Positions 1-64,000 of a DNA stretch of 64,000 nucleotides are shown piece after piece. The position numbers were made by a program, and so were the translations under genes. This DNA is from Longimicrobiales bacterium. Lineage in GTDB: Bacteria > Gemmatimonadota > Gemmatimonadetes > Longimicrobiales > Gaopeijiaceae. Location of the stretch: positions 124,001-188,000 of the forward strand of contig JAQWPM010000021.1 in assembly GCA_029245345.1 (NCBI GenBank), read 5' to 3'. Numbering within the stretch: position 1 is the first letter of the stretch; each line of letters starts with the position of its first letter. The notes beneath the pieces are model-generated. The model was given only the letters and a program-made list of their open reading frames with translations. It was not told the DNA's origin and searched no databases.

Positions 1-3000
1 GCGGAAGTTCACTCGAATGGCGTCGAAGGTGCCCATGAAGAGTTCGGTCGCCGTCTTGTTGATCTCACGAATTGCAGACCGAAGATCATTCCGAGCCTCG
101 ACCAAGTCCGCTCTCTGCTCCGTGAGGAACTCAAGGCGTTGGCTCTCCTCCTCGTGCTCCTCTACGGCCAGCATGTTCACCGGCCCGATCTTATCGAGTG
201 CGATGACGATCTCGCGCAATTCCGCCTGTAGGTCCTCCTGTTCGCCCTGAACCGGCGAAGCCTCTTCCAACAGAGCTTCGAGCGAACGCCCCCACTCTCC
301 CTCTAGGCGTTCCCGAATTCGATCAATGCGCCCACCCAGTTCCTGGCGTTCGAGCTCAAGTTCGTGTCGACGATCTGAAGCGGCGCGTTCTGCCGTGCGT
401 GCTTCACGAACCCGACGTTCTGCGTCCGCCAGTGAGGCAGCAACGGACTGAAGTACCTCGTCACGTTCACGCACTACGGTCTCGGCAACGGTCCGCTCAC
501 CGAAAAGGCGCTCAGTGGCAACGTCACCCTCAGATCGAATCCGTTGCGCCGCGGCCTGCTCTTCTCGCAGCGTCTTTTCTTCTTGATCCAACGCCTTCAT
601 TCGTTCAATGGCTTGAGCGTGGGCGGTCCCGATGGACTCGAGGCGCTCGCTCAGACGCTTCACATCGCCTTCGAGTCGGGCCACGTCGACGGCGAGACGT
701 GCTTCCTCCGCACGTGCTGTTTCCCACTCCTCCTGAACCGCCTCCATTGCCGCGCGCGCTTCGCTACGCTCCTGGTTCAGGCCCTCCTCCTGCTGGAGGA
801 GAATCTCACGATCACTGCGGGCCTCTTGGGCACGCTGAAGCGCTCGGACTCGGGCGGCCTTGGTCCCCTTTACCTGCCGGGACAATTCGTCCCGGAGTCG
901 ATCCATTCTTCCCTGCCGATCAGACTGGGCATCGACCTGGCTCTGGACCTTCCTCAGATCGTCTTCGGCACCCCGCATCGCTTCACGCGCCTGCTCGAGT
1001 CCCGATTCCGTGGCAGTGAGGGATTCCTCGGCAGCCACCTGGGCTGCGCGGGCTGTGCTCTCAGCTGCACGCGCCGCGTGGAGATGTTCCGCGACTTCTT
1101 TGATTTCTTCTTTCCGTTCGAGCACGCCCGAGGCACCCGAAGGATTCCCGACACGAACTACGCCCTTCGCTCGCGTGACGATGGCATCTCCACCCTGTGG
1201 ACGATCCGCACCGTCAAGGAGTGCCTTCACCCATGTCGCGCCTTCACCATGCGCACGCACCCCGTCCAGCAGATTGCCGCTCGCCGAGCCGGTGTAGGGG
1301 ACGGAATCCAGCGATAGGAGGATCAAGCCCCCCCCACCTTCCCAGGAAGACGTGAACCACTCGACGACAGCGTCGACGACAGCGGAGTCCCGGACGACCA
1401 ACGCGCGTGTGAGGGCACCCAGGTACGCCTCCACGGCAGAAGCCGACTCCGCGCCGCCCTCCATAAAGTCCGCCAAAGTGCCAAGCACACCGTCTATTCC
1501 AGAAGCCAGCGCCGCCTTCACCGCAGGATCGAACCCCTCCCGATCACGCTCGAGTCTCTCAAGCGCGGAGTGCCGCGCGGCGAGTGAGGCCGCCTGCTCC
1601 GCCGCAACACGCTGCTGAGCACGCGCTGATTCCAACTCGGCTTTGGCCGTAGCGACATCGGCACCGGCCTTTTCGACCCCGGCACGCGCTTCATCAAGGC
1701 GATCGGTGAGGTCCTCAAGTCGGCCGGAAAAGAGGTCCCCCTGCGACTCCAGATCCGAGAGGGCCTCAGCCGCGCCATCGAGTTCTTCGGACACCGAAGA
1801 AAGTCGGTGCTCCAGTTCTTCGGCCTGCGCATCCGAAGACTGAGCATCCCCTTCAAGCTGCGCTCCACGTCGAGCGAGGTCCCGCTCACGCGTCTCTACC
1901 TCATCGAGCCGCCCCCGGGCCTCCTGCAGTCTCGTCCGGATCTCTTGCACGTCCACCGCACGTTCGCCAGCAACCTTCCGAATTTGATCGAGTTCTTCTG
2001 CTACCCGATCCCTGTCGGCACCGAGGACACTTTCATCGCGGGCAAGAGACTCTGACTGCTCACGGGCAAGGGCGCGCTCTTCATCGATCTTCGCGAGGCG
2101 GCGTTCGGCGTAGGCCGCCCGTTCATCCGCAACCGCGAGGTCTCGCTCCCATTTCACCAGCGCCTCGCGAACCTGCTCGAGTGCCTTGGCAGCTTCCGTA
2201 CGTTCCTTTTCCGCGCTGACTTCCCGGAGGCGAAGAGACTCATATTGAGCCTCAGCAGAAGTGAGTTCCGCGACCTTCCCCTCACCGGTGTGGATGTCCC
2301 CCTCCAACTCCTTCTCGACTCCAGCAAGACGTTTGCGGAGCGTATCCAGTTGATGCCGCACGACGGAGACTTCAACGTCCAATCGCCTCTGGCGGTACTC
2401 CAGATAACGCTCCGCTTTCCCCTTCTGCCGAGACAGCGATCGGACCTTCGTCTGAACTTCCGCGATCACGTCCTCGAGGCGCTGCAGGTCCATCTCTGCC
2501 CGCTCCAACCGTCTCGTCGCGGCCTTCCGCCGATCCTTGTACTTGCCGATCCCGGCGGCTTCCTCGAATAGGCCTCGGCGCTCATCGGTACGGTCCGAGA
2601 GAATGGCGTCAATCATTCGATTCTCGATCATCGAATATGCGTTTGCGCCTAAACCTGTATCTCGGCATAGGTCGACAACGTCCCGTAAGCGACACGCCGA
2701 ACGATTGATCGAGTATTCACTGCCACCGTCACGGAAAACCTGGCGCCCCACCTCCACCTCTTCGAAGGGAACCGGGAGCGCGCCGTCTTCGTTGCTGACT
2801 GTCAACGAGACCGAGCCTCGGTTGACGGGTCGGCGCCCCACGGTGCCTTGGAAGATCGCCTCCTCCATCTTCGCACCGCGGATGGCGGTCGGCCGCTGTT
2901 CTCCGAGGACCCACCGAATCGCGTCGCTGATGTTTGACTTGCCGCACCCGTTGGGGCCGACGATCGCGGTGATGCCGTCGTGGAATTCGATCGTGGTCGA

Positions 3001-3048
3001 GTCCGCGAAGGACTTGAACCCGTGCACCTTGAGAGAGCGAAGCTTCAT
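1..3048 (-). CDS. smc: Chromosome segregation ATPase SMC (C-terminal end outside window)
   Basis: SMC organises and segregates the chromosome as a dimeric, ring-forming ABC-type ATPase with ScpA/ScpB. The frame is open from the ATG at 3048 to the window edge, giving 1016 visible residues. The start MKLRSLKVHGFKSF is typical, and the Walker A motif GPNGCGKSN lies at residues 31-39. It is followed by long Glu/Arg/Ala-rich coiled coil, a globular hinge of low coiled-coil character at roughly residues 500-650, and a second coiled coil. The signature motif and Walker B lie beyond position 1, so the gene is cut by the window and not broken. It sits 16 bases downstream of the SPOR gene in the same direction, so the two are probably co-transcribed. 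scpA, scpB and ftsY are not seen. Confidence 0.97.
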   Translation of the reverse strand, partial: MKLRSLKVHGFKSFADSTTIEFHDGITAIVGPNGCGKSNISDAIRWVLGEQRPTAIRGAKMEEAIFQGTVGRRPVNRGSVSLTVSNEDGALPVPFEEVEVGRQVFRDGGSEYSINRSACRLRDVVDLCRDTGLGANAYSMIENRMIDAILSDRTDERRGLFEEAAGIGKYKDRRKAATRRLERAEMDLQRLEDVIAEVQTKVRSLSRQKGKAERYLEYRQRRLDVEVSVVRHQLDTLRKRLAGVEKELEGDIHTGEGKVAELTSAEAQYESLRLREVSAEKERTEAAKALEQVREALVKWERDLAVADERAAYAERRLAKIDEERALAREQSESLARDESVLGADRDRVAEELDQIRKVAGERAVDVQEIRTRLQEARGRLDEVETRERDLARRGAQLEGDAQSSDAQAEELEHRLSSVSEELDGAAEALSDLESQGDLFSGRLEDLTDRLDEARAGVEKAGADVATAKAELESARAQQRVAAEQAASLAARHSALERLERDREGFDPAVKAALASGIDGVLGTLADFMEGGAESASAVEAYLGALTRALVVRDSAVVDAVVEWFTSSWEGGGGLILLSLDSVPYTGSASGNLLDGVRAHGEGATWVKALLDGADRPQGGDAIVTRAKGVVRVGNPSGASGVLERKEEIKEVAEHLHAARAAESTARAAQVAAEESLTATESGLEQAREAMRGAEDDLRKVQSQVDAQSDRQGRMDRLRDELSRQVKGTKAARVRALQRAQEARSDREILLQQEEGLNQERSEARAAMEAVQEEWETARAEEARLAVDVARLEGDVKRLSERLESIGTAHAQAIERMKALDQEEKTLREEQAAAQRIRSEGDVATERLFGERTVAETVVRERDEVLQSVAASLADAERRVREARTAERAASDRRHELELERQELGGRIDRIRERLEGEWGRSLEALLEEASPVQGEQEDLQAELREIVIALDKIGPVNMLAVEEHEEESQRLEFLTEQRADLVEARNDLRSAIREINKTATELFMGTFDAIRVNFR

Positions 3049-3064
3049 GTAGTGTTTGGAGTTG

Positions 3065-4573
3065 TCACTGAACGCGGCCTATGCGAGTCGTAAGCGTTGC
3101 GTTGTCGAGGCCCTGAGCTATCAGGTGGCTCTGTAGATACGAGGCTTCTTGCTCATCCACGTATGCACCCGCGTACACGCGGTACCGCGTCGTCCCGTCC
3201 GAGAAGTCGATTGCGAGCGAGTAGGCAGGGACACCGAGACCGCGCAGCACCTCGACCCGCTGAGCAGTCGCCTCTTCGTCGAGAAGCTCACCGAGTTCAA
3301 ACGCGAGGGGCGTCGTTCGCACGACCCACGAAGCACTGCTCACAGCGGTTTCGAGCGCCAGACGATCCGCGAGGGTCTCCGCCGACATTGAGTCTGTCGC
3401 CGGCCCAACGAGCACGCGATAGTAGACGGTGCCGTCTACACGCACGGGTGCGAGGATGGCGAACACGCCCGCGGCCGCTTGGAGACCAGTCAGGCGGCTC
3501 ATGGCCACCGTCTCGTCCTGAAACGCGCCCACCGCCACGGAGTGGCTCAACATGAGCGTCGACTCCGCGAGCGGCACCGACCGAGCGACCTGAAGCGGAC
3601 CCTCTGCGGACGGCACTATCGGCACTTCAGGGGACAGTCCAGGAATTTGGACCCAACCCATCACAGCCGCGCCCACCATGGCTAGCATGAGGGTACTCAA
3701 CCCGAGCAGCACTCGATTCCTCGAACCTGGTGCCGCAACTTCACCGGCGCCTTCGTCACCCAGTATGGATCCGCTGACCACAGCCTCGTCCACCTCAGGC
3801 GCTAGCGGAGGCTCCAGCTCTGGCGCCATCGACTCTGCATCGGGCAGAAATTCGATGTCGGACGGTTCGTCCCGGGGGCCGACCTCCGGATGGTTCCCTT
3901 CACCCTCGTCCTCCGGGACCTCCAAGGTTTCGAAGAGATGAGCCTCCAGATCGGAGTCAGTCTCTAGCACCGCCAGCGACGCTTGCCCAGATACGGCCGT
4001 TGAGGGTCCGGACACGAGGCAAACCACTCCGGCGGCTTCAGCCAACTGCCCGGAAACATCCTCATCTTCGTTCGCGAGAACGACGATATCTGTCGCGACG
4101 CGAAGTACGTGTTCCGTGCCCGGGCACTCCGCGTGCGCAAAAGCAACCAGAGTTACTCCGGCATCGAGAAAACCCCTGCACAGCCTGTCCCAACGCCCGT
4201 GTCCAAGAACCTGTGATGGATCAGCCGCTCCGGTGCCGGCTCCGATGAAGAAGTAGCCGCCATGAGGAGCAGCACGAGCCACTCTACGAACGGAGGAGCC
4301 AAACAACACGACGTCTCCGACGCCCTCGGCATTCGGGGCGTCCACAGCGGCATGAAGGGACGGCTCATCCAGTCCCACGTCAGCAAGAACGACGCGTCTT
4401 CCCTCGGCGCTCCAACCCGTCACCATCCCGAGGACAGCATCGATCGCGAAGCCGTCTCGCCTTGCACCTCGAGTCGTAAGCACCACCACCAACCTACCAG
4501 GACGCTCGGCGTGCTCCGGCAGCGAGGGAGTCCGACTCGCGTCGTGTTGACTCCAGTTGGGAAGGTCGACCAT
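3065..4573 (-). CDS. Membrane SPOR-domain protein with a degenerate P-loop-like N-terminal domain
   Basis: This 502-residue protein has three parts. Residues about 25-200 look like a ParA/BY-kinase-type fold: GRRVVLADVGLDEPSLH resembles the second motif of Wzc/CpsD-like ATPases, but the expected glycine-rich Walker A loop is missing, so ATPase activity is doubtful. An acidic, proline-rich stretch (about 210-280) and one membrane segment (about 287-308) follow. The C-terminus holds one clear SPOR-like unit (about 440-500) and a second weaker one (about 345-410). SPOR domains bind denuded septal peptidoglycan, so a role at the division site is plausible. The gene is directly upstream of smc. 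The ATG start at 4573 has no strong ribosome-binding site. The fold of the N-terminal domain is my inference from pattern. Confidence 0.75.
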   Translation of the reverse strand: MVDLPNWSQHDASRTPSLPEHAERPGRLVVVLTTRGARRDGFAIDAVLGMVTGWSAEGRRVVLADVGLDEPSLHAAVDAPNAEGVGDVVLFGSSVRRVARAAPHGGYFFIGAGTGAADPSQVLGHGRWDRLCRGFLDAGVTLVAFAHAECPGTEHVLRVATDIVVLANEDEDVSGQLAEAAGVVCLVSGPSTAVSGQASLAVLETDSDLEAHLFETLEVPEDEGEGNHPEVGPRDEPSDIEFLPDAESMAPELEPPLAPEVDEAVVSGSILGDEGAGEVAAPGSRNRVLLGLSTLMLAMVGAAVMGWVQIPGLSPEVPIVPSAEGPLQVARSVPLAESTLMLSHSVAVGAFQDETVAMSRLTGLQAAAGVFAILAPVRVDGTVYYRVLVGPATDSMSAETLADRLALETAVSSASWVVRTTPLAFELGELLDEEATAQRVEVLRGLGVPAYSLAIDFSDGTTRYRVYAGAYVDEQEASYLQSHLIAQGLDNATLTTRIGRVQ

Positions 4574-4706
4574 AGGCGGCGGGGCGGCTGTCGTTTGGAC
4601 CCCGTGTCTGCGGGGCTTCTAAGTTGGTTCCGGGGGCTCGGCCACCTGCCCGCGTCCGTGACAAGTTAGACCACGCACTCCGGGTGAGCAAACGCGCTGT
4701 CGCCTC

Positions 4707-4731
4707 AAAAAACTAAGCATCCCAATGCTTA
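4707..4731 (-). terminator. Rho-independent terminator of the rpsF/R-rplI-rsfS operon
   Basis: A perfect 7-base-pair stem (TAAGCAT/ATGCTTA) with a four-base loop is followed, on the minus strand, by G and six Ts. It lies 24 bases past the rsfS stop codon, where the operon would end. Confidence 0.85.
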
Positions 4732-4754
4732 TCTGACGATGGCTCGCTTCCTGT

Positions 4755-5135
4755 TTACCCCGGCTCTTCGGCTTCTTCTGGAGCTTCCCAGCGCGGTGCG
4801 TCACCCCAGAGATTCTCGAGCTGATAGAAGTCTCTGGCTTGGGGGTGGAACACGTGCACCACGAAATCGATGTAATCCACGAGCACCCATCGGCCACCGC
4901 TCTTGCCCTCGACGTGCACCGGCCGATGGCCCTCCTTCTTGAGCTCTTCCACCACGTTGTCCGTGACTGCCTTCACTTGCACGTCGGATTGCCCGGAGGC
5001 AACAACGAAATAGTCGGTAGCCGTGGAAATACCTCGCAAGTCGAGCACCACGACGTCACGGGCCTTTCGCTCCAACGCCAACTCGGCAGCCCGCCGTACC
5101 TCAGGCGGAAATTCCTCCGGCTTAGCGTCTATCAC
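4755..5135 (-). CDS. rsfS: Ribosome silencing factor RsfS
   Basis: RsfS binds ribosomal protein L14 and blocks joining of the 30S and 50S subunits when nutrients are short. The 126-residue product has the family's core, including VVLDLRGISTATDYFVVASG, the segment GHRPVHVEGKSGGRWVLVDY and FVVHVFHPQARDFYQLENLW. The length is normal. The start is a GTG at 5135, seven bases after the rplI stop codon, which indicates co-translation. In many bacteria rsfS sits next to nadD; here it closes a ribosomal-protein operon instead, and no nadD is present in the window. Confidence 0.95.
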   Translation of the reverse strand: MIDAKPEEFPPEVRRAAELALERKARDVVVLDLRGISTATDYFVVASGQSDVQVKAVTDNVVEELKKEGHRPVHVEGKSGGRWVLVDYIDFVVHVFHPQARDFYQLENLWGDAPRWEAPEEAEEPG

Positions 5136-5142
5136 TCGCAGA

Positions 5143-5598
5143 TCAGCCTTCTTCTCTCTCGACCCGAACTTCGATCACAGACTCCACCTCGGCATGCAGC
5201 TTCACCGCGACGGACACAACTCCAATCGACTTGATCGGCTCTTCCAGCACGATCGTGCGACGATCGAGCTCAAAGTCGAGGTCTCCTGCGTTGGCGCTCT
5301 CGGCGATGTCAGCAGCCGTCACCGAACCAAACAGCTTTCCGTCCTCGCCAGCCCTCTCGTTAAACACCAACGACAGCCCTTCGAGTTGAGACGCTCTGCG
5401 GCTCCCTTCGAGGCGATCGCGACGCGCGACTTCATCTGCCTTCGTCCGTTCTGCCTCGATCTTCACCATGTTGGCCTCGCTCGCGACATAGGCAAGGCCC
5501 TGTGGGAGCAGGTAGTTCCGCCCGTAGCCGGCCTTCACCTGAACCACATCGCCAGCCTCACCGAGTCGATCGACGGACTGCTTCAAGATCAGCTTCAT
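5143..5598 (-). CDS. rplI: 50S ribosomal protein L9
   Basis: L9 is a large-subunit protein at the base of the L1 stalk that helps maintain reading frame. The 151-residue product begins MKLILKQSVDRLGEAGDVV and has the family signature around GYGRNYLLPQGLAYVAS. It then has the long connecting helix and the C-terminal domain (GKLFGSVTAADIAE). I chose the ATG at 5598 over an upstream in-frame start because the protein family begins there and a GGAGGA ribosome-binding site lies just before it. Neighbours: a DUF2232 membrane protein upstream and rsfS downstream. Confidence 0.97.
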   Translation of the reverse strand: MKLILKQSVDRLGEAGDVVQVKAGYGRNYLLPQGLAYVASEANMVKIEAERTKADEVARRDRLEGSRRASQLEGLSLVFNERAGEDGKLFGSVTAADIAESANAGDLDFELDRRTIVLEEPIKSIGVVSVAVKLHAEVESVIEVRVEREEG

Positions 5599-5623
5599 TA
5601 TTCCTCCAAACGTCCTATTGAGG

Positions 5624-6559
5624 TCAGGCGGCCACTTCACGAGCGCGTCGACGCAAGTCGAGCCAGGTATCACCGATCCCGATCACCATCGCGGCACCAA
5701 GTACCACGGGGGTCAACAGAAACAGTCCCAAAGCCGTCATCACGTATCCGAACCACGAGAAGCCGCCACTTACAAACACGAACACGGCTGCCCCACGCAA
5801 AGCGTAGAGCGCACCCATAAACGCCACAGCGTTCGACCCCACTCGGTCGAGCGGATCGCTCAACGTCGTGGCCAAGAGCATCACGCCCCCGATGAAGATC
5901 CACACATAGTGGTCATTAAATCGAAAGTCTCGCAAAGGCCCGATCACATCCGAAGTCTGACGATTGAGGCGCGCGTACAACCACCACGCAACTCCCAGCC
6001 CCGCGATCGAAGCCATACCGGTCAAAGCCGGAAAAATCTCCAACTGAGACTCTGCCATCTCGTACATCGCTGTCACGAACGCCGGGGAGAGTGCCTCCCC
6101 GCCCCGCAATACCGCCGCGGAATCCACTAACGTGGCGATGCCACCTCGGACACGGTCTGTGATCGTCCAGTCCAAAGCACTCCACGCACCGGCTCGGACA
6201 GATATCAAAACCGCGACGCTCACACCCGCACTGAGCACCGCGCCCACCGCGCGAGTGAAAAACCGCCACTCCGGGCGCGCGACGACAAAGGCTAAGAACC
6301 AACCCGCCACGATCACTGCCCAAGCACGCTCGACATACCAAAACCCGTCGCGAACACCTGAACTTGCGATCAACACGGCCAGCGCTGCCGCCACGAACAT
6401 CGGCGTGCCGCGCACCCCTCTCATACCTACAAAGAGAAGAAACGGCACGCCGATTAACACGGCGGGCTGAAAGACCGAGGTCGTCGCGGCGAGTCCGAAG
6501 AGCGCAGCAGCACGAAGCCACTCGCGGCCTTCGCGAACCGGTACTTGGGCCTCCTGCAC
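5624..6559 (-). CDS. DUF2232 (YybS-like) multi-span membrane protein
   Basis: The 311-residue product is almost entirely hydrophobic, with about eight predicted membrane segments (for example FVAAALAVLIASSG and VWIFIGGVMLLATTL). Its composition and its position between S18 and L9 match the DUF2232/YybS family, which often sits in the same place in Firmicutes and other phyla. Its function is not established; it resembles substrate-binding (S) components of transporters. The start is a GTG at 6559, four bases after the stop of the S6-S18 gene, so translation is probably coupled. Confidence 0.75.
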   Translation of the reverse strand: MQEAQVPVREGREWLRAAALFGLAATTSVFQPAVLIGVPFLLFVGMRGVRGTPMFVAAALAVLIASSGVRDGFWYVERAWAVIVAGWFLAFVVARPEWRFFTRAVGAVLSAGVSVAVLISVRAGAWSALDWTITDRVRGGIATLVDSAAVLRGGEALSPAFVTAMYEMAESQLEIFPALTGMASIAGLGVAWWLYARLNRQTSDVIGPLRDFRFNDHYVWIFIGGVMLLATTLSDPLDRVGSNAVAFMGALYALRGAAVFVFVSGGFSWFGYVMTALGLFLLTPVVLGAAMVIGIGDTWLDLRRRAREVAA

Positions 6560-6563
6560 GCGA

Positions 6564-7238
<675 letters not shown>

Positions 7239-7541
7239 AGATCTTCCCTCGGTCCGTAGGTTAGTCACGGGCTCCGTGAAAGCTGTTCCCTGGCGTGCGA
7301 CGCCGGTGAACTCACGAAGCGGGATCATTGTCTTGTGCCCCTATTGGGCAGTCGCAAACCTACTACAACGTGGTGCGGCTTGGAACCTCTCGCGTCTGGG
7401 GCTTCGCGGGTCACGCGGAGGCCGAAGCGGAAAGAGAAAGAAGACGCGACGAACAAGACGCGCGCCGTCGCTTAGCGAGCCCGGAGCCCGTGTAGACGAG
7501 CGGCCCAGAAAAGCGGCGTATCCCCTGGCCGCCGCCGAATC
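7239..7541. other. 303-base leader/intergenic region before the S6-S18 gene
   Basis: No protein or tRNA gene is visible. Two short inverted repeats occur: TGCCC-CTATT-GGGCA at 7336-7350 and CACGG-GCT-CCGTG at 7267-7279. The second lies about 30 bases before the S6-S18 start. In other bacteria the S6:S18 complex represses its own operon through a leader RNA; this region is the right place for such an element, but I cannot confirm the consensus by eye. Confidence 0.3.
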
Positions 7542-8738
7542 CTACCTAGCCGCCAACTGCACAGCCCGAATCAAGTGCGGATACCGCTCAAAGCCCCACG
7601 CGGCCGCCTCGACGTTCAACCGCTCGCGATTGGTGTGGGCGAAACGCTCCTCACCCGGCGCGAAGCCGATCGTGGGGATGCCGTTCACGCCGCATGACCA
7701 ACCGCCGTCGGTCGCGAACTGCCACGGGCGGACTTTGGCATCGCCTTCCGCTCCTCTTCGGCCAACAGCCCCAGCTGCGGCTTGCACCACTGGGTGCTCA
7801 GGGTCCATAAGGAACCCCGGCGTGAACAGATTGCGGTCCGCGACGAGTCCGGTGTACGTGACCTGATGCTCCGTCGCCATCCTGACCTCAAAGGACAGTC
7901 CGCTGGGGAGCTCCGGGATCCGCTGTTCAACCGCCGCACGGACTCTGGCAACCAGCGACTCGTCCGAATCAGTTGGCAGAATTCGCCAATCGATGGCCAT
8001 CACCACCTGGTCCGGGATCACGTTGCGGGTCTCAGGTAGCACGTTGACCATCGTTGTAACGAGACTCGACGCACCTAGGACTTCATCGGACCCCTGCGCC
8101 TCCGCCAAGTCATGCACGGCGGCCAGGGCATCGCCCAGCAGATCGAGAGCATTCGCCGCACGATCGGGGACGCTCGCGTGGCCCGCTTCACCGCTGAGCA
8201 CGACCTCCAACTCCGCCCTCCCTCGATGCCCGATGCAAACGTCTCCCTGCGTCGCTTCACCGATGATCACGATGGCCGGCTCAACATCGCCCGACTCGAG
8301 CAGGTATTTCATGCCCAGGCCACCTCGTTCCTCGAACACCGTATGTGCGACGATCACATCTCCGGGAGCTTCACCGATCATGGATGCGGCCGCATACGTC
8401 TGAAGCGCGAGAGGACCTTTGATGTCCATGGCGCCCCGCCCGTGGAGAAAGCCGTCTTGGACCGCTCCGCTGAAGGGCGGCACCTCCCATTCTGAATGAT
8501 CACCCTCCGCTACCACATCGAGGTGGCAGTTGAGCATGGCCGCAGGGGCATCACCACGCCCGCGCGCGACACCAATGACATTTCCTGCCGCGTCCACACG
8601 GATGTCTTCCAGTCCGAGAGCTTCCATCTCTTGCTGGAGACGTTGGGCTACATCGCCCTCCTGGCCCGATAATCCCGGCGTGGCGATCAGGTCTGAAGCA
8701 AATTGGAGTGCATTCTCGAAGGTCGGTGCTTTGGCCAT
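7542..8738 (-). CDS. M20-family zinc amidohydrolase/peptidase (ArgE/DapE type)
   Basis: M20 enzymes hydrolyse N-acyl amino acids or small peptides with two zinc ions in the cytoplasm. The 398-residue protein shows the metal ligands in order: H and D in NCHLDVVAEGDHSEW, D in GAMDIKGPLALQ, the catalytic/ligand pair in HTVFEERGG, E in IIGEATQGDV, and the late His in EERFAHTNRE. A dimerisation domain fills the middle (GHRGRAELEVVLSGEAGHAS). The exact substrate (acetyl-ornithine, succinyl-diaminopimelate or other) cannot be read from sequence. No arg or dap genes are adjacent. ATG at 8738; a hairpin separates it from hppA upstream. Confidence 0.88.
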   Translation of the reverse strand: MAKAPTFENALQFASDLIATPGLSGQEGDVAQRLQQEMEALGLEDIRVDAAGNVIGVARGRGDAPAAMLNCHLDVVAEGDHSEWEVPPFSGAVQDGFLHGRGAMDIKGPLALQTYAAASMIGEAPGDVIVAHTVFEERGGLGMKYLLESGDVEPAIVIIGEATQGDVCIGHRGRAELEVVLSGEAGHASVPDRAANALDLLGDALAAVHDLAEAQGSDEVLGASSLVTTMVNVLPETRNVIPDQVVMAIDWRILPTDSDESLVARVRAAVEQRIPELPSGLSFEVRMATEHQVTYTGLVADRNLFTPGFLMDPEHPVVQAAAGAVGRRGAEGDAKVRPWQFATDGGWSCGVNGIPTIGFAPGEERFAHTNRERLNVEAAAWGFERYPHLIRAVQLAAR

Positions 8739-8758
8739 GGTACGTCCCCTTAATGAAC

Positions 8759-8791
8759 GACGGGGCCTGCCCGTAGTAGGCAGACCCCGTC
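8759..8791. terminator. Strong hairpin between hppA and the M20 peptidase gene
   Basis: A 13-base stem with one mismatch (8759-8771 with 8779-8791) and a seven-base loop lies between the hppA stop and the next gene. No long T-run follows on the minus strand, so it could be a terminator, an attenuator or an RNA-stabilising element. Confidence 0.5.
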
Positions 8792-8848
8792 TTATCTAGT
8801 GCGGTTGTGTTACGAGGAGAGTGACGACTGCGCGCCTAGTTCCAACCA

Positions 8849-10972
8849 TCAACCGAAGATTCCCTGCACCATCTCGACGAGCCACGAGGTCGTCGCAGGA
8901 TCGACATCGATTCCGTGTACCTGCAGGAACCACGGCGCGAGCACGAGAGATACGACACTCATCAGCTTGATCAGGATATTGAGTGACGGCCCCGAAGTGT
9001 CCTTAAACGGATCGCCAACGGTGTCACCGACGACAGAAGCCTTGTGGGCTTCAGATCCCTTACCCCCGTGTGCACCAGCCTCGATGTACTTCTTCGCGTT
9101 GTCCCATGCGCCACCAGCGTTGGCCATGAAGAGGGCCATCAACACACCCGTAACGGTCGCACCAGCCAGCATACCGCCGAGGGCCTCAACACCGAGGAAG
9201 TAACCCACAACAACCGGCGCAAAAACTGCGGTGATTCCGGGGAGAATCATCTCGCGCAACGCGGCTTTCGTAGAAATGTCGATACACCGGCCGGAATCCG
9301 GCTTTGCCGTCCCCTCCATGATCCCGGGAATTTCCCGGAACTGACGTCGAACTTCGTCCACCATACCCTCCGCTGCACGGCCGACAGCCGTCATGGTGAG
9401 TGCCGCTACGAAGAACGGAAGCGCTCCACCAATGAACAGACCTATCACAACGATCGGGTCGACCAGATCGATGCCGGTTTCCTGCAGCCCAACCTTGGAC
9501 GAGTAGGCCGAGAAGAGCGCCAGTGCCGTCAGAGCCGCAGAACCGATGGCGAAGCCCTTACCGATCGCTGCGGTCGTGTTACCGATGGCGTCGAGGGAGT
9601 CGGTGATCTCACGCGTCTCCGGTCCGAGCCCACTCATCTCACTGATACCACCCGCGTTGTCAGCGATGGGACCGTAGGCGTCTACTGACATCGTGACACC
9701 CACAGTTGCGAGCATTCCGACCGCAGCGATACCGATGCCGTATAGGCCGGCGAACCCAAACGCGACACCGATCGCGATACAAATCAAGATGACCGGAATC
9801 GCCGCCGACTCCATTCCAACCGCAAGGCCGGTGATGAGGTTGGTGCCGGCGCCCGTCTCACTTGCCTGCGCAATCTTCTTCACCGGACCGGCAGCAGTGT
9901 AGTACTGGGTAACCGTTCCGATCAGGATCCCTGCCAGCGTACCCGCGACGATCGCGATCCAGGGGCCGTTCACCCCGTAGACCGCGCCGTCGGCGCCCGT
10001 GTACGTGATGCCCATGCTCTGGACTACGAAGTACATCGCGGCCAGAAACAATCCACCCGCGATCCATGTGGTGCCGTGGAGCGCTTGCGCCGGATCCCGC
10101 TTCTCGAGGGCTTTCATGGCGGAGATGCCGACCAGCGAGGCAAGCATTCCCACCATGACCGTCACGATCGGCAGCGAAATCGCCGCCGCCCGGTGAGCCA
10201 TCAGGGCCGGCGCTGTCGCCCCAATCGCGATCGTCGCCACAATGGATCCCACGTAGGACTCGAAGATGTCCGCGCCCATACCGGCTACGTCACCGACGTT
10301 GTCGCCCACGTTGTCTGCGATGGTCGCGGGGTTCCGCGGGTCATCCTCAGGAATCCCCACCTCGACCTTACCGACCAAATCAGCACCAACGTCGGCGGCC
10401 TTGGTGAAGATACCTCCACCGACACGCGCGAACAGCGCGATCGAGCTGGCACCCATCGCGAAGCCTGCGACGATCTCGGCGAAGTTCGCAAACTCGGAAT
10501 CGACGACCGCATCCGCTCCAAACATCACGAACAGGACTCCAAGGCCGATGAGGCCGAGCGCCGCAACGGCGAGCCCCATCACGGAACCACCAAAGAAGGC
10601 GATGCGGAGTGCCTTACCCTGACCGAAGTCGTTCGCTGCAGCGGCGGTACGTGTGTTCGCGCGCGTCGCGGCCTTCATCCCGAAGAAACCCGCTGCCACG
10701 GAACTCAAGGCCCCGAAGACATACGCGATTGCGGGCGTCGTTCCGATCGTGATGCTCAACAAAATCGCCACCACCACCACGAACACCGAGAGCACTGTGT
10801 ACTCACGGCGTAGGAACGTCATGGCACCGTCGTGAATCTGTTCGCCGATATCTACCATGGTCTCGTTACCTGGGTCCTGCTTCTTCACGTAGCCGTAAAT
10901 ACCGGCCGCTGTGCCGAGTCCCAGGATCCCGAGGATCCAAGCAAATCCGGTCATTGCAACGAAGTCGGTCAT
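8849..10972 (-). CDS. hppA: K+-dependent membrane-bound pyrophosphatase (ion pump)
   Basis: This integral membrane enzyme splits pyrophosphate and pumps H+ and/or Na+ outward across the inner membrane. The 707-residue protein has about 16 membrane segments and the substrate motif [11 protein letters not shown] at residues 194-204 (the DX7KXE signature), followed by the Asp-rich segment [20 protein letters not shown]. The sequence [10 protein letters not shown] has Ala and Gly at the two positions that separate subclasses; K+-independent pumps have Lys and Thr there. It should therefore need K+. Whether it moves H+ or Na+ cannot be read with confidence. The ATG at 10972 has an AGGAAG ribosome-binding site. 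It stands alone, with a hairpin downstream. Confidence 0.96.
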
Positions 10973-11042
10973 GGAATTGGTCTTCCTGTTATGCGTCTTG
11001 CATGAACGTCATGATGCGTGATCCCACATTGGGTCACGCCAG

Positions 11043-11612
11043 CTATCGATTGAAGCGGTTCATGGCCGCCTCCGTGCCCTCGAGAAGCCAGTGTTCGACG
11101 GCCTCTGTAAGTCCGGGCAACAACCCAACCACCACTTCCTCGTCTGTGTGAGGCATTTCAGCGAGCACCCAGTCAGCGAGGTCTTCCCCCTCCGGCTTAA
11201 TGCCAACCCCTACCCGCAGCCGGGCGTACTCATTCGACTGCAAAGCACCCGATATCGATTTCAATCCGTTGTGGCCACCTGCCCCGCCCTCTGGCCGAAA
11301 CCGCACCCGACCCACATCGAGCGCCGCATCGTCTACAATGACCAAGAGGTCCTCTGAGGCGTTGAAGTCTTCCATCGCCTTAAGGGGCCGCATCGCCAAG
11401 CCACTCCGGTTCATATATGTCGCGGGCTTCACGAGCTTCACCCTGGACTCACCCACGTCGCCTTCCGTGAGAAAGGCCCGACCGTCTCTCTCGAACGAAT
11501 CGAAGCCCCAATCGTACGCGAGCCGGTCCACAACCCACCATCCCACGTTGTGCCTGCTGGCATCGTACTCGGGCCCGGGGTTTCCGAGCCCGAGTACAAT
11601 TTTCAGACGCAT
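11043..11612 (-). CDS. pth: Peptidyl-tRNA hydrolase
   Basis: Pth frees tRNAs from peptidyl-tRNA that drops off the ribosome. The 189-residue length is standard. Catalytic residues are visible: Asn and His in GLGNPGPEYDASRHNVGWW, Asp in VIVDDAALDVG, and the Asn of GGAGGHNGLKSI. It starts at an ATG 15 bases after the L25 stop, giving the common prs-rplY-pth order seen in many bacteria. Confidence 0.97.
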   Translation of the reverse strand: MRLKIVLGLGNPGPEYDASRHNVGWWVVDRLAYDWGFDSFERDGRAFLTEGDVGESRVKLVKPATYMNRSGLAMRPLKAMEDFNASEDLLVIVDDAALDVGRVRFRPEGGAGGHNGLKSISGALQSNEYARLRVGVGIKPEGEDLADWVLAEMPHTDEEVVVGLLPGLTEAVEHWLLEGTEAAMNRFNR

Positions 11613-11627
11613 GCTAGACGACGAGGT

Positions 11628-12290
11628 CTAAGCCTCGTCTCCGCCGGCGTCGCCTTCGAGAGGCACTCCATCTTCGTCGAGCTTCTCGCCTTCTTCGCCT
11701 TCTTCAACTTCATCGGCGGCGGCTACTGCCCTCGGAATCGCAACGGCACAGATCGTGTTCGCCTCGTCGATCATGACCTCGACGCCTTCGCCGAACTCAA
11801 CGTCGGACACATGCAGCGATTCGTTGACATCCAAGTGCGAGATATCGACGTCGATCGACTGCGGGATCTTGGACGGAATGCACCTGACCGCAATCTCGTG
11901 GATGACCTGTTCCACGATACCGCCGCCGTTCTTCACACCCGTGGGCGTTCCGATCAGATGGATCGGGACCTCGACGTCGACCATGACACCCTTCTGGATG
12001 CGTAAGAAGTCGATGTGGACGAGTGAGCCCTTCCACGGGTGGGTCTGGATCTCACGAACGAGCGTCCGGTAGGGCTCTTTGTCGCCTTCGACGTCGAGCG
12101 CCAGAATCGTGTTCTCGGTGCTGATCGACTGAAAGAGTCTTTTCGCCTCATGCGCATCCACCGAAAGGTGAACTGCGTCGAACTCGCGACCGTACAGGAC
12201 AGCGGGAACGCGACCGGCCAGACGGAGCTGGCGCGCTACGCCCTTTCCGGTGCCTTCTCGCTTCTGAGCGTTGAGTGTTACATCTGCCAT
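11628..12290 (-). CDS. rplY: 50S ribosomal protein L25 (Ctc/TL5 long form)
   Basis: L25 binds 5S rRNA. The 220-residue product is the long form, with an N-terminal 5S-binding domain (EGTGKGVARQLRLAGRVPAV, then VHIDFLRIQKG) and a C-terminal beta domain (EVPIHLIGTPTGVKNGGG). It ends in a Glu/Asp-rich tail of about 35 residues (EVEEGEEGEKLDED), a normal feature of this form. The gene lies between prs and pth. A GC-rich inverted repeat (GGCCCC/GGGGCC, near 12308-12330) lies in its 60-base leader and could shape expression; it has no T-run. Confidence 0.96.
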   Translation of the reverse strand: MADVTLNAQKREGTGKGVARQLRLAGRVPAVLYGREFDAVHLSVDAHEAKRLFQSISTENTILALDVEGDKEPYRTLVREIQTHPWKGSLVHIDFLRIQKGVMVDVEVPIHLIGTPTGVKNGGGIVEQVIHEIAVRCIPSKIPQSIDVDISHLDVNESLHVSDVEFGEGVEVMIDEANTICAVAIPRAVAAADEVEEGEEGEKLDEDGVPLEGDAGGDEA

Positions 12291-12350
12291 TCTATAGTCT
12301 CCTGATTATCGGCCCCCAGGCTGATCCCGGGGCCCTTTCCCTCAGTGAAT

Positions 12351-13319
12351 TCAGTCTTCTTCCGGCGGAATCTCGAACAGCTGACTGACGGACTCGTTCG
12401 AGTGTACGTGGTCGATCGCCTTCGCAAGCAGATCGGCCACAGACAGGACCCGGAGCTTGTCGAAGTGCTTTTCCTCGGGAGTGTGGATGGTATTCGTCAC
12501 CACCATCTCCTCGAGTGGGGAGTTCTGCAGGCGCTCCGAGGCCGGTCCTGAGAGCAGTGCATGCGTCACCGCAGCGTAAATCGCTTTGGATCCGCGATCC
12601 TTCAAGGCGTGCACCGCGTTGGCCAAGGAGCCACCGGTGTCCACCATGTCGTCGACGAGGAGGCACGTCTTGCCTTCCACCTCACCGACCACGTTCAATA
12701 CCTCCGACATGTTCGCCTGTGGGCGACGCTTGTCGATGATCGCAAAGCTGGCCTCGAGTCGCTTCGCATACCCGCGGGCCATTTTCGCTGCGCCAACATC
12801 GGGCGCGACCACAACCAAGTCTTCGAGCGCTTTGTCTCGGAAGTACTTGGTAAAGACCGGCGCCGCATAAAGGTGATCCACAGGAATGTCGAAGAAACCC
12901 TGGATCTGGTGCTGATGGAAGTCGATCGAGATGACCCGATCGACACCCGCCGCCACGACGAGGTTGGCACACAGCTTGGCTCCGATCGCCACCCGTGGCT
13001 GGTCCTTACGGTCCTGTCGTCCGTAACCGAAATACGGGATAACGGCCGTGACTCGTGCCGCAGAAGCTCGCTTGGCTGCATCGATCAGCAGCAGCATCTC
13101 CATCATGTTCTCTGCTGGAGCCGGGGTACTCTGGACGATGTAGACGTCCCGCCCCCGTGCATTCCGGTCGATGCGGACGAAGATCTCTCCGTCGGCAAAC
13201 TGTTTGATCGTCGCCCCATCTGGCGACTTTCCGATCAACTCCCCGATGTCTGCCGCCAAAGGCCGGTTGGCCCGTCCGCTGAGCAGGAGTAGGGGGCCCC
13301 GCTGGTAGGTGTCGTCCAT
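12351..13319 (-). CDS. prs: Ribose-phosphate pyrophosphokinase (PRPP synthase)
   Basis: Prs makes PRPP from ribose-5-phosphate and ATP for nucleotide, His and Trp synthesis. The 322-residue protein has the opening LLLLSGRANRPLAADIG, the ATP-binding region GYGRQDRKDQPR, the segment DFHQHQIQGFFDIPVDHLYA, and the PRPP loop LLVDDMVDTGGSLANA. An in-frame TTG lies 14 codons upstream, but the ATG at 13319 matches the usual N-terminus, so I prefer it. No ispE-prs overlap: a secreted protein gene and tRNA-Gln lie between. Confidence 0.96.
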   Translation of the reverse strand: MDDTYQRGPLLLLSGRANRPLAADIGELIGKSPDGATIKQFADGEIFVRIDRNARGRDVYIVQSTPAPAENMMEMLLLIDAAKRASAARVTAVIPYFGYGRQDRKDQPRVAIGAKLCANLVVAAGVDRVISIDFHQHQIQGFFDIPVDHLYAAPVFTKYFRDKALEDLVVVAPDVGAAKMARGYAKRLEASFAIIDKRRPQANMSEVLNVVGEVEGKTCLLVDDMVDTGGSLANAVHALKDRGSKAIYAAVTHALLSGPASERLQNSPLEEMVVTNTIHTPEEKHFDKLRVLSVADLLAKAIDHVHSNESVSQLFEIPPEED

Positions 13320-13440
13320 GGTCTCGGCAGAGAGTTCGGGGCGGATTGTGCAAGCGATCAATAGCCCGAAAAGCTAGAAGTAACGCCGATCTTGGTCAAC
13401 GCGCCATCTGACGACTCGTGACAACGGGCGGATTTCGTAT

Positions 13441-15249
13441 TCACGTGCCCAGACGGGCACGAACCTTGAACGACCGAGTCGTGGTGGATGTCGAACGACC
13501 CGACGTCTCTAGAGTCAGTGTGATCTGGTAGTCGCCTGGATCGAGGCGCGGCAAGTCCAAGTTCAAATACCGAAAGACGTGGGTCGGCTGGTCCGGCCCA
13601 AGCTCTTCCCATGAGACCCTAAGCGGCTCGGGTCGATTCGTGATTCCGAGGAAGTCCCCGATACGCTTCAGCGGGTTCCGGTCGGACCGTCGGACCGATG
13701 CCGTAAACCGCATACGCTCCGGCCGAAACCCCAAGCCAGACACCTCCCAACCGATCGCGAAGCTCTGCCCAGGTAGGAATTCTGTCTTTAGGAGCGCGAA
13801 CAGGAGGGCCTCCTCCAGCTGTTCGGGTGGCGTGGACATCGGTGCCAAGAGGAGTATGTCTGAGAGTGCTGCGACGTCGTCCGGTACGGTACTTCGCGCC
13901 AAGCCAAACCGCTCCCTGCCCGCGCGTCGGAGTTCGGGGCTGAATGCCTCTACTGAGACGACGTAGGCTCCAACCGGAACGGTGACGGAGAGAACGCCAG
14001 AATCGCTCCCAATATCCCTGACGTTTCGGGGACGCCCGCCATCCACCGGGATCAGATAGAGCCCCGCGCGCTGGGGCTGCCCCGCTTGATCCCCTGCTTC
14101 GAGCCACGGGATGGCATGCCGATGCTCTGCGTGCCGGGTCGTGTCTTCCGGCAGGAAGTAGGAAGACACGACGACCATTTCTGGGCCCCGCGGAAAAATC
14201 GCGACCTGCCCGTTCATGGGGAGCATGACGGGTGCATATGCAGGAGCGTAGAGACTCCGAGGCCTGGATCGATCTGGGCGGAGGTCTTCGGACGAAGCGA
14301 GTCCTGGCTCCCTGAGCGCCCCGGCCGACGGCATAAAATCACGGCCCTCCGGGTGCTTGTGCCCGATGACATTATCGAGAGAAGCGAAGTTCCCCCGCGG
14401 AGAGCGCTCCCAACCGATCTCCCATCCATGCCGAATTGTCAGCTCCTCCATATCCCTCCCCCACGCGATATGGAAAGGATTTCGGGCTCGTTCCCGGAGG
14501 GTGGAGACCGTCCATCGAGCGTAGTGGGCTGTCAGGCGGTCATTCCCGTCCACCAGGTAAAGAGGATCCGCCAGGCGCCACATGCGACCTAAGACCCCAT
14601 CGATCGAATCCGGGGCGACCTCAGCAATGTCTCCTAGATCGGAAAGGAGGCCACTGCTTTCAGAGTCCACTGCCCTCCGAGGAAGTCGCCATTCGAGAGC
14701 CTGTCCCGGCTCCATTTGTCGGAGAGCGCGGGCGAAAGCAGACTCCGCTTCTGGAATGCGCTGAAGCCCATGCAGTGCGAATCCCTCGAGTGCGGCACAC
14801 CACCAAGGCTGGGCACCACCACACTCGGAAGCCGCGTGCAGAGCCTTATCCCACTGCCCCCCTTCCGACAGATACCAGACGCGCTGCCCGAGCACCCAAT
14901 CGTCGCCGGGAAGTCCCGCCTGAATCGAGTCGAGCGTCGCGAGGAGATCGGCTCTGAGCTCTCGGATCTGGGGAGATTCTGGGGTGGGATACCAGTCCCC
15001 CTCTTCGTACCACGAACAGAAACGGCCCACATGCTCGTCGCACACCGATCCGAACGTCTCGATGGTGGCGGGCAAATGCCGGGTACGACTCCGCTCGAAT
15101 CGCGCCTGCGCAGCCCTGGCCTGGCTTCTGAGGTCCGATGAGTCCGCTACCAGGATGGTGGTGTCGCGCGCACCTGTCGCGACTTGGCCCATGGGTGCGG
15201 CTGGAAGCCCCAACGCGATTAGCGCGCCTGCGAAAAGCGGACCGTTCAT
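13441..15249 (-). CDS. Secreted protein of unknown function, GWxTD-like
   Basis: The 602-residue product starts with a short hydrophobic segment (LFAGALIALGLPAAPMG) that looks like a signal peptide. Residues about 100-190 look like helical TPR-type repeats (ALHAASECGGAQPWWCAALE, GLQRIPEAESAFARAL). The middle region (DPLYLVDGNDRLTAHYARW, then RHGWEIGWER) resembles the layout of GWxTD-domain proteins, and the C-terminal third is beta-rich. I do not recognise an enzyme. ATG at 15249. It lies on the same strand between tRNA-Gln and prs and may be a single-gene unit. The relation to GWxTD proteins is a guess from pattern. Confidence 0.55.
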   Translation of the reverse strand: MNGPLFAGALIALGLPAAPMGQVATGARDTTILVADSSDLRSQARAAQARFERSRTRHLPATIETFGSVCDEHVGRFCSWYEEGDWYPTPESPQIRELRADLLATLDSIQAGLPGDDWVLGQRVWYLSEGGQWDKALHAASECGGAQPWWCAALEGFALHGLQRIPEAESAFARALRQMEPGQALEWRLPRRAVDSESSGLLSDLGDIAEVAPDSIDGVLGRMWRLADPLYLVDGNDRLTAHYARWTVSTLRERARNPFHIAWGRDMEELTIRHGWEIGWERSPRGNFASLDNVIGHKHPEGRDFMPSAGALREPGLASSEDLRPDRSRPRSLYAPAYAPVMLPMNGQVAIFPRGPEMVVVSSYFLPEDTTRHAEHRHAIPWLEAGDQAGQPQRAGLYLIPVDGGRPRNVRDIGSDSGVLSVTVPVGAYVVSVEAFSPELRRAGRERFGLARSTVPDDVAALSDILLLAPMSTPPEQLEEALLFALLKTEFLPGQSFAIGWEVSGLGFRPERMRFTASVRRSDRNPLKRIGDFLGITNRPEPLRVSWEELGPDQPTHVFRYLNLDLPRLDPGDYQITLTLETSGRSTSTTTRSFKVRARLGT

Positions 15250-15291
15250 TCGGTACGAGAAGCGTCGCCGCCCCCTCTCTGAGTCCTACCA

Positions 15292-15362
15292 TTGGCCCGG
15301 ATGGATTCGAACCATCATCGCCGCTGCCAAAGAGCGGTGTCCTGCCATTGGACGACGGGCCA
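15292..15362 (-). tRNA. tRNA-Gln (anticodon TTG)
   Basis: All arms pair. The acceptor stem is 5'-TGGCCCG with 3'-CGGGCCA, including the U1-A72 pair typical of tRNA-Gln. The anticodon arm is CCGCT-CTTTGGC-AGCGG, which puts TTG at positions 34-36. The T arm is GATGG-TTCGAAT-CCATC. CCA is not encoded, so the cca product in this window is needed to finish the 3' end. Confidence 0.95.
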
Positions 15363-15410
15363 GCGCGCCAATCCTACCCGCTGTGGGGGGGCGGATTCAA
15401 GTCCCTACAG

Positions 15411-16286
15411 TTACTCCATGACGGAAGGCACCGTCATCAGCGTACTCGTCTTGACCAACAGCCAGCCGTCGGCGGCGTCCGCGGTCACTTCTGCCTCGAC
15501 CGGAACCCCGGCCGCCGGATCGAGCGCGAAGCAAGCGCCTCCACTCCCAGACAGCATCACGAGGGCATGACGTTCCGCCGCGAGCCGATCCAGAGCTCGT
15601 CGAACCTCGGTGTGAAGCCCGGACACCACCACCTCGAAATCGTTCTTCGCCCGGACGATCACCTCGGCCCACGAATCCGCATGATTCGTATCCATCTGTG
15701 AGTCCCCTTCGGGGACCGGCCCTCTTCCCAGTGCTTCGTACGCGGGCCCAGTCGCTACGTGCGTGGGGGGCACGAGCAGAGTGACCGCACATGCCGGGAG
15801 CGGCGCAAGCGACCTTAGTGCATCGCCCCTTCCAAAAGCTCGTGCGCGCGGGCTGTTCGTAAGAAAAAACGGGACGTCAGATCCGAGATGCGCACCAATT
15901 TCCATCAGCGTCTTAATGCTCAGCGGATGACCCGTGAGATGATTGAGAAGACGGAGAACGGCGGATGCGTCAGAGGACCCGCCGCCGAGGCCAGCCCCGG
16001 CCGGGATGTGCTTCTCCAGTCGCACTCGTATCCCACTGCTGAGTCCAGCCACTTCCGCGAATTCCACAGCCGCACGGTGCGCCAAGTTTTCATCGAGAGG
16101 CCCGAGATCCGGCCCGTCAACGTCCAACGTGATCCCGATTCCCTCCAGGGAAACACTGACCCGGTCGCCGAAGTTCACCGACTGGAACTCAGTCCGTATC
16201 TCATGGAAGCCGTCCGCCCGGCGCCCGAGTACCTGCAGAAGAAGGTTGACCTTTGCGGGCGCGAGCAGGGAAGCACTTCGTATCAC
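15411..16286 (-). CDS. ispE: 4-diphosphocytidyl-2-C-methyl-D-erythritol kinase
   Basis: IspE phosphorylates CDP-methylerythritol in the non-mevalonate (MEP) isoprenoid pathway. The 291-residue GHMP kinase has the N-terminal PAKVNLLLQVLGRRADGFHE, the ATP-binding glycine-rich motif PAGAGLGGGSSDASA, and the C-terminal MLSGSGGACFAL. The GTG start at 16286 overlaps the stop of the upstream flippase-like gene as GTGA, so translation is coupled. The tRNA-Gln gene follows 48 bases downstream. Confidence 0.96.
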   Translation of the reverse strand: MIRSASLLAPAKVNLLLQVLGRRADGFHEIRTEFQSVNFGDRVSVSLEGIGITLDVDGPDLGPLDENLAHRAAVEFAEVAGLSSGIRVRLEKHIPAGAGLGGGSSDASAVLRLLNHLTGHPLSIKTLMEIGAHLGSDVPFFLTNSPRARAFGRGDALRSLAPLPACAVTLLVPPTHVATGPAYEALGRGPVPEGDSQMDTNHADSWAEVIVRAKNDFEVVVSGLHTEVRRALDRLAAERHALVMLSGSGGACFALDPAAGVPVEAEVTADAADGWLLVKTSTLMTVPSVME

Positions 16287-17353
16287 TCGTCCCCTCCACC
16301 TAGAATTTCTGTCGCGTGGGGACCCTCGAGTTCAACGACATCCTGAACCCGTTCTTCCGCAGCACCCATGTCGCCGAACGACATACCGATGGACCACGCG
16401 TAGTACAGTCCGATTGCTGTGATCGGGAACCAGCCAGCCGCCCAATATCCGAAGCCGAATGCGAGTGAGTCTCCGGCATCCACTCCGTACACGGTGCCCA
16501 ACGCGAAGTCGGCCCCGACCTGAAACGTGCCGAGAAACCCTGGGGCGGCCGGGACTGCCACGGCGAAGCCGACCACGGCCTCCGTAAAGATCGCGGAGAC
16601 GAAGCCGGTATCGATTCCGAACGCCATCATACCTAACCAGAACGACAGCCCGTGCCACGTCCAGAAGATGGCGGTCCACACCATGGCGTACGTCAGAAGC
16701 TTCGGGTCGCGCATGATCGCCATCGCGTCGAGGAACGACTGGAGCGCCTCCACGAGTGGCCCCGCGATGCGACTCGGCAGGAACCGTGCGCAGTACTCTG
16801 CCACCCGAACGAAACGGCTCGGCATAGCCGCCATAAACACCAACGCGAGAAGCACCACGATGACCCCCGCGATACCACCCTTTAATACCAATGCGCCTGT
16901 ACCGCTGGTGAGCGCTTCCGACGAGGGGAACCCTGGCGTCAGCACAGGAATCACTAGAAACACTAGAAGCATGATGCCATCAAGGAAGCGTTCGACCACG
17001 AGGGTTCCGAACGCAGCACTCATACTCACCGGCTCCATCTTGCTAAGCGCGTAGGGCCGGGCGAATTCCCCCGCTCGTGCGGGCAGGATGTTGTTCCCCA
17101 TGAATCCGATCGAGACACTGCCGAAGCGGGATCGCAAGGTGGTGCCGGGAGCCACCGGCGTCAGGAGGAACCTCCAACGCAGCGCTCGGATCAAGAAGCC
17201 GAAGGTCGCGACGAAAGTCGCGGCCGCGAGCAGGGTAAGGTCGGCTCTCCGCATGCTCTCGCCCACATCGGCCACCGGCACATCGTGAAGCGCCCACCAG
17301 AGAGCGACAACCGTGACTCCGCCACCGATGAGTGCCTTTCCCCAGTGCTTCAC
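16283..17353 (-). CDS. UPF0104 / lysylphosphatidylglycerol-synthase-like membrane protein
   Basis: The 356-residue protein has about eight hydrophobic segments (such as [20 protein letters not shown] and [16 protein letters not shown]) and the family feature [20 protein letters not shown]. This family is related to the flippase part of MprF and is often found with glycan or lipid genes; the substrate is unknown. It starts at a GTG at 17353, overlapping the pdxJ stop as GTGA, and its own stop overlaps the ispE start in the same way. Confidence 0.85.
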
Positions 17354-18075
17354 CCACGGACCTCAGCCAGGATGCCGGCCATTTCTCTCACGGCAGACTC
17401 CATTCCCACGAAAACCGCGCGCGATACGATACTGTGTCCGATGTTCAGTTCTTCGATCTCCGAAATGGCGGCGAGCGGCATCACGTTCTCATAGGTAAGC
17501 CCATGGCCGGCATGCACCGCGAGTCCGAGGTGTCTGCCCAATTCCGCAGCAGCCCGCAGCCGCGCCACCTGCTCATCGCGCTCACTGCCGCGTGTGTTCG
17601 CGAACTCGCCCGTGTGAAGCTCTACTGCATCAACCCCAAGATCATGAGAGGCCCGGATGGACTCTTCGTCAGGGTCGATGAAAAGGGCCGTGCGGATCCC
17701 CGACTGCCTGAGCCGCTCAAGTCCCGCTACCAAGGCCGACCGGGGCCCATCATTCATGAGGTCGAGACCGCCCTCAGTCGTGATTTCTTCTCGCTTTTCT
17801 GGAACGAGAGTCGCCTGCATGGGCTGCCAGGCACAGGCGAGACCGACCATCTCTGGAACCGCCGCAAGTTCGAGGTTCACCACCGTCCACACTGACTTCA
17901 TGAGGAGCTCGACGTCACGGTCCTGAATGTGACGACGATCCTCGCGAAGGTGGACCGTGATCCCATCCGCCCCACCTGCCTCCGCAGCAGCGGCGGCGAG
18001 TACCGGGTCGGGCTCATCCGTTTTACGGGCCTCACGGACGGTGGCCACATGATCAATATTGACGTAAAGGCGCAT
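17350..18075 (-). CDS. pdxJ: Pyridoxine 5'-phosphate synthase
   Basis: PdxJ condenses 1-deoxyxylulose-5-phosphate with 3-amino-2-oxopropyl phosphate in vitamin B6 synthesis. The 241-residue TIM barrel shows [52 protein letters not shown] and the C-terminal [15 protein letters not shown], all standard. ATG at 18075. Deoxyxylulose phosphate is also the MEP-pathway precursor, which fits its coupling to ispE. A perfect TAGGGTC-A-GACCCTA inverted repeat sits just upstream, at 18090-18104. Confidence 0.97.
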
Positions 18076-18199
18076 GATGTCGGCAGTGTTTTAGGGTCAG
18101 ACCCTATGATGTGGTCGGGCGCGGCAAAGTTGCTGCGCCGGGTTCGCTAGCGGATAGGCCCCGATTGCTCCGGGCCAGTGCTCCAAAGAATAGCAACGA

Positions 18200-19552
18200 T
18201 TAGGCCTCTTCAATTCGGATTCCGTCTTTAGAACGCAGGCGTCCAAGGAATGGGACGGGGACCCGGGCAGTCAGTGCAACCGTTGTGGCATCATCCACGC
18301 GTTCAATGACCTCGGCCTCCCGATACAGGGCCGCGATTGTACTGCCGTCGGCTACCGGAATCCGAACGACGACCTCCGACAGCTTCGCTCGGATACGCGC
18401 CGTGAGCGTCTCACGGATCGCATCAAGGCTCTGTGGATCGTGAGCGGACACAAAAACCGCGGGAATGCCTTCAAGGGCGCGGATCCTCGCCTGCAGGGCG
18501 TCCTGTTCGGCGTGGGTGATCCGGTCGACCTTGTTGAACACCAGAATCTTGTTCGCTTCACCAAGGTCGAGACTCTCAAGCACCCCGATCACGACCTCGC
18601 GTTGCTCCTCCCAATCCGTATGGGAGGCGTCGATCACGTGCATCAGCACATCGGCCTCTCGCGCTTCCTCGAGCGTGGACCGGAACGAGGCCACCAAGTG
18701 GTGTGGAAGCTTGCGGATAAACCCAACCGTATCCGTTATTAACGCCTCATGCCCGGACCCGAGATCGACCGCTCGGGTGGCTGAATCCAGAGTGGCGAAG
18801 AGGCGATCTTCCACGAAGAGGTCCGCCCCCGACAGCGCGCGCAAAAGTGATGATTTTCCCGCGTTCGTGTATCCGACCAGCGCCGCCCGGAACGCGCCCT
18901 GACGTACCCGGCGTTGGATCTCACGGGCCTTGGCAACGTCACGGAGATTCGACTTGAGATCCCCGATTCGTTTTCCGATGAGTCGACGGTCAGTCTCCAG
19001 CTGAGTTTCTCCGGGCCCCCGCAGTCCGATTCCTCCGCGGATTCGTGAGAGGTGACTCCACATCCTGCGCAGCCGCGGCAACAAGTATTCGAGCTGAGCG
19101 AGCTCGACCTGCATTCGCGCCTCATGCGAGCGAGCCCGAGTCGCGAAGATGTCGAGGATCAACTCCGAGCGGTCCATGACACGAACACCGAGTAGTTCTT
19201 CGAGGTTCTTCCCTTGAGCCGGACTGAGTTCCTCATCGAAGATCACTAGATCCCCCTCGCTCTCATCCACGAGGGTCTTCAATTCCTCGGCCTTCCCCTT
19301 CCCTATGAAAAAGCGAGGGTGGGGCCGGTCAACCCTTTGCGTGAGCGTACCCACGACTTCGCCGCCTGCCGTGTCAGTAAGCCGCTCCATCTCAATGAGA
19401 TGTTCATCAACCAACCTCTGGTCCATACCACGAGGTGGCGCCCCCACGAGCACCGTGCGGTCCACGGGAGTCTGTAAGTCGATCAGTTGAGTCGGAATGT
19501 CAGTCCCCTCCGCGCGAGCGGCGCTCGGCCCACCATTTGAGTCGTTCTGCAA
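18200..19552 (-). CDS. hflX: Ribosome-associated GTPase HflX
   Basis: HflX splits stalled 70S ribosomes during stress. The 450-residue protein has the N-terminal domain (FFIGKGKAEELKTLV), the helical linker (RGGIGLRGPGETQLETDRR), and the G domain: G1 GYTNAGKSSLL, G3 DTVGFIRKLP, G4 FNKVD, followed by a C-terminal domain. The listed start is a TTG at 19552, which overlaps the end of rarA by 53 bases. The next usable in-frame start is a GTG at 19465, which lies after rarA and also fits the family. The true start is unsettled. Confidence 0.95.
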   Translation of the reverse strand: MQNDSNGGPSAARAEGTDIPTQLIDLQTPVDRTVLVGAPPRGMDQRLVDEHLIEMERLTDTAGGEVVGTLTQRVDRPHPRFFIGKGKAEELKTLVDESEGDLVIFDEELSPAQGKNLEELLGVRVMDRSELILDIFATRARSHEARMQVELAQLEYLLPRLRRMWSHLSRIRGGIGLRGPGETQLETDRRLIGKRIGDLKSNLRDVAKAREIQRRVRQGAFRAALVGYTNAGKSSLLRALSGADLFVEDRLFATLDSATRAVDLGSGHEALITDTVGFIRKLPHHLVASFRSTLEEAREADVLMHVIDASHTDWEEQREVVIGVLESLDLGEANKILVFNKVDRITHAEQDALQARIRALEGIPAVFVSAHDPQSLDAIRETLTARIRAKLSEVVVRIPVADGSTIAALYREAEVIERVDDATTVALTARVPVPFLGRLRSKDGIRIEEA

Positions 19553-20882
19553 CCGTCTTCTCGTAACCGAAGTGCCCTGGCTCGTAGAAGTGCGTCTCTT
19601 CCAACCCCTCGGGCAGATAGGATTGGGACGAGATGCCGTCTTCTTCCGACGGGTCGTACTGATACCCCTTCCCGTAGCCCAAGTCCTTCATGAGCCCCGT
19701 CGGCGCGTTTCGGATGTGCAGCGGCACTCCGGCACTGGGCGTATCCCGGGCCTTCGCGAGCGCCGCACCCCAGGCAGCATAAGCCCGGTTCGACTTGGGA
19801 GCGGTCGCTAAATAGATGATCGCCTCCGCAAGCGCCAAGTCCCCTTCAGGACTGCCGAGAAAGTGAAACGCGTCCCGGGCCGCGATGGTCACCTGCAAGG
19901 CTTGTGGATCCGCCATCCCGATGTCTTCTGCGGACATTCTGACTAGGCGCCGAGCGATGTAGAGAGGATCCTCTCCTCCCTCGATCATGCGAGCGAACCA
20001 ATAGAGCGCCGCGTCCGGATCGCTACCCCGTATCGATTTGTGAAGCGCCGAGATGAGGTTGAAGTGCTCCTCGCCACCCTTATCGTATGTGGCGAACCGA
20101 TGCTGAAGCGATTCCTTTGCCTCCTCCAACCCCACAGCACCGCCGTTTCCGACGAGGTCGCATGCGGCTTCGAGGACTCCGAGCGCGCGGCGAGCATCTC
20201 CGTCAGAGGCCACCGCGATGAAGTCGAGTGCCTCCGCATCGAATATCACCCCTGAGTCCTTAAGCCCCCGATCTGAGGTTTCGACTGCGTCCGTTAGGAT
20301 GACCCGCAGATCATCCTCAGTGAGGGCATTCAACACGTAGACTGGAGCCCGCGACAACAGCGGACGGACAATCTCGAACGACGGGTTCTCCGTGGTCGCG
20401 CCAATGAGAATGACCGTCCCCGCCTCGACATGCGGAAGGAACGCGTCCTACTGAGCCTTGTTGAAACGATGGATTTCATCACAGAACAGAATCGTGCGCC
20501 GTCCGGTGGTCTTCAGGCGCGCTGCCGCCTCCTTGATGATCTCCCGCACTCGGGCGATCCCCTCCGTCACCGCACTGAACGGCACGAATCTGACGCCCGT
20601 CTCCCGCGCGATAATGCGAGCAAGCGTGGTCTTTCCGCTCCCCGGCGGTCCCCAGAGGATCATGCTCTTCGGAGCCGCTTGATCCAGCATCGCCCGGATG
20701 GCACGGCCCTTACCGAGTAGGTGCTCTTGACCCCGAAACTCCGTCATCGCTCGAGGCCTCATACGTGCAGCCAGGGGCGCGGTGAGATCGATGGGGTCAG
20801 CCGCGCCCTCGGCTTCCCCCGACGTCACACCGACGGTCGCTTCCGTTTCCTCAGAGTCCTCAAACAGGCTCAGGTCGCTCAC
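19500..20882 (-). pseudogene. rarA: Replication-associated AAA+ ATPase RarA/MgsA, interrupted by an amber stop
   Basis: RarA acts at stalled replication forks. The frame from the GTG at 20882 (GTGA overlap with cca) through 19500 would give 460 residues. It has Walker A GPPGSGKTTLAR, Walker B/sensor DEIHRFNKAQ, sensor 1 GATTENPSFEI, and the C-terminal tetramer domain (AFHFLGSPEGDLALAEA). Codon 145 (20448-20450) is TAG where relatives have the second Gln of KAQQDAFLPH; one C-to-T change from CAG explains it. Both halves are otherwise intact and in the same frame. It may be a fresh mutation, a sequencing error, or a read-through site. An earlier GTG (20903) also exists, but overlap with cca favours 20882. 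Confidence 0.9.
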
Positions 20883-22147
20883 GCCGTCGGCTCCCGAGTC
20901 CACTCACGGATGTGCGATAGAAGCGCCTCACGAGTGTTCTGGTCCGGATCTCTTAACACCACGTCCAGGGCCTGATCGAGAAGCTCGCCGAATCGGGGCC
21001 CCGGCCGGAGTCCCGAAGCGATCAAGTCGCGTCCGTCGACTGCAAGATCCGCGGTGCACAACGGCACCCCGCTTCTGCGCACGTGGCGGGCTCGCTGCCA
21101 CGACGCCACCGTCTCGTAAGCCGCTTCTCCAGATACCTGAGTGCGCGCGCCAGCCAGGTCCAGTCGAGCCACGACGCCCAGCCGCTCGGGTCCTGTCCGA
21201 GACAGCCAGCGTCGGAAGACCTCGTCGTCCTCTCCAGGCCCCGGCAATGGGTCCGCGGCCGCTCGATGGGCCACCTCGTCCGTTTGAGCGTTGGAAAGTT
21301 TGAGTCGCCCTAGTAGATGAGCAGCTGCCGAGCGATCCACTCCACGCAGGAGCGCTGCGAGTCGCAATGGCGCATTGCCGAGCGGCAAACGGTCCACCGT
21401 CGCCATCGCGGCTTTCCACTCCCCGGGTCGGTCTCGGCGGATGTTTTCCCACTCCGGATAGAGCACCGCAATCGCGCCGGCTTCCGCATACAGCCCAAGC
21501 GTGACAGACGGTGAAGGGTCTGCAGATAAGACCTTGAGTAACTCCTCGCGTATCCGTTCCGCAGACAACCCGCTGAGGTACTCGGCGAACGACGTCATCG
21601 CAGCCCACGTCAGTGGATCGATATCCAGACCGAATCGCCCGGCGAACCGAAACGCTCGCAAGATCCTGAGATAGTCCTCGGAGAAGCGTTCCTCCGGTTC
21701 ACCGACGGTTCGTAGGATCCCGGCCTCGAGATCCGCAAGCCCACCGAAAGGGTCGAGATGTTCACCGCGAAGCGGATGCCACGCGATGGCGTTCATCGTG
21801 AAGTCGCGTCGGGCGAGGTCTTCCTCGACTGACTCGGCAAACGCAACCACGGCGTGACGCCCGTCCGTTTCCACGTCCTTTCTGAACGTTGTCACCTCGA
21901 ACATGGTCCCATCTCGGTCGAGCACCCCAACCGTTCCGTGCTCAATTCCGATGGGCACAGTACGCTTGAATATCTTCCGTACTTCCTGAGGTCGTGCATG
22001 TGTAGTCAGGTCCCAATCGCCCGCCGGACGACGCGCGAAGGTGTCCCTGACAGCACCACCGACAGCCCAAGTCTCGTGGCCTGCTTCTTCGAGGGTCTTT
22101 ACGATCCAGAGAACTGAATCGGGCGGAGAGGGGCGTAAAGTGGTCAC
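20879..22147 (-). CDS. cca: CCA-adding enzyme / tRNA nucleotidyltransferase
   Basis: The enzyme adds or repairs the 3' CCA of tRNAs. The product of 422 residues has the class II pol-beta-type motif VGGAVRDTFARRPAGDWDL with the two catalytic Asp residues, then FEVTTFRKDV, RRDFTMNAIAWHP, and the motif RILRAFRFAGRFGL. I set the start at the GTG at 22147, which overlaps the SDR stop as GTGA, rather than a longer in-frame start. It is useful here because the tRNA-Gln in this window does not encode CCA. No HD domain was clear. Confidence 0.95.
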   Translation of the reverse strand: MTTLRPSPPDSVLWIVKTLEEAGHETWAVGGAVRDTFARRPAGDWDLTTHARPQEVRKIFKRTVPIGIEHGTVGVLDRDGTMFEVTTFRKDVETDGRHAVVAFAESVEEDLARRDFTMNAIAWHPLRGEHLDPFGGLADLEAGILRTVGEPEERFSEDYLRILRAFRFAGRFGLDIDPLTWAAMTSFAEYLSGLSAERIREELLKVLSADPSPSVTLGLYAEAGAIAVLYPEWENIRRDRPGEWKAAMATVDRLPLGNAPLRLAALLRGVDRSAAAHLLGRLKLSNAQTDEVAHRAAADPLPGPGEDDEVFRRWLSRTGPERLGVVARLDLAGARTQVSGEAAYETVASWQRARHVRRSGVPLCTADLAVDGRDLIASGLRPGPRFGELLDQALDVVLRDPDQNTREALLSHIREWTREPTA

Positions 22148-22908
22148 CCCACGAGTACCGCGCCCCCATTCACGTTCATGATCTCTCCTGTCAGGTGGCG
22201 CCCAAGTTCGGAGCACAAGAACACGATCGGTCCCGCGACGTCATCAGCCGTCGCAATCCGGCCGATCGGGATCGCCGCTGCCACACGATCGCGCTCATCA
22301 CCTCGATACGCACTCTCGGACATTTCCGTGTCAATCCAACCAGGCGCCACGCAGTTCACTGTGATCCCTCTCGGCGCGAGCTCGAGGCAAAAGCCTTTAA
22401 CGAACGAGATCATCGCTCCCTTCGTCGAAGCATAATCCGCGTGGAACGACTCGCCTCGCTGCCCCGCTGTGGAGCCGACCAATACGACCCGGCCATGGTC
22501 CCGCAGGACACGCGCCGCGGCTCTGCACGTGTAGAAGACGGAATGCAGATTCGCACCGATGGTGCTGTGCCACTGCTCATCCGTCATTTCCGACACCGGC
22601 GCATCTACTGGGGGCCAAATTCCGTGGTTGCCCACAAAAAGATCTAGGCCATCGAACTCCTCCTGTGCGCGTTCGAAGAGCGCGTTCGCAGCATCAGGAG
22701 ACGACAAGTCCCCGGCCTGGGCCCAAGCATGCACACCCAGAGCACGGAGTTCTTCGACCACACCGGCAGCCTCCTCCGCGCGGCTCCGATAGGCGATTCC
22801 AACACCGGCTCCGGCTCGAGCGAGCATGAGCGCCGTCGCTCGGCCGACACCCCTGGAACCACCCGTCACGAGTGCGTTCTTCCCGGTCAGATCAATCAGG
22901 TTGTTCAT
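22144..22908 (-). CDS. Short-chain dehydrogenase/reductase (FabG-like)
   Basis: The 254-residue protein is a classical SDR: cofactor motif TGGSRGVGRA, GDLSS, NHGIW in place of the usual NAG, catalytic Ser in VGSTAGQRG, and YASTK (Tyr and Lys), then PGWIDTEM. It resembles 3-oxoacyl-ACP reductase but has no fatty-acid gene neighbours, so the substrate is unknown. The ATG at 22908 is the natural N-terminus; upstream in-frame starts would run into gmhA. It sits 31 bases after gmhA and its stop overlaps cca. Confidence 0.9.
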   Translation of the reverse strand: MNNLIDLTGKNALVTGGSRGVGRATALMLARAGAGVGIAYRSRAEEAAGVVEELRALGVHAWAQAGDLSSPDAANALFERAQEEFDGLDLFVGNHGIWPPVDAPVSEMTDEQWHSTIGANLHSVFYTCRAAARVLRDHGRVVLVGSTAGQRGESFHADYASTKGAMISFVKGFCLELAPRGITVNCVAPGWIDTEMSESAYRGDERDRVAAAIPIGRIATADDVAGPIVFLCSELGRHLTGEIMNVNGGAVLVG

Positions 22909-22939
22909 TTGAGTCCAGTCGTTCGTATCACATGAAAAG

Positions 22940-23524
22940 CTAGCTGTCGCCTGCGACCGCTTTGTCGACGATCTCGCAGACGATATGTCCAATTGCCAGG
23001 TGGAGTTCCTGGGCGCGTGCCGTCGATTGGGTAGGCACAACGAGCGCCTGATCAACGACCGACTTCAGCCGACCTCCACCCTTGGCGAGCAACGCCACAG
23101 TCCGGATGTCCAGTACCTTCGCAGCTTCGACCGCGGCGATCAGGTTCTCAGAATCCCCACTCGTCGAGTGCAACACAAGGATGTCACCGGGCCGCCCTAA
23201 CGCCTCGATTTGCCTCGAGAAGATCGTGTCAAAGCCGTAGTCGTTCGCTCCTGCGGTCAACAACGACGTGTCCGTCGTTAGCGCGAGCGCCGCGACAGCT
23301 CTGCGTTCGCGAGCGAAACGAACCACATATTCGGTCGCGAGGTGCTGGGCGTTGGCCGCGGACCCGCCGTTCCCGCAGAACATGATCTTCCCGCCTGCCT
23401 CTACTGTAGAGAGGACCAAGGCGGCCAGTGCCGCTATGTCTTCGCTCATTTCGTCTGAGACGAGAACAGACAGGTCAGCTAAAGAGGTCAGGTGATCCCG
23501 GATGGTCAAAGTCGCGTCATTCAC
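22940..23524 (-). CDS. gmhA: SIS-domain phosphoheptose isomerase
   Basis: GmhA converts sedoheptulose-7-phosphate to D-glycero-heptose-7-phosphate, the first step to lipopolysaccharide or S-layer heptose. The 194-residue length and the motifs fit: FCGNGGSAANAQHLATE, TTDTSLLTAGANDYG, DILVLHSTSGDSEN, and the C-terminal QELHLAIGHIVCEIVD. The GTG start at 23524 overlaps the cpsB-like stop (GTGA). A related SIS protein such as DiaA is possible, but the motif set favours GmhA. No hldE or other heptose genes are in view. Confidence 0.9.
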   Translation of the reverse strand: MNDATLTIRDHLTSLADLSVLVSDEMSEDIAALAALVLSTVEAGGKIMFCGNGGSAANAQHLATEYVVRFARERRAVAALALTTDTSLLTAGANDYGFDTIFSRQIEALGRPGDILVLHSTSGDSENLIAAVEAAKVLDIRTVALLAKGGGRLKSVVDQALVVPTQSTARAQELHLAIGHIVCEIVDKAVAGDS

Positions 23525-24348
23525 ACTCCCCCCTGGTTCACGATGCCCTTCATCTTCGCCCAGAATCCCGTCTCGGGCGGAAGAAGAGGAACAGGAAGGG
23601 GCTCCTCGTCACGAAAGATGCGACCCGGATTCGTGACGCACAGCGCCTTGAGCGCTTCCGCGGCTCCAAGATCCTCGAGTCGCGTCGCAATCTCTTCGAA
23701 GTAGATTTTCTGCTCCCCCTGCCCATGGAAATCTGACGCGAGGTAATCCGCCCACCCCCGCTTTAGAATGTGCCCTGCAATCGAGCGCGCCGCCGCTCCG
23801 TAGCGCCCAAACAGCGACCCATAATTGACTTGCAGATGGGCGCCTGTCTCGCGCCATTCACGGATCACGTCAGCGGATCGGTCAATCCCAATATACCGCT
23901 CGGGATGTGCAACGATGGGTTTATAACCCTCGGCGATTATCCGCTCGAGCACCTGAACCGTCCCAGGCGGAACCTGGAGTCGGGGCCATTCGATCAGAAC
24001 AAACGACGTCCCGTCCAACCGTACTCGGGGGTCCGAGAAGTCGACGTCGGGAATGTTGAGCATGACCTCGTGGCCACACTTGAATTCTACCTCCGGGAAG
24101 TCACGCCCGATCGCATCGGCAGCCTCTTCCCACGCTCGCGTGACCTCGGTCAGGCGTGCCTCGAGAGCCTCTGGGTCTTTGGTGATCGAGCCATCGAGGT
24201 GGGGTGTTGTCAGGATCTTGCGAATGCCCATCCGGGTCATTCGCTGTACCGCAGCCAAGGTGTCCTCGATTGTCCGAGCGCCGTCGTCCACACCTGGAAC
24301 AAGGTGACTGTGGAAGTCGACGTAAGCTGCCGCGTCCTGCTCAGTCAC
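23521..24348 (-). CDS. PHP-type tyrosine-protein phosphatase (CpsB/YwqE family)
   Basis: These manganese-dependent phosphatases remove phosphate from BY-kinases that control capsule or exopolysaccharide export. The 275-residue product has the PHP motifs DFHSHLVPGVDDGA, LTTPHLDGSI, FKCGHEVMLN, PIVAHPERY and YLASDFHG. The GTG at 24348 overlaps the preceding small gene as GTGA; a longer in-frame start is less likely. Its likely partner, a BY-kinase, is found at 55.6 kb in the same window, far from this gene. Confidence 0.88.
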   Translation of the reverse strand: MTEQDAAAYVDFHSHLVPGVDDGARTIEDTLAAVQRMTRMGIRKILTTPHLDGSITKDPEALEARLTEVTRAWEEAADAIGRDFPEVEFKCGHEVMLNIPDVDFSDPRVRLDGTSFVLIEWPRLQVPPGTVQVLERIIAEGYKPIVAHPERYIGIDRSADVIREWRETGAHLQVNYGSLFGRYGAAARSIAGHILKRGWADYLASDFHGQGEQKIYFEEIATRLEDLGAAEALKALCVTNPGRIFRDEEPLPVPLLPPETGFWAKMKGIVNQGGV

Positions 24349-24629
24349 TCGGCCTCCGCCACTGTTCGCACCAGAGTCAGCAACGCCTCGTTCGGGTCCG
24401 CAGCTTCCAGAGCCGCTTCGCATGCGTAGCTGAGTACCGCGTCAGCCGCGAGAAGATCAAACGCACTCTGCCGCACCCGACCCGGATTCGCCCGCGCCCG
24501 TTTCAACGCCTCACGCCCTGTTTGCGTGAGATGCACGCCGGCTGGGTCGTCCCACGCACCCAGCCATGGGGCCAGATCCATAGGGGCTAGGGGAATGCGT
24601 TGACGGAGCCAGGCCCGGGGACGGTTCAT
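24345..24629 (-). CDS. Small conserved-looking protein of unknown function
   Basis: A 94-residue product with no family I recognise. It is rich in Ala, Arg and Leu and looks helical, with a short LTQTGREALKRARANPGRVR segment and an acidic C-terminus. It is certainly translated as part of the operon: its ATG overlaps the alaS stop (ATGA) and its stop overlaps the phosphatase start (GTGA). Confidence 0.65.
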   Translation of the reverse strand: MNRPRAWLRQRIPLAPMDLAPWLGAWDDPAGVHLTQTGREALKRARANPGRVRQSAFDLLAADAVLSYACEAALEAADPNEALLTLVRTVAEAE

Positions 24630-27262
24630 GCCTTCGGGCTCGCCATGAGATCGCGCACCACAGACAGTCCGGCCTCGAGTGCTTCATCGATGCGCTCCGG
24701 TTCCTCGACGCCGGCCTGCGCCATATGCGGGCGCCCGCCACCTCGACCGCCAACCACGGCGGCGACCTCTCGCACGACCGCATCCGCGCGCACACCCTTC
24801 GAGATCAGATCATCGGTCACAAACGTGAACATCGATCGTTTGTCACCAGGCATCTCAGCCACCAGTACGGCAACGCCCGAGCCTTGGGAAACGAATCGGT
24901 CACCCCACTTCCGGGCATCGTCCGCATCTCGTGCCTTCAGGCGGATCCCGAGGTATCGTGGGCCGCCTTCTTCGGCACTGAGAGACTCGGAAACGACCCT
25001 CGTCTCACCCGATCCGGCATCAGACCGGAGTTCGTCAAGCAAGCCCTCAAGTTCTGCCTTTTCTTCAAGTAACTGCTCAGCGCGGTGGCTCAAATTGTCT
25101 GGCTGCGTCTTGAGGACGGCCGCAGCGTGCCCAAGTGCGTCTTCACGCCCACGCAGATAGTCGTATGCGCCTCGACCCGTCAGCCCCTCGACGCGACGCA
25201 CGCCCGCGGCCACTCCTGACTCCCCAACCATGCGGAAGAGTCCGATTTCACCAGTGTGACGCGCGTGGGTTCCACCGCACAGTTCCATGCTGACACCCGG
25301 GATGTTCACCACACGCACTTCGTCGCCGTACTTTTCCCCGAAAAGAGCCATCGCCCCGGACTCGACGGCTTGGTCGTAGCTCCGCTGGGCGATTTCTACG
25401 GGATGATCGGCCCAAATACCCTCATTCACGATCTTCTCGACCCGGCCCCGCTCTTCCTCGGTCATCGGAGCCGTGTGGGCGAAATCGAAACGCAATTTCT
25501 CCGCCGAGACCAGTGAGCCTCGCTGCACGACATGCTCACCGAGCACCTGGCGCAGCGCGGCATGCAGAAGATGTGTGGCGGTGTGATTCCGGACCGTGTC
25601 ACGGCGAACCCGAGTTGGGACCTCAGCCAGGACGGTCAGTTCGGAGAAATCCGAAGGAAAGCCCTCTCCCACGGCGCCGAATACGGCTGTCCGGTTACCG
25701 ACCTTGGCGAGGCTCGTCACATCGAGGCTCCACCCTTCACCTGTTACCGACCCCAAGTCTGAGATCTGGCCACCGCTCTCCACGTAAAAGGGGTTTCGCT
25801 GAAGGATCAGTCCAGTCACATCAGCGTCTTGACGATACGCGAGGACATTGGTTTCCACCCGCAATTCGTCATACCCAACGAATGCATAATCCCCATCGGA
25901 GACGTGGGTCCATCCTTCTTCGTTGGAGGCACCGTCCACCACTGGACCGGAGGCTCTCCGATTGGCGCGGGATCGCTCACGTTGCTCATCCAGGGCCGAC
26001 TCGAACCCTGAAATATCCACCGAATAACCGCGCTCCTCCGCCATCAACTGCGTGAGGTCGAGCGGAAAGCCGAACGTGTCATACAACTTGAACGCTTCAC
26101 TCCCGGGGATCATCCTCTCCTCTCCCGAGGCCAGCTCGTCGAAGCGGCTCATGCCGCCTTCGATGGTGTCGAGGAAGCGCTCCTCCTCGGCCCGGGTGGT
26201 TCGTAGGATATGCTCCCGACGCCGACCGAGATCCGGATACACTTCTGACATCGAATCGATTACGGCTTCCACGACCCCGACGAGCGTCGGCTCACGTCGG
26301 TCCATGAGCCATGCATGTCGGACCGCGCGCCGGAGAATCCTGCGTAGCACGTATCCGCGTCCGTCGTTCGCCGGAAAAACACCATCAGCCAACAGGAAGG
26401 CAACGGACCGGGCGTGATCTGCAAGCACTCGGTAGCTGACACCCTCTTCTGAGTCGCGGTCGTATGGGCGGCCGACCAACTCCGCCACTCGTTCGAGCAT
26501 TGGTTCGAACAGATCGATGTGGAAGTTCGAATCGACTCCTTGGAGCACGGAGGCGATCCGCTCGAGTCCAGCACCAGTATCCACAGATTGCGCAGGCAGA
26601 GGCGTCAATTCACCCGAGGCGTCTCGATCGAACTGCATGAAGACGAGATTCCACAGCTCAATGATGATTCCGGACTCATTGAGTTCTACGAATTCTTCAG
26701 TGCTGGTGATGGGTGCACGATCATCCCGCATGTCATAGTGCAGTTCCGAGCACGGACCGCACGGCCCGGTGTCGGCCATCTGCCAGAAATTGTCTTTGTC
26801 ACCAAGCCGGTAGATCCGATTCGCAGGGAGGCCGATTTCGGTCGCCCAAAGGTCCGCTGCTTCATCATCGGTATGGTGTACCGTGGCATAGAAGCGCTCG
26901 GGATCGAGCCCGTACACGTCGGTCATCAGCTCCCAAGCGAAAGCGATCGCGTCCCGCTTGAAGTAGTCCCCGAACGAGAAGTTGCCCAACATCTCGAAGA
27001 ACGTGTGGTGGCGCGTCGTCCGTCCGACTTCTTCCAGATCGTTGTGCTTCCCACCGGCCCGGACGCACTTCTGCGACGTCACCGCGCGATTGTAGCCCAC
27101 CTGGTCGTGACCCAGGAAGATGCGTTTGAACTGCACCATCCCGGCATTCGTGAACAGCAGCGTCGGGTCGTCTCCCGGTACCAGGGACGAACTCGGGCGG
27201 ATCTCGTGACCCCTCTCTTCGAAGTAGTCGATGAATCTCTGTCGGATTTCTGCGGTCTTCAT
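24626..27262 (-). CDS. alaS: Alanyl-tRNA synthetase
   Basis: AlaS charges tRNA-Ala. The 878-residue protein is full length: the catalytic domain begins MKTAEIRQRFIDYFEERGHE with motif 1 region GMVQFKRIFLG, the editing domain has HTATHLLHAAL and CGGTHARHTGEIG (the two zinc/His clusters), and a C-terminal C-Ala domain with GGGRPHMAQAG follows. The ATG at 27262 is natural. It starts the long overlapped set that runs down to hflX. Confidence 0.98.
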   Translation of the reverse strand: MKTAEIRQRFIDYFEERGHEIRPSSSLVPGDDPTLLFTNAGMVQFKRIFLGHDQVGYNRAVTSQKCVRAGGKHNDLEEVGRTTRHHTFFEMLGNFSFGDYFKRDAIAFAWELMTDVYGLDPERFYATVHHTDDEAADLWATEIGLPANRIYRLGDKDNFWQMADTGPCGPCSELHYDMRDDRAPITSTEEFVELNESGIIIELWNLVFMQFDRDASGELTPLPAQSVDTGAGLERIASVLQGVDSNFHIDLFEPMLERVAELVGRPYDRDSEEGVSYRVLADHARSVAFLLADGVFPANDGRGYVLRRILRRAVRHAWLMDRREPTLVGVVEAVIDSMSEVYPDLGRRREHILRTTRAEEERFLDTIEGGMSRFDELASGEERMIPGSEAFKLYDTFGFPLDLTQLMAEERGYSVDISGFESALDEQRERSRANRRASGPVVDGASNEEGWTHVSDGDYAFVGYDELRVETNVLAYRQDADVTGLILQRNPFYVESGGQISDLGSVTGEGWSLDVTSLAKVGNRTAVFGAVGEGFPSDFSELTVLAEVPTRVRRDTVRNHTATHLLHAALRQVLGEHVVQRGSLVSAEKLRFDFAHTAPMTEEERGRVEKIVNEGIWADHPVEIAQRSYDQAVESGAMALFGEKYGDEVRVVNIPGVSMELCGGTHARHTGEIGLFRMVGESGVAAGVRRVEGLTGRGAYDYLRGREDALGHAAAVLKTQPDNLSHRAEQLLEEKAELEGLLDELRSDAGSGETRVVSESLSAEEGGPRYLGIRLKARDADDARKWGDRFVSQGSGVAVLVAEMPGDKRSMFTFVTDDLISKGVRADAVVREVAAVVGGRGGGRPHMAQAGVEEPERIDEALEAGLSVVRDLMASPKA

Positions 27263-27376
27263 GACTCTGCTCGGGAACCCGCGTGGTTATTGGGCAATGC
27301 TAAGGATAACGCCGCATCGCGCGCCGATGGAGGGTCCGGCGAGGTGTGGCGTATGCCGGCCCGTGTATCTACGACA

Positions 27377-27406
27377 AAGGCCCCGGACCCAAGGGTCCGG
27401 GGCCTT
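27377..27406 (-). terminator. Terminator hairpin after recA
   Basis: A near-perfect 14-base stem (27377-27390 with 27393-27406) with a two-base loop lies 21 bases past the recA stop. On the minus strand it continues CCTTTGTCG, so the T-run is short. Confidence 0.7.
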
Positions 27407-27426
27407 CCCTCTGAACAGCTCGCAAA

Positions 27427-28548
27427 TCAGTCGGTCGCCGCTTCATCAGGTGCCGTTGCAGCCGCCGCTCCAGCCGGATCTTCACCTTCAGTCAGGTCAC
27501 TCGAAGGCTCCTCGTCGAGTCCGAGTACGACACGCACCCTCGCCTCGATTTCGTCCGCAATATCCTGGTTGTCCAGGAGGAACTGCTTCGAGTTCTCCTT
27601 ACCCTGGCCCAGGCGCAGATCTCCGTAGGAGAACCACGAACCCGACTTATCCACGATCTCATGCTCCGACCCGATGTCCACAAGCAGCGCAGCGTGACTC
27701 ACGCCCTCGTTATACATGATGTCGAACTCGGCCTGCTTGAACGGCGGAGCGCACTTGTTCTTCACGACCTTTACACGTGTCCTGTTCCCGATCACGTCCT
27801 GCCCGTCCTTGATCGCCCCAATACGACGAATATCGAGTCGGAGTGAAGCATAGAACTTCAAAGCTCGCCCACCCGATGTCGTTTCGGGGCTCCCGAACAT
27901 GACGCCGATCTTCTCACGGATCTGATTGGTGAAGATGACAGACGCGTGCGACCGGTTGACCGCTCCGGTGAGTTTGCGGAGTGCCTGACTCATGAGCCGG
28001 GCCTGAAGCCCGACGTGCGTATCACCCATCTCGCCTTCGATCTCAGCCCTCGGCACGAGTGCGGCGACGGAATCGATCACTACGACGTCCACGGCATTGC
28101 TGCGGATGAGGACCTCAGCGATCTCAAGACCCTGTTCGCCCGTGTCTGGCTGCGACACGAGGAGATTGTCCACGTCGACGCCGAGCTTTCGGGCGTATCC
28201 AATATCCAGCGCATGCTCGGCATCGATGAAGGCAGCAACCCCACCCCCTGCCTGAGCATTAGCGATGACCTGGAGGCAAAGCGTTGTCTTACCAGACGAC
28301 TCTGGACCATAGATCTCGCTGATCCGACCGCGAGGCACGCCACCGATACCGATGGCAGCGTCGAGGTTGATGGCACCGGTGGAGATCGCCTCGATCTTAG
28401 TGAACCCGCCGTCTTCGCCCATCCGCATGATCGAGCCCTTGCCGTACGAGCGTTCAATCTGGGTGAGAGCTGTATCCAGAGCCTTTTGCTTCTGGTCGAC
28501 TTTCTTACTGTCGGTCTTCTTATTTTCGGTCATTTGCGCCGTGGTCAT
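27427..28548 (-). CDS. recA: Recombinase RecA
   Basis: RecA forms filaments on single-stranded DNA for homologous recombination and triggers the SOS response. The 373-residue protein has Walker [11 protein letters not shown], Walker B region [12 protein letters not shown], loop regions ([13 protein letters not shown]), and an acidic C-terminal tail. The ATG at 28548 has a GGAGG ribosome-binding site eight bases away. No recX or lexA is next to it. A 15-base palindrome precedes its ribosome-binding site. Confidence 0.98.
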
Positions 28549-28569
28549 ATGGCCTCCGTCCTTGCGATG

Positions 28570-28584
28570 CCCCGATAATCGGGG
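28570..28584. promoter_or_regulatory. Perfect palindrome in the recA leader
   Basis: CCCCGAT-A-ATCGGGG lies 22 bases upstream of the recA start. It may be a repressor site or a leader hairpin. It does not match the LexA boxes I know (CTGT-N8-ACAG, GAAC-N4-GTTC, GTTC-N7-GTTC). Confidence 0.4.
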
Positions 28585-28905
28585 GTTCAGCTCTCAAAGT
28601 ACAGAACCCGAAGAGAAAGCGAAAGTCCCTCCGGGCCCCATGTTCACGACGGGAACGTTAGTGAGGGTATCCCAACAGGCCGATGGCCCAATGAGACAAC
28701 CTGCCTGACAGGGCTACCGCCCGCGCAAGTCGGGCTCGAGCCGATTGAGTCCGATCGCCGAAAGAGCTCTTGGCCCCCGACCGTCACAACAATCGACTGC
28801 ATCCCGGGGAGAATCCCTCGAACGCTGAACTGCCCGCGTGGTTCTTACCCCGAGAGTGCGGACACTTCAGAGAGGGCCCATTGGAGGCTATGGAGGAGTG
28901 TCATA
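28585..28905. other. Gene-free stretch upstream of recA
   Basis: About 320 bases with no convincing coding sequence, tRNA or terminator. It should contain the recA promoter on the minus strand, but I cannot point to clear -35/-10 boxes. It borders the transposase remnant on its right. Confidence 0.3.
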
Positions 28906-29190
28906 GCAACGCGAAGGAAGTAGAGCGAGGAGTTCAAGCGAGAGGCGGTAGGCCTGACGCGGCAGGCCGGTGCGGGCATGAGTCAGGTCGCCCGGGATAT
29001 CGGCGTCGGCTCGAAGCTGCTGCTCGATGGCGGCGCAAGTACGAGGGTGGTGGGAAAGCCTTTACAGGGTCCGGTGTACCTCGAGCGCCAGGAACTCCTG
29101 GCGCTTTAGCGGGAACTGGCCGGGGTGTAGTGTATCGAAAGGTGGCTTCTACGCATGGGCCAAGTGCCCGCCGAGCCCACTTCGTATAAT
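28906..29190 (+). mobile_element. Decayed IS3-family transposase remnant
   Basis: Three frame-broken pieces read in order. SEEFKREAVGLTRQAGAG and MSQVARDIGVGSKLLL match the helix-turn-helix of IS3/IS150-type OrfA; a shift then gives RWRRKYEGGGKAFTGSG; another shift gives RQELLAL, a stop, and RELA. The OrfB-like GGFYAWAKCPPSPL comes immediately after, so the DNA between OrfA and the OrfB start is deleted. A stop codon (28921-28923) replaces the expected Tyr before the first piece. No terminal inverted repeats could be defined. Confidence 0.75.
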
Positions 29191-29197
29191 GCGAGAA

Positions 29198-29225
29198 GGC
29201 CCGCCCGGCTTTCGCCGGACGGGCC
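29198..29225 (-). terminator. Terminator hairpin after the outer-membrane protein gene
   Basis: A 12-base stem with one mismatch (29198-29209 with 29214-29225) and a TTTC/GAAA tetraloop lies 30 bases past the stop at 29255. The T-run on the minus strand is weak (TTCTCGCATTATA). Confidence 0.6.
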
Positions 29226-29254
29226 TCCCGTCAAAATCGCGCCGAGTTGAGCGG

Positions 29255-30694
29255 CTACTGACCGCGCGTCCTCCGCAATCCGTACTGGTACGCCTGCCAC
29301 ACGCCAGGCCGCACCGCAACGTACACCATCTCGAAAGGCCTGTCGGCATTCCTCATGGCGAACAGTCCTACGCTCATGTGCTCACCCACGCGCATGATCT
29401 GTCCACAGTCCAGGCGTGACTCGTTGCCTGACTTGTCGTAGCGACGCTCCTCGAACGTGACCGCCTCGTCGTTCCGGAACCACGGCGCTGCGCCGGCATA
29501 GTTGCCCGCGAACACGACACCCGGTCGGAGCGACTCGATGGACACCCGACTCGGGCCCACAAGCGTGTCGCCCTGGGCGGAGATCCGAACCTGAACCGCT
29601 TCCCCTGTAGCGAGACAGACACTGGCCGGTGCGCCATCCGGCAGAGGCGTCCCGACCTCACGCGTGATACGAATCGTGTCAGGCGGCGGTGCGGGCAGCA
29701 TGATGGTGTCTGGCGCCGGGCGTTCCATGAGCCGCGGCCTGGACATCAAGCCCTGATCGCTCTCTGGATTCACAGCGATGGATGCAAGAATGCCGAACTT
29801 CGGCTTCCGGTACTCCGAGAAGTAGCCACCCGTTGGCTCACCATAGTTCACCGCCAAGTAGTGAACCCCAAGCCGGATGCCGCCAGCATCGAGCTGCGCA
29901 CCGATGTTCACGTCGAAGCCGTTGTATTCACCCATCAGCGTGAGAACCGACGAGCCACCGAGAAGCATGTGGATCGCAGAGCCGAAGAACCAACCTTCCG
30001 AATCGGCGAAGTTGTAGAAGGGTAGCGCGTCCCCGTCCTGGAACATGCCGGTGCCGTAACCAAGCGCGAACGTCATGTCGTGCTCGGGCAGGAAGCCCTC
30101 ATCGAAACCGCGAATGTGGGCGCTGGCGACACCGTACAGGGATAACTCAGTGTTCAGGTCCGAGAGTCCAGTGTAGGACTCGCGCACGCGCCTGTCCGCA
30201 AAGCCCAGTCGGTTCGGCTGATACGCAGTACCGTCGCCGAACCCAGGCGCGGTGACATATCGACCACCCACCGCGAACCCAATGCCCTGGTTCGTGGGCT
30301 GCACCAACTGCACACGTCCGAAGAGACCCCAGACGTTACCGCCCGCGGCGGCATCGTTGAGAGATTGGACAGAAAGCCCGAACTCAGCACGGTCGAAGAG
30401 GCCAACAGCCACTGACGCATCCGAGTAAAACTTGTCGTATCCCGCCCCAAGGCCAACGCCGTTTCCGCCGCCGTCGATTTCGAGCGTGCGACCCAGGTCC
30501 ATGAAGAAGCCTGAGTACGTGCCTGTAACCGTCAAATGCGACAGGACACTCGCGACGGGGATGTCTATCAGTCCCGAGCCGTAGCGAAGTGTGCTGGGCG
30601 AGTTGGTCGTCTGGGCCTCGAGTGCCGGTGCGCTGACGAGGGCAGCGAGTCCGAGTCCAGCGAGCCATCCGGTGCGACCCCGTACTGTCTTCAT
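29255..30694 (-). CDS. Secreted, probably outer-membrane beta-barrel protein of unknown function
   Basis: The 479-residue product has a clear signal peptide (RTGWLAGLGLAALVSAPALEA, cleavage after AxA) and a long beta-rich region with Gly/aromatic alternation (YGVASAHIRGFDEGF, FALGYGTGMF, FGSAIHMLLGGSS) ending near residue 310. A Pro-rich hinge (MLPAPPPDTIRI) and a soluble domain with two Cys follow (ASVCLATGEAVQVR, SRLDCGQIMRVG). I chose the ATG at 30694 because AGGAGG lies about ten bases upstream. The barrel is inferred from pattern; no OmpA peptidoglycan-binding domain is seen. Confidence 0.7.
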   Translation of the reverse strand: MKTVRGRTGWLAGLGLAALVSAPALEAQTTNSPSTLRYGSGLIDIPVASVLSHLTVTGTYSGFFMDLGRTLEIDGGGNGVGLGAGYDKFYSDASVAVGLFDRAEFGLSVQSLNDAAAGGNVWGLFGRVQLVQPTNQGIGFAVGGRYVTAPGFGDGTAYQPNRLGFADRRVRESYTGLSDLNTELSLYGVASAHIRGFDEGFLPEHDMTFALGYGTGMFQDGDALPFYNFADSEGWFFGSAIHMLLGGSSVLTLMGEYNGFDVNIGAQLDAGGIRLGVHYLAVNYGEPTGGYFSEYRKPKFGILASIAVNPESDQGLMSRPRLMERPAPDTIMLPAPPPDTIRITREVGTPLPDGAPASVCLATGEAVQVRISAQGDTLVGPSRVSIESLRPGVVFAGNYAGAAPWFRNDEAVTFEERRYDKSGNESRLDCGQIMRVGEHMSVGLFAMRNADRPFEMVYVAVRPGVWQAYQYGLRRTRGQ

Positions 30695-30784
30695 GATGAG
30701 GATGCCTCCTGAGTTGGTTTGGCGCCCGACGGCTCCGGCGCGTTCGGACCCATCGATGGCGTAAATCTCCTTAAAACTAGGGTA

Positions 30785-30802
30785 ATGCGAGAATTGTGCC
30801 AA
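30785..30802 (-). promoter_or_regulatory. Candidate sigma54 (-24/-12) promoter
   Basis: On the minus strand the sequence is TTGGCAC-A-ATTC-TCGCAT. The GG and GC pairs are exactly ten bases apart as in the sigma54 consensus TGGCACG-N4-TTGC; two positions differ. It would start an mRNA about 80 bases before the outer-membrane protein gene. Confidence 0.55.
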
Positions 30803-30804
30803 CA

Positions 30805-30822
30805 GAATAATCAAATGTTTAC
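30805..30822 (-). promoter_or_regulatory. IHF-like site, one of two identical 18-base copies
   Basis: GTAAACATTTGATTATTC on the minus strand. Its complement contains AATCAA-ATGT-TTA, a full match to the IHF consensus WATCAA-N4-TTR. It ends two bases upstream of the sigma54-like promoter. An exact copy occurs at 55206-55223. Confidence 0.5.
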
Positions 30823-30955
30823 AGCATCACGCCCGAGGACCCAAAGGGAGCTAAAGCCTATACCTAGGGAGCGATCTGTGCCTACCCACGAGCCACAGCA
30901 GTGAGGAAGAAATGTCGAATTCCTTCGAAAGTAAGTTTCCCGGCGTCCGGTCCGT

Positions 30956-31198
30956 CTAGTCGCTGAGCTGCGCCTCGAGACGAGCCAAGCGTCGAGACAT
31001 GGAAATCACCCACCCGAGGACAGCCAAGATCACGACCGAATAGGCAATAAAAACGTGCCAATACGGCTTGAGGCTCTGCGCCGCGATCCGTGTGCCTTGC
31101 GGGAGATTAGTCATCTCTTGGGCGCCGAGCGCACCCAGGGCGCCTGCGGCAAGGAGCAGAACGAACACAGATAATGCAGATTGTATCGTCGATTTCAT
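30956..31198 (-). CDS. ccmD: CcmD-like heme exporter small membrane subunit
   Basis: The 80-residue protein has a signal-like N-terminal segment (ALSVFVLLLAAGALGALGAQ) and a second membrane helix (HVFIAYSVVILAVLGWVISM) followed by basic residues, as in CcmD. CcmD binds CcmC and helps release holo-CcmE. The N-terminal hydrophobic stretch is longer than in the shortest CcmD proteins. It starts one base after the ccmC stop and is the last gene of the cluster. Confidence 0.75.
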   Translation of the reverse strand: MKSTIQSALSVFVLLLAAGALGALGAQEMTNLPQGTRIAAQSLKPYWHVFIAYSVVILAVLGWVISMSRRLARLEAQLSD

Positions 31199-31199
31199 A

Positions 31200-31895
31200 T
31201 CACGCTACCGTGGCTTCGCGGGCACGGGACTCAACTTCCCCGCGTACGTTTTCGATGGAATACCGGAAGAGAAAGAGCCCAAAGAACAGAATCTGGAACA
31301 CCGCCACGCTCGCCAGCAGCAGGATCAGCATGTCCCCCGGGAGAGACGGTCCCTCTGGCTTCAGAACCACTGGCTCAGGGTGAAGAGACCGGAACCACAC
31401 CACGCTCAGGTGGATGAATGGAATATCTAGAGCCCCTACAATGGCCACGACCGCCGCGAATCGTTTGCCTTTCTCAGGATTGTCCGTGGCACTGCGCACC
31501 ATGAAGTACCCCAAAAAGATGAACCACAGCAGGAGTGTAAGCGTCAGTCTGGGCTCCCAATTCCAGTAGGTCCCCCAAGCGATTTTCCCCCACAACGGGC
31601 CCGTGATGAGCATGATCGTACCAAAGACCATGCCACCTTCAGCAGCCGAAACGGCCGCTCGGTCCAAACGCTCATCCCGCAACCATAGGTACATGGCGCT
31701 CGTGAGCGCCGCGATCCCGAAAGCCAGGAAGGCGGTCCATGCGGCCGGGACGTGCACATAGAAAATGCGTTGGGCGACACCCTGACGGATCTCGGTCGAG
31801 ACCCAAAAAAACGCAAGCCAGTACACAGCCAGCAGTCCGGTCAGGCCTAGCACCGTCAGCGCCACGCCCCCCTTTCGGAGTCCGTTGCCTGACAT
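31200..31895 (-). CDS. ccmC: Heme exporter protein CcmC
   Basis: CcmC displays heme and loads it on CcmE. The 231-residue protein has six membrane segments and the tryptophan-rich heme-handling motif GPLWGKIAWGTYWNWEPRL, plus flanking histidines (FYVHVPAAW, IPFIHLSVVW). The ATG at 31895 has a strong GGAGG site and overlaps the ccmB stop by one base (TGATG). Confidence 0.95.
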   Translation of the reverse strand: MSGNGLRKGGVALTVLGLTGLLAVYWLAFFWVSTEIRQGVAQRIFYVHVPAAWTAFLAFGIAALTSAMYLWLRDERLDRAAVSAAEGGMVFGTIMLITGPLWGKIAWGTYWNWEPRLTLTLLLWFIFLGYFMVRSATDNPEKGKRFAAVVAIVGALDIPFIHLSVVWFRSLHPEPVVLKPEGPSLPGDMLILLLASVAVFQILFFGLFLFRYSIENVRGEVESRAREATVA

Positions 31896-32572
31896 CAGTC
31901 CTCCAAGACGAATCGAAAAAGAAAGGCACCCGCACCGAGCGCCATAACGGCGAATGCTGCAAGCATGCGAATGCTCCCCGCTACTTCAGTGACCGGCCTC
32001 AGTGCTAGGAGGCGTCCGGTCGCACCGACGCCGTAGATCACCATAGGCACCAAAAGCGGAAAAACAAGAACGGGGAGTAGTGTTTCCCCCATGCGCGTCC
32101 CTGAAGAGACTGCGGCAAACAGCGTCCCCAGCGAAACGAAACCCAAGGACCCGAAGCCAAGCGCCAACGCGAGAGCGGTCGGACTCGACCCCAACTCCAG
32201 GTCAAAGAACAGCATGAAGACCGCAACCACGAGCAGCGACACGAGGTAGAGGAGGAGAAAATTCGAGATAGCCTTTCCAAGAAACACCGCGTCCTTGGGG
32301 GTGGGGCTCATCAGTACGCCTTGGAACGCCCCATTCTGCGCCTCTAGGTGGAACGTCCGGCCGACTCCGAGGAGCCCCCCGAAGATGATCGTCATCCAAA
32401 TCAAGCCAGCCGCCACGTCCTGAGGCCTCACGATCGTTTTGTCGATCGCATAGTTGAACAGGACCGCTGCTAGCACAGCGAACGCCCCCATGGAAACCAA
32501 CCGTTCGCGTGTCCTCAACTCGAGCAGCAAGTCCTTCCACACGATCGCGCGGATCTGACCGAGATAGGCCAT
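31895..32572 (-). CDS. ccmB: Heme exporter protein CcmB
   Basis: CcmB is the membrane subunit of the CcmAB ABC transporter that releases heme-loaded CcmE. The product of about 225 residues has six hydrophobic segments and begins MAYLGQIRAIVWKDLLLELR, as expected. I take the ATG at 32572, overlapping the ccmA stop by one base (TGATG), over a GTG one codon earlier. Confidence 0.93.
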   Translation of the reverse strand: MAYLGQIRAIVWKDLLLELRTRERLVSMGAFAVLAAVLFNYAIDKTIVRPQDVAAGLIWMTIIFGGLLGVGRTFHLEAQNGAFQGVLMSPTPKDAVFLGKAISNFLLLYLVSLLVVAVFMLFFDLELGSSPTALALALGFGSLGFVSLGTLFAAVSSGTRMGETLLPVLVFPLLVPMVIYGVGATGRLLALRPVTEVAGSIRMLAAFAVMALGAGAFLFRFVLED

Positions 32573-33276
32573 CACGTCCGTCCCTCGACCACACAGTGGT
32601 AGAAACGCTCGAAGTTCGCCGCATCCAACTCGGCGACCTCGCCCTCCCAGGCGAATCGTCCGCTGACTTGAATCCCCACGCGCGAGGCGAGGTGAAGTCC
32701 TTCACCAAGGTTGTGCGTCACCATAATCACAGTGCGTCGTCCATCCTTGAGTTCAGTGAGCACACCGCGCAGCACCGCCGCAGCTGAAGGATCCAGGCCG
32801 GTGTAGGGCTCGTCTAAGAGGACGACGTCGGGGTCGTGGAGAAGGGCCCGCGCAAGCGCCAACCTCTGTCGCATACCGTGCGAGAGTTGGCTGACCATGA
32901 GATGGGCCCGACTCGTCAATCCCACTTGCTCCAGCCGCTCCGGAACACGGGTCGCGAGATCGGTCAGGCCGAAGAGGCGACCGAAAAACCGGAGGTTCTC
33001 GGCGGCCGTCAACTCGGAGTAGAGGAAGCTCTTGTGAGAAAGTACCCCGATTCGGTGACGCCAACTCTCAACGCCGAAGTCGAGTTCCTCGCCCCGCACG
33101 GATACAGTCCCCCGAGTGGGCCTCGCCGAACCGCCCAATAGCCCCAGTAGCGAAGACTTCCCTGCTCCGTTCGGCCCAAAGACCGTGAGGAATTCTCCTG
33201 CCCCTAACTCCAGGTCGATCCCCGCCACCGCTACGACGGAGCCGAATTCTCGCACCAACCCCGTCGCCTTGATCAC
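32572..33276 (-). CDS. ccmA: Heme exporter ATP-binding protein CcmA
   Basis: CcmA is the ATPase of the CcmAB complex. It shows Walker A GPNGAGKSSLLGLLGG, the signature region VSQLSHGMRQRLALARALL, Walker B VVLLDEPYTGLD and the H-loop MVTHNLG. The start is uncertain. A GTG at 33276 gives the natural family N-terminus (VIKATGLVREFG) but its GGAGG is only two bases away. An ATG at 33426 would add 50 residues that are an out-of-frame reading of the upstream gene, so I prefer the GTG. Length 234 residues. Confidence 0.92.
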   Translation of the reverse strand: MIKATGLVREFGSVVAVAGIDLELGAGEFLTVFGPNGAGKSSLLGLLGGSARPTRGTVSVRGEELDFGVESWRHRIGVLSHKSFLYSELTAAENLRFFGRLFGLTDLATRVPERLEQVGLTSRAHLMVSQLSHGMRQRLALARALLHDPDVVLLDEPYTGLDPSAAAVLRGVLTELKDGRRTVIMVTHNLGEGLHLASRVGIQVSGRFAWEGEVAELDAANFERFYHCVVEGRT

Positions 33277-33338
33277 GACCTCCGATACGGTCTTAGAGGG
33301 CGAGGCCGCTTCGGGTAGGGTTGCGACGCCCGGGCCGT

Positions 33339-33776
33339 TCAGCCCGATACTCCGGCGCCGACGGACGTGCCGCACGACGAGCAGAAACGACTGCCGGGCT
33401 CGTTGGCGAACCCGCAGGTGGTGCATGCATCACCGCTATTGAGCCCTGCCCGAATCTGAGCAATCTCGGCCTCGAGGTCCTCTTCAGCGGTCGCGTCCGA
33501 TCCGTCGCGCGCAGCTTCATCAGCTTCGAGTGCAGCCAACGCCTCTGCCGTCAACTCGCTCTTCAATGCGCGATAATCCTCTTCGTCGAGCTTACCTGCG
33601 AGGTAGTCATACTCGACATCACGAAGCGCCAGCAGCGCCACTCGCTTGCGGGCCTCCGTATCCGTGAGCTCGTCCTCGTCGCGATCGAGCGAGGCGTGCA
33701 GTCCCTTCACGATCGGCTGCAAGATAAACAGCACGACTGCGGCAGAAACGAGTAGGGCACCAATCAGGAGGGTCAT
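33339..33776 (-). CDS. CcmI-like membrane protein with a C-terminal zinc ribbon
   Basis: The 145-residue protein has one N-terminal membrane helix (LLIGALLVSAAVVLFILQPI) and a segment typical of the CcmI N-terminus (RKRVALLALRDVEYDYLAGK, LDEEDYRALKSEL). It ends with CTTCGFANEPGSRFCSSCG, a four-cysteine zinc ribbon. Full CcmI proteins have TPR repeats instead. It lies between ccmF and ccmA, so a role in delivering apocytochrome to the ligase is likely. ATG at 33776. Confidence 0.75.
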   Translation of the reverse strand: MTLLIGALLVSAAVVLFILQPIVKGLHASLDRDEDELTDTEARKRVALLALRDVEYDYLAGKLDEEDYRALKSELTAEALAALEADEAARDGSDATAEEDLEAEIAQIRAGLNSGDACTTCGFANEPGSRFCSSCGTSVGAGVSG

Positions 33777-33785
33777 GGGCTGAAC

Positions 33786-35852
33786 CTAGTCGCCAGCGCC
33801 AGCCAGCGCGGGCTCGGCTTCCTGTTCGTCCGTAGCTTCTTCGAGAGCGAGCCGTTTCTTATCCACGCTCGGCCAAAGGGCGATGATGGTGCCCCCAGTG
33901 AGCATCAAGCCGCCGTACCAGATCCATCTCACAAACGGCTTGATGAGCACCTGGAGGTCGATGCCCTGGGCGTCCGAGTCGGCACTCAGCGCCCCGTTGA
34001 TGTCGTCCATTGCAGAGAGAATCAGGTACAGATCCTCCTGGACGGTCGATCGGACGCCTACCTCCGTCATGAGATTGTCCGCCGTGACATACTGGCGTTT
34101 CTCGGTCGTGAGAATGCCTAAGGACTTGCCTTCACGAACCACCGACACCGTGGCGATCGCCTGCCACATGAGATTCCGCTGACCACGCCCGACCGATATT
34201 GAGATCCCCTCATACGTCAGGTCGTACACATGCCCGAACGGCGAAGCTACCTGGATCATCTCACCAGGGCTGAGATGCGCACGTTCGTCCACATTGTACG
34301 CTGACCCGGCGAACCCGAAGTACAGCATCACCATTCCGATGTGAACGACGTAGCCACCCCACCGGCGCCGGTTGCGCGACACGAGGTGGAACAAGGCGAG
34401 CACGTGCCCTTCACCTTCGATTCGGGCCCTCGCTCTTGTGCCCTTCCAGAACTCGATTGCGATGACCGCGGTCACGAACGCGCATATGCTCCACGTAATG
34501 AGCGCAAGGGGGTGTCGAGCATTCGCAATCCACAAGCCGATCGCGACCACCAGACCGATCGCGGTAGGCAGAAAGAAGTTCTTCTGCAGGTTGCGCTTTG
34601 AGGCCCTTCGCCAGGCAATCACCGGCCCGATGCCGGCCAGGGCGAGCAAGACCAGTCCAATGGGGAAATTCACCTTCTCGAAGAACGGAGGCCCCACGCT
34701 GATTTTCTCTCCGGTCACTGCTTCTGCCACGAGCGGGAAGATGGTGCCCCAGAAGACGGCAAAGGCCGCACCGATCAGCATCAGGTTGTTGAAGAGGAAC
34801 GCAGACTCTCGAGACAAGAACGACTCGATCCGGTTCTCACTCCGCAGCTCCGGAAGTCGGTAAAGGATAAGAATGATACATCCCGCCAGCACCGACCCCA
34901 TGAACCCGAGGAAGATGAAGGCGATCGTCAGTTCCTCTGCGAACGAATGCACCGACTCGATAAGCCCTGAGCGGGTCAGGAACGTTGCGAAGAGGGTGAG
35001 GAGGAACGTCATGAGCACCAATGACATGTTCCAGACCTTCAGCATCCCACGTGTTTCTTGGATCTGTATGGAGTGCAGAAACGCCGTCGCGGTCAGCCAC
35101 GGCAAGAGCGACGCGTTCTCGACCGGATCCCAGAACCAGTAGCCACCCCACCCTAACTCAAGGTATGCCCACCGCATTCCAAAGATGATTCCGACCGACA
35201 GGAACAGCCACGACGTGAGAATCCACCGTCGAGTCAGCTGAATCCAGCGAGCGTCCAGTCGACCATTGAGCAGGGCCGCCACTGCGAACGCGAACGGAAT
35301 CGTGAACGCGGTGAAGCCGAGATAAAGCGTGGGCGGGTGAATCGTCATCCAGTAGTTCTGGAGCTGTGGATTCAGACCCTGCCCATTGGCAGGCGTGAAT
35401 GCGAGCTGCTCGAACGGATTCACGTTAGCGAACAGAAGCACCACAATGAAAAACAGGAGTACTGCTTGGAGGACAGCGGCCACATAGGGCATGAACTCAC
35501 GGTGCTTCTTCCGATTCCCAAACACAGCGATGCTGGAAAAGAAGCCCAACAACAGAGCCCAGAACAACAACGAACCCCGCTGCCCGGCCCACAGCCCCGT
35601 GATCTTGTAAAAGAGCTCAAGTTCACGGTTCGAGTAGCTGGCCACGTACCAGTATTGGAACTGATCCGTCAGGAAGGCGTTCATTACGCCCGCGGCTGCC
35701 AGAACGAGTAAGAAGAACACGGCGTAAATGCTGCGTTCTGCGCTCAGGACCAAGTCGCCCCTTTGCGACCGTCCTCCTGCGAATCCGAGCACCGTACCCC
35801 AAGCCGCCACGGGAAGCGCGACCCATAGGGCGAACTCGCCGAGGGTGGTCAC
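33786..35852 (-). CDS. ccmF: Cytochrome c heme lyase subunit CcmF
   Basis: CcmF attaches heme to apocytochrome c. The 688-residue polytopic protein has about 15 membrane segments and the WWD motif GGYWFWDPVENASLLPWL, with periplasmic histidines nearby (WMTIHPPTLYLG, FLHSIQIQETRG). The GTG at 35852 overlaps the ccmE stop (GTGA). A soluble C-terminal part includes the beta-rich region VYDLTYEGISISVGRGQ. Confidence 0.96.
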   Translation of the reverse strand: MTTLGEFALWVALPVAAWGTVLGFAGGRSQRGDLVLSAERSIYAVFFLLVLAAAGVMNAFLTDQFQYWYVASYSNRELELFYKITGLWAGQRGSLLFWALLLGFFSSIAVFGNRKKHREFMPYVAAVLQAVLLFFIVVLLFANVNPFEQLAFTPANGQGLNPQLQNYWMTIHPPTLYLGFTAFTIPFAFAVAALLNGRLDARWIQLTRRWILTSWLFLSVGIIFGMRWAYLELGWGGYWFWDPVENASLLPWLTATAFLHSIQIQETRGMLKVWNMSLVLMTFLLTLFATFLTRSGLIESVHSFAEELTIAFIFLGFMGSVLAGCIILILYRLPELRSENRIESFLSRESAFLFNNLMLIGAAFAVFWGTIFPLVAEAVTGEKISVGPPFFEKVNFPIGLVLLALAGIGPVIAWRRASKRNLQKNFFLPTAIGLVVAIGLWIANARHPLALITWSICAFVTAVIAIEFWKGTRARARIEGEGHVLALFHLVSRNRRRWGGYVVHIGMVMLYFGFAGSAYNVDERAHLSPGEMIQVASPFGHVYDLTYEGISISVGRGQRNLMWQAIATVSVVREGKSLGILTTEKRQYVTADNLMTEVGVRSTVQEDLYLILSAMDDINGALSADSDAQGIDLQVLIKPFVRWIWYGGLMLTGGTIIALWPSVDKKRLALEEATDEQEAEPALAGAGD

Positions 35853-36289
35853 CCGATCAGGTCCTGTTGCCGCTCGAGATCTTCTGGAGCCGCTTCATAA
35901 CGACTGCCACACTTAGTGAGGAGCGTCGCGGCCGCAAACACTCCGTCGGGGCGGAGCCGCCCTTCGAGCACAACCTCCACGTCGTCGGAAAACGTGTCTG
36001 GGAGCGCGTCACGGTACTCGACCGGGAAGCTCACCGATTCGTCGACGAGGTCTCGCACCAAGAAGGTGTGAAGCAGTTCGCCATCCACCCTGGCGTAGCT
36101 CCCAGGAATGACCTCGCCACTCACCTTTACCCCCACCTCGTGGAACGTCGGGTCGACCTCGACTCGCGCTAGGAGTTCGATGGGAGTGAGGTAGTAGACC
36201 ATGCTCTGACTGACCCCCGTCCACATCAGATAGGACACAATGGCAGCCACACCCACCAGACCCACCATGAATCGTCCGTGCTTTTTCAT
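35849..36289 (-). CDS. ccmE: Heme chaperone CcmE, CxxxY type
   Basis: CcmE carries heme from CcmC to CcmF. The 146-residue protein has an N-terminal membrane anchor (MVGLVGVAAIVSYLMWTG), the OB-fold core (VKVSGEVIPGSYARVDG), and the C-terminal heme motif TKCGSRY. Standard CcmE has His in HxxxY; here Cys127 replaces it, followed by Tyr131. This Cys form is known from Desulfovibrio and some archaea, in the variant called System I*. It starts at an ATG at 36289 and opens the cluster. Confidence 0.93.
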   Translation of the reverse strand: MKKHGRFMVGLVGVAAIVSYLMWTGVSQSMVYYLTPIELLARVEVDPTFHEVGVKVSGEVIPGSYARVDGELLHTFLVRDLVDESVSFPVEYRDALPDTFSDDVEVVLEGRLRPDGVFAAATLLTKCGSRYEAAPEDLERQQDLIG

Positions 36290-36448
36290 CTCTCAATCCT
36301 TGCCAGGGCTTGTTCTCAAGCCCGGAATCTAGTCGAGTCACTGGAGCCACTACCAGTCCGGAAAATCACCTACACAGACCTCCCGACCAAGCGAGGCGTA
36401 TTCCCCACAGGCAGCGGGAAAGCCATCGCGTCGCAGTGCGCGGGGAAT

Positions 36449-37048
36449 TCAAGCCGTCGGGGTGAGCCTTCCGAAGTCGTACCTCCAACCAGCTTCGGCC
36501 AAGAGATCAACGAACGCTACCACCGGGAAGCCCACAACCGAATAGTAGTCTCCCTCGAGACCCGTCACCAACGCGGCTCCAAGTCCCTGGATTCCGTAGG
36601 CGCCGGCTTTATCGAGCGGCTCCTCGGTCGCCACATAACGCGCGGCGTCCTCGGCTGAGAGCTCTCGAAATCGCACGACGGTTTCGACGACTCGGCTCAC
36701 GACGCCGTGAGCACCGGCGATCGCGATCCCGCTCATGACGACGTGGCTTCTCCCCGACAGAGAGAGCAGCATCTCAACGGCTTCTTCCGGCCCCGCGGGT
36801 TTCCCCAGGACCACATCCCCATCTACGACAACAGTGTCCCCTGCGATGATGAGCGCATCTGATTCCACAACAACAAGGGCGTCTGCCTTCGCACGTGCGA
36901 GTCGCTCAACGTGCTTAGAGGGTGCCTCACCGGGCTCGTACGTCTCGTCGACGTCCGCGGGGCGAATCACCGGATCGAGTCCGAGCTGGCGTAGAACGGC
37001 CGCCCGGCGTGGTGAGGCCGAGGCCAGTACGAGTCTGGGGCCGGTCAT
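36449..37048 (-). CDS. maf: Maf-family nucleotide pyrophosphatase
   Basis: Maf proteins hydrolyse non-canonical or modified nucleoside triphosphates and have been linked to septum formation. The 199-residue protein has the motifs LASASPRRAAVLRQLG, DETYEPGE, and IAGDTVVVDGDVVLGKP, then AYGIQGLGAALV. The ATG at 37048 overlaps the dtd stop (ATGA). It is the last gene of glmM-glmS-dtd-maf. A GGGCTTG-TTCT-CAAGCCC repeat at 36307-36324 lies between it and ccmE, without a T-run. Confidence 0.94.
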   Translation of the reverse strand: MTGPRLVLASASPRRAAVLRQLGLDPVIRPADVDETYEPGEAPSKHVERLARAKADALVVVESDALIIAGDTVVVDGDVVLGKPAGPEEAVEMLLSLSGRSHVVMSGIAIAGAHGVVSRVVETVVRFRELSAEDAARYVATEEPLDKAGAYGIQGLGAALVTGLEGDYYSVVGFPVVAFVDLLAEAGWRYDFGRLTPTA

Positions 37049-37488
37049 TCGCGCTCCAACACGAGGGTGACTGGACCATCGTTGACAAGCTCGACAGCCA
37101 TGTTCGCACCAAACTCACCCGTCTCGACTCGCCCAAAGCTCCTGCCTTTCAACTGCTGCACAAAGGACTCGTACAAGGGAATCGCTATATCAGGCGGAGC
37201 CGCTCGCACGAAGCTCGGCCGCCGACCCTTGGTCGTGTCGCCGTACAAGGTGAACTGGCTGACCACGAGGAGATCTCCGGAAATGTCATCCAGAGAGAGG
37301 TTCATTTTTTCGGCATCGTCGGGAAACACTCTCAGACCCATGATCTTCTCGGTCATCCACGCGATTTGATCCGGCCCGTCACCCTGAGTGAACCCGACGA
37401 GGAGAAGGTGCCCTCGACCCACCTCACCAATACGGACCCCGCCCACAGAGACCGAGGCTTTCTCTACTCGTTGGAGTACGACCCTCAC
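37045..37488 (-). CDS. dtd: D-aminoacyl-tRNA deacylase
   Basis: Dtd removes D-amino acids (and glycine) from mischarged tRNAs. The 147-residue protein has both active-site motifs: VVSQFTLYGDT (SQxxL) and GEFGANMAVELVNDGPVT (with the NxGP element). The GTG start at 37488 overlaps the glmS stop (GTGA). Confidence 0.97.
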   Translation of the reverse strand: MRVVLQRVEKASVSVGGVRIGEVGRGHLLLVGFTQGDGPDQIAWMTEKIMGLRVFPDDAEKMNLSLDDISGDLLVVSQFTLYGDTTKGRRPSFVRAAPPDIAIPLYESFVQQLKGRSFGRVETGEFGANMAVELVNDGPVTLVLERE

Positions 37489-39320
37489 TCCACTGTGACC
37501 GACTTCGCGAGGTTTCGCGGCTGGTCGACGTCAGTGCCTCGCAAGATCGCCATGTGGTAGGCCAGCAGTTGGAGGGGCACCGTCGTCAGGACCGGTAGCA
37601 ACGACGGGATCGTCTGCGGTACCCGAATCAGGTGATCCACCTTCCCCGCCAACTCCGGGGCGTCATCACTCACCACAGCAATGATCCGACCGTTCCTCGC
37701 CTTAAGCTCTTCGATGTTCGATACCACCTTCTGATACACCGCATCGCGCGGGGCCAAGACGACTACCGGCATGTCGTTGTCGATGAGCGCGATCGGCCCG
37801 TGCTTCATCTCCGCCGCAGGGTAACCCTCCGCATGGATGTAGCTGACCTCCTTCAACTTCAACGCCCCCTCGAGCGCGACAGGGAACTGATACCCTCGGC
37901 CGAGATAGAGGAAGTTGCGGGCGTCCGAGTACACTGCGGCCAAGTCGCGGAGTTCATCGTTGAGGGCGAGAACCTCCTCCACCTGATCAGGAAGCGCCTT
38001 CAGCGCCTGGACCATCTCTCGACCCTGCAGCACCGACATGTGCCGGCGGCGGCCTATGTAAAGCGTGAAGAGCGCAAGCGCCACAATCTGACTGGTGAAG
38101 GCCTTAGTCGACGCGACCCCGATTTCCGGGCCCGCGTGGAGGTACACCCCGAAGTCCGTGTCTCGAGCGATCGTCGACCCAACCGCATTCACGACCCCCA
38201 TGGTCGGTACGCCGCGTTGGGCCGCTTCCCTCATCGCCGCCAGAGTGTCCGCGGTCTCACCCGACTGACTGATCGCGAGGGCCATCGTGCCCTCTTCGAG
38301 AACCGAATTTCGGTAGCGAAATTCTGACGCGTACTCGACGTCCACCGGAATACGGGCAAGCTCTTCAAGCATGTACTCGCCGACGAGTCCCGCGTGCCAA
38401 CTCGTCCCGCACGCGGTCACCACGATTCGACGCATCTGGTCCAGCTCGAAATGGTGGTCCACGATCCCCCCGAGCCGCGCGTCACCTTCATCTTCGAGTA
38501 GTCGTCCTCGCATCACATCTCGCAGCGAGGAGGGCTGCTCGAAGATCTCCTTCAACATGAAGTGCTCGTACCCACCCTTCTCGATCGATTCCAGATCCCA
38601 GGTCACCTGATGGCTACCCCGATCGACCTCGGATCCTTCTAGCCGATAAGTGCGATACCCGTCGGATGTGAGAACCGCGTAGTCACCATCGTCCAGATAG
38701 ACGACTTCCCGCGTGTGGGCGATAACGGCTGCAGCATCCGAACCGGCGAGCATTTCACCGTTGTGCCCCACCCCGATCAGAAGAGGGCTTCCGTTGCGCG
38801 CGACAACGATCTTGTCGGGATCGCGGCTCGAAACGACCGCAATACCGTAGGCGCCCTCGACCAGCCGCAGCGCAGCAGCCACTGCGTCCTCCATTGGGTC
38901 ACCGTCAACCCACAGATGATCAATGAGATGGACGATGACTTCCGTGTCGGTCTCCGACACGAACGCGAAGCCCTCAGCGAGGAGTTGGGCTCGGATACTC
39001 TCGGCGTTTTCGAAGATCCCGTTGTGGACCATCGCAATGTCACCGGCACGCGAGGTGTGGGGGTGTGCGTTGGGCTGGGTGGGCGCTCCGTGTGTCGCCC
39101 AACGTGTGTGGCCGATGCCGCAGCCACAGTTCAGAGGTAACGCCCCGAGCGCCGCTTCCAAGACCCCCAGCTTCCCGGTCCGCTTCACGACCTTCAACCC
39201 GTCGCTATCGAGGAGCGCGACCCCTGCTGAGTCGTATCCACGATACTCCAGACGCTTCAAGCCTTCGAGGAGGACCGGCGCCGCGGCCTTCGGCCCGATG
39301 TATCCAACGATTCCACACAT
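37485..39320 (-). CDS. glmS: Glucosamine-6-phosphate synthase (isomerising)
   Basis: GlmS makes glucosamine-6-phosphate from fructose-6-phosphate and glutamine for peptidoglycan and LPS. The 611-residue protein begins MCGIVGYIG (the Cys becomes the N-terminal nucleophile), has the glutaminase region HTRWATHGAPTQPNAHPH, and two SIS domains (TACGTSWHAG, AISQSGETADT). It ends DQPRNLAKSVTVE, a standard tail. The ATG at 39320 has AGGAG upstream. Only 23 bases separate it from glmM, so there is no glmS ribozyme. Confidence 0.98.
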   Translation of the reverse strand: MCGIVGYIGPKAAAPVLLEGLKRLEYRGYDSAGVALLDSDGLKVVKRTGKLGVLEAALGALPLNCGCGIGHTRWATHGAPTQPNAHPHTSRAGDIAMVHNGIFENAESIRAQLLAEGFAFVSETDTEVIVHLIDHLWVDGDPMEDAVAAALRLVEGAYGIAVVSSRDPDKIVVARNGSPLLIGVGHNGEMLAGSDAAAVIAHTREVVYLDDGDYAVLTSDGYRTYRLEGSEVDRGSHQVTWDLESIEKGGYEHFMLKEIFEQPSSLRDVMRGRLLEDEGDARLGGIVDHHFELDQMRRIVVTACGTSWHAGLVGEYMLEELARIPVDVEYASEFRYRNSVLEEGTMALAISQSGETADTLAAMREAAQRGVPTMGVVNAVGSTIARDTDFGVYLHAGPEIGVASTKAFTSQIVALALFTLYIGRRRHMSVLQGREMVQALKALPDQVEEVLALNDELRDLAAVYSDARNFLYLGRGYQFPVALEGALKLKEVSYIHAEGYPAAEMKHGPIALIDNDMPVVVLAPRDAVYQKVVSNIEELKARNGRIIAVVSDDAPELAGKVDHLIRVPQTIPSLLPVLTTVPLQLLAYHMAILRGTDVDQPRNLAKSVTVE

Positions 39321-39343
39321 GTTTGGTTCTCCTAAGGGGCTGG

Positions 39344-40729
39344 TTAGGCCACGCCGTCGAGCAACTGAGCAGCCCGGTCGACGAGTTCCTGGGCGACCGA
39401 GCGCTCGCGCGCCTCCGCAATCAGCCTGACGATCGGCTCGGTACCCGAAGGCCTCACGTGAAGCCAGGCCGATCGGTCCTCCCACGCGAGCCGGAGTCCG
39501 TCGGCCCGGTCCACGGTACTGCCCGACAAATCGGCTTCAAGCGCTTCGTAAGCCGATGCCAAGGCTTCGCGCGGGAAGTCCACCTTCACTTTGACGATCT
39601 CATAATTCGGCCACCGTGCGGCGGCTTCCGAGGCCGTCACGTTTTCATCAACCAAGTGCTGCAAGACGAGGGCCGCTGCAAGGGGTGCATCCCTAGTGTG
39701 GTGTAGCGCGGACAGAATCACACCGCCATTCCCTTCACCCCCCACGACCGCATCTTCGGCCTGCATGCGGCGGGCGACGTTGACCTCGCCGACCGGCGAC
39801 CGAAAGATCGGGGCATGAAAGGCGCGGGCCACGTCTTCCACCACCTGACTCGTAGAAAGATTCGTCACAACCGGCCCCGGCGAGCGACGTAGCACGGCAG
39901 CAGAAGCAAGCGCCAACGTGAGGTCCTCGCCCATCGCAGTGCCGGTTTCGTCCACCAACGAGAGACGGTCGGCATCCGGGTCCACCGCCAAACCGATGTC
40001 GGCCCCAATGTCTCGGACCAATGCTCCCAGATCCGCCAAGTTCGCGGCAGTCGGCTCCGGATCTCTGGGGAAACGGCCATCCGGCTCCATCCCGATTCCT
40101 TCGAACTCGCAGCCGAGTCTTTCCAGCAGATCCTGCATCGCAGGGCCGCCGGCACCTCTGACGCAATCAACGGCGACCTTCAGCTTGCGCGCCTGTAGCG
40201 CTGGCACGTCTAGATGCGGCAGAGCCAAGATCTCTTCGAGATGACGCGCCCATGCATCAGCGTCGGTGGTGACTTCGCCCAAGGCATCCCACGCAGCTCG
40301 CTTCGGTTCCCTCGACGTCAACGCCACCCGGAAACGTCCGGACAGATCAGCATCCAGAAAGATGCCCTCACTATCGACGAGCTTGAGCGCGTTCCACTGC
40401 GCCGGGTTGTGGCTCGCAGTAACACACATGCCGCCGATCGCCTCACTGTCCTCTACGGCCAATAACAAGGTGGGCGTAGGCACCACGCCCAAGTCGACGA
40501 CGTCGACACCAACCGACTGGAGACCCGCGATGACAGCCCTTGAGAACATCGGGCCAGAAGTGCGGGAGTCGCGAGCGACGCAGATCGGACCGTCACCACG
40601 TTCGCCCAGCATGAATGTCCCGAAAGAAGCAGCAATACCCGCCATGAGTTCCGGCGTCAGTGGGTCGGCGACACGGCCTCGAACGCCGGAGACGCTGACC
40701 ATGAGATTCTCGGGGAGATCGATTGGCAC
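39344..40729 (-). CDS. glmM: Phosphoglucosamine mutase (phosphohexomutase family)
   Basis: GlmM converts glucosamine-6-phosphate to glucosamine-1-phosphate. The product of 461 residues has the phosphoserine loop VTASHNPAQWNALK (Ser106), the metal-binding loop LAVDPDADRLSLVDE, the sugar-binding EGNGGVIL and the phosphate-binding LHVRPSGTEPIVR. The loop GEGNGG and the partner glmS favour glucosamine over glucose or mannose. Start: GTG at 40729 fits the N-terminus; an in-frame ATG lies nine codons later, and a longer GTG start at 40795 is less likely. Confidence 0.88.
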   Translation of the reverse strand: MPIDLPENLMVSVSGVRGRVADPLTPELMAGIAASFGTFMLGERGDGPICVARDSRTSGPMFSRAVIAGLQSVGVDVVDLGVVPTPTLLLAVEDSEAIGGMCVTASHNPAQWNALKLVDSEGIFLDADLSGRFRVALTSREPKRAAWDALGEVTTDADAWARHLEEILALPHLDVPALQARKLKVAVDCVRGAGGPAMQDLLERLGCEFEGIGMEPDGRFPRDPEPTAANLADLGALVRDIGADIGLAVDPDADRLSLVDETGTAMGEDLTLALASAAVLRRSPGPVVTNLSTSQVVEDVARAFHAPIFRSPVGEVNVARRMQAEDAVVGGEGNGGVILSALHHTRDAPLAAALVLQHLVDENVTASEAAARWPNYEIVKVKVDFPREALASAYEALEADLSGSTVDRADGLRLAWEDRSAWLHVRPSGTEPIVRLIAEARERSVAQELVDRAAQLLDGVA

Positions 40730-40904
40730 GGGATGTCTCGAATTCGCTGGAAATGCGCATTGTTTCAGGAGTTGCGCCCGACACGAGAACTTCACGCAAC
40801 CCAGCAGACGGCGTCAACAGACACGGATCGAAGCCGCTGGCGAGGGCGCGGAGATGGGGTAGATTGGGCGCGCCACATAGCCCCAACCTCCCAGGATAGC
40901 ATCC

Positions 40905-42068
40905 ATGAGCAAACGGTCCTTCGAAGGCCTCGGATTCGGCACCCGCGCGGTGCACGCCGGCGTCTCCCCAGAGCCGACCACTGGCGCGATCATGACGCCC
41001 ATTTTCCAAACGTCCACGTACGTGCAACCAGCCGTGGGCGAACCACTTGGTGGGAGCTACGACTACGGAAGAACAGCGAATCCTACGCGGGAAGCGCTCG
41101 AGGCTAATTTTGCTGCACTGGAGGGAGGCGCACAGGGAGTCGCCTTCGCGTCCGGACTCGCGGCCATCGAAGCCATCGTCAAACGGCTGTCGGCGGGCGA
41201 TCACGTCGTCAGTGAGGAAAACACCTACGGCGGCACGACGCGCATGTTCAACCACGTGCTGAGTCGGTTCGGGATCGAATTCTCCTATGTGGACACACGC
41301 GATCAGGACGCGATCGCGGCCGCGCTCCGCCCGGAGACGAAGCTGATCCACGTCGAGACGCCGACCAATCCAATGATGCGCCTGTGCGACATTCGCGCGA
41401 CGGCGGAGCTTGCTCATGGTGCGGGGGCACTGTTGTCGGTCGACAACACGTTCGCCTCCCCCTACAACCAGCAGCCACTGGGACTCGGCGCGGACTTCAC
41501 GGTCCATTCGTCGACCAAGTACATCAACGGTCACTCCGACGTCATCGGCGGACTGGTGTCCGTCCGAGACGAGACGCTCTATGACGAGCTGATGTTCATC
41601 CGAAAATCCTCGGGTGCGGTACCCGGCCCGATGGACTGCTGGCTAACCCTCCGCGGAACCAAGACCCTCCACCTCCGCATGCGGCAACACAATGCGAACG
41701 GAATGGCCATTGCGAAGTTCCTCGAAGCCCACAGTGCGGTCGACGCCGTGCACTACCCCGGTCTCGAGTCACACCCCCAACACGATCTCGCAAAGCGACA
41801 GATGACCGGGTTCACCGGAATGGTATCCGTCGACGTCGGCACGCTCGAACGTGCAAAGGCCCTTACCGAACACCTCCGCTTCTTCGCACTCGCAGAGAGT
41901 CTCGGCGGTGTCGAATCCCTGATCAGTGTTCCGGCGCTCATGACCCATGGCTCTGTACCGGAGGACCGACGTGAAGCGATGGGGATCACCCAGGGACTCG
42001 TGCGGCTCTCCGTGGGGGTCGAGGACGAGGCGGATTTGATCAACGACTTAGACCGGGTGCTCAGCTAG
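40905..42068 (+). CDS. Cystathionine gamma-synthase/lyase-type PLP enzyme
   Basis: The 387-residue protein belongs to the trans-sulfuration family (MetB, MetC, Met gamma-lyase). The PLP lysine is K205 in HSSTKYINGHSDVIGG. Other landmarks: YDYGRTANPTREALEANF, ENTYGGTTRMF, HVETPTNPMM and SVDNTFASPYNQ. The sequence leans to cystathionine gamma-synthase or gamma-lyase; specificity within the family is hard to read. It is divergent from glmM; the 175-base gap should hold both promoters. A second family member is at 59754-60929. Confidence 0.9.
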   Translation: MSKRSFEGLGFGTRAVHAGVSPEPTTGAIMTPIFQTSTYVQPAVGEPLGGSYDYGRTANPTREALEANFAALEGGAQGVAFASGLAAIEAIVKRLSAGDHVVSEENTYGGTTRMFNHVLSRFGIEFSYVDTRDQDAIAAALRPETKLIHVETPTNPMMRLCDIRATAELAHGAGALLSVDNTFASPYNQQPLGLGADFTVHSSTKYINGHSDVIGGLVSVRDETLYDELMFIRKSSGAVPGPMDCWLTLRGTKTLHLRMRQHNANGMAIAKFLEAHSAVDAVHYPGLESHPQHDLAKRQMTGFTGMVSVDVGTLERAKALTEHLRFFALAESLGGVESLISVPALMTHGSVPEDRREAMGITQGLVRLSVGVEDEADLINDLDRVLS

Positions 42069-42187
42069 TTGCAGCACGGCGCTCAGCGCCTGAAACTGAC
42101 ACCGTATAGGCCCCGTAGGGGGCTGCGAGCGTCGGCATCCCTCCCACCAGGCGCGTGAGGGAAATCAAACGCAAGAGGATTATAGAC

Positions 42188-43195
42188 ATGGCGGAAGACC
42201 AGGACGGCACTGTGGAGCAGGTAGAGAACGGCGGAGCGAAGGCTCGCCGAATCCTGACCGACATTGCCCCACATTCATGGGAGCACCCGGCCGACAAGGC
42301 CGCGTTGCAGGCGCTCAGGCGCATTCCTGTATTCGACGACATCCTTCGTAAGATCTTCGGCTTTATGACCGAACGCGCGTTTCGACTCGCGTTTCAGGCA
42401 AGTGCAGTACAGGTCAGCGAGAAGCAGTTTCCGAAGGTTTATCAGATCTACAAGGAGAGCCTCAAGACGCTCGACGTCCACGAGGAGTATCCGCTCTTCA
42501 TCTCCCAAACCCCGATCGTAAACGCTGGGGCATGGGGCATGGAAAAGCCGTTCATCATTTTGAACTCGGGTACCGTCCGCCTTCTCGACGACGACCAACT
42601 CGCATACGTGATCGGGCACGAGATCGGTCACATCGTCAGCGATCACGTTCTCTACAAGTCGATGACCGTGATCCTGCTCAACCTGGCGACAATGGGCTTC
42701 CCCATTGTCGGCCTGGCGGCACGTGCCATCTTGGTTGCGCTTCTTGAATGGCAGCGTAAATCAGAGCTGTCTTCGGATCGCGCCGGCCTCCTCACCGTGC
42801 AGGATCCCGAGATCGTACTCGGTACCATGCTCAAGATGGCCGGTGGCGGAGACGATGCAGAGACAGACCTCCAGGAGTACATCGTTCAGGCGGAGGAGTA
42901 CCGCGAGGGCGGCGACGTCGTCGACCAGGTCTTCAAAGTCTTGAATCTCCTGGCCCAGACCCACCCCTTCTACACGATCCGTGTGAACGAGCTACGTGCG
43001 TGGATCGAATCGGGCGATTACGACCGGATCATCCGAGGGGAGTACGCACGTCGGGGCGAGGCAGATCCCGCTTACCAGGAGGACCTGAAACAGGCCGCGT
43101 CTGCCTACGCAGAGGACGCCAAGGACTTCCTGGACACTATCGGCGACGCCGCGAAGCGTATGGGCTCGGACTTCGTGAGCGGCTTCAAGCAGTAG
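42188..43195 (+). CDS. M48-family zinc metalloprotease with a central membrane segment
   Basis: The 335-residue protein has HExxH as VIGHEIGHIVSDH (His144, Glu145, His148) and the downstream third ligand region ELSSDRAGLL. A hydrophobic stretch between them (VILLNLATMGFPIVGLAARA) fits the family. It has no N-terminal signal. HtpX-like or related peptidases degrade misfolded membrane proteins. The ATG at 42188 has AGAGG upstream; a longer in-frame GTG start exists but is weaker. A strong terminator follows. Confidence 0.88.
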   Translation: MAEDQDGTVEQVENGGAKARRILTDIAPHSWEHPADKAALQALRRIPVFDDILRKIFGFMTERAFRLAFQASAVQVSEKQFPKVYQIYKESLKTLDVHEEYPLFISQTPIVNAGAWGMEKPFIILNSGTVRLLDDDQLAYVIGHEIGHIVSDHVLYKSMTVILLNLATMGFPIVGLAARAILVALLEWQRKSELSSDRAGLLTVQDPEIVLGTMLKMAGGGDDAETDLQEYIVQAEEYREGGDVVDQVFKVLNLLAQTHPFYTIRVNELRAWIESGDYDRIIRGEYARRGEADPAYQEDLKQAASAYAEDAKDFLDTIGDAAKRMGSDFVSGFKQ

Positions 43196-43214
43196 GCGTG
43201 ACAGGCCAAGGTGA

Positions 43215-43252
43215 GGGGTGACCGGGTAAGAGCCCGGCCACCCCTTTTTTTT
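43215..43252 (+). terminator. Rho-independent terminator after the M48 protease gene
   Basis: An inverted repeat (GGGGTGACCGGG with CCCGGCCACCCC, one mismatch) is followed by eight Ts. It ends transcription before purD. Confidence 0.93.
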
Positions 43253-43279
43253 CGTCCGCCGAAGCGTAGACTCTGGCCC

Positions 43280-44563
43280 ATGCGCATTCTTATCGTTGGT
43301 AATGGCGGGCGCGAACACGCCCTTCTTTGGAAACTCCGCCGGGATGCCCCGAGCGCCGAGTTCTTCGCAACTCAACCGAACGGCGGCATGGCCGACCTGT
43401 GCACCCCGGTGGAGATCGCCCCTGGGGACATCACAGCCCTTTCCGGCTGGGCGGCGGCACACCACATCGACCTTACCGTGGTCGGTCCGGAAGCGCCGTT
43501 GGCGGCGGGTATCGTCGACCGCTTCGAGCGAAAAGGTCTCCCGATTTTCGGGCCTTCGCAGGCGGCCGCTCGTATCGAATCGAGCAAAGCGTTCTCTAAG
43601 GACCTGATGCGCACCTCAGGGATCCCGACCGCGGAGTACCGGACCTTCACGAACCTCGCAGGCGCAGAGGAATGGGTGCGGAGCCAGGGAGCACCTATCG
43701 TTGTCAAAGCCTCCGGCTTGGCGGCAGGGAAAGGCGCCGTAGTGTGCATGACCGAGGGCGAGGCGTTGGAAACACTCCGGTCGATGTTGGGCGACCTCAC
43801 TTTCGGCGAAGCTGGGCGCGAAGTGGTGATCGAGGCGTTCATGGAGGGTGAAGAGATTTCCGTCTTCGCAGTAACGGACGGAGTCAACGCTCTCATCCTC
43901 CCCCCGTCCCAAGATCACAAACGGGTGGGAGAGGGAGACACCGGACCGAACACCGGAGGTATGGGCGCCTACGCTCCTGTATCCATCGCCACTAAAGAAC
44001 TGATGGAGGAGGCGCGCAACGTCGTGATCCTCCCCACGCTCCGGGCGATGGCGGCTGAGGGCTCTCCGTTCAAAGGGCTCCTGTACGCGGGGCTCATGCA
44101 GACAGCCGACGGCATCAAGGTCGTCGAGTTCAACTGCCGGTTCGGTGACCCTGAAACTCAAGTGGTGCTCCCCATGATGGAGGGCTCACTCCTTGAACCG
44201 ATGCTGGCTGTCGCCCGTGGCAGCCTCCTCCACTCAGGCTTCGCGCCAGCCCGATCTGGTGCAGCGGTATCGACCGTCGTCGCCTCCGGTGGCTATCCCG
44301 GATCGTACGAAAAAGGCAAACCCATCACGCTGCCCTCCGATCTGGAGTCCGACGACTTGGTGGTATTCCATGCGGGAACCAAGCCAAGCGAGGAGGGCCT
44401 GCTCACGTCAGGCGGCAGAGTCCTCGCGGTGACCTCGGTTGCAGCCACGCTCGCAGAAGCGAGCACCAACAGTCGTGCAGGTGCCAATGCGATTGAATTC
44501 GAGGGAGCCTTCCACCGTAACGACATTGGGTGGAGAGAACTCGAACGCCGGGGAGAAAGATGA
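43280..44563 (+). CDS. purD: Phosphoribosylamine-glycine ligase (GAR synthetase)
   Basis: PurD catalyses the second step of purine synthesis. The 427-residue protein starts MRILIVGNGGREHALLW and shows ATP-grasp landmarks: VVKASGLAAGKGAVVCM, SVFAVTDGVNALILPPSQDH, GDTGPNTGGMGAYAP and the C-terminal VVEFNCRFGDPETQVVLP. The ATG at 43280 is chosen over a longer in-frame start that runs into the terminator. Its stop overlaps the next gene (ATGA). Confidence 0.98.
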   Translation: MRILIVGNGGREHALLWKLRRDAPSAEFFATQPNGGMADLCTPVEIAPGDITALSGWAAAHHIDLTVVGPEAPLAAGIVDRFERKGLPIFGPSQAAARIESSKAFSKDLMRTSGIPTAEYRTFTNLAGAEEWVRSQGAPIVVKASGLAAGKGAVVCMTEGEALETLRSMLGDLTFGEAGREVVIEAFMEGEEISVFAVTDGVNALILPPSQDHKRVGEGDTGPNTGGMGAYAPVSIATKELMEEARNVVILPTLRAMAAEGSPFKGLLYAGLMQTADGIKVVEFNCRFGDPETQVVLPMMEGSLLEPMLAVARGSLLHSGFAPARSGAAVSTVVASGGYPGSYEKGKPITLPSDLESDDLVVFHAGTKPSEEGLLTSGGRVLAVTSVAATLAEASTNSRAGANAIEFEGAFHRNDIGWRELERRGER

Positions 44564-44880
44564 TCACAACAACAACCCATTCGATCGAAGGAACGGTGGT
44601 CACAGCTTATCTTGGGATCGTCGTGGGTGAAGCCATTATCGGAGCCAACATCATCAAGGATCTTTTCGCGGGGGTACGCGACGTCGTTCGTGGACGCACG
44701 GGCGCGTGCGAAGAGGCGTTGCGCACCGCGAGAGCGCGCGCCCTCCGAGAGATGTCGCCCAAAGCTCAGGAACTCGGCGCATACGCGGTGATCGGAGTGG
44801 ACATCGATTACGAAGTCCTTGGAAAAGCTGGCAGCATGTTGATGGTGACCTCAGCCGGGACGGCCGTGAAACTCGGGTGA
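44560..44880 (+). CDS. YbjQ/UPF0145 family protein
   Basis: This 106-residue protein has the family pattern GTVVTAYLGIVVGEAIIGAN, an EEALRTARARALREM helix and AQELGAYAVIGVDIDYE. YbjQ forms a pentameric ring fold; the function is unknown and a heavy-metal-binding role has only been proposed. Its ATG overlaps the purD stop, so it is translated with purD. Confidence 0.9.
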   Translation: MITTTTHSIEGTVVTAYLGIVVGEAIIGANIIKDLFAGVRDVVRGRTGACEEALRTARARALREMSPKAQELGAYAVIGVDIDYEVLGKAGSMLMVTSAGTAVKLG

Positions 44881-44898
44881 GTCCGAGACGCGTAAGAA

Positions 44899-45726
44899 AT
44901 GCCTGAACTCCCTGAGGCTGAGACGATCGTTCGAGGCATCAGAACACCCGTCGTTGGCAGAACCATCCAACGCGTGCGGGTCATTCATTCGGACGTCCTC
45001 CGGCAGCCTACTCGACTCGTACGCAGCAGAGCGATCGGCGCGACCATCTCAGGCGTAGGCCGCCGAGGGAAGAACGTTCTCATCGAAGTAGGCGAGAGGG
45101 GGTTGATCGCAGTCAACCTAGGGATGACAGGTGGCCTGCTGCCCTTCCCCTCCCCCCCCAAGAGGAACGCCCGCCCGTCTCACCAGGCGGTCGTCTTTAC
45201 ATTCGAATCCGGCGGCATCCTGGTGTTCAACGACACCCGGCGCTTTGGGACTGTGGAGGTGCTTACCACCGATGAGTGGGCCGAGCGGTCAGGTCGTATG
45301 GGCCCCGAACCGCTGTCTGCAGACTTCACGCCCGAGCACCTCTTTGAGAGAACGCAGCGATCCCGGGCTCCCATGCGGTCCTGGTTGCTGGATCAAAAGA
45401 AGATCGCGGGTGTCGGGAACATTTATGCGGCCGAAGCGCTCTTCTTATCCGGCGTGCACCCGCAAGAGCCGGCGCGTAATGTCCCGCCCGAGCGGGCGGG
45501 CGCGCTACATGGCCATCTTCGCGACGTCTTGAACGCCGCGATCGACGCTGGGGGCACCACGATCAAGGATTATCGGAACGCTGAGGGGGGAAGTGGCGAA
45601 TACGCGAGAAAACTGTGGGTCTATGGCCGCGACGGTGAGCCGTGCCTGACCTGCGGCGAAACCATCGTGCGGGTCGTGTTCAGCAATCGATCCGCCTTCT
45701 TCTGTCCCAGGTGCCAGCCTCAATGA
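44899..45726 (+). CDS. mutM: Formamidopyrimidine-DNA glycosylase
   Basis: MutM removes 8-oxoguanine and formamidopyrimidines. The 275-residue protein begins MPELPEAETI with the catalytic Pro-Glu, has GKNVLIEVG (the beta-lobe Lys), QKKIAGVGNIYAAEALF (helix-two-turn-helix), and a C4 zinc finger with Cys pairs in CLTCGE and FFCPRCQ. In the usual HLGMTG motif the His is Asn (VNLGMTG). ATG at 44899; the stop overlaps the M16 gene (ATGA). Confidence 0.96.
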   Translation: MPELPEAETIVRGIRTPVVGRTIQRVRVIHSDVLRQPTRLVRSRAIGATISGVGRRGKNVLIEVGERGLIAVNLGMTGGLLPFPSPPKRNARPSHQAVVFTFESGGILVFNDTRRFGTVEVLTTDEWAERSGRMGPEPLSADFTPEHLFERTQRSRAPMRSWLLDQKKIAGVGNIYAAEALFLSGVHPQEPARNVPPERAGALHGHLRDVLNAAIDAGGTTIKDYRNAEGGSGEYARKLWVYGRDGEPCLTCGETIVRVVFSNRSAFFCPRCQPQ

Positions 45727-47228
45727 TACGCTTCCACGCGCGATGGCCACGGCTGGGCATCTTGGCGCTGCTCGTCTCGGCATGTCTCGCGGCACCGGCT
45801 GGAGGCCAAGCGACCCCCGGCGAGAATCTCGAAGTGCGAGAAATTCTGCTCGAGAACGGGATGCGGATTCTGATCCTGCCTCGCGAAGGAGCCCCCACGG
45901 TCTCCTTTACTGTGCGTTTTGGCCTAGGCGGAGTGCACGAACGACTCGGGACGACGGGCATCGCCCATCTTCTCGAACACATGCTCTTCAAGGGCACTAC
46001 CACCATCGGGACTCGAGATCCGGAGGCCGAACAGCGCCTCTTCCCCTTGATGGATGCCGCTCATGATTCTCTGCTGCTTGCGAGAGTCCGTGATGACCGA
46101 GCAGAAAAAGAGCGCCTAGTAGCCCGCGTTGATGCTCTGGAAGACAGTGCCCGGGCTTTCGTTGAGAGCAACGAGTTCGATCGCATTCTGTCACGGGCCG
46201 GGGCCCAGGGACTAAACGCCACGACAACGAACGAAGCAACGATCTACTTCGTGGAACTGCCGTCGAATCGCACCGAACTCTGGTTCGCACTCGAAGCTGA
46301 CCGCATGTCGAATCCAGTGTTCCGAGAGTACTACTCGGAGCGTGACGTAGTGACGGAAGAGCGACGCATGCGAATTGAATCCGTGCCCGGAGGGGTGCTC
46401 TACGAGACCCACCTCGCGACTGCCTTCACGATGCATCCGTATGGCGTCCCAGTCGTGGGATACATGTCTGACCTGGAGACGCTCAGCCGCCGTGATGTCG
46501 AATCGTACTACCGTCGCTTCTACGGGCCGAACAACGCGGTAGTGGCGATCGTCGGCGACCTGGATCCGGATCAAGTAGAGGGATGGACACGTCAGTATCT
46601 GGGAAGCATCCCCCGGGGTGACGACCCACCCCCGGTCCTGGCGGTTGAACCCGAGCAGAGAGGCGAACGCCGAATCGAAGTGGAGTGGGACGCAGAACCG
46701 CAACTCCGCCTCGGGTGGCACGTGCCCTCAAGCATGGATGACGATGCACCCGCCCTCGCAATCCTCACCTCACTCCTGACGGGCGGCCGTACCTCGAGGC
46801 TGTACCGCCGCATGATTCTAGAGGACCGAATCGCAACGGGTGTCTTCTCCTCTCTGGGTCCAGGAAGCCTCTATCCACAACTCCTCCAGATCGATGCCAC
46901 CCCGTTGGCCCCGGCTACGACCGCCACCGTCGAGACTGCCATCTACGAAGAGATCGCTCGGCTCGCCTCAGACGGTCCGACGGAGATCGAGCTGACGAGG
47001 GTAAGAAACCAAATTGCGGCTGGGTCGATCAGGCGTATGCAGTCGAGCCTTGGACTGGCGTTCCAGCTCGCCGAATCTCAAGCCGTGTTCGACGATTGGA
47101 GGGAGACGTTCCGATTCTCTGACCGCCTGAGAACCGTGACGACGGGGGATATTCAGCGGGTCGCCGGGCAGTACCTCCTGCGTGAAAACCGCACCGTCGC
47201 GACGCTCGTGAAAAAGGAGACCCGGTGA
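45723..47228 (+). CDS. M16-family zinc protease, secreted, catalytically complete
   Basis: The 501-residue protein has a signal sequence at the N-terminus (LGILALLVSACLAAP), with a possible lipobox VSAC. The inverted zinc motif HLLEH occurs at residues 82-86 and the distal Glu in EERRMRIESVPGG. The C-terminal half is the second M16 domain (DPDQVEGWTRQYLGSIPRGD). M16 peptidases work as dimers or with a partner lacking the zinc site; the next gene is such a partner. The ATG at 45723 overlaps the mutM stop. Confidence 0.92.
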   Translation: MIRFHARWPRLGILALLVSACLAAPAGGQATPGENLEVREILLENGMRILILPREGAPTVSFTVRFGLGGVHERLGTTGIAHLLEHMLFKGTTTIGTRDPEAEQRLFPLMDAAHDSLLLARVRDDRAEKERLVARVDALEDSARAFVESNEFDRILSRAGAQGLNATTTNEATIYFVELPSNRTELWFALEADRMSNPVFREYYSERDVVTEERRMRIESVPGGVLYETHLATAFTMHPYGVPVVGYMSDLETLSRRDVESYYRRFYGPNNAVVAIVGDLDPDQVEGWTRQYLGSIPRGDDPPPVLAVEPEQRGERRIEVEWDAEPQLRLGWHVPSSMDDDAPALAILTSLLTGGRTSRLYRRMILEDRIATGVFSSLGPGSLYPQLLQIDATPLAPATTATVETAIYEEIARLASDGPTEIELTRVRNQIAAGSIRRMQSSLGLAFQLAESQAVFDDWRETFRFSDRLRTVTTGDIQRVAGQYLLRENRTVATLVKKETR

Positions 47229-48667
47229 AACTCCTGACTGCAATCTGCGTTTGCGCCACTTGGGCATGGACTCCTACTCAGGCCATAGCCCAACAACCGA
47301 GCGGCCGCGAGGCCATCGAAACGATGCGCTTTGCCGACCTGTCCTTCGATCCGCCGGTGCCGGATGAATACTCGATCGATGGCGTTCTCGTCCTGATCCT
47401 TGAAGACGGCACGCTGCCGCTGACTTCTGTCTACGCACGTTTCCGCGGCGGTTACGGTTTGTTCGGTCGAGAGTACTACGCGGTTGGCACAGCGATGCCG
47501 TCCCTTCTCCGATACGGTGGGACGTCTTCGATGGCTCCCGATTCCGTCGATGGCCTTCTGGAGTATTACGCCATCCAAACGTCCTTCGGCGGCGCCGGTG
47601 CAGCAGTGTCCTCGACAATGAACACCCTTTCCGAGCACCTCCCAGCAGCTCTGGAGCTGTGGGGCTCTCTCCTCGTCGATCCGGCCTTCGACGAGAATGA
47701 GATCGAAGTTTGGCGAGGGCGTCAGCTCGAGAGCATCCGACGCAGAAGCGATGATCCGGGGAGGCTGGCCTTCTCCGAGTACAATCGACTTCTCTATGGC
47801 GACCACCCAGTCGGGTGGGAAATGGAAGACGCCGACCTTAGCCCGACTCTCGTCGATCAGAGCAGGTTCCACGAGCTTCACGCCCGAATCGCCTGTCGAG
47901 AGAACCTGGTGCTCGGCGTGAGTGGCGACACGGACTGGCCTACCGTCCAGCCTCTTTTGGCCTCGCTTGTAGACAGGGTCCCCGCATGCCCCGACTCGTT
48001 GCCTGCGTCGCCAGTCCCGGACATCCGAAGAGAACCCGGCGTCTTTCTCATCGAGAAGGAAACGGAACAGAGCGTCATCGTGATGGCGCACACCACCGGT
48101 GTCCACCTGGCGGATGAGCCCGCCTATTTCGCGGCGACGATCGCAAATTCCATTCTCGGTGCAGGAGGCTTCTCAAGCCGCATCATGGCGAGAGTGCGGA
48201 CCGAAGAAGGGTACGCCTACTCAGCGTCTTCATTATGGACGATGCCGCGGAGGTACGACGGTCTTTTGGGCGCGGTTACTCGGACACGACCGGAAAACAC
48301 TGCACCGGCGATCGCTCTAATTCTAGAGACCATGCAGGAACTGAGAGATGCTCCACCCGAATCGGAAGAAGTCGAAACCGCGGTGGATCAGGTCGTAAAC
48401 GGCTTTGTTTTCAACTTCGAAACTGCCGGCCAAATCGTGTCGCGAACGATGTTCTATCTCGCTGAGGACCTGCCGCAGGATTGGCTTGAGCGTTACGTCG
48501 AGGGTGTTCAGGGAGTGAACGCGAATAGCGTGCACAACGCTTTTGCGAGCCACCTGCGCCCCGAGGACATGATGATCCTGATCGTAGGAGACTCAGAGCG
48601 GATTGGGTTGGACGCTCTCAGGGAGTTCGGCCCAGTGACTCACCTCGAGATCGGCGAAAGCCGCTGA
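47225..48667 (+). CDS. M16-like protein lacking the zinc motif (partner subunit)
   Basis: The 480-residue protein has a signal peptide (LTAICVCATWAWTPTQAIAQ) and the M16 fold, including VILEDGTLPLTSVYARFRGG and the C-terminal RVRTEEGYAYSASSLWTMPR. The HxxEH motif is absent, so it should not cut on its own. The R-Y pair region TEEGYAYS used for substrate binding is present. The GTG at 47225 overlaps the active gene's stop (GTGA), giving equal expression of an active/inactive pair. Confidence 0.88.
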   Translation: MKLLTAICVCATWAWTPTQAIAQQPSGREAIETMRFADLSFDPPVPDEYSIDGVLVLILEDGTLPLTSVYARFRGGYGLFGREYYAVGTAMPSLLRYGGTSSMAPDSVDGLLEYYAIQTSFGGAGAAVSSTMNTLSEHLPAALELWGSLLVDPAFDENEIEVWRGRQLESIRRRSDDPGRLAFSEYNRLLYGDHPVGWEMEDADLSPTLVDQSRFHELHARIACRENLVLGVSGDTDWPTVQPLLASLVDRVPACPDSLPASPVPDIRREPGVFLIEKETEQSVIVMAHTTGVHLADEPAYFAATIANSILGAGGFSSRIMARVRTEEGYAYSASSLWTMPRRYDGLLGAVTRTRPENTAPAIALILETMQELRDAPPESEEVETAVDQVVNGFVFNFETAGQIVSRTMFYLAEDLPQDWLERYVEGVQGVNANSVHNAFASHLRPEDMMILIVGDSERIGLDALREFGPVTHLEIGESR

Positions 48668-48680
48668 TTGCGAGCCGCGC

Positions 48681-49412
48681 TTAAGTAGCCGTGCCCCAGT
48701 GCAGCGCTGCGATCCCACCGGTCAGCAACTTCCAACCCACGTCCTCAAATCCTACGTCCTCGAAGAGCGCTCCTAGTTCATCAGGCCCTGGGAACTCCTT
48801 CACGGATTTGGGCAGATAGGTGTAGGCCCAGGGGTGGCCCGAAACGAGCCTTCCGACGAGCGGCAGCACCCTGTTGAAGTAGAAGAGGTACCCGGCCCTC
48901 ATCAGAGGATTCGGCGGTACGGTGAACTCGAGGACCACAAGGCGGCGGCCGGGCTTGAGGACTCGGTGGAGGTCCGACAAACCCCGTGGCAAGTCACTCA
49001 GGTTCCGGACCCCGAAGCCGACCGTGGCGCCGTCGAATGTGTTGTCGGGAAGCGGCAGTCTTTGTGAATCCCCACATACAGCCGACACGGGCGCGCCCGA
49101 AATCTTAGGATTTCCCTGAACCAGCATGGGCTGCGCAAAGTCCGACGCGATCACTCGGCCACGGAAGGAGTCTCGCCCGGCCAACTCCAGCGCCAGGTCG
49201 AACGTACCGGCACATGCGTCCAGAAAGAGTCCCTCCCGCGCGGCTTCCCAGCCCAGGCGATCAACCGCCTTCCTGCGCCAGGAACGGTCGATATTCATGC
49301 TCAACACGTGATTGAGCAGATCGTACCGGGGCGCAATTTCGGAAAAGATCGTTTGGACCTGATCGTGCCGCTCAGCTCCCTCTGCGGGCGCGGCGGTAAA
49401 GGCTCTGGGCAT
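48681..49412 (-). CDS. ubiE: Demethylmenaquinone/ubiquinone C-methyltransferase
   Basis: The enzyme methylates demethylmenaquinol (or a ubiquinone precursor). The 243-residue protein has the family motifs FSEIAPRYDLLNHVLSMNID and TFDGATVGFGVRNLSDLPRG, then RLVVLEFTVPPNP. The SAM-binding motif is ACAGTFDLALEL, with Phe where most have Gly (GTGD). The ATG at 49412 is natural. It converges with the M16-like gene and diverges from the sigma factor gene. Confidence 0.93.
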   Translation of the reverse strand: MPRAFTAAPAEGAERHDQVQTIFSEIAPRYDLLNHVLSMNIDRSWRRKAVDRLGWEAAREGLFLDACAGTFDLALELAGRDSFRGRVIASDFAQPMLVQGNPKISGAPVSAVCGDSQRLPLPDNTFDGATVGFGVRNLSDLPRGLSDLHRVLKPGRRLVVLEFTVPPNPLMRAGYLFYFNRVLPLVGRLVSGHPWAYTYLPKSVKEFPGPDELGALFEDVGFEDVGWKLLTGGIAALHWGTAT

Positions 49413-49523
49413 GACAACAGGGGCCGGGGCGGCTTAAATTTCGACGGTCCGATTCGGCGAGACCGAAAGTCGAAGAAGGGCACAAAGCTACGGGAAGCTG
49501 TATGGGGCCTCAACGGCGCCTGC

Positions 49524-49549
49524 GAAACCGGATAGGCCATCGGTGCGTA
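49524..49549 (+). promoter_or_regulatory. Candidate ECF-type promoter of the sigma factor gene
   Basis: GAAAC (49524-49528) and CGTA (49546-49549) are 17 bases apart, resembling the -35/-10 pattern of extracytoplasmic sigma promoters. Being just before the sigma gene, it could be autoregulatory. It would give a very short leader before the ATG at 49560. Confidence 0.3.
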
Positions 49550-49559
49550 GGGGTCGACG

Positions 49560-50234
49560 ATGACATCTAAATCCGCTTCCCTGCCCGGAGCCGCCTCCCA
49601 GTGGCGCCCCTCCTCGTGGCAGGATACGAATTCTCTGGGCTCTCACGATTACGCCGAGCTAGACGACCGCGAGTTGGCGACTCTCGCGGCGCGTGGGCGC
49701 GAGACAGCCTATAGGGAGCTGCTCGTGCGTTACGAGCGGCCCGTATTTTCGCTCATCTATCGGATGGTGCGTGACCGCACGCTCGCCGAGGATTTAGCGC
49801 AGGAAGCGTTTATTCGAGCCTTCAACGCGATCGGCGGCTACAAGACCAGCTACAAGTTCAGTAACTGGATCTTCAAGATCGCGAACAACCACACCATCGA
49901 TTACCTGCGCAAGCGCAAGCTCGACACGATCTCGATCCACGGGTCGCCCCATGCCACGAACGCTGACGAGATCAGTCAGTCTCAGATAGTGATCGAATCG
50001 CGTGACGAAACTCCAGAGCAGTATGTCGAGCATCGTGAACTCGGTGGTCAAATCGAAGAGGCGATCGGCGGGCTACGACCTGAGTACAAGACCGTCGTCC
50101 TCCTTCGGCACGTCGAGGGTTATGCCTACGACGAGATCGCTGAGATCATGGACCTCCCCTTGGGCACAGTGAAGACGTATCTGCACCGAGCCCGCGCTGA
50201 GCTCAAGAAACGCCTAATTCATGTCGTTTCATGA
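49560..50234 (+). CDS. ECF RNA polymerase sigma factor (RpoE-like)
   Basis: The 224-residue protein has sigma region 2 (RPVFSLIYRMVRDRTLAED, FIRAFNAIGGYKTSYKFSNW) and region 4 (PEYKTVVLLRHVEGYAYDEI, then LPLGTVKTYLHRARAELKKR). An N-terminal extension of about 40 residues before region 2 is low-complexity. The ATG at 49560 follows a loose AGGGG site. The next gene encodes a zinc-binding anti-sigma factor and the following genes encode membrane and secreted proteins, so it should respond to an envelope signal. Confidence 0.95.
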   Translation: MTSKSASLPGAASQWRPSSWQDTNSLGSHDYAELDDRELATLAARGRETAYRELLVRYERPVFSLIYRMVRDRTLAEDLAQEAFIRAFNAIGGYKTSYKFSNWIFKIANNHTIDYLRKRKLDTISIHGSPHATNADEISQSQIVIESRDETPEQYVEHRELGGQIEEAIGGLRPEYKTVVLLRHVEGYAYDEIAEIMDLPLGTVKTYLHRARAELKKRLIHVVS

Positions 50235-50379
50235 GGGGCACTAAAGTGACAGACATCGAGATACCACAGGCCTTTCAAGCCCAACACAGGCAAGGCTTGC
50301 CGGGAGTCGTTTTTGCGAAACTTCGTTCACCAGCCGACCGTAGGGTGAGCCGTAGGTCAGAACACGGAGTCCAAGAAAA

Positions 50380-51315
50380 ATGAAAGACATGTTCCCAGAG
50401 CATCTGAGCGCAGAACGCCTCCAGGCGTTCCTCGACGGTGACCTCTCCCAGAGTGAGAGCGCCGGAACCGAGCAACACCTAGAGTCGTGCGCACGCTGCT
50501 CGTCGGAACTCGACGGATGGCGACTTCTGTTCTCCGAACTCGGAGAATTGGAGCCGTCACGACCCGTCCAGGGATTCCATGACCGAGTCATGGCCGCTGT
50601 GGCAATTCCGGAGCCAAAGCACGTCACCGTACGACTTCGGGATCGGTTGGCGGCAATGCTGCCAAGAAATCGCCACCTCGGCGCCCAGACGATCGACGAA
50701 CTACTGGAAGGGTTCCTCCCTGCCCGGCAGGTGTCGAGCGTCGAAGCACACCTCCACTCTTGTGGCCCCTGTGCGGCGGAAGCCGATGCGTTACGCGTCG
50801 TTTTCAAGAAGCTCGACAGCCTGGAACGGATGGCGCCTGCTGAGAACTTTGCAGATCAAGTCATGGCTCATGTTCGCCTGAGTCAGGCTCCTGCTCGCGT
50901 ACCGGTATGGAGACACGCACTCGCAGTAGCCAATCGCTTGGTCCCGCAGACGCGACAGGCATGGGCTGCTCTTTCAGGCGTCGCGGTGACGCCTGTAGTG
51001 ACCGTCGGCCTCATGGCCTACGCGGTCTTCTCACACCCGACGCTGACGCCGAGCTCTTTGGCATCCTTCGTTTGGTGGCAGATCACCGATGTGACCACCG
51101 CCGCGTGGTCTTCCCTGTCTGGGCTCGCACTCGAAAGTGTCCAGTCCTCAGGTATGGCTTCGCTTTTCGAGGCCCTTGCCGCGGCCCCGCTGCTCATTGC
51201 TGCGGGCTTCGGTGTGTACGCCATCGCGTGTGTGCTCGCGTTGCGGGTCCTCTACAAAAATCTCACTAACAACCGTCCTTTGGATGGTCGATATGCGCAT
51301 GTATCAGCTTCGTAA
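50380..51315 (+). CDS. Membrane anti-sigma factor with two zf-HC2 modules
   Basis: The 311-residue protein has two HxxxCxxC zinc modules: H33/C37/C40 (EQHLESCARC) and H124/C128/C131 (EAHLHSCGPC), about 90 residues apart. Most such anti-sigmas have only one. Two hydrophobic segments follow (VTPVVTVGLMAYAVF at about 215 and a second, LLIAAGFGVYAIACVLALRV, near the end). It probably holds the upstream sigma factor at the membrane. It begins at ATG 50380, 145 bases after the sigma gene. Confidence 0.88.
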   Translation: MKDMFPEHLSAERLQAFLDGDLSQSESAGTEQHLESCARCSSELDGWRLLFSELGELEPSRPVQGFHDRVMAAVAIPEPKHVTVRLRDRLAAMLPRNRHLGAQTIDELLEGFLPARQVSSVEAHLHSCGPCAAEADALRVVFKKLDSLERMAPAENFADQVMAHVRLSQAPARVPVWRHALAVANRLVPQTRQAWAALSGVAVTPVVTVGLMAYAVFSHPTLTPSSLASFVWWQITDVTTAAWSSLSGLALESVQSSGMASLFEALAAAPLLIAAGFGVYAIACVLALRVLYKNLTNNRPLDGRYAHVSAS

Positions 51316-52903
51316 GAACTTCTTAGCGGCCTGCCTTGGCCTCGTACTCGTCCCCTTCGTGCTATCAGCGCAGGTCCGGGATGTGGTATCCAAGGAAGTC
51401 TCGGTCGGTCAATCCGAGGCGACACTCCGTCTCGAATTCGCCGATGACGGCCACCTCGAGATCACCTTTGAGGACGGATCGATCCTCGTCGATGGAGACG
51501 TAGTCGGTCGTTTCGAACCGGGTGACGCACTCGAGGCCGAATGGAGATCTCTCCTAGGCCAAGCCATCGCCTTGGACGATGGCGCTCTGGCCCAGATGTT
51601 GTCGGACTGGACCGTGCCGGCCGAGTTGGCCAACGGACTCGCTGAGGCTGCCCAAGAAGTCGACCGGGCCCTCGAGGACGCACTCTTGTCGACGGATCTC
51701 ACCATCGACAGCGGCGATGGATCTGTCTCGCTGTCGATCGGTGACGATGCCTCGTTCCTGCGTGTGCTCCTGAACTCGACGAGCCGCCTTGGATTGATGG
51801 AGCAGGCACTCGAGAACGTAGATGGCGACCTCAGGATCCATGTCGAAGAAGACATCGTTGTCCGTGAGGGCGACGTCGTAGAGGGCACGCTGGTGATCAT
51901 CGGCGGAGACGCGCGCATCGGCGGCGAGGTAGAAGGCGACATCATCGTGGTCGATGGGACGCTGGAGTTGCTCGCAAACAGCCGTGTACGAGGTGAAGTG
52001 CGCCTTGCCGATGCTCGCCTCGTCCGCAACCTCGGTGAGATTGATGGAGGGCTGGTGGACGTGCTCGAAGACGAGCGCGATTTCGAATCAGAGCTTCGTG
52101 ATCGAGTCCGTGAAGAGGTCTCTGATGAAATCCGGAGTGAACTGCGGAATGAACTGAGGAACGTGACGCGGCTGGACCTCAAGGATGAGGGCTTCTCGCT
52201 CATGACCCCCTTCCGCCCGGTGATCCGTGGTGTGAGCGGGCTGATGGAGAACCTGATCGCTGTCTTCATTCTCGGGCTTCTGGGTGCCGCTGCGGTCGCA
52301 TTCGCCGGTGGCAATGTCGACGCCATCGCGGAGACGGCAAAGCGTTCCCCGGGTCGCTCAGCGATGGTCGGATTCGCGGGTACGTTACTTCTGCTTCCCG
52401 TCTGGATCCTGGGTGCTATCGCGCTCGCAGTCTCGATCATCGGAATCCCGGTCGCCGTCGCATGGCTGCCGCTCTTTCCGGTCGCTGCCGTCGCCGCTGC
52501 CGTGTTGGGCTACCTCGCGGTCGCTCGCAATACCGGTGAGTGGTTGTCCGATAGCGGATACCCCTGGACGAGTTGGATCAGAAAATCGAACCAGATGTTC
52601 ACCGTCGTGGGGGGGTTGGTCGGACTTTCCGTTCTGTTCATGGTGGCTAATGTGGTATCGATCGCACCGTTCCTCGGCTTCTTGACGGTCCTGCTCATGA
52701 TCGCGGGCAGCATCGTGACGTTCATGGCGGTTCAGGTCGGCTTTGGAGCTGTGATCCTGACACGGGCAGGACGTCGGCGTGAGTGGAACGACCCAATGGA
52801 ATCGGACGCAGCATGGGAAGCGGCAATGGACGTGGATGTGGATATCGACCCTGTGGTCAAGACCGACAATGGGACGAATGAGGAGGGGGGGAACGATGCG
52901 TAA
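51284..52903 (+). CDS. Signal-peptide protein with bactofilin-like beta repeats and a membrane domain
   Basis: The product has a signal peptide (FLAACLGLVLVPFVLSA), a soluble domain, a beta-repeat section (VEGTLVIIGGDARIGGEVEG, DIIVVDGTLELLANSRVRG) resembling the bactofilin/polymer-forming fold, and then four to five membrane segments (LIAVFILGLLGAAAVAFAGG, SAMVGFAGTLLLLPVWILGA). The tail is acidic. Starts: 51284, 51293 and 51299 are all ATG, each overlapping the anti-sigma gene; none has a good ribosome site, so I give the longest. It is the third gene of the ECF operon. Confidence 0.7.
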   Translation: MVDMRMYQLRKNFLAACLGLVLVPFVLSAQVRDVVSKEVSVGQSEATLRLEFADDGHLEITFEDGSILVDGDVVGRFEPGDALEAEWRSLLGQAIALDDGALAQMLSDWTVPAELANGLAEAAQEVDRALEDALLSTDLTIDSGDGSVSLSIGDDASFLRVLLNSTSRLGLMEQALENVDGDLRIHVEEDIVVREGDVVEGTLVIIGGDARIGGEVEGDIIVVDGTLELLANSRVRGEVRLADARLVRNLGEIDGGLVDVLEDERDFESELRDRVREEVSDEIRSELRNELRNVTRLDLKDEGFSLMTPFRPVIRGVSGLMENLIAVFILGLLGAAAVAFAGGNVDAIAETAKRSPGRSAMVGFAGTLLLLPVWILGAIALAVSIIGIPVAVAWLPLFPVAAVAAAVLGYLAVARNTGEWLSDSGYPWTSWIRKSNQMFTVVGGLVGLSVLFMVANVVSIAPFLGFLTVLLMIAGSIVTFMAVQVGFGAVILTRAGRRREWNDPMESDAAWEAAMDVDVDIDPVVKTDNGTNEEGGNDA

Positions 52904-53732
52904 GGCACTTGTTGCAGCGGTGACCGCTGTGCTGGTGGCATCAACATCTGCGTCGGCACAGGATTGGCGGACGGTGACGATGTCCCGTCAAATCGAGGAC
53001 AATGACGAGGTGCGGGTCATCGTCGATTACGGAGTGGGACGCTTCAATGTCACCTCCACGGACGGCGGCGTTCTCTATCGAATGAACCTCCGCTACGACG
53101 AGGGCCGCTTCGAGCCCATCGCCGACTTCAGCGGCGATCGCCTCGAACTGGGTGTGGCGTCCATCGGACGACGGTGGAACATCGGCAAGGGTGGCAACAC
53201 CGGGCAGCTGGACCTCGAGCTTGCTCGCGGAATCCCGATGGACCTCGAGTTGAACTTCGGGGCCGTGCGCGCCGATTTGGATCTCGGGGGACTGGCACTC
53301 ACCGCACTCGCTCTTCGGACGGGCGCATCTGAGTCCACCGTCGACATGTCCGAGCCAAACATCGCGGCAATGCGCACCGCCAGCTTCGAAGCGGGCGCCG
53401 CGGAATTCACCGCGCGCAACCTCGGGAACCTGAACGCCGAACGAATTGAAGTGACCGCTGGCGTCGGTGATCTTACCCTAGGCTTCAGCGGTCGTTGGGA
53501 GCAGGACGCCGCGGTATCGATCGACATGGGCCTTGGAACGTTGGAGCTTCGGTTCCCTGAAGGTCTCGGAGTCCGGCTTCGCAAAAAAAGCTTCTTCACA
53601 TCCCTCGATTCCGAGGGGATGGTGAAGCGCGGTGACGCCTATTACTCGCTCGATTGGGACGACGCTGACAAGAAAATCACGATCGACCTGGACGCGGCCT
53701 TCGGCAGCGTCAAGGTTGTGTGGGTCCGCTAG
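52896..53732 (+). CDS. Secreted LiaF-like / toast_rack-type beta protein
   Basis: The 278-residue product has a signal peptide (LVAAVTAVLVASTSASA). The rest is regular beta structure: VRVIVDYGVGRFNVTSTDGG, GGLALTALALRTGASESTVD, VTAGVGDLTLGFSGRWEQ, and a C-terminal segment (VSIDMGLGTLELRFPEGLGV) like the LiaF cell-wall-stress domain. The ATG at 52896 has a GGAGG site in the previous gene's end. It is probably exported and part of the envelope response. Confidence 0.75.
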   Translation: MRKALVAAVTAVLVASTSASAQDWRTVTMSRQIEDNDEVRVIVDYGVGRFNVTSTDGGVLYRMNLRYDEGRFEPIADFSGDRLELGVASIGRRWNIGKGGNTGQLDLELARGIPMDLELNFGAVRADLDLGGLALTALALRTGASESTVDMSEPNIAAMRTASFEAGAAEFTARNLGNLNAERIEVTAGVGDLTLGFSGRWEQDAAVSIDMGLGTLELRFPEGLGVRLRKKSFFTSLDSEGMVKRGDAYYSLDWDDADKKITIDLDAAFGSVKVVWVR

Positions 53733-53751
53733 TGCACCTGAGGAGAACATC

Positions 53752-53988
53752 ATGATCGGCACACTTTTGACTTTCTTCGCAGTCGGCTTGGTCACGCTGA
53801 TCGTGGCCGGGATCGTGCTGTCAATCGTAGGGACCGTCTTTTCGTTGACGTTCGGCCTGGCCGCGTTCCTACTCTTCCAGGTCGCGCCAGTACTCCTGAT
53901 TGGTTGGATCATGGTAAAGGTGTTCGAGAAAGTGAGAGGTGGCGATTCGTTGTCAGCCGCAGACAGAAAGTGGCTCGAAGGCGAATAG
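53752..53988 (+). CDS. Small two-helix membrane protein, last gene of the ECF locus
   Basis: The 78-residue product has two hydrophobic segments (LLTFFAVGLVTLIVAGIVLS and FGLAAFLLFQVAPVLLIGWI) and a short charged C-terminus. It resembles small envelope-stress membrane proteins but I do not recognise the family. The ATG at 53752 has GAGGAG nine bases upstream. Confidence 0.7.
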   Translation: MIGTLLTFFAVGLVTLIVAGIVLSIVGTVFSLTFGLAAFLLFQVAPVLLIGWIMVKVFEKVRGGDSLSAADRKWLEGE

Positions 53989-54029
53989 ACTCCACCCTAC
54001 CTTTTTGTACGAACTACGCTGAACGTCTC

Positions 54030-54048
54030 GGGTCCTAGACTAGGACCG
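54030..54048. repeat. Near-perfect palindrome spanning the mrp stop codon
   Basis: CGGTCCTAG-A-CTAGGACCG: nine-base arms around one base, covering the stop codon of mrp. It sits between two convergent genes, so it may act as a weak bidirectional terminator. There is no T-run. Confidence 0.5.
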
Positions 54049-55135
54049 CGAGGCGTTCTTCTACCGCCTTCATCACCGCAATCAATGCCGCGGCTGCACC
54101 AGAGTCCGGTGCCGAGACGACGGTGGGCACACCCTCATCACCTGCCTTGCGCACAGCCGGATCCAGCGGCACTCGTCCCAAGAAGGCGAGCTTCATTTCC
54201 TTCGCCAGGCTCTCACCACCCCCAGAGCCGAAGACGTCGACGATCTCGTCACAATGCGGACACGCCATGCCGCTCATGTTCTCGACGACCCCCAACACGC
54301 GGGTGTTCACTCTCTCGAACATCTTCACACCGCGCCGTACGTCCCCGGTAGAGACTTCCTGCGGAGTAGTCACCATCACAGCGCCGTCGAGATCGATGGT
54401 CTGAACGAGCGACAGCTGCGCGTCACCGGTTCCCGGCGGCATGTCCACAACCATCATATCGAGGTCGCCCCAATCGACTTGCTCGAGAAACTGCTTCAGG
54501 ATGCCTGAAATGAGCGGTCCACGCATGATGGCGGGTTGTTCTTTGTCCAGCAGGAAACCCAGGCTCATCAGCTTCACCCCGTGAGACTCGAGCGGCTCAA
54601 TAAGCTCTTGTCCCTTGTCGCCCGTCACACTGGGGCGTCGCTGCACACCAAACATCAGCGGGATGTTCGGCCCGTAGATATCGGCGTCGAGAAGGCCAAC
54701 GGACCGTCCGGACTGAGCAAACGCTGCGGCGAGGTTTGCTGCTACCATCGACTTCCCTACTCCACCCTTTCCTGAACTCACCGCAATGATCTGGCGAACG
54801 CCGGTCAGGACCCCTGGACGAGGAGTCGGTGCCGGCACGGACCCCGGCTGGAGCCCCCCCTGGCGTCCGCCGCCACCGGAAGGTGTCATCTGCGGCAGCT
54901 GCACGTTCACCTTCACTTCTGAGACGCCCTCGACGCCTTCGGCGGCCGCACGGGCTTGCTTCAAAAGGTCACTTGGGTCGTCTCCCCCTAAAATGAACTG
55001 GAAGCGTACGACACCCGAATCTTCGGCGGTGAGGTTTTGCACCTGACCGCTCGCGACTAGGTCGCGTTCCTTGGTCGGGTGCTTGATCTTGGCCAAAGCG
55101 GCCATCACCGAGCGACGTAACTCGTCAGCAGTCAT
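54035..55135 (-). CDS. Mrp/ApbC iron-sulfur cluster carrier ATPase
   Basis: Mrp/ApbC proteins bind and pass on Fe-S clusters. The 366-residue protein has an N-terminal DUF59/MIP18-like domain, a Walker A of the deviant type SSGKGGVGKSMVAANLA, the switch region LLDADIYGPNIPLMFG and DMPPGTGDAQLSLVQ, and the CxxC motif ACPHCDEIV. The length is typical of the long form. ATG at 55135. It stands alone. Confidence 0.95.
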   Translation of the reverse strand: MTADELRRSVMAALAKIKHPTKERDLVASGQVQNLTAEDSGVVRFQFILGGDDPSDLLKQARAAAEGVEGVSEVKVNVQLPQMTPSGGGGRQGGLQPGSVPAPTPRPGVLTGVRQIIAVSSGKGGVGKSMVAANLAAAFAQSGRSVGLLDADIYGPNIPLMFGVQRRPSVTGDKGQELIEPLESHGVKLMSLGFLLDKEQPAIMRGPLISGILKQFLEQVDWGDLDMMVVDMPPGTGDAQLSLVQTIDLDGAVMVTTPQEVSTGDVRRGVKMFERVNTRVLGVVENMSGMACPHCDEIVDVFGSGGGESLAKEMKLAFLGRVPLDPAVRKAGDEGVPTVVSAPDSGAAAALIAVMKAVEERLAVLV

Positions 55136-55542
55136 TGCTAATTCTCATTAACGTGAACGGCTCAAACACCGCTCAGTGAGCGAGAAGCAGCCATATGCTC
55201 TTCTCGTAAACATTTGATTATTCATCGACCTGACGTCGCTGAGCTCCTACCCGCGAGGACTCCGTAAACACAGACAGATCGCGCCGTCCGCCTGGCCTGC
55301 CGGCGGTCAAAAATGGCGTCAAACCAAGCAAAGTGTACCCTCTACGGGTCTCTGGGGTCAACCGGAATCCCGCGGAAGCTCAGTGGTTCAGATCTACATG
55401 ATCATTGATTTATCGCTCAATCATGCTGATTTTTTTGTCGAATTATCGGAATGGTGATGCGGTTGATGGCAATATCTGGTGCCGACGGCACAAGCATTGC
55501 TAGCAGCGGCAGAATCGGAGCCCACAAACCCCTCATGAACTG
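55136..55542. other. 407-base region between mrp and the BY-kinase gene
   Basis: No gene is seen. It is AT-richer than its surroundings and contains the 18-base IHF-like motif at 55206-55223. An AT-rich stretch around 55400-55460 includes ATTGA and TCAAT arms. Promoters for the flanking divergent genes should lie here. Confidence 0.35.
55206..55223 (+). promoter_or_regulatory. IHF-like site, second identical 18-base copy
   Basis: GTAAACATTTGATTATTC, identical to the copy at 30805-30822 and in the same orientation relative to the gene downstream (BY-kinase here, outer-membrane protein there). No sigma54-like promoter follows this copy. Confidence 0.45.
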
Positions 55543-55891
55543 ATGACAACCGAACCCATCCAAATATCCGCACATCGACCCGGATCCGGATAGCTTTGGC
55601 AGCACCCCACATCTGGCCGATTATTGGTCCGTCGTGGCGCGCCGCCTGGGGCTCGTCATGATCATCTTCACGGTGACCGCTGCATCGTCCATTTGGGCGA
55701 TCTCGCAGCAGGAGACGTTCTACTCCGCCTCGATGGCCCTTCAGGTGAACGACCCCGAAGACCAGCAGGCAGGGCTCGTGAACAGCACTCTAGGCGGAAT
55801 GAACCTCTTCGTCGACCCGATCGTTTCCGAAGTCCAGGTGCTGTCGTCGGGTCCAGTGCTGCAGGCGATTGTGGACTCTTTAAGGGCTTAG
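55543..55891 (+). pseudogene. Broken 5' part of a Wzc/BY-kinase (GumC/Wzz domain) gene
   Basis: Three frame pieces read as one protein. From the ATG at 55543: MTTEPIQISAH. From about 55577 in another frame: DPDSFGSTPHLADYWSVVAR and RLGLVMIIFTVTAASS, a Wzz-type membrane segment, ending at a TAG (55889-55891). The rest continues in a third frame from 55884 (GLRLVRDDYG). Each jump needs one extra base: one in the CCC near 55580 and one in the TTTAAGGG at 55878-55886. Both sites are short runs, so sequencing error and true frameshifts are both possible. A GTG at 55634 opens the middle frame. Confidence 0.7.
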
Positions 55892-55997
55892 ACTCGTACG
55901 CGACGACTACGGAGTCCGGTCCGATCTCGCTCGGAACATCTGGGTCGATTCGGAGGCTCCGGACGGACTCTTCGAGCTTTGGTACGACGCGGAAGGG

Positions 55998-57959
55998 TTG
56001 AATGCTCAGCTCAGGAACTCCGATGGAGAGCTTCTTGTAGAGGCGCCCGTCGGCACCACTCTTGATGCCGGCTTCATGCGTTTCGTGCCGCAACGACTGG
56101 ATGAGGATACCGACCAGCGCCTTTGGGGCCTCCGCATCGAACCCGCTCACTCGGTGGCGGTGGAGATCGGGTTTTCTTCCGAAGCGCGCAGTGAGACAAA
56201 TATCGTGGACATCGGCCTCGTCCATGCTGACCAACACCTCGCGCCGTTGATTCTGAACATGGGCGGCAAAGTCCTGCGGGAACGGGGCGCCGAGTCCGTC
56301 CGCTCCGTGGCTCGCCAAGATCGACGCTTCATTCAGTCTCAGCTCGACAGCGCGGACGCGCAGATGAAAACCTCGCAGGAGGCCATCCGCGTCTTTAAAA
56401 CGACACAGGCGTTCTCGTCGCTAAGTTTAAGGCAGCAGCAGCTCGTCGCTCGCTCCCAAAGGATCTACGACGATATCGAGTTGTTCAGATATCAGCGTCA
56501 GGTGCTCAGCGGGTTGGTGGACATGATCGCCGGCGGCGGAATCGAACAAGCCAACCTTACGGGTACCCTGGCAGAACTGCCGGAGGGTACGAACAACCAG
56601 GTTCACATCGTGATCCAGCGTATCCAGGCGGAGCAGGAAGTATTCCGCGAACTGGTCGAGCAGCAACGACTTTCGAAGGGTCACCCTCAGGTACAGTCCG
56701 TGCAGTCAAGCCTGGTCCAGATGGGAACGCAACTCCAGAGCGCTGCGACTGCCAGCCTCGGAGTCGTGACAAACCAGTTGGCCGGGCTCGAAGCTCAGGA
56801 ACAGGACATCCTGGATGAGCAGGCTCTCCTCCCGGCGTTGGAGGGGCAGCTTTCGGCATTGGAGGCTCAACGGGCGATGGACGCGTCGGCGTACCAGATG
56901 ATTCAACGACAGCTGTACCAGACTCGGATCGCAGAGGCCGCCGCCGCGCCCTACATTGAGATCATTGATCCGGCCACGGCCGCCCACCCTCTCGGGGGCA
57001 GCAGCCGCTTGAACATCCTCTTGGGTGGACTTCTCGGGATCATCTTGGGCGTTGGTGCGGCCTTCTTCCTTGAGTACCTAGATCGGACAGTGCGAACCAG
57101 CTCTGATGTCGAGTCGCTGCTCGGCATCCCGGTGCTCGGGGTGATTCCGCAGCTACATAGGCTCTCAAACGCGACGAGTGACGCGAGTCAATTGGAAGGC
57201 CGCGGGATCCCTCTGATCGTCGCGATGGACCCGCTGGATCCGGCCTCCGAAGCGTATCGCAACCTGCGCATGAACTTGATGTATGTGAGTCCAGATTCAG
57301 ATAAGCGCCCAACCAAGACGGTCCTCTTCTCAAGCCCGGGACCGTCCGAGGGTAAGTCGACCACCGCTGTGAACTTCGCAGTGATGCTCGCCCAACAGGG
57401 ACACAGAGTCCTGCTTATCGACTCCGATCTGCGCCGCCCATCTCTGCACCGAACACTCGACCTCCTGAGGGAACCGGGACTGACAAACTTGCTTATCGGA
57501 GATGCGGAGCCACGAGAAACCGTGCGCCCTAACGTTTTTCCGAATCTAGACTTCTTGCCCTCAGGGGTCTTTCCGCCAAACCCATCCGAACTTCTCAACT
57601 CGAAGGCGATGGTAAGGGTCATCGAGGAGTTCGAAGGGCGTTACGACTTCGTGGTGATCGACTCCCCGCCGCTCCTCGCAGTCACGGACGCCGCGATTCT
57701 CTCGGTGCACACGGACGGGGCAGTAATCGTTCTCCGCTCAGGAGAGACCGAACAACGGGCCGCCCAGCGATCCATCGATCAGCTCCGACGCCTTGGCGTC
57801 CGAATCTTTGGGGCAGTCCTCAACGAGGTCACTGCGGCCAATCCGGACGAGAGTTATTACCTCCAGTACTACGAGACATACACGCCAACAGGAACCGTCC
57901 AGAAGAGCGGTTGGCAGCAGTTGCGTGAGGGTCTGAGCAAGGTGACATTCTTCGGGTGA
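55998..57959 (+). CDS. Polysaccharide-export tyrosine autokinase (Wzc/BY-kinase), 3' part of the split gene
   Basis: The protein is a membrane co-polymerase with a C-terminal kinase that controls exopolysaccharide or capsule chain length. The 653-residue frame has GumC-type coiled coil, a second membrane helix (LNILLGGLLGIILGVGAAFF), Walker A FSSPGPSEGKSTTAVNFA, Walker A' VLLIDSDLRRPSLHR, Walker B YDFVVIDSPPLLAVTDA, and the tyrosine cluster ESYYLQYYETYTPTG near the C-terminus. The true protein starts upstream, in another frame, so this TTG start at 55998 is artificial. The cognate phosphatase is at 23.5-24.3 kb. A clear terminator follows. Confidence 0.88.
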   Translation: MNAQLRNSDGELLVEAPVGTTLDAGFMRFVPQRLDEDTDQRLWGLRIEPAHSVAVEIGFSSEARSETNIVDIGLVHADQHLAPLILNMGGKVLRERGAESVRSVARQDRRFIQSQLDSADAQMKTSQEAIRVFKTTQAFSSLSLRQQQLVARSQRIYDDIELFRYQRQVLSGLVDMIAGGGIEQANLTGTLAELPEGTNNQVHIVIQRIQAEQEVFRELVEQQRLSKGHPQVQSVQSSLVQMGTQLQSAATASLGVVTNQLAGLEAQEQDILDEQALLPALEGQLSALEAQRAMDASAYQMIQRQLYQTRIAEAAAAPYIEIIDPATAAHPLGGSSRLNILLGGLLGIILGVGAAFFLEYLDRTVRTSSDVESLLGIPVLGVIPQLHRLSNATSDASQLEGRGIPLIVAMDPLDPASEAYRNLRMNLMYVSPDSDKRPTKTVLFSSPGPSEGKSTTAVNFAVMLAQQGHRVLLIDSDLRRPSLHRTLDLLREPGLTNLLIGDAEPRETVRPNVFPNLDFLPSGVFPPNPSELLNSKAMVRVIEEFEGRYDFVVIDSPPLLAVTDAAILSVHTDGAVIVLRSGETEQRAAQRSIDQLRRLGVRIFGAVLNEVTAANPDESYYLQYYETYTPTGTVQKSGWQQLREGLSKVTFFG

Positions 57960-57984
57960 CCCGGCCCTAGCAGCCGAGTTCAGG

Positions 57985-58021
57985 GGGCGGGAGAACGATG
58001 TAGTTCCTCCGCCCTTTTTTT
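57985..58021 (+). terminator. Rho-independent terminator after the BY-kinase
   Basis: An imperfect 12-base stem (GGGCGGGAGAAC with GTTCCTCCGCCC), loop GATGTA, is followed by seven Ts. It lies 26 bases after the stop. Confidence 0.88.
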
Positions 58022-58061
58022 CGCCAGCCCGTATCCGTTCACCCGCCACCCCACCCGCTAT

Positions 58062-59690
58062 ATGAACGGCACACCCGCCATCCCGCCGCCGGTCAACGAA
58101 CCGGTTCTGACGTACGCTCCAGGCACTCCCGAACGAGCTGCTCTCAAGGCTGAACTCGAGCGGCAGTCCAACCTGGTTGTGGACGTTCCGCTCATCATTA
58201 ACGGGGAAGAGGTTCGCACCGGCGACACCTTCGATGTGGTGATGCCCCACTCACACGGCCACGTGATCGCGAGGGCTCACAAGGCTGGCCCTGAGGAAAC
58301 TCAGCGAGCAGTCGACTCAGCGATCGCAATGCAAGACGAATGGTCTTCCATGCGTTGGGAAGACCGGGCCGCCATTTTTTTGAAGGCTGCAGATCTTCTT
58401 GCGGGTCCCTGGAGACAGGTGCTGAACGCGTCGACGATGCTCGGCCAAAGTAAGACCGCGCATCAGGCAGAGATCGACGCTGCTTGTGAGATCATCGACT
58501 TCTTCAGGTTCGGCGCGCATTTTGCTGAGCGCATTTACTCCACCCAACCGATCTCCGAGTCGGGCGTGTGGAATCGATCTGAATACCGTGCTTTAGAGGG
58601 CTTCGTTTACGCGATCTCTCCGTTCAACTTCACGGCGATCGGGGCGAACCTCTCGGGCACACCCGCCATGATGGGGAACGCCGTAGTATGGAAGCCGGCA
58701 CGCTCCGCGGTGTTGGCGAACTACTATGTGATGAAGCTCTTTGAGGAAGCGGGACTACCTCCTGGCGTCATCAACTTTATTTCCGGCGACGCGGTTTCCA
58801 TCACCGAGAAGCTTCTCACCCACCGTGAGTTCGCCGGCGTCCACTTCACGGGTTCTACCGGGGTCTTCAATGGCTTCTGGAAGAAGATCGGCGACAACAT
58901 GGACACCTACCGCTCGTACCCACGCATCGTGGGCGAAACCGGCGGCAAGGACTTCATCATTGCACACCCGGACTCAGACTGGGAAGCGGTAAAGACCGCA
59001 ATCGTGCGCGGCTCCTTCGAATACCAGGGGCAGAAATGCAGCGCGGCTTCTCGGGCGTATATCCCGGCAAGCATGTGGGAGAAGCTCGAAGCTCCACTGG
59101 TCGAAGAGACCAACTCGCTGACCATGGGAGATCCACGTGACTTCACGAACTTTGTGTCCGCGGTGATCGACCAGAAGGCGTTCGACAAGATCAAAGAGTA
59201 CATCGACAACGCTGAGGCTTCTGAGGACGCCGATGTTGTGGTCGGTGGCGGATGTGACGATTCAGAGGGATGGTACGTTGAGCCGACGATCATCGTCGCG
59301 AAGTCTTCTGATTATATCTCCATGTGCGACGAGATCTTCGGCCCCGTCATGACGATCTTCGTGTACGACGATGATGATTGGGCGGAGACGTTGAAGCTCG
59401 TCGACAGCACGTCACCCTACGCACTCACCGGCGCGGTCTTCGCGCGGGACAGGCGTGTGCTCCGCGAAGCCACGGATGCTCTGCGGAACGCTGCCGGCAA
59501 CTTCTACCTGAATGACCGTCCCACCGGTGCCGTTGTGGGCCAGCAGCCGTTCGGCGGTGCGCGAGCGTCGGGAACGAACGACAAGGCGGGGTCCATGCTC
59601 AACCTGATGCGTTGGGTCAGTGCAAGGTCGATCAAAGAGACCTTCGTCCCGGCTAAGGACTACACCTACCCGTTCATGGACGGCGAGTAG
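58062..59690 (+). CDS. pruA: Delta-1-pyrroline-5-carboxylate dehydrogenase
   Basis: This enzyme oxidises glutamate semialdehyde to glutamate in proline breakdown. The 542-residue protein is of the ALDH4 type: SPFNFTAIGANLSGTPAMMG, HFTGSTGVF, the catalytic Glu in ETGGKDFIIAHPDSDW, and the catalytic Cys in FEYQGQKCSAASRAYIP. It is the monofunctional form; no proline dehydrogenase domain or gene is nearby. ATG at 58062, no strong ribosome site. A terminator follows. Confidence 0.96.
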   Translation: MNGTPAIPPPVNEPVLTYAPGTPERAALKAELERQSNLVVDVPLIINGEEVRTGDTFDVVMPHSHGHVIARAHKAGPEETQRAVDSAIAMQDEWSSMRWEDRAAIFLKAADLLAGPWRQVLNASTMLGQSKTAHQAEIDAACEIIDFFRFGAHFAERIYSTQPISESGVWNRSEYRALEGFVYAISPFNFTAIGANLSGTPAMMGNAVVWKPARSAVLANYYVMKLFEEAGLPPGVINFISGDAVSITEKLLTHREFAGVHFTGSTGVFNGFWKKIGDNMDTYRSYPRIVGETGGKDFIIAHPDSDWEAVKTAIVRGSFEYQGQKCSAASRAYIPASMWEKLEAPLVEETNSLTMGDPRDFTNFVSAVIDQKAFDKIKEYIDNAEASEDADVVVGGGCDDSEGWYVEPTIIVAKSSDYISMCDEIFGPVMTIFVYDDDDWAETLKLVDSTSPYALTGAVFARDRRVLREATDALRNAAGNFYLNDRPTGAVVGQQPFGGARASGTNDKAGSMLNLMRWVSARSIKETFVPAKDYTYPFMDGE

Positions 59691-59713
59691 GCTCTACGGA
59701 GTTGCAGCAACCA

Positions 59714-59755
59714 ACGAGCGGTCTGGCGCGGGAAGCGTCAGGCCGCTCGTTTTTT
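59714..59755 (+). terminator. Terminator between pruA and the convergent PLP enzyme gene
   Basis: A long imperfect stem (ACGAGCGGTCTGGCGC with GCGTCAGGCCGCTCGT) is followed by six Ts on the plus strand. It overlaps the end of the convergent gene's stop by two bases. Confidence 0.88.
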
Positions 59756-60929
59756 ATGACACCTCGGCTGCCTGAAGCCCACGACTGAAGTCATTCATTA
59801 GGTCGCCCACGTCTTCAATGCCGACACTGATTCGGACGAACCCGTCCGGGACTCCCAACTCCTCCCGAGCCTCGAGGGACAACGCCGTGTGCGACGTGTA
59901 TCGCGGCTGAGAGACAAGCGTCTCCACACCTCCGAGACTGGGGGCGGCCATCGCGAGTTGCAGAGCTCCGATGAAGCGATCGGCAGCATCCCCTCCCCCG
60001 CTTAAGACGATGCTCACCATACCGCCGAATCCGGACATCAACTCCGAGGCAAGCGCATGGTCCGGGTGTGACACCAATCCCGGATAGATCGCAGCGGCCA
60101 CCTCCGGTCGAGCCTCGAACCACTCCGCCAGCGCAGCGGCGTTGTTGTTGTGGCGATCCATCCTCACATCGAGAGAGCGGATACCACGGTCCAAAAGCCA
60201 CGCTGTATTTGCGTCGAGAGAAGGCCCGTAGAGCCGGGACATTCGCGTAATCTCATGAATAACCTCAGCACTCCCCGCTGCAGAGCCTGCGATGAGATCC
60301 GAGTGGCCGCCCAGGTACTTGGTGGCACTTTGGATTACGACGTCTACGCCAAAGTCAGCGGCGCGGAAGTTGACCGGCGACCCGAACGTCGCGTCACACG
60401 TCAACAGCGCGCCGGCACCATGGGCTACATCCGCGATCGGACGCGGATCGAATACGCGCAACGACGGGTTCGTTGGAACTTCGATGTGAACAAGCTTGGT
60501 GTTGGGACGGATCGCAGCTGCAAAGGCGCCCTCTTCATCGGGATCGACGAAGGTGACAGGCACGCCTCTCCGCGGCATTTCATCTCTCAGCAAGGACAAG
60601 GTTGCGCCGTACAGGTACGACGACGCTACGATGTGGTCCCCCGCTTCGGTGAGCGCTAGAAACGCCATCGCAGTCGCGCCCATACCACTTCCAAGCGCCA
60701 CCGCCGCTTCTGTGCCTTCGAGCGCGGCGATCTTCGCGCTCACTTGGAGCTGATTCGGGTTATTTCCGTATCGGCTATAGAGGAGTTCCCCGTCATCGGG
60801 CGTCGCCCAATGGAACGTCGCGCTCTGAACGATCGGGGGGACGACCGGATCACCAGGGCTGTGAGAGTGTCCGGCACCGTGAATGGACACGGTGGCAGGA
60901 CGGTGCTGTTCGTACTCTCGATCGGACAT
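59754..60929 (-). CDS. Trans-sulfuration PLP enzyme (Met gamma-lyase/cystathionine lyase type)
   Basis: The 391-residue protein has the PLP lysine K204 in QSATKYLGGHSDLIAG, YSRYGNNPNQLQVSAKIAAL, SSYLYGATLSLL, HIEVPTNPSLRVFD and TCDATFGSPVN. The canonical Tyr-Gly-Arg of the tetramer interface is read as SRYGN. It differs clearly from the other family member at 40905-42068. Likely a lyase acting on methionine, homocysteine or cystathionine; specificity is not readable. ATG at 60929 with GGGAGGA upstream. Confidence 0.88.
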   Translation of the reverse strand: MSDREYEQHRPATVSIHGAGHSHSPGDPVVPPIVQSATFHWATPDDGELLYSRYGNNPNQLQVSAKIAALEGTEAAVALGSGMGATAMAFLALTEAGDHIVASSYLYGATLSLLRDEMPRRGVPVTFVDPDEEGAFAAAIRPNTKLVHIEVPTNPSLRVFDPRPIADVAHGAGALLTCDATFGSPVNFRAADFGVDVVIQSATKYLGGHSDLIAGSAAGSAEVIHEITRMSRLYGPSLDANTAWLLDRGIRSLDVRMDRHNNNAAALAEWFEARPEVAAAIYPGLVSHPDHALASELMSGFGGMVSIVLSGGGDAADRFIGALQLAMAAPSLGGVETLVSQPRYTSHTALSLEAREELGVPDGFVRISVGIEDVGDLMNDFSRGLQAAEVS

Positions 60930-60950
60930 TATTCCTCCCTAGGCGTTCGG

Positions 60951-61532
60951 CTACAGCAGGTGCTGCACAAGTCGGCTCAACGCGTGGTACCGTCCGGAGA
61001 TAGGGCTTCGGAACGCCAACCGTCGCTCGACGATCCGGTCAAGAGCATCTCGCTCGCATTGCTCCGGGTACATGCTCAGGACCTCATCAGACCCGACCAT
61101 CCCCTGTTCATCGAGTCGGTTCCACGCCTCCCGCTCGTGGTCGCCAGGCACGCCCAACAGCTCAAACGAACCCTTTCCGGTCTCTGCAACGGCCGCGAGG
61201 TTCTGGCGCTCAAGAACGACCTGAATCTGGTCTCGGTGCGGCTCGTGTACACCACAGAACACGAAGAACGCCTCGTGTGCATCTGCTTCGAGGTAACGCT
61301 GGAGAAGCTTGGCCACGACCTCATCCGCGCATGAGAAGTCGAGAATCGTCACCTCCGACAGGTCGATCATCGAAAGTGATCGCTCACCCACGCCGGCCAG
61401 TTGGTTTTCGATGGCCATGCGGACCGCCCGCCCCGTGGGGCGCGTCACCAAGTGCGAGTAGAGGGACGTCACCGTGCGTTTGACGAGCGAACCGACATCG
61501 ATCGCGATCGGATCCAAGGGAAGCTCCGTCAT
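60951..61532 (-). CDS. STAS-like protein with a possible C-terminal winged helix
   Basis: The 193-residue protein has a middle region SMIDLSEVTILDFSCADEVV similar to DUF4325-type STAS-like domains, which normally sit beside HATPase proteins. The next segment (AFFVFCGVHEPHRDQIQVVL) completes the fold. The last 45 residues (ALDRIVERRLAFRSPISGRY) look like a winged helix. If so, it would be a STAS-gated DNA-binding protein. The ATG at 61532 overlaps the preceding gene's stop (ATGA). It is the last gene of a four-gene coupled set. Domain calls are from pattern only. Confidence 0.6.
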   Translation of the reverse strand: MTELPLDPIAIDVGSLVKRTVTSLYSHLVTRPTGRAVRMAIENQLAGVGERSLSMIDLSEVTILDFSCADEVVAKLLQRYLEADAHEAFFVFCGVHEPHRDQIQVVLERQNLAAVAETGKGSFELLGVPGDHEREAWNRLDEQGMVGSDEVLSMYPEQCERDALDRIVERRLAFRSPISGRYHALSRLVQHLL

Positions 61533-62410
61533 ACCTTGGCCGGGAGAATGATACTGATCTGGGAGCCGGGACACGGAGCCAAACCGTCCACGAGCGGTGG
61601 CGTGTCGTCCCACTCCGGCACCTGTCCGATTCGGGCCGTTCCACTTCGGATCGTGATCGCACCGTTCCACCTTTGGACTTGGCGGCGGATCTGTTGGATG
61701 CCTTGCCCTCTCCCCGAATCTGGGAAACGAGTCAGCCCGTGGAGAAACGCGGCTTCAAGCGCCGTCGCGTCACCCCACCGATCACCGTACCGCGCAGAGT
61801 GTTCGTCCATGAGTGAGCCGCGGAAGCCACGACCCAGATCCATGACAGAGATCACGACGACGAAGCGCCCCAGGCGACGAGCCCAGTTATACGCCTGCGC
61901 CGCGACCCATCCTGGCGACTCGGCATGCTCGAGAATGTTCTGACACACCTCGGAGAGGATCACCGAGAATTGGACGACAGAGGAGGCAGGATATCCCAGC
62001 TTGGTGGCGAGGACTGTACCCGCCCGGCTCTGAACCCGATCGACGACTTCGTGCACGTTATGGTTGGCCTGAATAGGCGTGATCTCAAGTAGCACATCCG
62101 ATGGGCCACCTGCACGGCGAGAGGCCCGGCCATCGAACTCGAAGATCTTCTCGGCTTCCTGAAAGAAGCCCATTCGGCCCAGATATCCGATGACATCGGA
62201 GCTTTCTGGGAGTTCCAAGTGGGGCATCACCCCTTGCCGATCTCGAGCTATGCTGCCTGCGGTCAGGAGCGCCACCATACCGTTGGGGTCTACCCAACGG
62301 AGGTGTCGAGCATCGAACATGGTCCGCTCTTCCGGAGCTCTAACTGCGGAATCGAGCAGTTGGTCCACCGTTTGATGGTCCAGTGATGCGGGAACTGAAA
62401 GGACGTTCAA
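61529..62410 (-). CDS. STAS-HATPase fusion (anti-sigma-kinase-like)
   Basis: The 293-residue protein joins a STAS-like N-terminus (FDARHLRWVDPNGMVALLTA, residues about 32-51) to a GHKL ATPase: N box FSVILSEVCQNILEHAE, G1 VMDLGRGFRGSL, G2 SGRGQGIQQI. Where phosphorylatable STAS proteins have Ser or Thr, this one reads DPNG, so it may not be phosphorylated. Start is a TTG at 62410, overlapping the PfkB kinase stop (TTGA). It could be a partner-switch sensor for the next protein. Confidence 0.8.
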   Translation of the reverse strand: MNVLSVPASLDHQTVDQLLDSAVRAPEERTMFDARHLRWVDPNGMVALLTAGSIARDRQGVMPHLELPESSDVIGYLGRMGFFQEAEKIFEFDGRASRRAGGPSDVLLEITPIQANHNVHEVVDRVQSRAGTVLATKLGYPASSVVQFSVILSEVCQNILEHAESPGWVAAQAYNWARRLGRFVVVISVMDLGRGFRGSLMDEHSARYGDRWGDATALEAAFLHGLTRFPDSGRGQGIQQIRRQVQRWNGAITIRSGTARIGQVPEWDDTPPLVDGLAPCPGSQISIILPAKV

Positions 62411-63393
62411 GCGCCTTCCTCCACATGTGAGAGCCGGCCGGTCAGGTGTCGATAGAGGCTTCGCGCGCCGCGATGCTCGACATTTCGGCCGGCTAACCGG
62501 TTCGCCCGAGCCATAGCGTTATCTAAGGTGTCACCCGCTAGAAGTCGTGCGAAGGTCGTCGCCCCCCAGACGTCGCCGCAACCCGTGGGGTCTCCGGTCC
62601 TGGGCAGATCTAGGAGCCCGACCCTGCCACTGTGGGCCCCCGTCGATACAGCAAGTCTCGTATCGGGGCGCCACTTCCAGGGATCCGACTCGAAGTCCGA
62701 ACTCGTAAGGTACGCTGCCCCGCGCGGCCCCAGCGTGACGGTGAGAAGCTTAAGGTCCGGCCCGAGCGCGGAAGAAGCGAGACTCCAAGGATCGCCCCCT
62801 GCGCCCAAAAGCTCGAACTCAGCTTCATTCATCTGCACTGCATCGAAGCAGCCCAGCCACGCCTCCCAGGCGTCCAACGTCTGCGGAGTTCTGACTCCAT
62901 GCCTGCTCATGTGGAGAAACAGCGAGTGTAGATCCGTGTACGTGGGCTTCTTGTACCCGACGCGTAGAGCCTGGGCCGTTTCGAGATTCATCTCGAATCC
63001 CGAGATGAAATTGACATAGAGCGCGTCGCACGCACCTACGGCGTGTGCGAGTTCCGGCCAACTCCACGGTGGGACCCCTCCCGTCAACCGCTCTACGCGC
63101 ATGCCCTCGCTTTCGTATCGAAGCTCGACGCGATTGTTGGCCTCGGGCACGATCACAACCGCCGAGTCGTCGACTCCGGAAATCTCGCCGAGAAAACGGT
63201 ACGCCTCTTCGGACAAGTCACGCCCCACCTTCATGATCGGCAGAATCCTCCAACCTTCCGGTAGAGATGCACTGAGCGCGGCGAGCGCATACCCGATCCC
63301 ACCCCATTCTTCTACCGGCTCGGTCCGCCCGTCACGGTCCACGATCCGATCCCAGACAAGTGTGCCCAACACACCTAGGGTCCTACCGGTCAC
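62407..63393 (-). CDS. PfkB-family carbohydrate or nucleoside kinase
   Basis: The 328-residue protein has the PfkB signature DPTGCGDVWGATTFARLLAG with the catalytic Asp, the N-terminal GTLVWDRIV and the region VQMNEAEFELLG. The usual GAGD is GCGD. The substrate is not readable. A GTG start at 63393 overlaps the ROK gene stop (GTGA). Sugar kinases linked in this way to STAS/HATPase genes are unusual. Confidence 0.85.
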   Translation of the reverse strand: MTGRTLGVLGTLVWDRIVDRDGRTEPVEEWGGIGYALAALSASLPEGWRILPIMKVGRDLSEEAYRFLGEISGVDDSAVVIVPEANNRVELRYESEGMRVERLTGGVPPWSWPELAHAVGACDALYVNFISGFEMNLETAQALRVGYKKPTYTDLHSLFLHMSRHGVRTPQTLDAWEAWLGCFDAVQMNEAEFELLGAGGDPWSLASSALGPDLKLLTVTLGPRGAAYLTSSDFESDPWKWRPDTRLAVSTGAHSGRVGLLDLPRTGDPTGCGDVWGATTFARLLAGDTLDNAMARANRLAGRNVEHRGARSLYRHLTGRLSHVEEGA

Positions 63394-64000
63394 CCGGAGG
63401 CCATCCCTTCCGCGACGAAGACGCCCGCAGCGCCAACGACTCCGGCTGTCTCGGGGAGCTCGCCCGGCAGAATCCTGCAGGCAGCAACCGCGGAGGCGAA
63501 CGCACGCCGCCTGACTTCCGACCGGAGCGGGACGAACAGATGGTCCCCGGCCCTCGTGACTCCACCGACTACCACCACAACCTCTGGATTCAACAGGTTG
63601 ACGATGTTCGCGATTCCGGCCCCGAGGATCTTGGCGGTCTCCCGCATGACTTCGTGGGCGTACTCGTCACCGAGCACGAGCGCCTCGTAGACCGTGAGCG
63701 CCGTCAGACGCTCTAGGTCCCCATCAACGAGTTCAGTCAACACCGATTCGTAACCCACTTCAAGACCCTCACGTGCACGTGCGGCAATATTCGGTCCCGA
63801 CGCGTAGGCCTCGAGGCACCCGTAGTTTCCACAGGCGCACCGCCGACCCGTAAAGTCGATGGTCGTATGGCCGAGCTCTCCGGCGCTGCCGGAAGCACCC
63901 CTGGCGATACGTCCGTCCAGAATCACGCCACCACCGATCCCCGTCCCGAGGGTGACACCCACCAGGTTCTTCACCCCCCGGCCAGCGCCCTGCCAATACT
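63390..64000 (-). CDS. ROK-family sugar kinase (N-terminus outside window)
   Basis: ROK kinases phosphorylate glucose or amino sugars, and some members are repressors. Visible features are VTLGTGIGGGVILDG, ELGHTTIDF (catalytic region with the zinc His), CACGNYGCLEAYASG (CxCGxxGCxE zinc site) and VVVVGGVTRAG. The frame is open to the window edge (YWQGAGRGVKN), so the ATP-binding start is missing. Glucokinase is the default guess. Confidence 0.92.
   Translation of the reverse strand, partial: YWQGAGRGVKNLVGVTLGTGIGGGVILDGRIARGASGSAGELGHTTIDFTGRRCACGNYGCLEAYASGPNIAARAREGLEVGYESVLTELVDGDLERLTALTVYEALVLGDEYAHEVMRETAKILGAGIANIVNLLNPEVVVVVGGVTRAGDHLFVPLRSEVRRRAFASAVAACRILPGELPETAGVVGAAGVFVAEGMASG

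Follow-up and report, generated by a model that had tools for sequence, protein, structure and literature searches.

A conserved ECF sigma factor locus of the class Gemmatimonadetes that encodes a predicted exported beta-helix membrane protein

The 64-kb stretch of DNA analysed here, which we refer to as the window, contains five genes between ubiE (48681–49412, minus strand) and mrp (54035–55135, minus strand). All five lie on the plus strand, as an earlier note on this DNA had claimed. After revision (reading frames in this GC-rich DNA having been called mechanically), the starts of the genes were placed at 49560, 50380, 51284 (or 51299), 52896 and 53752. The reading frames of genes 2 and 3 overlap, as do those of genes 3 and 4, and gene 5 begins 19 nt after gene 4; the five genes are one unit. 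In particular, gene 4 most likely starts at the ATG at 52896, which sits behind AGGAGGGGGG and creates an 8-nt overlap with gene 3, and not further upstream. A search for a terminator 3' of gene 5 returned no inverted repeat at the threshold used (fold z -0.74). Our search of the literature, with most subscription journals outside its reach, found no description of the locus. Signal peptides and membrane helices, here and below, were deduced from hydropathy and AlphaFold2 models and not from dedicated predictors. The genes are as follows.

49560–50234, plus strand: gene 1, ECF sigma factor, SigW-like, 224 residues (Pfam/NCBIfam)
50380–51315, plus strand: gene 2, anti-sigma factor, 311 residues, with two zf-HC2 modules and two C-terminal membrane helices
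51284–52903, plus strand: gene 3, exported beta-helix membrane protein, 539 residues (Pfam, hydropathy, AlphaFold2)
52896–53732, plus strand: gene 4, secreted Toastrack/LiaF-like protein, 278 residues (Pfam, model, structural match)
53752–53988, plus strand: gene 5, small two-helix membrane protein, 78 residues

The product of gene 1 has the make-up of an ECF sigma factor, with matches to Sigma70_r2 (63 bits) and Sigma70_r4_2 (65 bits) that are both far over the Pfam cut-off, and no other large domain. SigW is its best-scoring NCBIfam family, although the equivalog level is not reached (158.5 against 209 bits and 142.1 against 243.1 bits). Across the class Gemmatimonadetes the sigma core is about 51–86% identical, and nearly all of the best 80 named relatives of the gene are labelled Gemmatimonadota, which assigns the window's genome to this phylum. 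(Note that three loci found in assemblies labelled otherwise, L161, L164 and L214, which bear the labels Gammaproteobacteria, BD2-11 clade [listed under Pseudomonadota] and Kuenenia, fall within Gemmatimonadota when placed on the sigma tree, and these assemblies are therefore probably mislabelled or contaminated.)

Gene 2 adjoins the sigma gene and encodes a predicted zinc anti-sigma factor of the class I ASD kind, in which zf-HC2 matches twice, both times above the Pfam cut-off, and whose zinc modules would lie on the cytoplasmic side. The two HxxxCxxC modules that had been put about 90 residues apart are separated by 91 residues.

50476–50499, plus strand: zinc motif 1 of gene 2, HLESCARC
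50749–50772, plus strand: zinc motif 2 of gene 2, HLHSCGPC

The number of such motifs per anti-sigma factor ranges from none to three across loci. Three occur in one genus (L076, L078 and L079), and the motif has been lost in several loci of family f1, mostly in genus g2 (L024, L029, L031, L088 and L090–L092).

The predicted product of gene 3 comprises, in order, a signal peptide, an N-domain, a beta-helix, a charged helix, five membrane helices and an acidic tail. Residues about 170–270 of the 51284–52903 product had been singled out for structure prediction, and the AlphaFold2 model (33 aligned sequences) places a beta-helix at residues 183–259, with pLDDT mostly above 90, between an N-domain (residues 34–135) and a long charged helix that is followed by five long membrane helices.

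51830–52060, plus strand: bactofilin-like beta-helix, gene 3 residues 183–259 (AlphaFold2, structural match)
52235–52759, plus strand: gene 3 membrane domain, residues about 318–492

The model and structural matches indicate a beta-helix core of the BacA type: with VIA-align, BacA (2n3d) ranked first (Z 9.5, rmsd 2.9, 83 residues) and a bactofilin of Thermus (6ria) third (Z 7.8, rmsd 1.5, 61 residues), with other beta-helices nearly equal to the bactofilins in score. The Pfam Bactofilin family (PF04519) matched at the edge of its threshold (25.7 and 27.9 bits against a cut-off of 27.9). Searches of the whole model against the PDB with Foldseek gave nothing significant, and we therefore claim no fold relative for the N-domain or the membrane domain; phmmer found no match among PDB sequences. 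By loop charges (the positive-inside rule) the protein would have its N-terminus outside and its C-terminus inside, and this predicted topology, together with the signal peptide, is at odds with the cytosolic location expected of bactofilins. The combination of signal peptide, bactofilin-like repeat and membrane helices that the earlier note had proposed is thus borne out by the predicted signal peptide, topology and fold.

Among 121 homologues of gene 3, which were counted by their membrane domain so that the universality of this domain is by construction, 58 have both the N-domain and the beta-helix, 44 the beta-helix only, 13 the N-domain only and 6 neither. The beta-helix, present in 102 of the 121 proteins, is missing from the f2 loci examined and from parts of f4 and f5. 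These counts show that the predicted ectodomains of gene 3 are swapped on a constant membrane anchor.

Gene 4 encodes a protein for which Pfam places Toast_rack_N and LiaF-like_C just below cut-off, and whose model (pTM 0.83) is a Toastrack solenoid. The best structural match is 4qrk (E 9.0e-15), which Ravi et al. 2024 (PMC11237479) use as a reference structure for Toastrack, and 4opw also matches (E 1.2e-5), as expected of the Toastrack fold (DUF4097/DUF2154/DUF2807). All 17 aligned homologues have a signal-peptide-like start with an xAQ site, and hydropathy and the model revealed no membrane helix. Of the secreted LiaF-like protein that had been described here, the predicted signal peptide and Toastrack fold stand; it is not LiaF itself, as no LiaI-LiaF membrane domain is fused to the Toastrack domain.

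Near the predicted signal-peptidase site, an xAQ motif occurs in 22 of 24 and 26 of 33 gene-3 sequences and in 17 of 17 gene-4 sequences. On this pattern, Gln seems to be the first residue of the mature exported proteins once signal peptidase has cut, as under the 'Q-rule'. That rule has been called exclusive to Bacteroidetes (PMC10653852); high Q-rule values have been reported in some other groups, with Gemmatimonadota unmentioned (PMC5837995).

Gene 5, described earlier as a two-helix protein, does encode two hydrophobic helices and ends in a conserved tail, LSAADRKWLEGE, of the pattern LSxADRxWLE; it matched no Pfam or NCBIfam family. Among the loci examined it is confined to families f1–f3, and it shows a weak profile relation (probability 94%) to the other small membrane protein of the predicted regulon, both being short and hydrophobic.

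Upstream of several genes in the window we found candidate promoters of the SigW type.

49524–49549, plus strand: promoter P1, SigW-type, GAAAC-N17-CGTA, before the sigma gene
50317–50342, plus strand: promoter P2, SigW-type, GAAAC-N17-CGTAGGG, between the sigma and anti-sigma genes
42092–42117, plus strand: SigW-type promoter, GAAAC-N17-CGTAGGG, before the M48 gene
42155–43195, plus strand: M48 peptidase (HtpX-like family), predicted regulon member

The P2 site is present in 71 of 78 named independent loci, and the P2-type pattern has 93 matches in 1.67 Mb of strands as against 1 for the reversed pattern. The consensus across loci, TGAAACY-N16-CGTAGG, matches the published SigW consensus, TGAAAC-N16,17-CGTA (PMC2375139), which by motif match precedes the predicted target genes. 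P1 is not general, with a site before the sigma gene in only 14–16 of about 77 named loci (about a fifth). Its -10 element ends 10 nt before the sigma ATG, a spacing that recurs in relatives, and the presumed transcript would therefore be almost leaderless. A further match in the window (44868–44894, GAAAC-N18-CGTA), 5 nt ahead of a MutM-like glycosylase gene, is probably due to chance.

Comparison across genomes extends the pattern to further genes. The motif lies no more than 250 nt upstream of 21 of 30 M48 orthologues and of 10 of 30 orthologues of a YbjN-like gene, with none of 30 for the reversed control in either case. In eight relatives there are 47 promoter-like sites as against 8 for the reversed pattern, and the genes behind them encode M48, YbjN-like, small membrane, MacB-type permease, PadR, TolC and HlyD proteins. 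In the genome that holds the window, the genes with the pattern ahead of them are, besides that for the M48 peptidase, those for a TolC-like protein, a membrane protein of 79 residues and a YbjN/CesT-like protein, as well as weaker candidates. That genome taken alone has 9 sites against 8 for the reversed pattern, so that the evidence for a regulon is comparative, and some sites fall within reading frames or ahead of genes of doubtful relevance. In the sampled genomes of f10, from the other class of the phylum, M48 and YbjN-like genes were absent at the thresholds used. (In addition, four loci, L110, L128, L132 and L133, carry a SigW-type motif ahead of MacB/FtsX-type permease and PadR regulator genes, and in two distant families, at L122 and L149, such motifs precede genes for proteins of about 100 residues with one helix and a coiled-coil-like part; that of L122 has no Pfam match.) These comparisons support a predicted envelope-stress regulon under a SigW-type promoter. 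The earlier note's idea of an envelope-stress system gains support, at the level of inference, from the conserved promoter and the genes behind it (M48, TolC/HlyD/MacB parts and small membrane proteins).

Across the class Gemmatimonadetes the gene order ubiE-[sigma, anti-sigma, gene 3, gene 4]-mrp has been kept, which places the locus far beyond chance; within the ubiE/mrp frame, the sigma and anti-sigma genes, gene 3 and usually gene 4 recur in families f1–f9. Of 200 genomes from the phylum, 163 gave a match in a single-protein search with gene 3. The earlier note had named homologues of genes 3–5 occurring mostly without the sigma factor as the outcome that would count against it; in fact the sigma gene is present at 65 of 69 gene-3 loci (window included), and the proposal was not overturned. 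Three of the four exceptions are short or lie at contig ends. The fourth, L084 (genome G075), has genes 3, 4 and 5 and the anti-sigma gene and lacks the sigma gene where it is expected, possibly through a frameshift or an assembly error. Conversely, in a separate named collection gathered from the sigma gene, which overlaps the first in part since some loci come from the same genomes, gene 3 is present at 49 of 57 loci with enough sequence. The absence of hits to gene 3 in f4 and f5 by single-protein search proved to consist mostly of false negatives, since profiles found diverged copies: such a copy lies at the expected place in 7 of 11 sigma-bearing genomes that had scored zero, 5 of the 7 having no detectable beta-helix. 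Of the remaining 4 genomes, two truly lack gene 3 at the locus and two are cut by contig ends.

Gene losses within the class provide a natural experiment. At all 126 loci with gene 3 the anti-sigma factor has membrane helices, and at all 8 loci without gene 3 that have room for it (from 7 different genomes) the anti-sigma factor has none, being mostly about 80–90 residues long; sigma gene and promoter are kept there, and two of the genomes keep the motif before M48. The loci without gene 3 lie in one fully supported clade of nine on the sigma tree, in which the membrane helices of the anti-sigma factor disappeared along with genes 3 and 4, and the losses thus amount to one evolutionary event. 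This joint loss, though a single event, suggests that gene 3 talks to the anti-sigma factor in the membrane. Moreover, since these lineages keep the sigma factor, a soluble anti-sigma factor and the M48 promoter, it seems that the core switch can do without gene 3. In five genomes of the family to which the window belongs, the sigma gene, gene 3 and gene 4 are all missing; these genomes are small, and the loss may reflect general reduction. A sixth genome, G096, lacks the sigma gene and gene 4 and has a distant beta-helix membrane protein. That protein (L268:3455–5869) is exported by prediction, ends in an RDD-like part and adjoins a different ECF-like sigma gene.

Our preferred interpretation, which we put at about an even chance, is that the locus is an envelope-stress switch of the SigW/RsiW kind that has been inherited vertically and comes with a membrane module of its own, gene 3 being a partner of the anti-sigma factor. 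In this scheme, the zinc anti-sigma factor, anchored by two membrane helices, would keep the sigma factor inactive and, upon envelope damage, would release it. The freed sigma factor would then transcribe from TGAAACY-N16-CGTAGG promoters, its targets being the operon from the anti-sigma gene to gene 5 and, in much of the family that includes the window, the sigma gene itself, so that induction of the operon would supply both negative feedback and the membrane module. The M48 membrane protease, small membrane proteins and the YbjN-like protein would be further targets, as would efflux parts in some species. Gene 3 would most likely partner the anti-sigma factor in the membrane through its constant membrane domain, with its interchangeable ectodomains (beta-helix, N-domain or coiled coil) facing the periplasm, and gene 4, as a periplasmic Toastrack protein, would probably dock at gene 3. 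Comparison or modelling is the source for the operon, promoter, folds, topology, conservation and co-loss; the binding partners, the signal and the release we infer. For the specific proposal that gene 3 is the membrane partner of the anti-sigma factor, which was drawn from sequence comparison, we regard the case as evenly balanced.

A serious alternative, with an appreciable probability that falls short of even, holds that genes 3–5 are pure effectors, a Psp/Lia-like module for membrane protection induced by the sigma factor, and that the anti-sigma factor does the sensing itself, by means of its helices and short periplasmic loop. Such a role fits the position of genes 3–5 downstream of a sigma-type promoter, the free variation of the gene 3 ectodomains and the fact that the sigma/anti-sigma pair outlives the loss of gene 3. 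YvlB of B. subtilis is a Toastrack protein. Toastrack-type proteins are among the B. subtilis SigW targets, an example being yvlB in the yvlA–D operon (PMC3498285). A purely effector role does not predict, however, that the clade without gene 3 should also have lost the membrane helices of its anti-sigma factor, but one event proves little.

A more elaborate form of the partnership between gene 3 and the anti-sigma factor, which we consider improbable, would make gene 3 both co-anti-sigma factor and sensor: its membrane bundle would clamp the anti-sigma helices, and assembly or disassembly of the exported solenoid (with the Toastrack protein) would report the state of the envelope and free the sigma factor. 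If true, this would be the first case known to us of an exported bactofilin-like scaffold with a role in signalling. The related proposal of the earlier note, in which a bactofilin-like repeat, once exported, polymerises and serves as sensor or effector in its own right, likewise strikes us as doubtful. An exported bactofilin-like beta-helix is supported by the model and occurs in 102 of 121 gene-3 proteins, but it is missing in 19 of 121, and the helix-flanked ends (residues 155–176 and 260–299) would be expected to cover the ends of the solenoid, through which bactofilins polymerise; as stated, the proposal went unsupported, because the beta-helix is dispensable and the membrane domain constant. 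Ordinary conserved synteny, with the sigma factor and genes 3–5 functionally uncoupled, is scarcely credible: ubiE and mrp lie next to the locus too, and no functional relation need follow from that, but the shared promoter, the overlapping reading frames and the joint absence of the sigma gene, gene 3 and gene 4 from five genomes of the window's family speak against it.

Viewed as a switch of the SigW/RsiW kind, the locus has both shared and distinct features. We know of no B. subtilis counterpart of gene 3. Like the B. subtilis system, the locus combines an ECF sigma factor that scores best as SigW, a membrane-anchored anti-sigma factor of the zinc type, a TGAAAC-N16,17-CGTA promoter (PMC2375139) and a predicted regulon of membrane proteins. 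Unlike that system, it has a sigma factor that misses the SigW equivalog cut-off (158 against 209 bits), an anti-sigma factor with two zinc modules and two membrane helices, and a promoter between the sigma and anti-sigma genes. The locus also resembles Lia, Psp and other Toastrack modules in that gene 4, with its Toastrack fold, lies next to a membrane protein with several helices and to a stress regulator, and Toastrack contexts with a linked sigma factor have been predicted (Ravi et al. 2024, PMC11237479). That study argues that Toastrack is intracellular, whereas gene 4, with its signal peptide, encodes a predicted extracytoplasmic protein; bactofilin and Gemmatimonadota are unmentioned in it. 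We found no LiaRS, LiaI-LiaF-TM or PspC domain in the operon, and neither a LiaRS two-component system nor PspA among the families identified next to the locus. With the bactofilins (BacA and that of Thermus), gene 3 shares a beta-helix (Z 9.5 and 7.8), its Pfam score lying right at the cut-off; in contrast to these cytosolic proteins, it is predicted to be exported and membrane-anchored, and its beta-helix is shorter, has helices at both ends and is optional. Proteins encoded outside the sigma locus at L268–L270 likewise join a signal peptide or lipobox, a beta-helix and membrane helices, but they do not lie beside the locus sigma factor and are only weakly similar to gene 3 in sequence.

Taken together, the locus appears, from its sequence, to belong to a known type of alarm system, as a member that had not been described before, and to turn on its own brake, surface proteins and a membrane protease. 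It would offer a testable envelope-stress pathway, with sigma factor, promoter, regulon and membrane partners, for a class of poorly studied soil and water bacteria. The predicted export of its products would make it an exception to the idea that Toastrack and bactofilin-like domains work solely within the cell, and the clade with a soluble anti-sigma factor and without gene 3 would constitute a natural experiment on how membrane anti-sigma factors sense damage.

Follow-up and report, generated by a model that had tools for sequence, protein, structure and literature searches.

We consider it quite likely that the two copies of an 18-base word in the window (the whole analyzed stretch of 64,000 nucleotides, G000:C21:124001-188000) contain the operator of a dimeric regulator of cell-envelope genes, as predicted from the DNA sequence. 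The word belongs to a 7-2-7 inverted repeat that is conserved in relatives at the gaps between orthologous genes, and its position relative to promoters varies from site to site; these three features together suggest an operator. The features of both loci are listed in Table 1.

Table 1. The two copies of the 18-mer and the surrounding features (window coordinates)
Feature	Position	Strand	Remarks
Copy A of the 18-mer	55206..55223	+	16-base inverted-repeat core at 55206-55221, GTAAACA-TT-TGATTAT
mrp, NUBPL/ApbC-type P-loop ATPase	54035..55135	-	Pfam PF10609; ATG at 55135
wzc-like polysaccharide tyrosine autokinase gene, frame-broken	55543..57959	+	open pieces 55624-56001 and 55998-57959
Copy B of the 18-mer	30805..30822	-	core at 30807-30822
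Sigma-54-type promoter TGGCACAATTCTCGCA	30786..30801	-	3 bp downstream of copy B; conserved before orthologues
Secreted outer-membrane-type protein, 479 aa	29255..30694	-	no Pfam family

Two exact copies of an 18-base word

A scan of both strands of the window found the word GTAAACATTTGATTATTC at these two places, and no further match in the window when up to three mismatches were allowed. The coordinates and strands agree with the initial annotation, which had also correctly described the word as AT-rich in GC-rich DNA (four G/C among 18 bases, in a window of 61% GC) and placed both copies in upstream regions. Both copies are intergenic, one before the outer-membrane-type gene and one between mrp and the wzc-like gene. 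Copy A lies about 70 bp from the start of mrp and about 320 bp from the ATG of the wzc-like gene. The ATG-led frame of the latter stops after 16 codons and the remainder is open in two pieces, a break that may be due to a sequencing error. In many relatives, the wzc-like frame is open over about 800 residues; in G020 there is only a wzc remnant beside mrp.

The 18-mer is the longest dispersed exact repeat of the window. The same annotation had called a chance repeat unlikely but possible, and the second half of this statement holds, since exact repeats of at least 18 bases arose in 14/90 Markov-simulated windows (6/30, 6/30, and 2/30 for orders 1, 3, and 5, respectively). The repeat alone is therefore not beyond chance. 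A shuffle null is unsuited here because the word was picked after the fact. In addition, the whole genome (G000, 3.79 Mb in 30 contigs) contains no third exact copy, only two further matches with three mismatches, both ending in ATTTGATTGGTC, and a straight alignment of copy A with the same-genus genome G001 keeps 5/18 bases. All this would fit a coincidence, with copy B as the AT-rich flank of a sigma-54-type promoter and copy A as a chance match unrelated to it.

With up to two mismatches, the 18-mer was found in five of 59 genomes, our own included. The match in G001 sits at the orthologue of the outer-membrane-type gene, while that in G007 (one mismatch, L006) lies before a gene without a recognizable role in the envelope, beside a transposase (by eye); the remaining two are in G002 and G044. 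When the exact word was searched for in the genome_contigs collection (84,980 species), six contigs were returned. Five of them belong to Cellvibrionales, Dysgonamonadaceae, Alteromonas, Marinigracilibium, and Balneolales, with a locus GC content of 35-48%, and are taken as chance matches. The sixth is a Longimicrobiales MAG of 68% GC, in which the 18-mer overlaps the last codon and the stop of a tolB-like gene (by eye) and precedes a pal-like OmpA gene.

An inverted repeat upstream of orthologous genes

The corresponding gaps of two relatives contain palindromes at nearly the same distance from mrp as copy A (70 bases), namely AGAAACATATGTTTTC at 73 bases in G001 and AGAAACATTTGTTTAC at 66 bases in G008, and for this reason an inverted repeat was proposed. 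The degenerate element is a 16-base 7-2-7 inverted repeat, GNAAACA-NN-TGTTTNC, of which both focal copies are an asymmetric form with two mismatches from the symmetric consensus. In view of the near-palindromic form of the element, it means little that both copies point the same way toward a surface gene, as the initial annotation had noted. In the 59 genomes, several of them draft assemblies, exact matches to the palindrome number 13, spread over 10 genomes, and matches to its reversed control are absent. In a crude view of ORFs, six of the 13 places are covered by some ORF of at least 80 codons; two of these six are in an mrp-wzc gap and a DUF5715 upstream region. Within two mismatches, our own genome shows no enrichment of the palindrome (45 places, against 43 for its reversed control). 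By the genome-wide count that the initial annotation had proposed, the exact word with its two copies gives the motif little encouragement; its degenerate form, in contrast, is conserved in relatives.

One set of sites precedes the gene for a secreted DUF5715+LysM protein, which has a palindrome with one mismatch in our own genome and an exact one in G024 and G008. Orthologues were matched in 59/59 genomes, and upstream regions were taken from the best 30 loci (L148-L177, own included). A palindrome with at most two mismatches is present in 16 of these 30 regions (15/29 without our own genome) where shuffles give about 0.1, and the other 14 have no palindrome within this limit. The reversed control pattern matches 6/30 regions, in all six cases by reading the same element shifted by 5 bases. 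Among 20 sites with at most three mismatches, C5, G10, T11, T12, and T13 are invariant, in part a selection effect, since the sites were chosen by their match to the palindrome. The sites in G003 and G011 read GGAATCAAATGTTTAC, and have the 14 consecutive bases AATCAAATGTTTAC in common with the focal element.

A weight matrix was built only from the 16 DUF5715 sites; as these were picked via the palindrome, their uniformity is partly by construction. With this matrix, the focal copies take the top two ranks among all window positions, at 22.06 against 16.04 for the next distinct site, and none of two million background positions reaches their score. A variant of 14 sites, with our own genome and G001 left out, again places both copies first and second (22.36; next distinct site 15.9), and among 2e7 random positions, 0, 1, and 2 reach this score at a GC content of 61, 50, and 45%, respectively. 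When G003 and G011 are removed as well, the focal copies still come first in the window (20.89).

The mrp-wzc gaps provide a test set of which no member was used in matrix training. We fetched 30 mrp loci, 10 of them with a wzc-like start within the flank; after one was dropped (L060, from G020, with the wzc remnant and an 18 bp gap), nine gaps (4,460 bp) remained. Five of the nine score at least 18, the focal copy included. For the relatives this is 4/8, with about 0.01 expected; four of the nine gaps contain no strong matrix site. A 10-mer discovery on six mrp-wzc spacers picked by eye found its word in 5/6, and shuffles also got five in 4/15 runs, so that this result is suggestive only. The inverted repeat is thus conserved at orthologous upstream places of two kinds, as expected of an operator. 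The recurrence of palindromes in the gaps of relatives, together with the top ranks that a matrix from a third gene in other genera assigns to both copies, argues against the coincidence described above, which we regard as improbable.

Apart from the element, our own mrp-wzc gap and that of G001 have TACATGATCATTGAT in common (window 55395-55409), nearer wzc, which is possibly another regulatory element.

We also scanned 136 loci that had been fetched without the motif as query (470 kb, partly overlapping). Matches of at least 18 are confined to the DUF5715, mrp-wzc, and own outer-membrane gene loci, with two exceptions, an own site (L047) and a site in L032. On our own contig (464 kb including the window), seven matches score at least 13, six of them outside crude ORFs that cover 94% of the sequence. 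The top four are the DUF5715 site, the two focal sites, and a site at a second outer-membrane-type gene, all intergenic.

Neighboring promoter elements, candidate target genes, and a proposed mechanism

Copy B adjoins a sigma-54-type promoter. TGGCACAATTCTCGCA has the form TGGCAC-N5-TCGCA and agrees with TGGCAC-N5-T(T/C)GC, including the GG and GC dinucleotides. Among 17 upstream regions of orthologues of the outer-membrane-type gene (L015-L031, with our own among them; L032-L044, as partial matches, were left out), exact TGGCAC-N5-TCGC is present in five (own included), 98 to 130 bases before the start. The expectation is 0.016 and the maximum in 3000 resamples was one; on the antisense strand, the pattern is absent from the same 17 regions. 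RpoN is encoded in our own genome (PF04552, E 8.8e-63) and in 58 of the 59 genomes searched, own included. Genome-wide, the sigma-54 pattern has fewer matches than its reversed control (12 vs 40 in our own genome; 49 vs 97 summed over 34 genomes), and the assignment therefore rests on the position before orthologues.

Copy B keeps 16/18 bases in G001 and a related stretch occupies its place in G020, while only four of the 17 upstream regions (own, G001, G020, and G008) reach a matrix score of at least 15. The 18-mer is absent in front of other strict sigma-54-type sites of our own genome; one of these lies before an Hsp20-like gene (by eye) and another before a second outer-membrane-type gene (PF13505, below cut-off). 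An exact sigma-54-type site before a second outer-membrane-type protein was seen in our own genome (L056, C28:12857) and in G007 (L108, C8:58585), and the N-termini of both proteins are similar by eye.

Two further observations concern the 479-aa protein. Its orthologue in G001 (L022, C14:37729-39151) was matched as two fragments, and the first contains two in-frame TAG codons. Many other proteins of the order (e.g., L032-L044) match the 479-aa protein only in roughly the last 150 residues of its C-terminal part (about 160 residues); this part may represent an unnamed domain, since no Pfam family was matched.

At the DUF5715 genes, a conserved CTTGTG box lies 5 bases upstream of the palindrome (14 to 18 of 20 sites per base) and a TTTAC-NN-AT pattern runs over the right edge of the repeat; the two may form an unusual promoter of this lineage. 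Together with the position of copy B directly upstream of the -24 box, they could also mean that the element is itself a promoter part, i.e., an upstream contact of RNA polymerase or the -10 box of an alternative sigma factor, instead of an operator. This is very unlikely in our view, since conservation also includes the left half and the spacing, and the symmetry extends over both arms. Moreover, neither focal copy continues as TTTAC-NN-AT, and a sigma-70-type scan found no site at 30600-31250 and only two weak ones at 55100-55700, neither overlapping copy A.

Seven of the 45 two-mismatch sites of our own genome score above 18: the DUF5715+LysM site, the two focal sites, and four others. One of the four is upstream of mreB (PF06723), at about 71 bp from its longest ORF, and one precedes an outer-membrane-type ORF of 345 residues (no Pfam) by 60 bp. 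Another precedes an ORF of 118 residues (no Pfam), after which comes a MlaE-like permease (by eye), and the last is in a gap, with an uncertain ORF in it, that separates the genes for an M23 peptidase (PF01551) and a NIF3-like protein (by eye). A weaker site (13.4) on our own contig is found 23 bp before a pilM-like gene (by eye). In G013, exact palindromes occur after a tolB-like gene (by eye) and 41 bp before an OmpA+BON gene. Sites with no evident envelope link also exist, i.e., that of L006 and several of the 13 exact places. No regulator gene was found beside the sites inspected in our own genome. The idea of a motif shared upstream of surface genes finds support in the degenerate form, which mostly precedes envelope-related genes in relatives. 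The initial annotation is supported in this reading, but it included neither the inverted-repeat structure nor the adjoining sigma-54-type promoter nor the frame break in the wzc-like gene.

We propose that a dimeric DNA-binding regulator recognizes the 7-2-7 consensus and its focal form. Presumably, one and the same protein would bind at all sites and would control a small envelope set in the family, namely the DUF5715+LysM gene, the divergent mrp/wzc pair, genes for outer-membrane-type proteins, and mreB. Where the site abuts the -24 box, as copy B does, the bound protein could hinder or help the polymerase. In the DUF5715 promoter regions, the site comes after the -35-like CTTGTG box and would have the usual place of a repressor site. 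Both positions suggest repression as the more likely sign of control, with activation as the less likely one. A further-reaching view is that of an undescribed, family-wide envelope regulon under one regulator, which would comprise mreB, the LysM protein, Tol-Pal, capsule export, and outer-membrane proteins, with direct action at one sigma-54 promoter. We put this forward tentatively, as a possibility that we hold to be somewhat less than even. The regulator of such a regulon would perhaps be a wall-damage sensor related to the BlaI/CopY repressors or a NarL-type response regulator. If the operator reading is right, it would open a way to study how the envelope is regulated in a bacterial group that has received little attention, with a short target list, a defined operator, and a concrete route to the regulator. 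It would also illustrate that an exact short repeat in one window can mark a conserved regulatory site, though the exact word occurs only twice in the genome.

Comparison with known regulatory systems

The element could alternatively be the site of a known global system, such as LexA, the CopY/BlaI class, or another catalogued regulator, which we consider unlikely. For LexA (SOS), the regions upstream of recA and of both LexA-like genes that passed the cut-off contain no palindrome within two mismatches. One possible pointer to a catalogued regulator comes from G036, where an exact palindrome lies 107 bp before a MarR-like gene (below the Pfam cut-off); this neighborhood may hint at autoregulation and is regarded as a lead. 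A BlaI-family regulator was sought with a rough motif (not a profile search), which had no match in the 464 kb or the loci.

Among the systems compared, the CopR-CopY site is the nearest published operator. This operator is the 16-base RNYKACANNTGTMRNY, and BlaI and MecI are named among the repressors said to bind its 10-base core (both according to an excerpt of PMC7253601). Our element has in common with these sites the 16-base inverted repeat, the ACA-NN-TGT core, and R/Y ends, but differs beside the core, with AA/TT in place of YK/MR, and the focal copies contain TGA for TGT (compared with the same excerpt of PMC7253601). In the conserved sites, too, the core is common to both and the neighboring positions differ, so that RNYKACANNTGTMRNY was rejected as a description of them.

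The heptamer letters of NarL differ from those of our element, and the same applies to the site letters and geometry of Cpx, Rcs, and sigma-E. NarL-type sites are similar in geometry, with two 7-base elements inverted around 2 bp, and can abut a promoter (excerpt of PMC7419079). We file the element under neither the CopY nor the NarL class.

Of the papers found by a full-text literature search with the letters of the palindrome, those read have them in primers (excerpts of PMC5116461 and PMC5590869). No description of the site was found in the literature searched on sigma-54 in Gemmatimonadetes, on Gemmatimonadota regulon motifs, and on envelope response regulators. We judge the operator to be a known kind of element and its envelope regulon to be one with no description found in the literature searched.

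Sigma-54 control of the bacterial exterior and of envelope genes is an existing proposal (excerpt of PMC3162934). It is matched by copy B, which adjoins TGGCAC-N5-TCGCA before an outer-membrane-type gene in a genome with rpoN; the difference is that the 18-mer lies outside the -24/-12 boxes and that copy A has no adjoining boxes. In having one factor that coordinates wall, outer-membrane, and surface genes, the proposed regulon would resemble the Cpx, Rcs, and sigma-E envelope-stress regulons (excerpt of PMC2731931).
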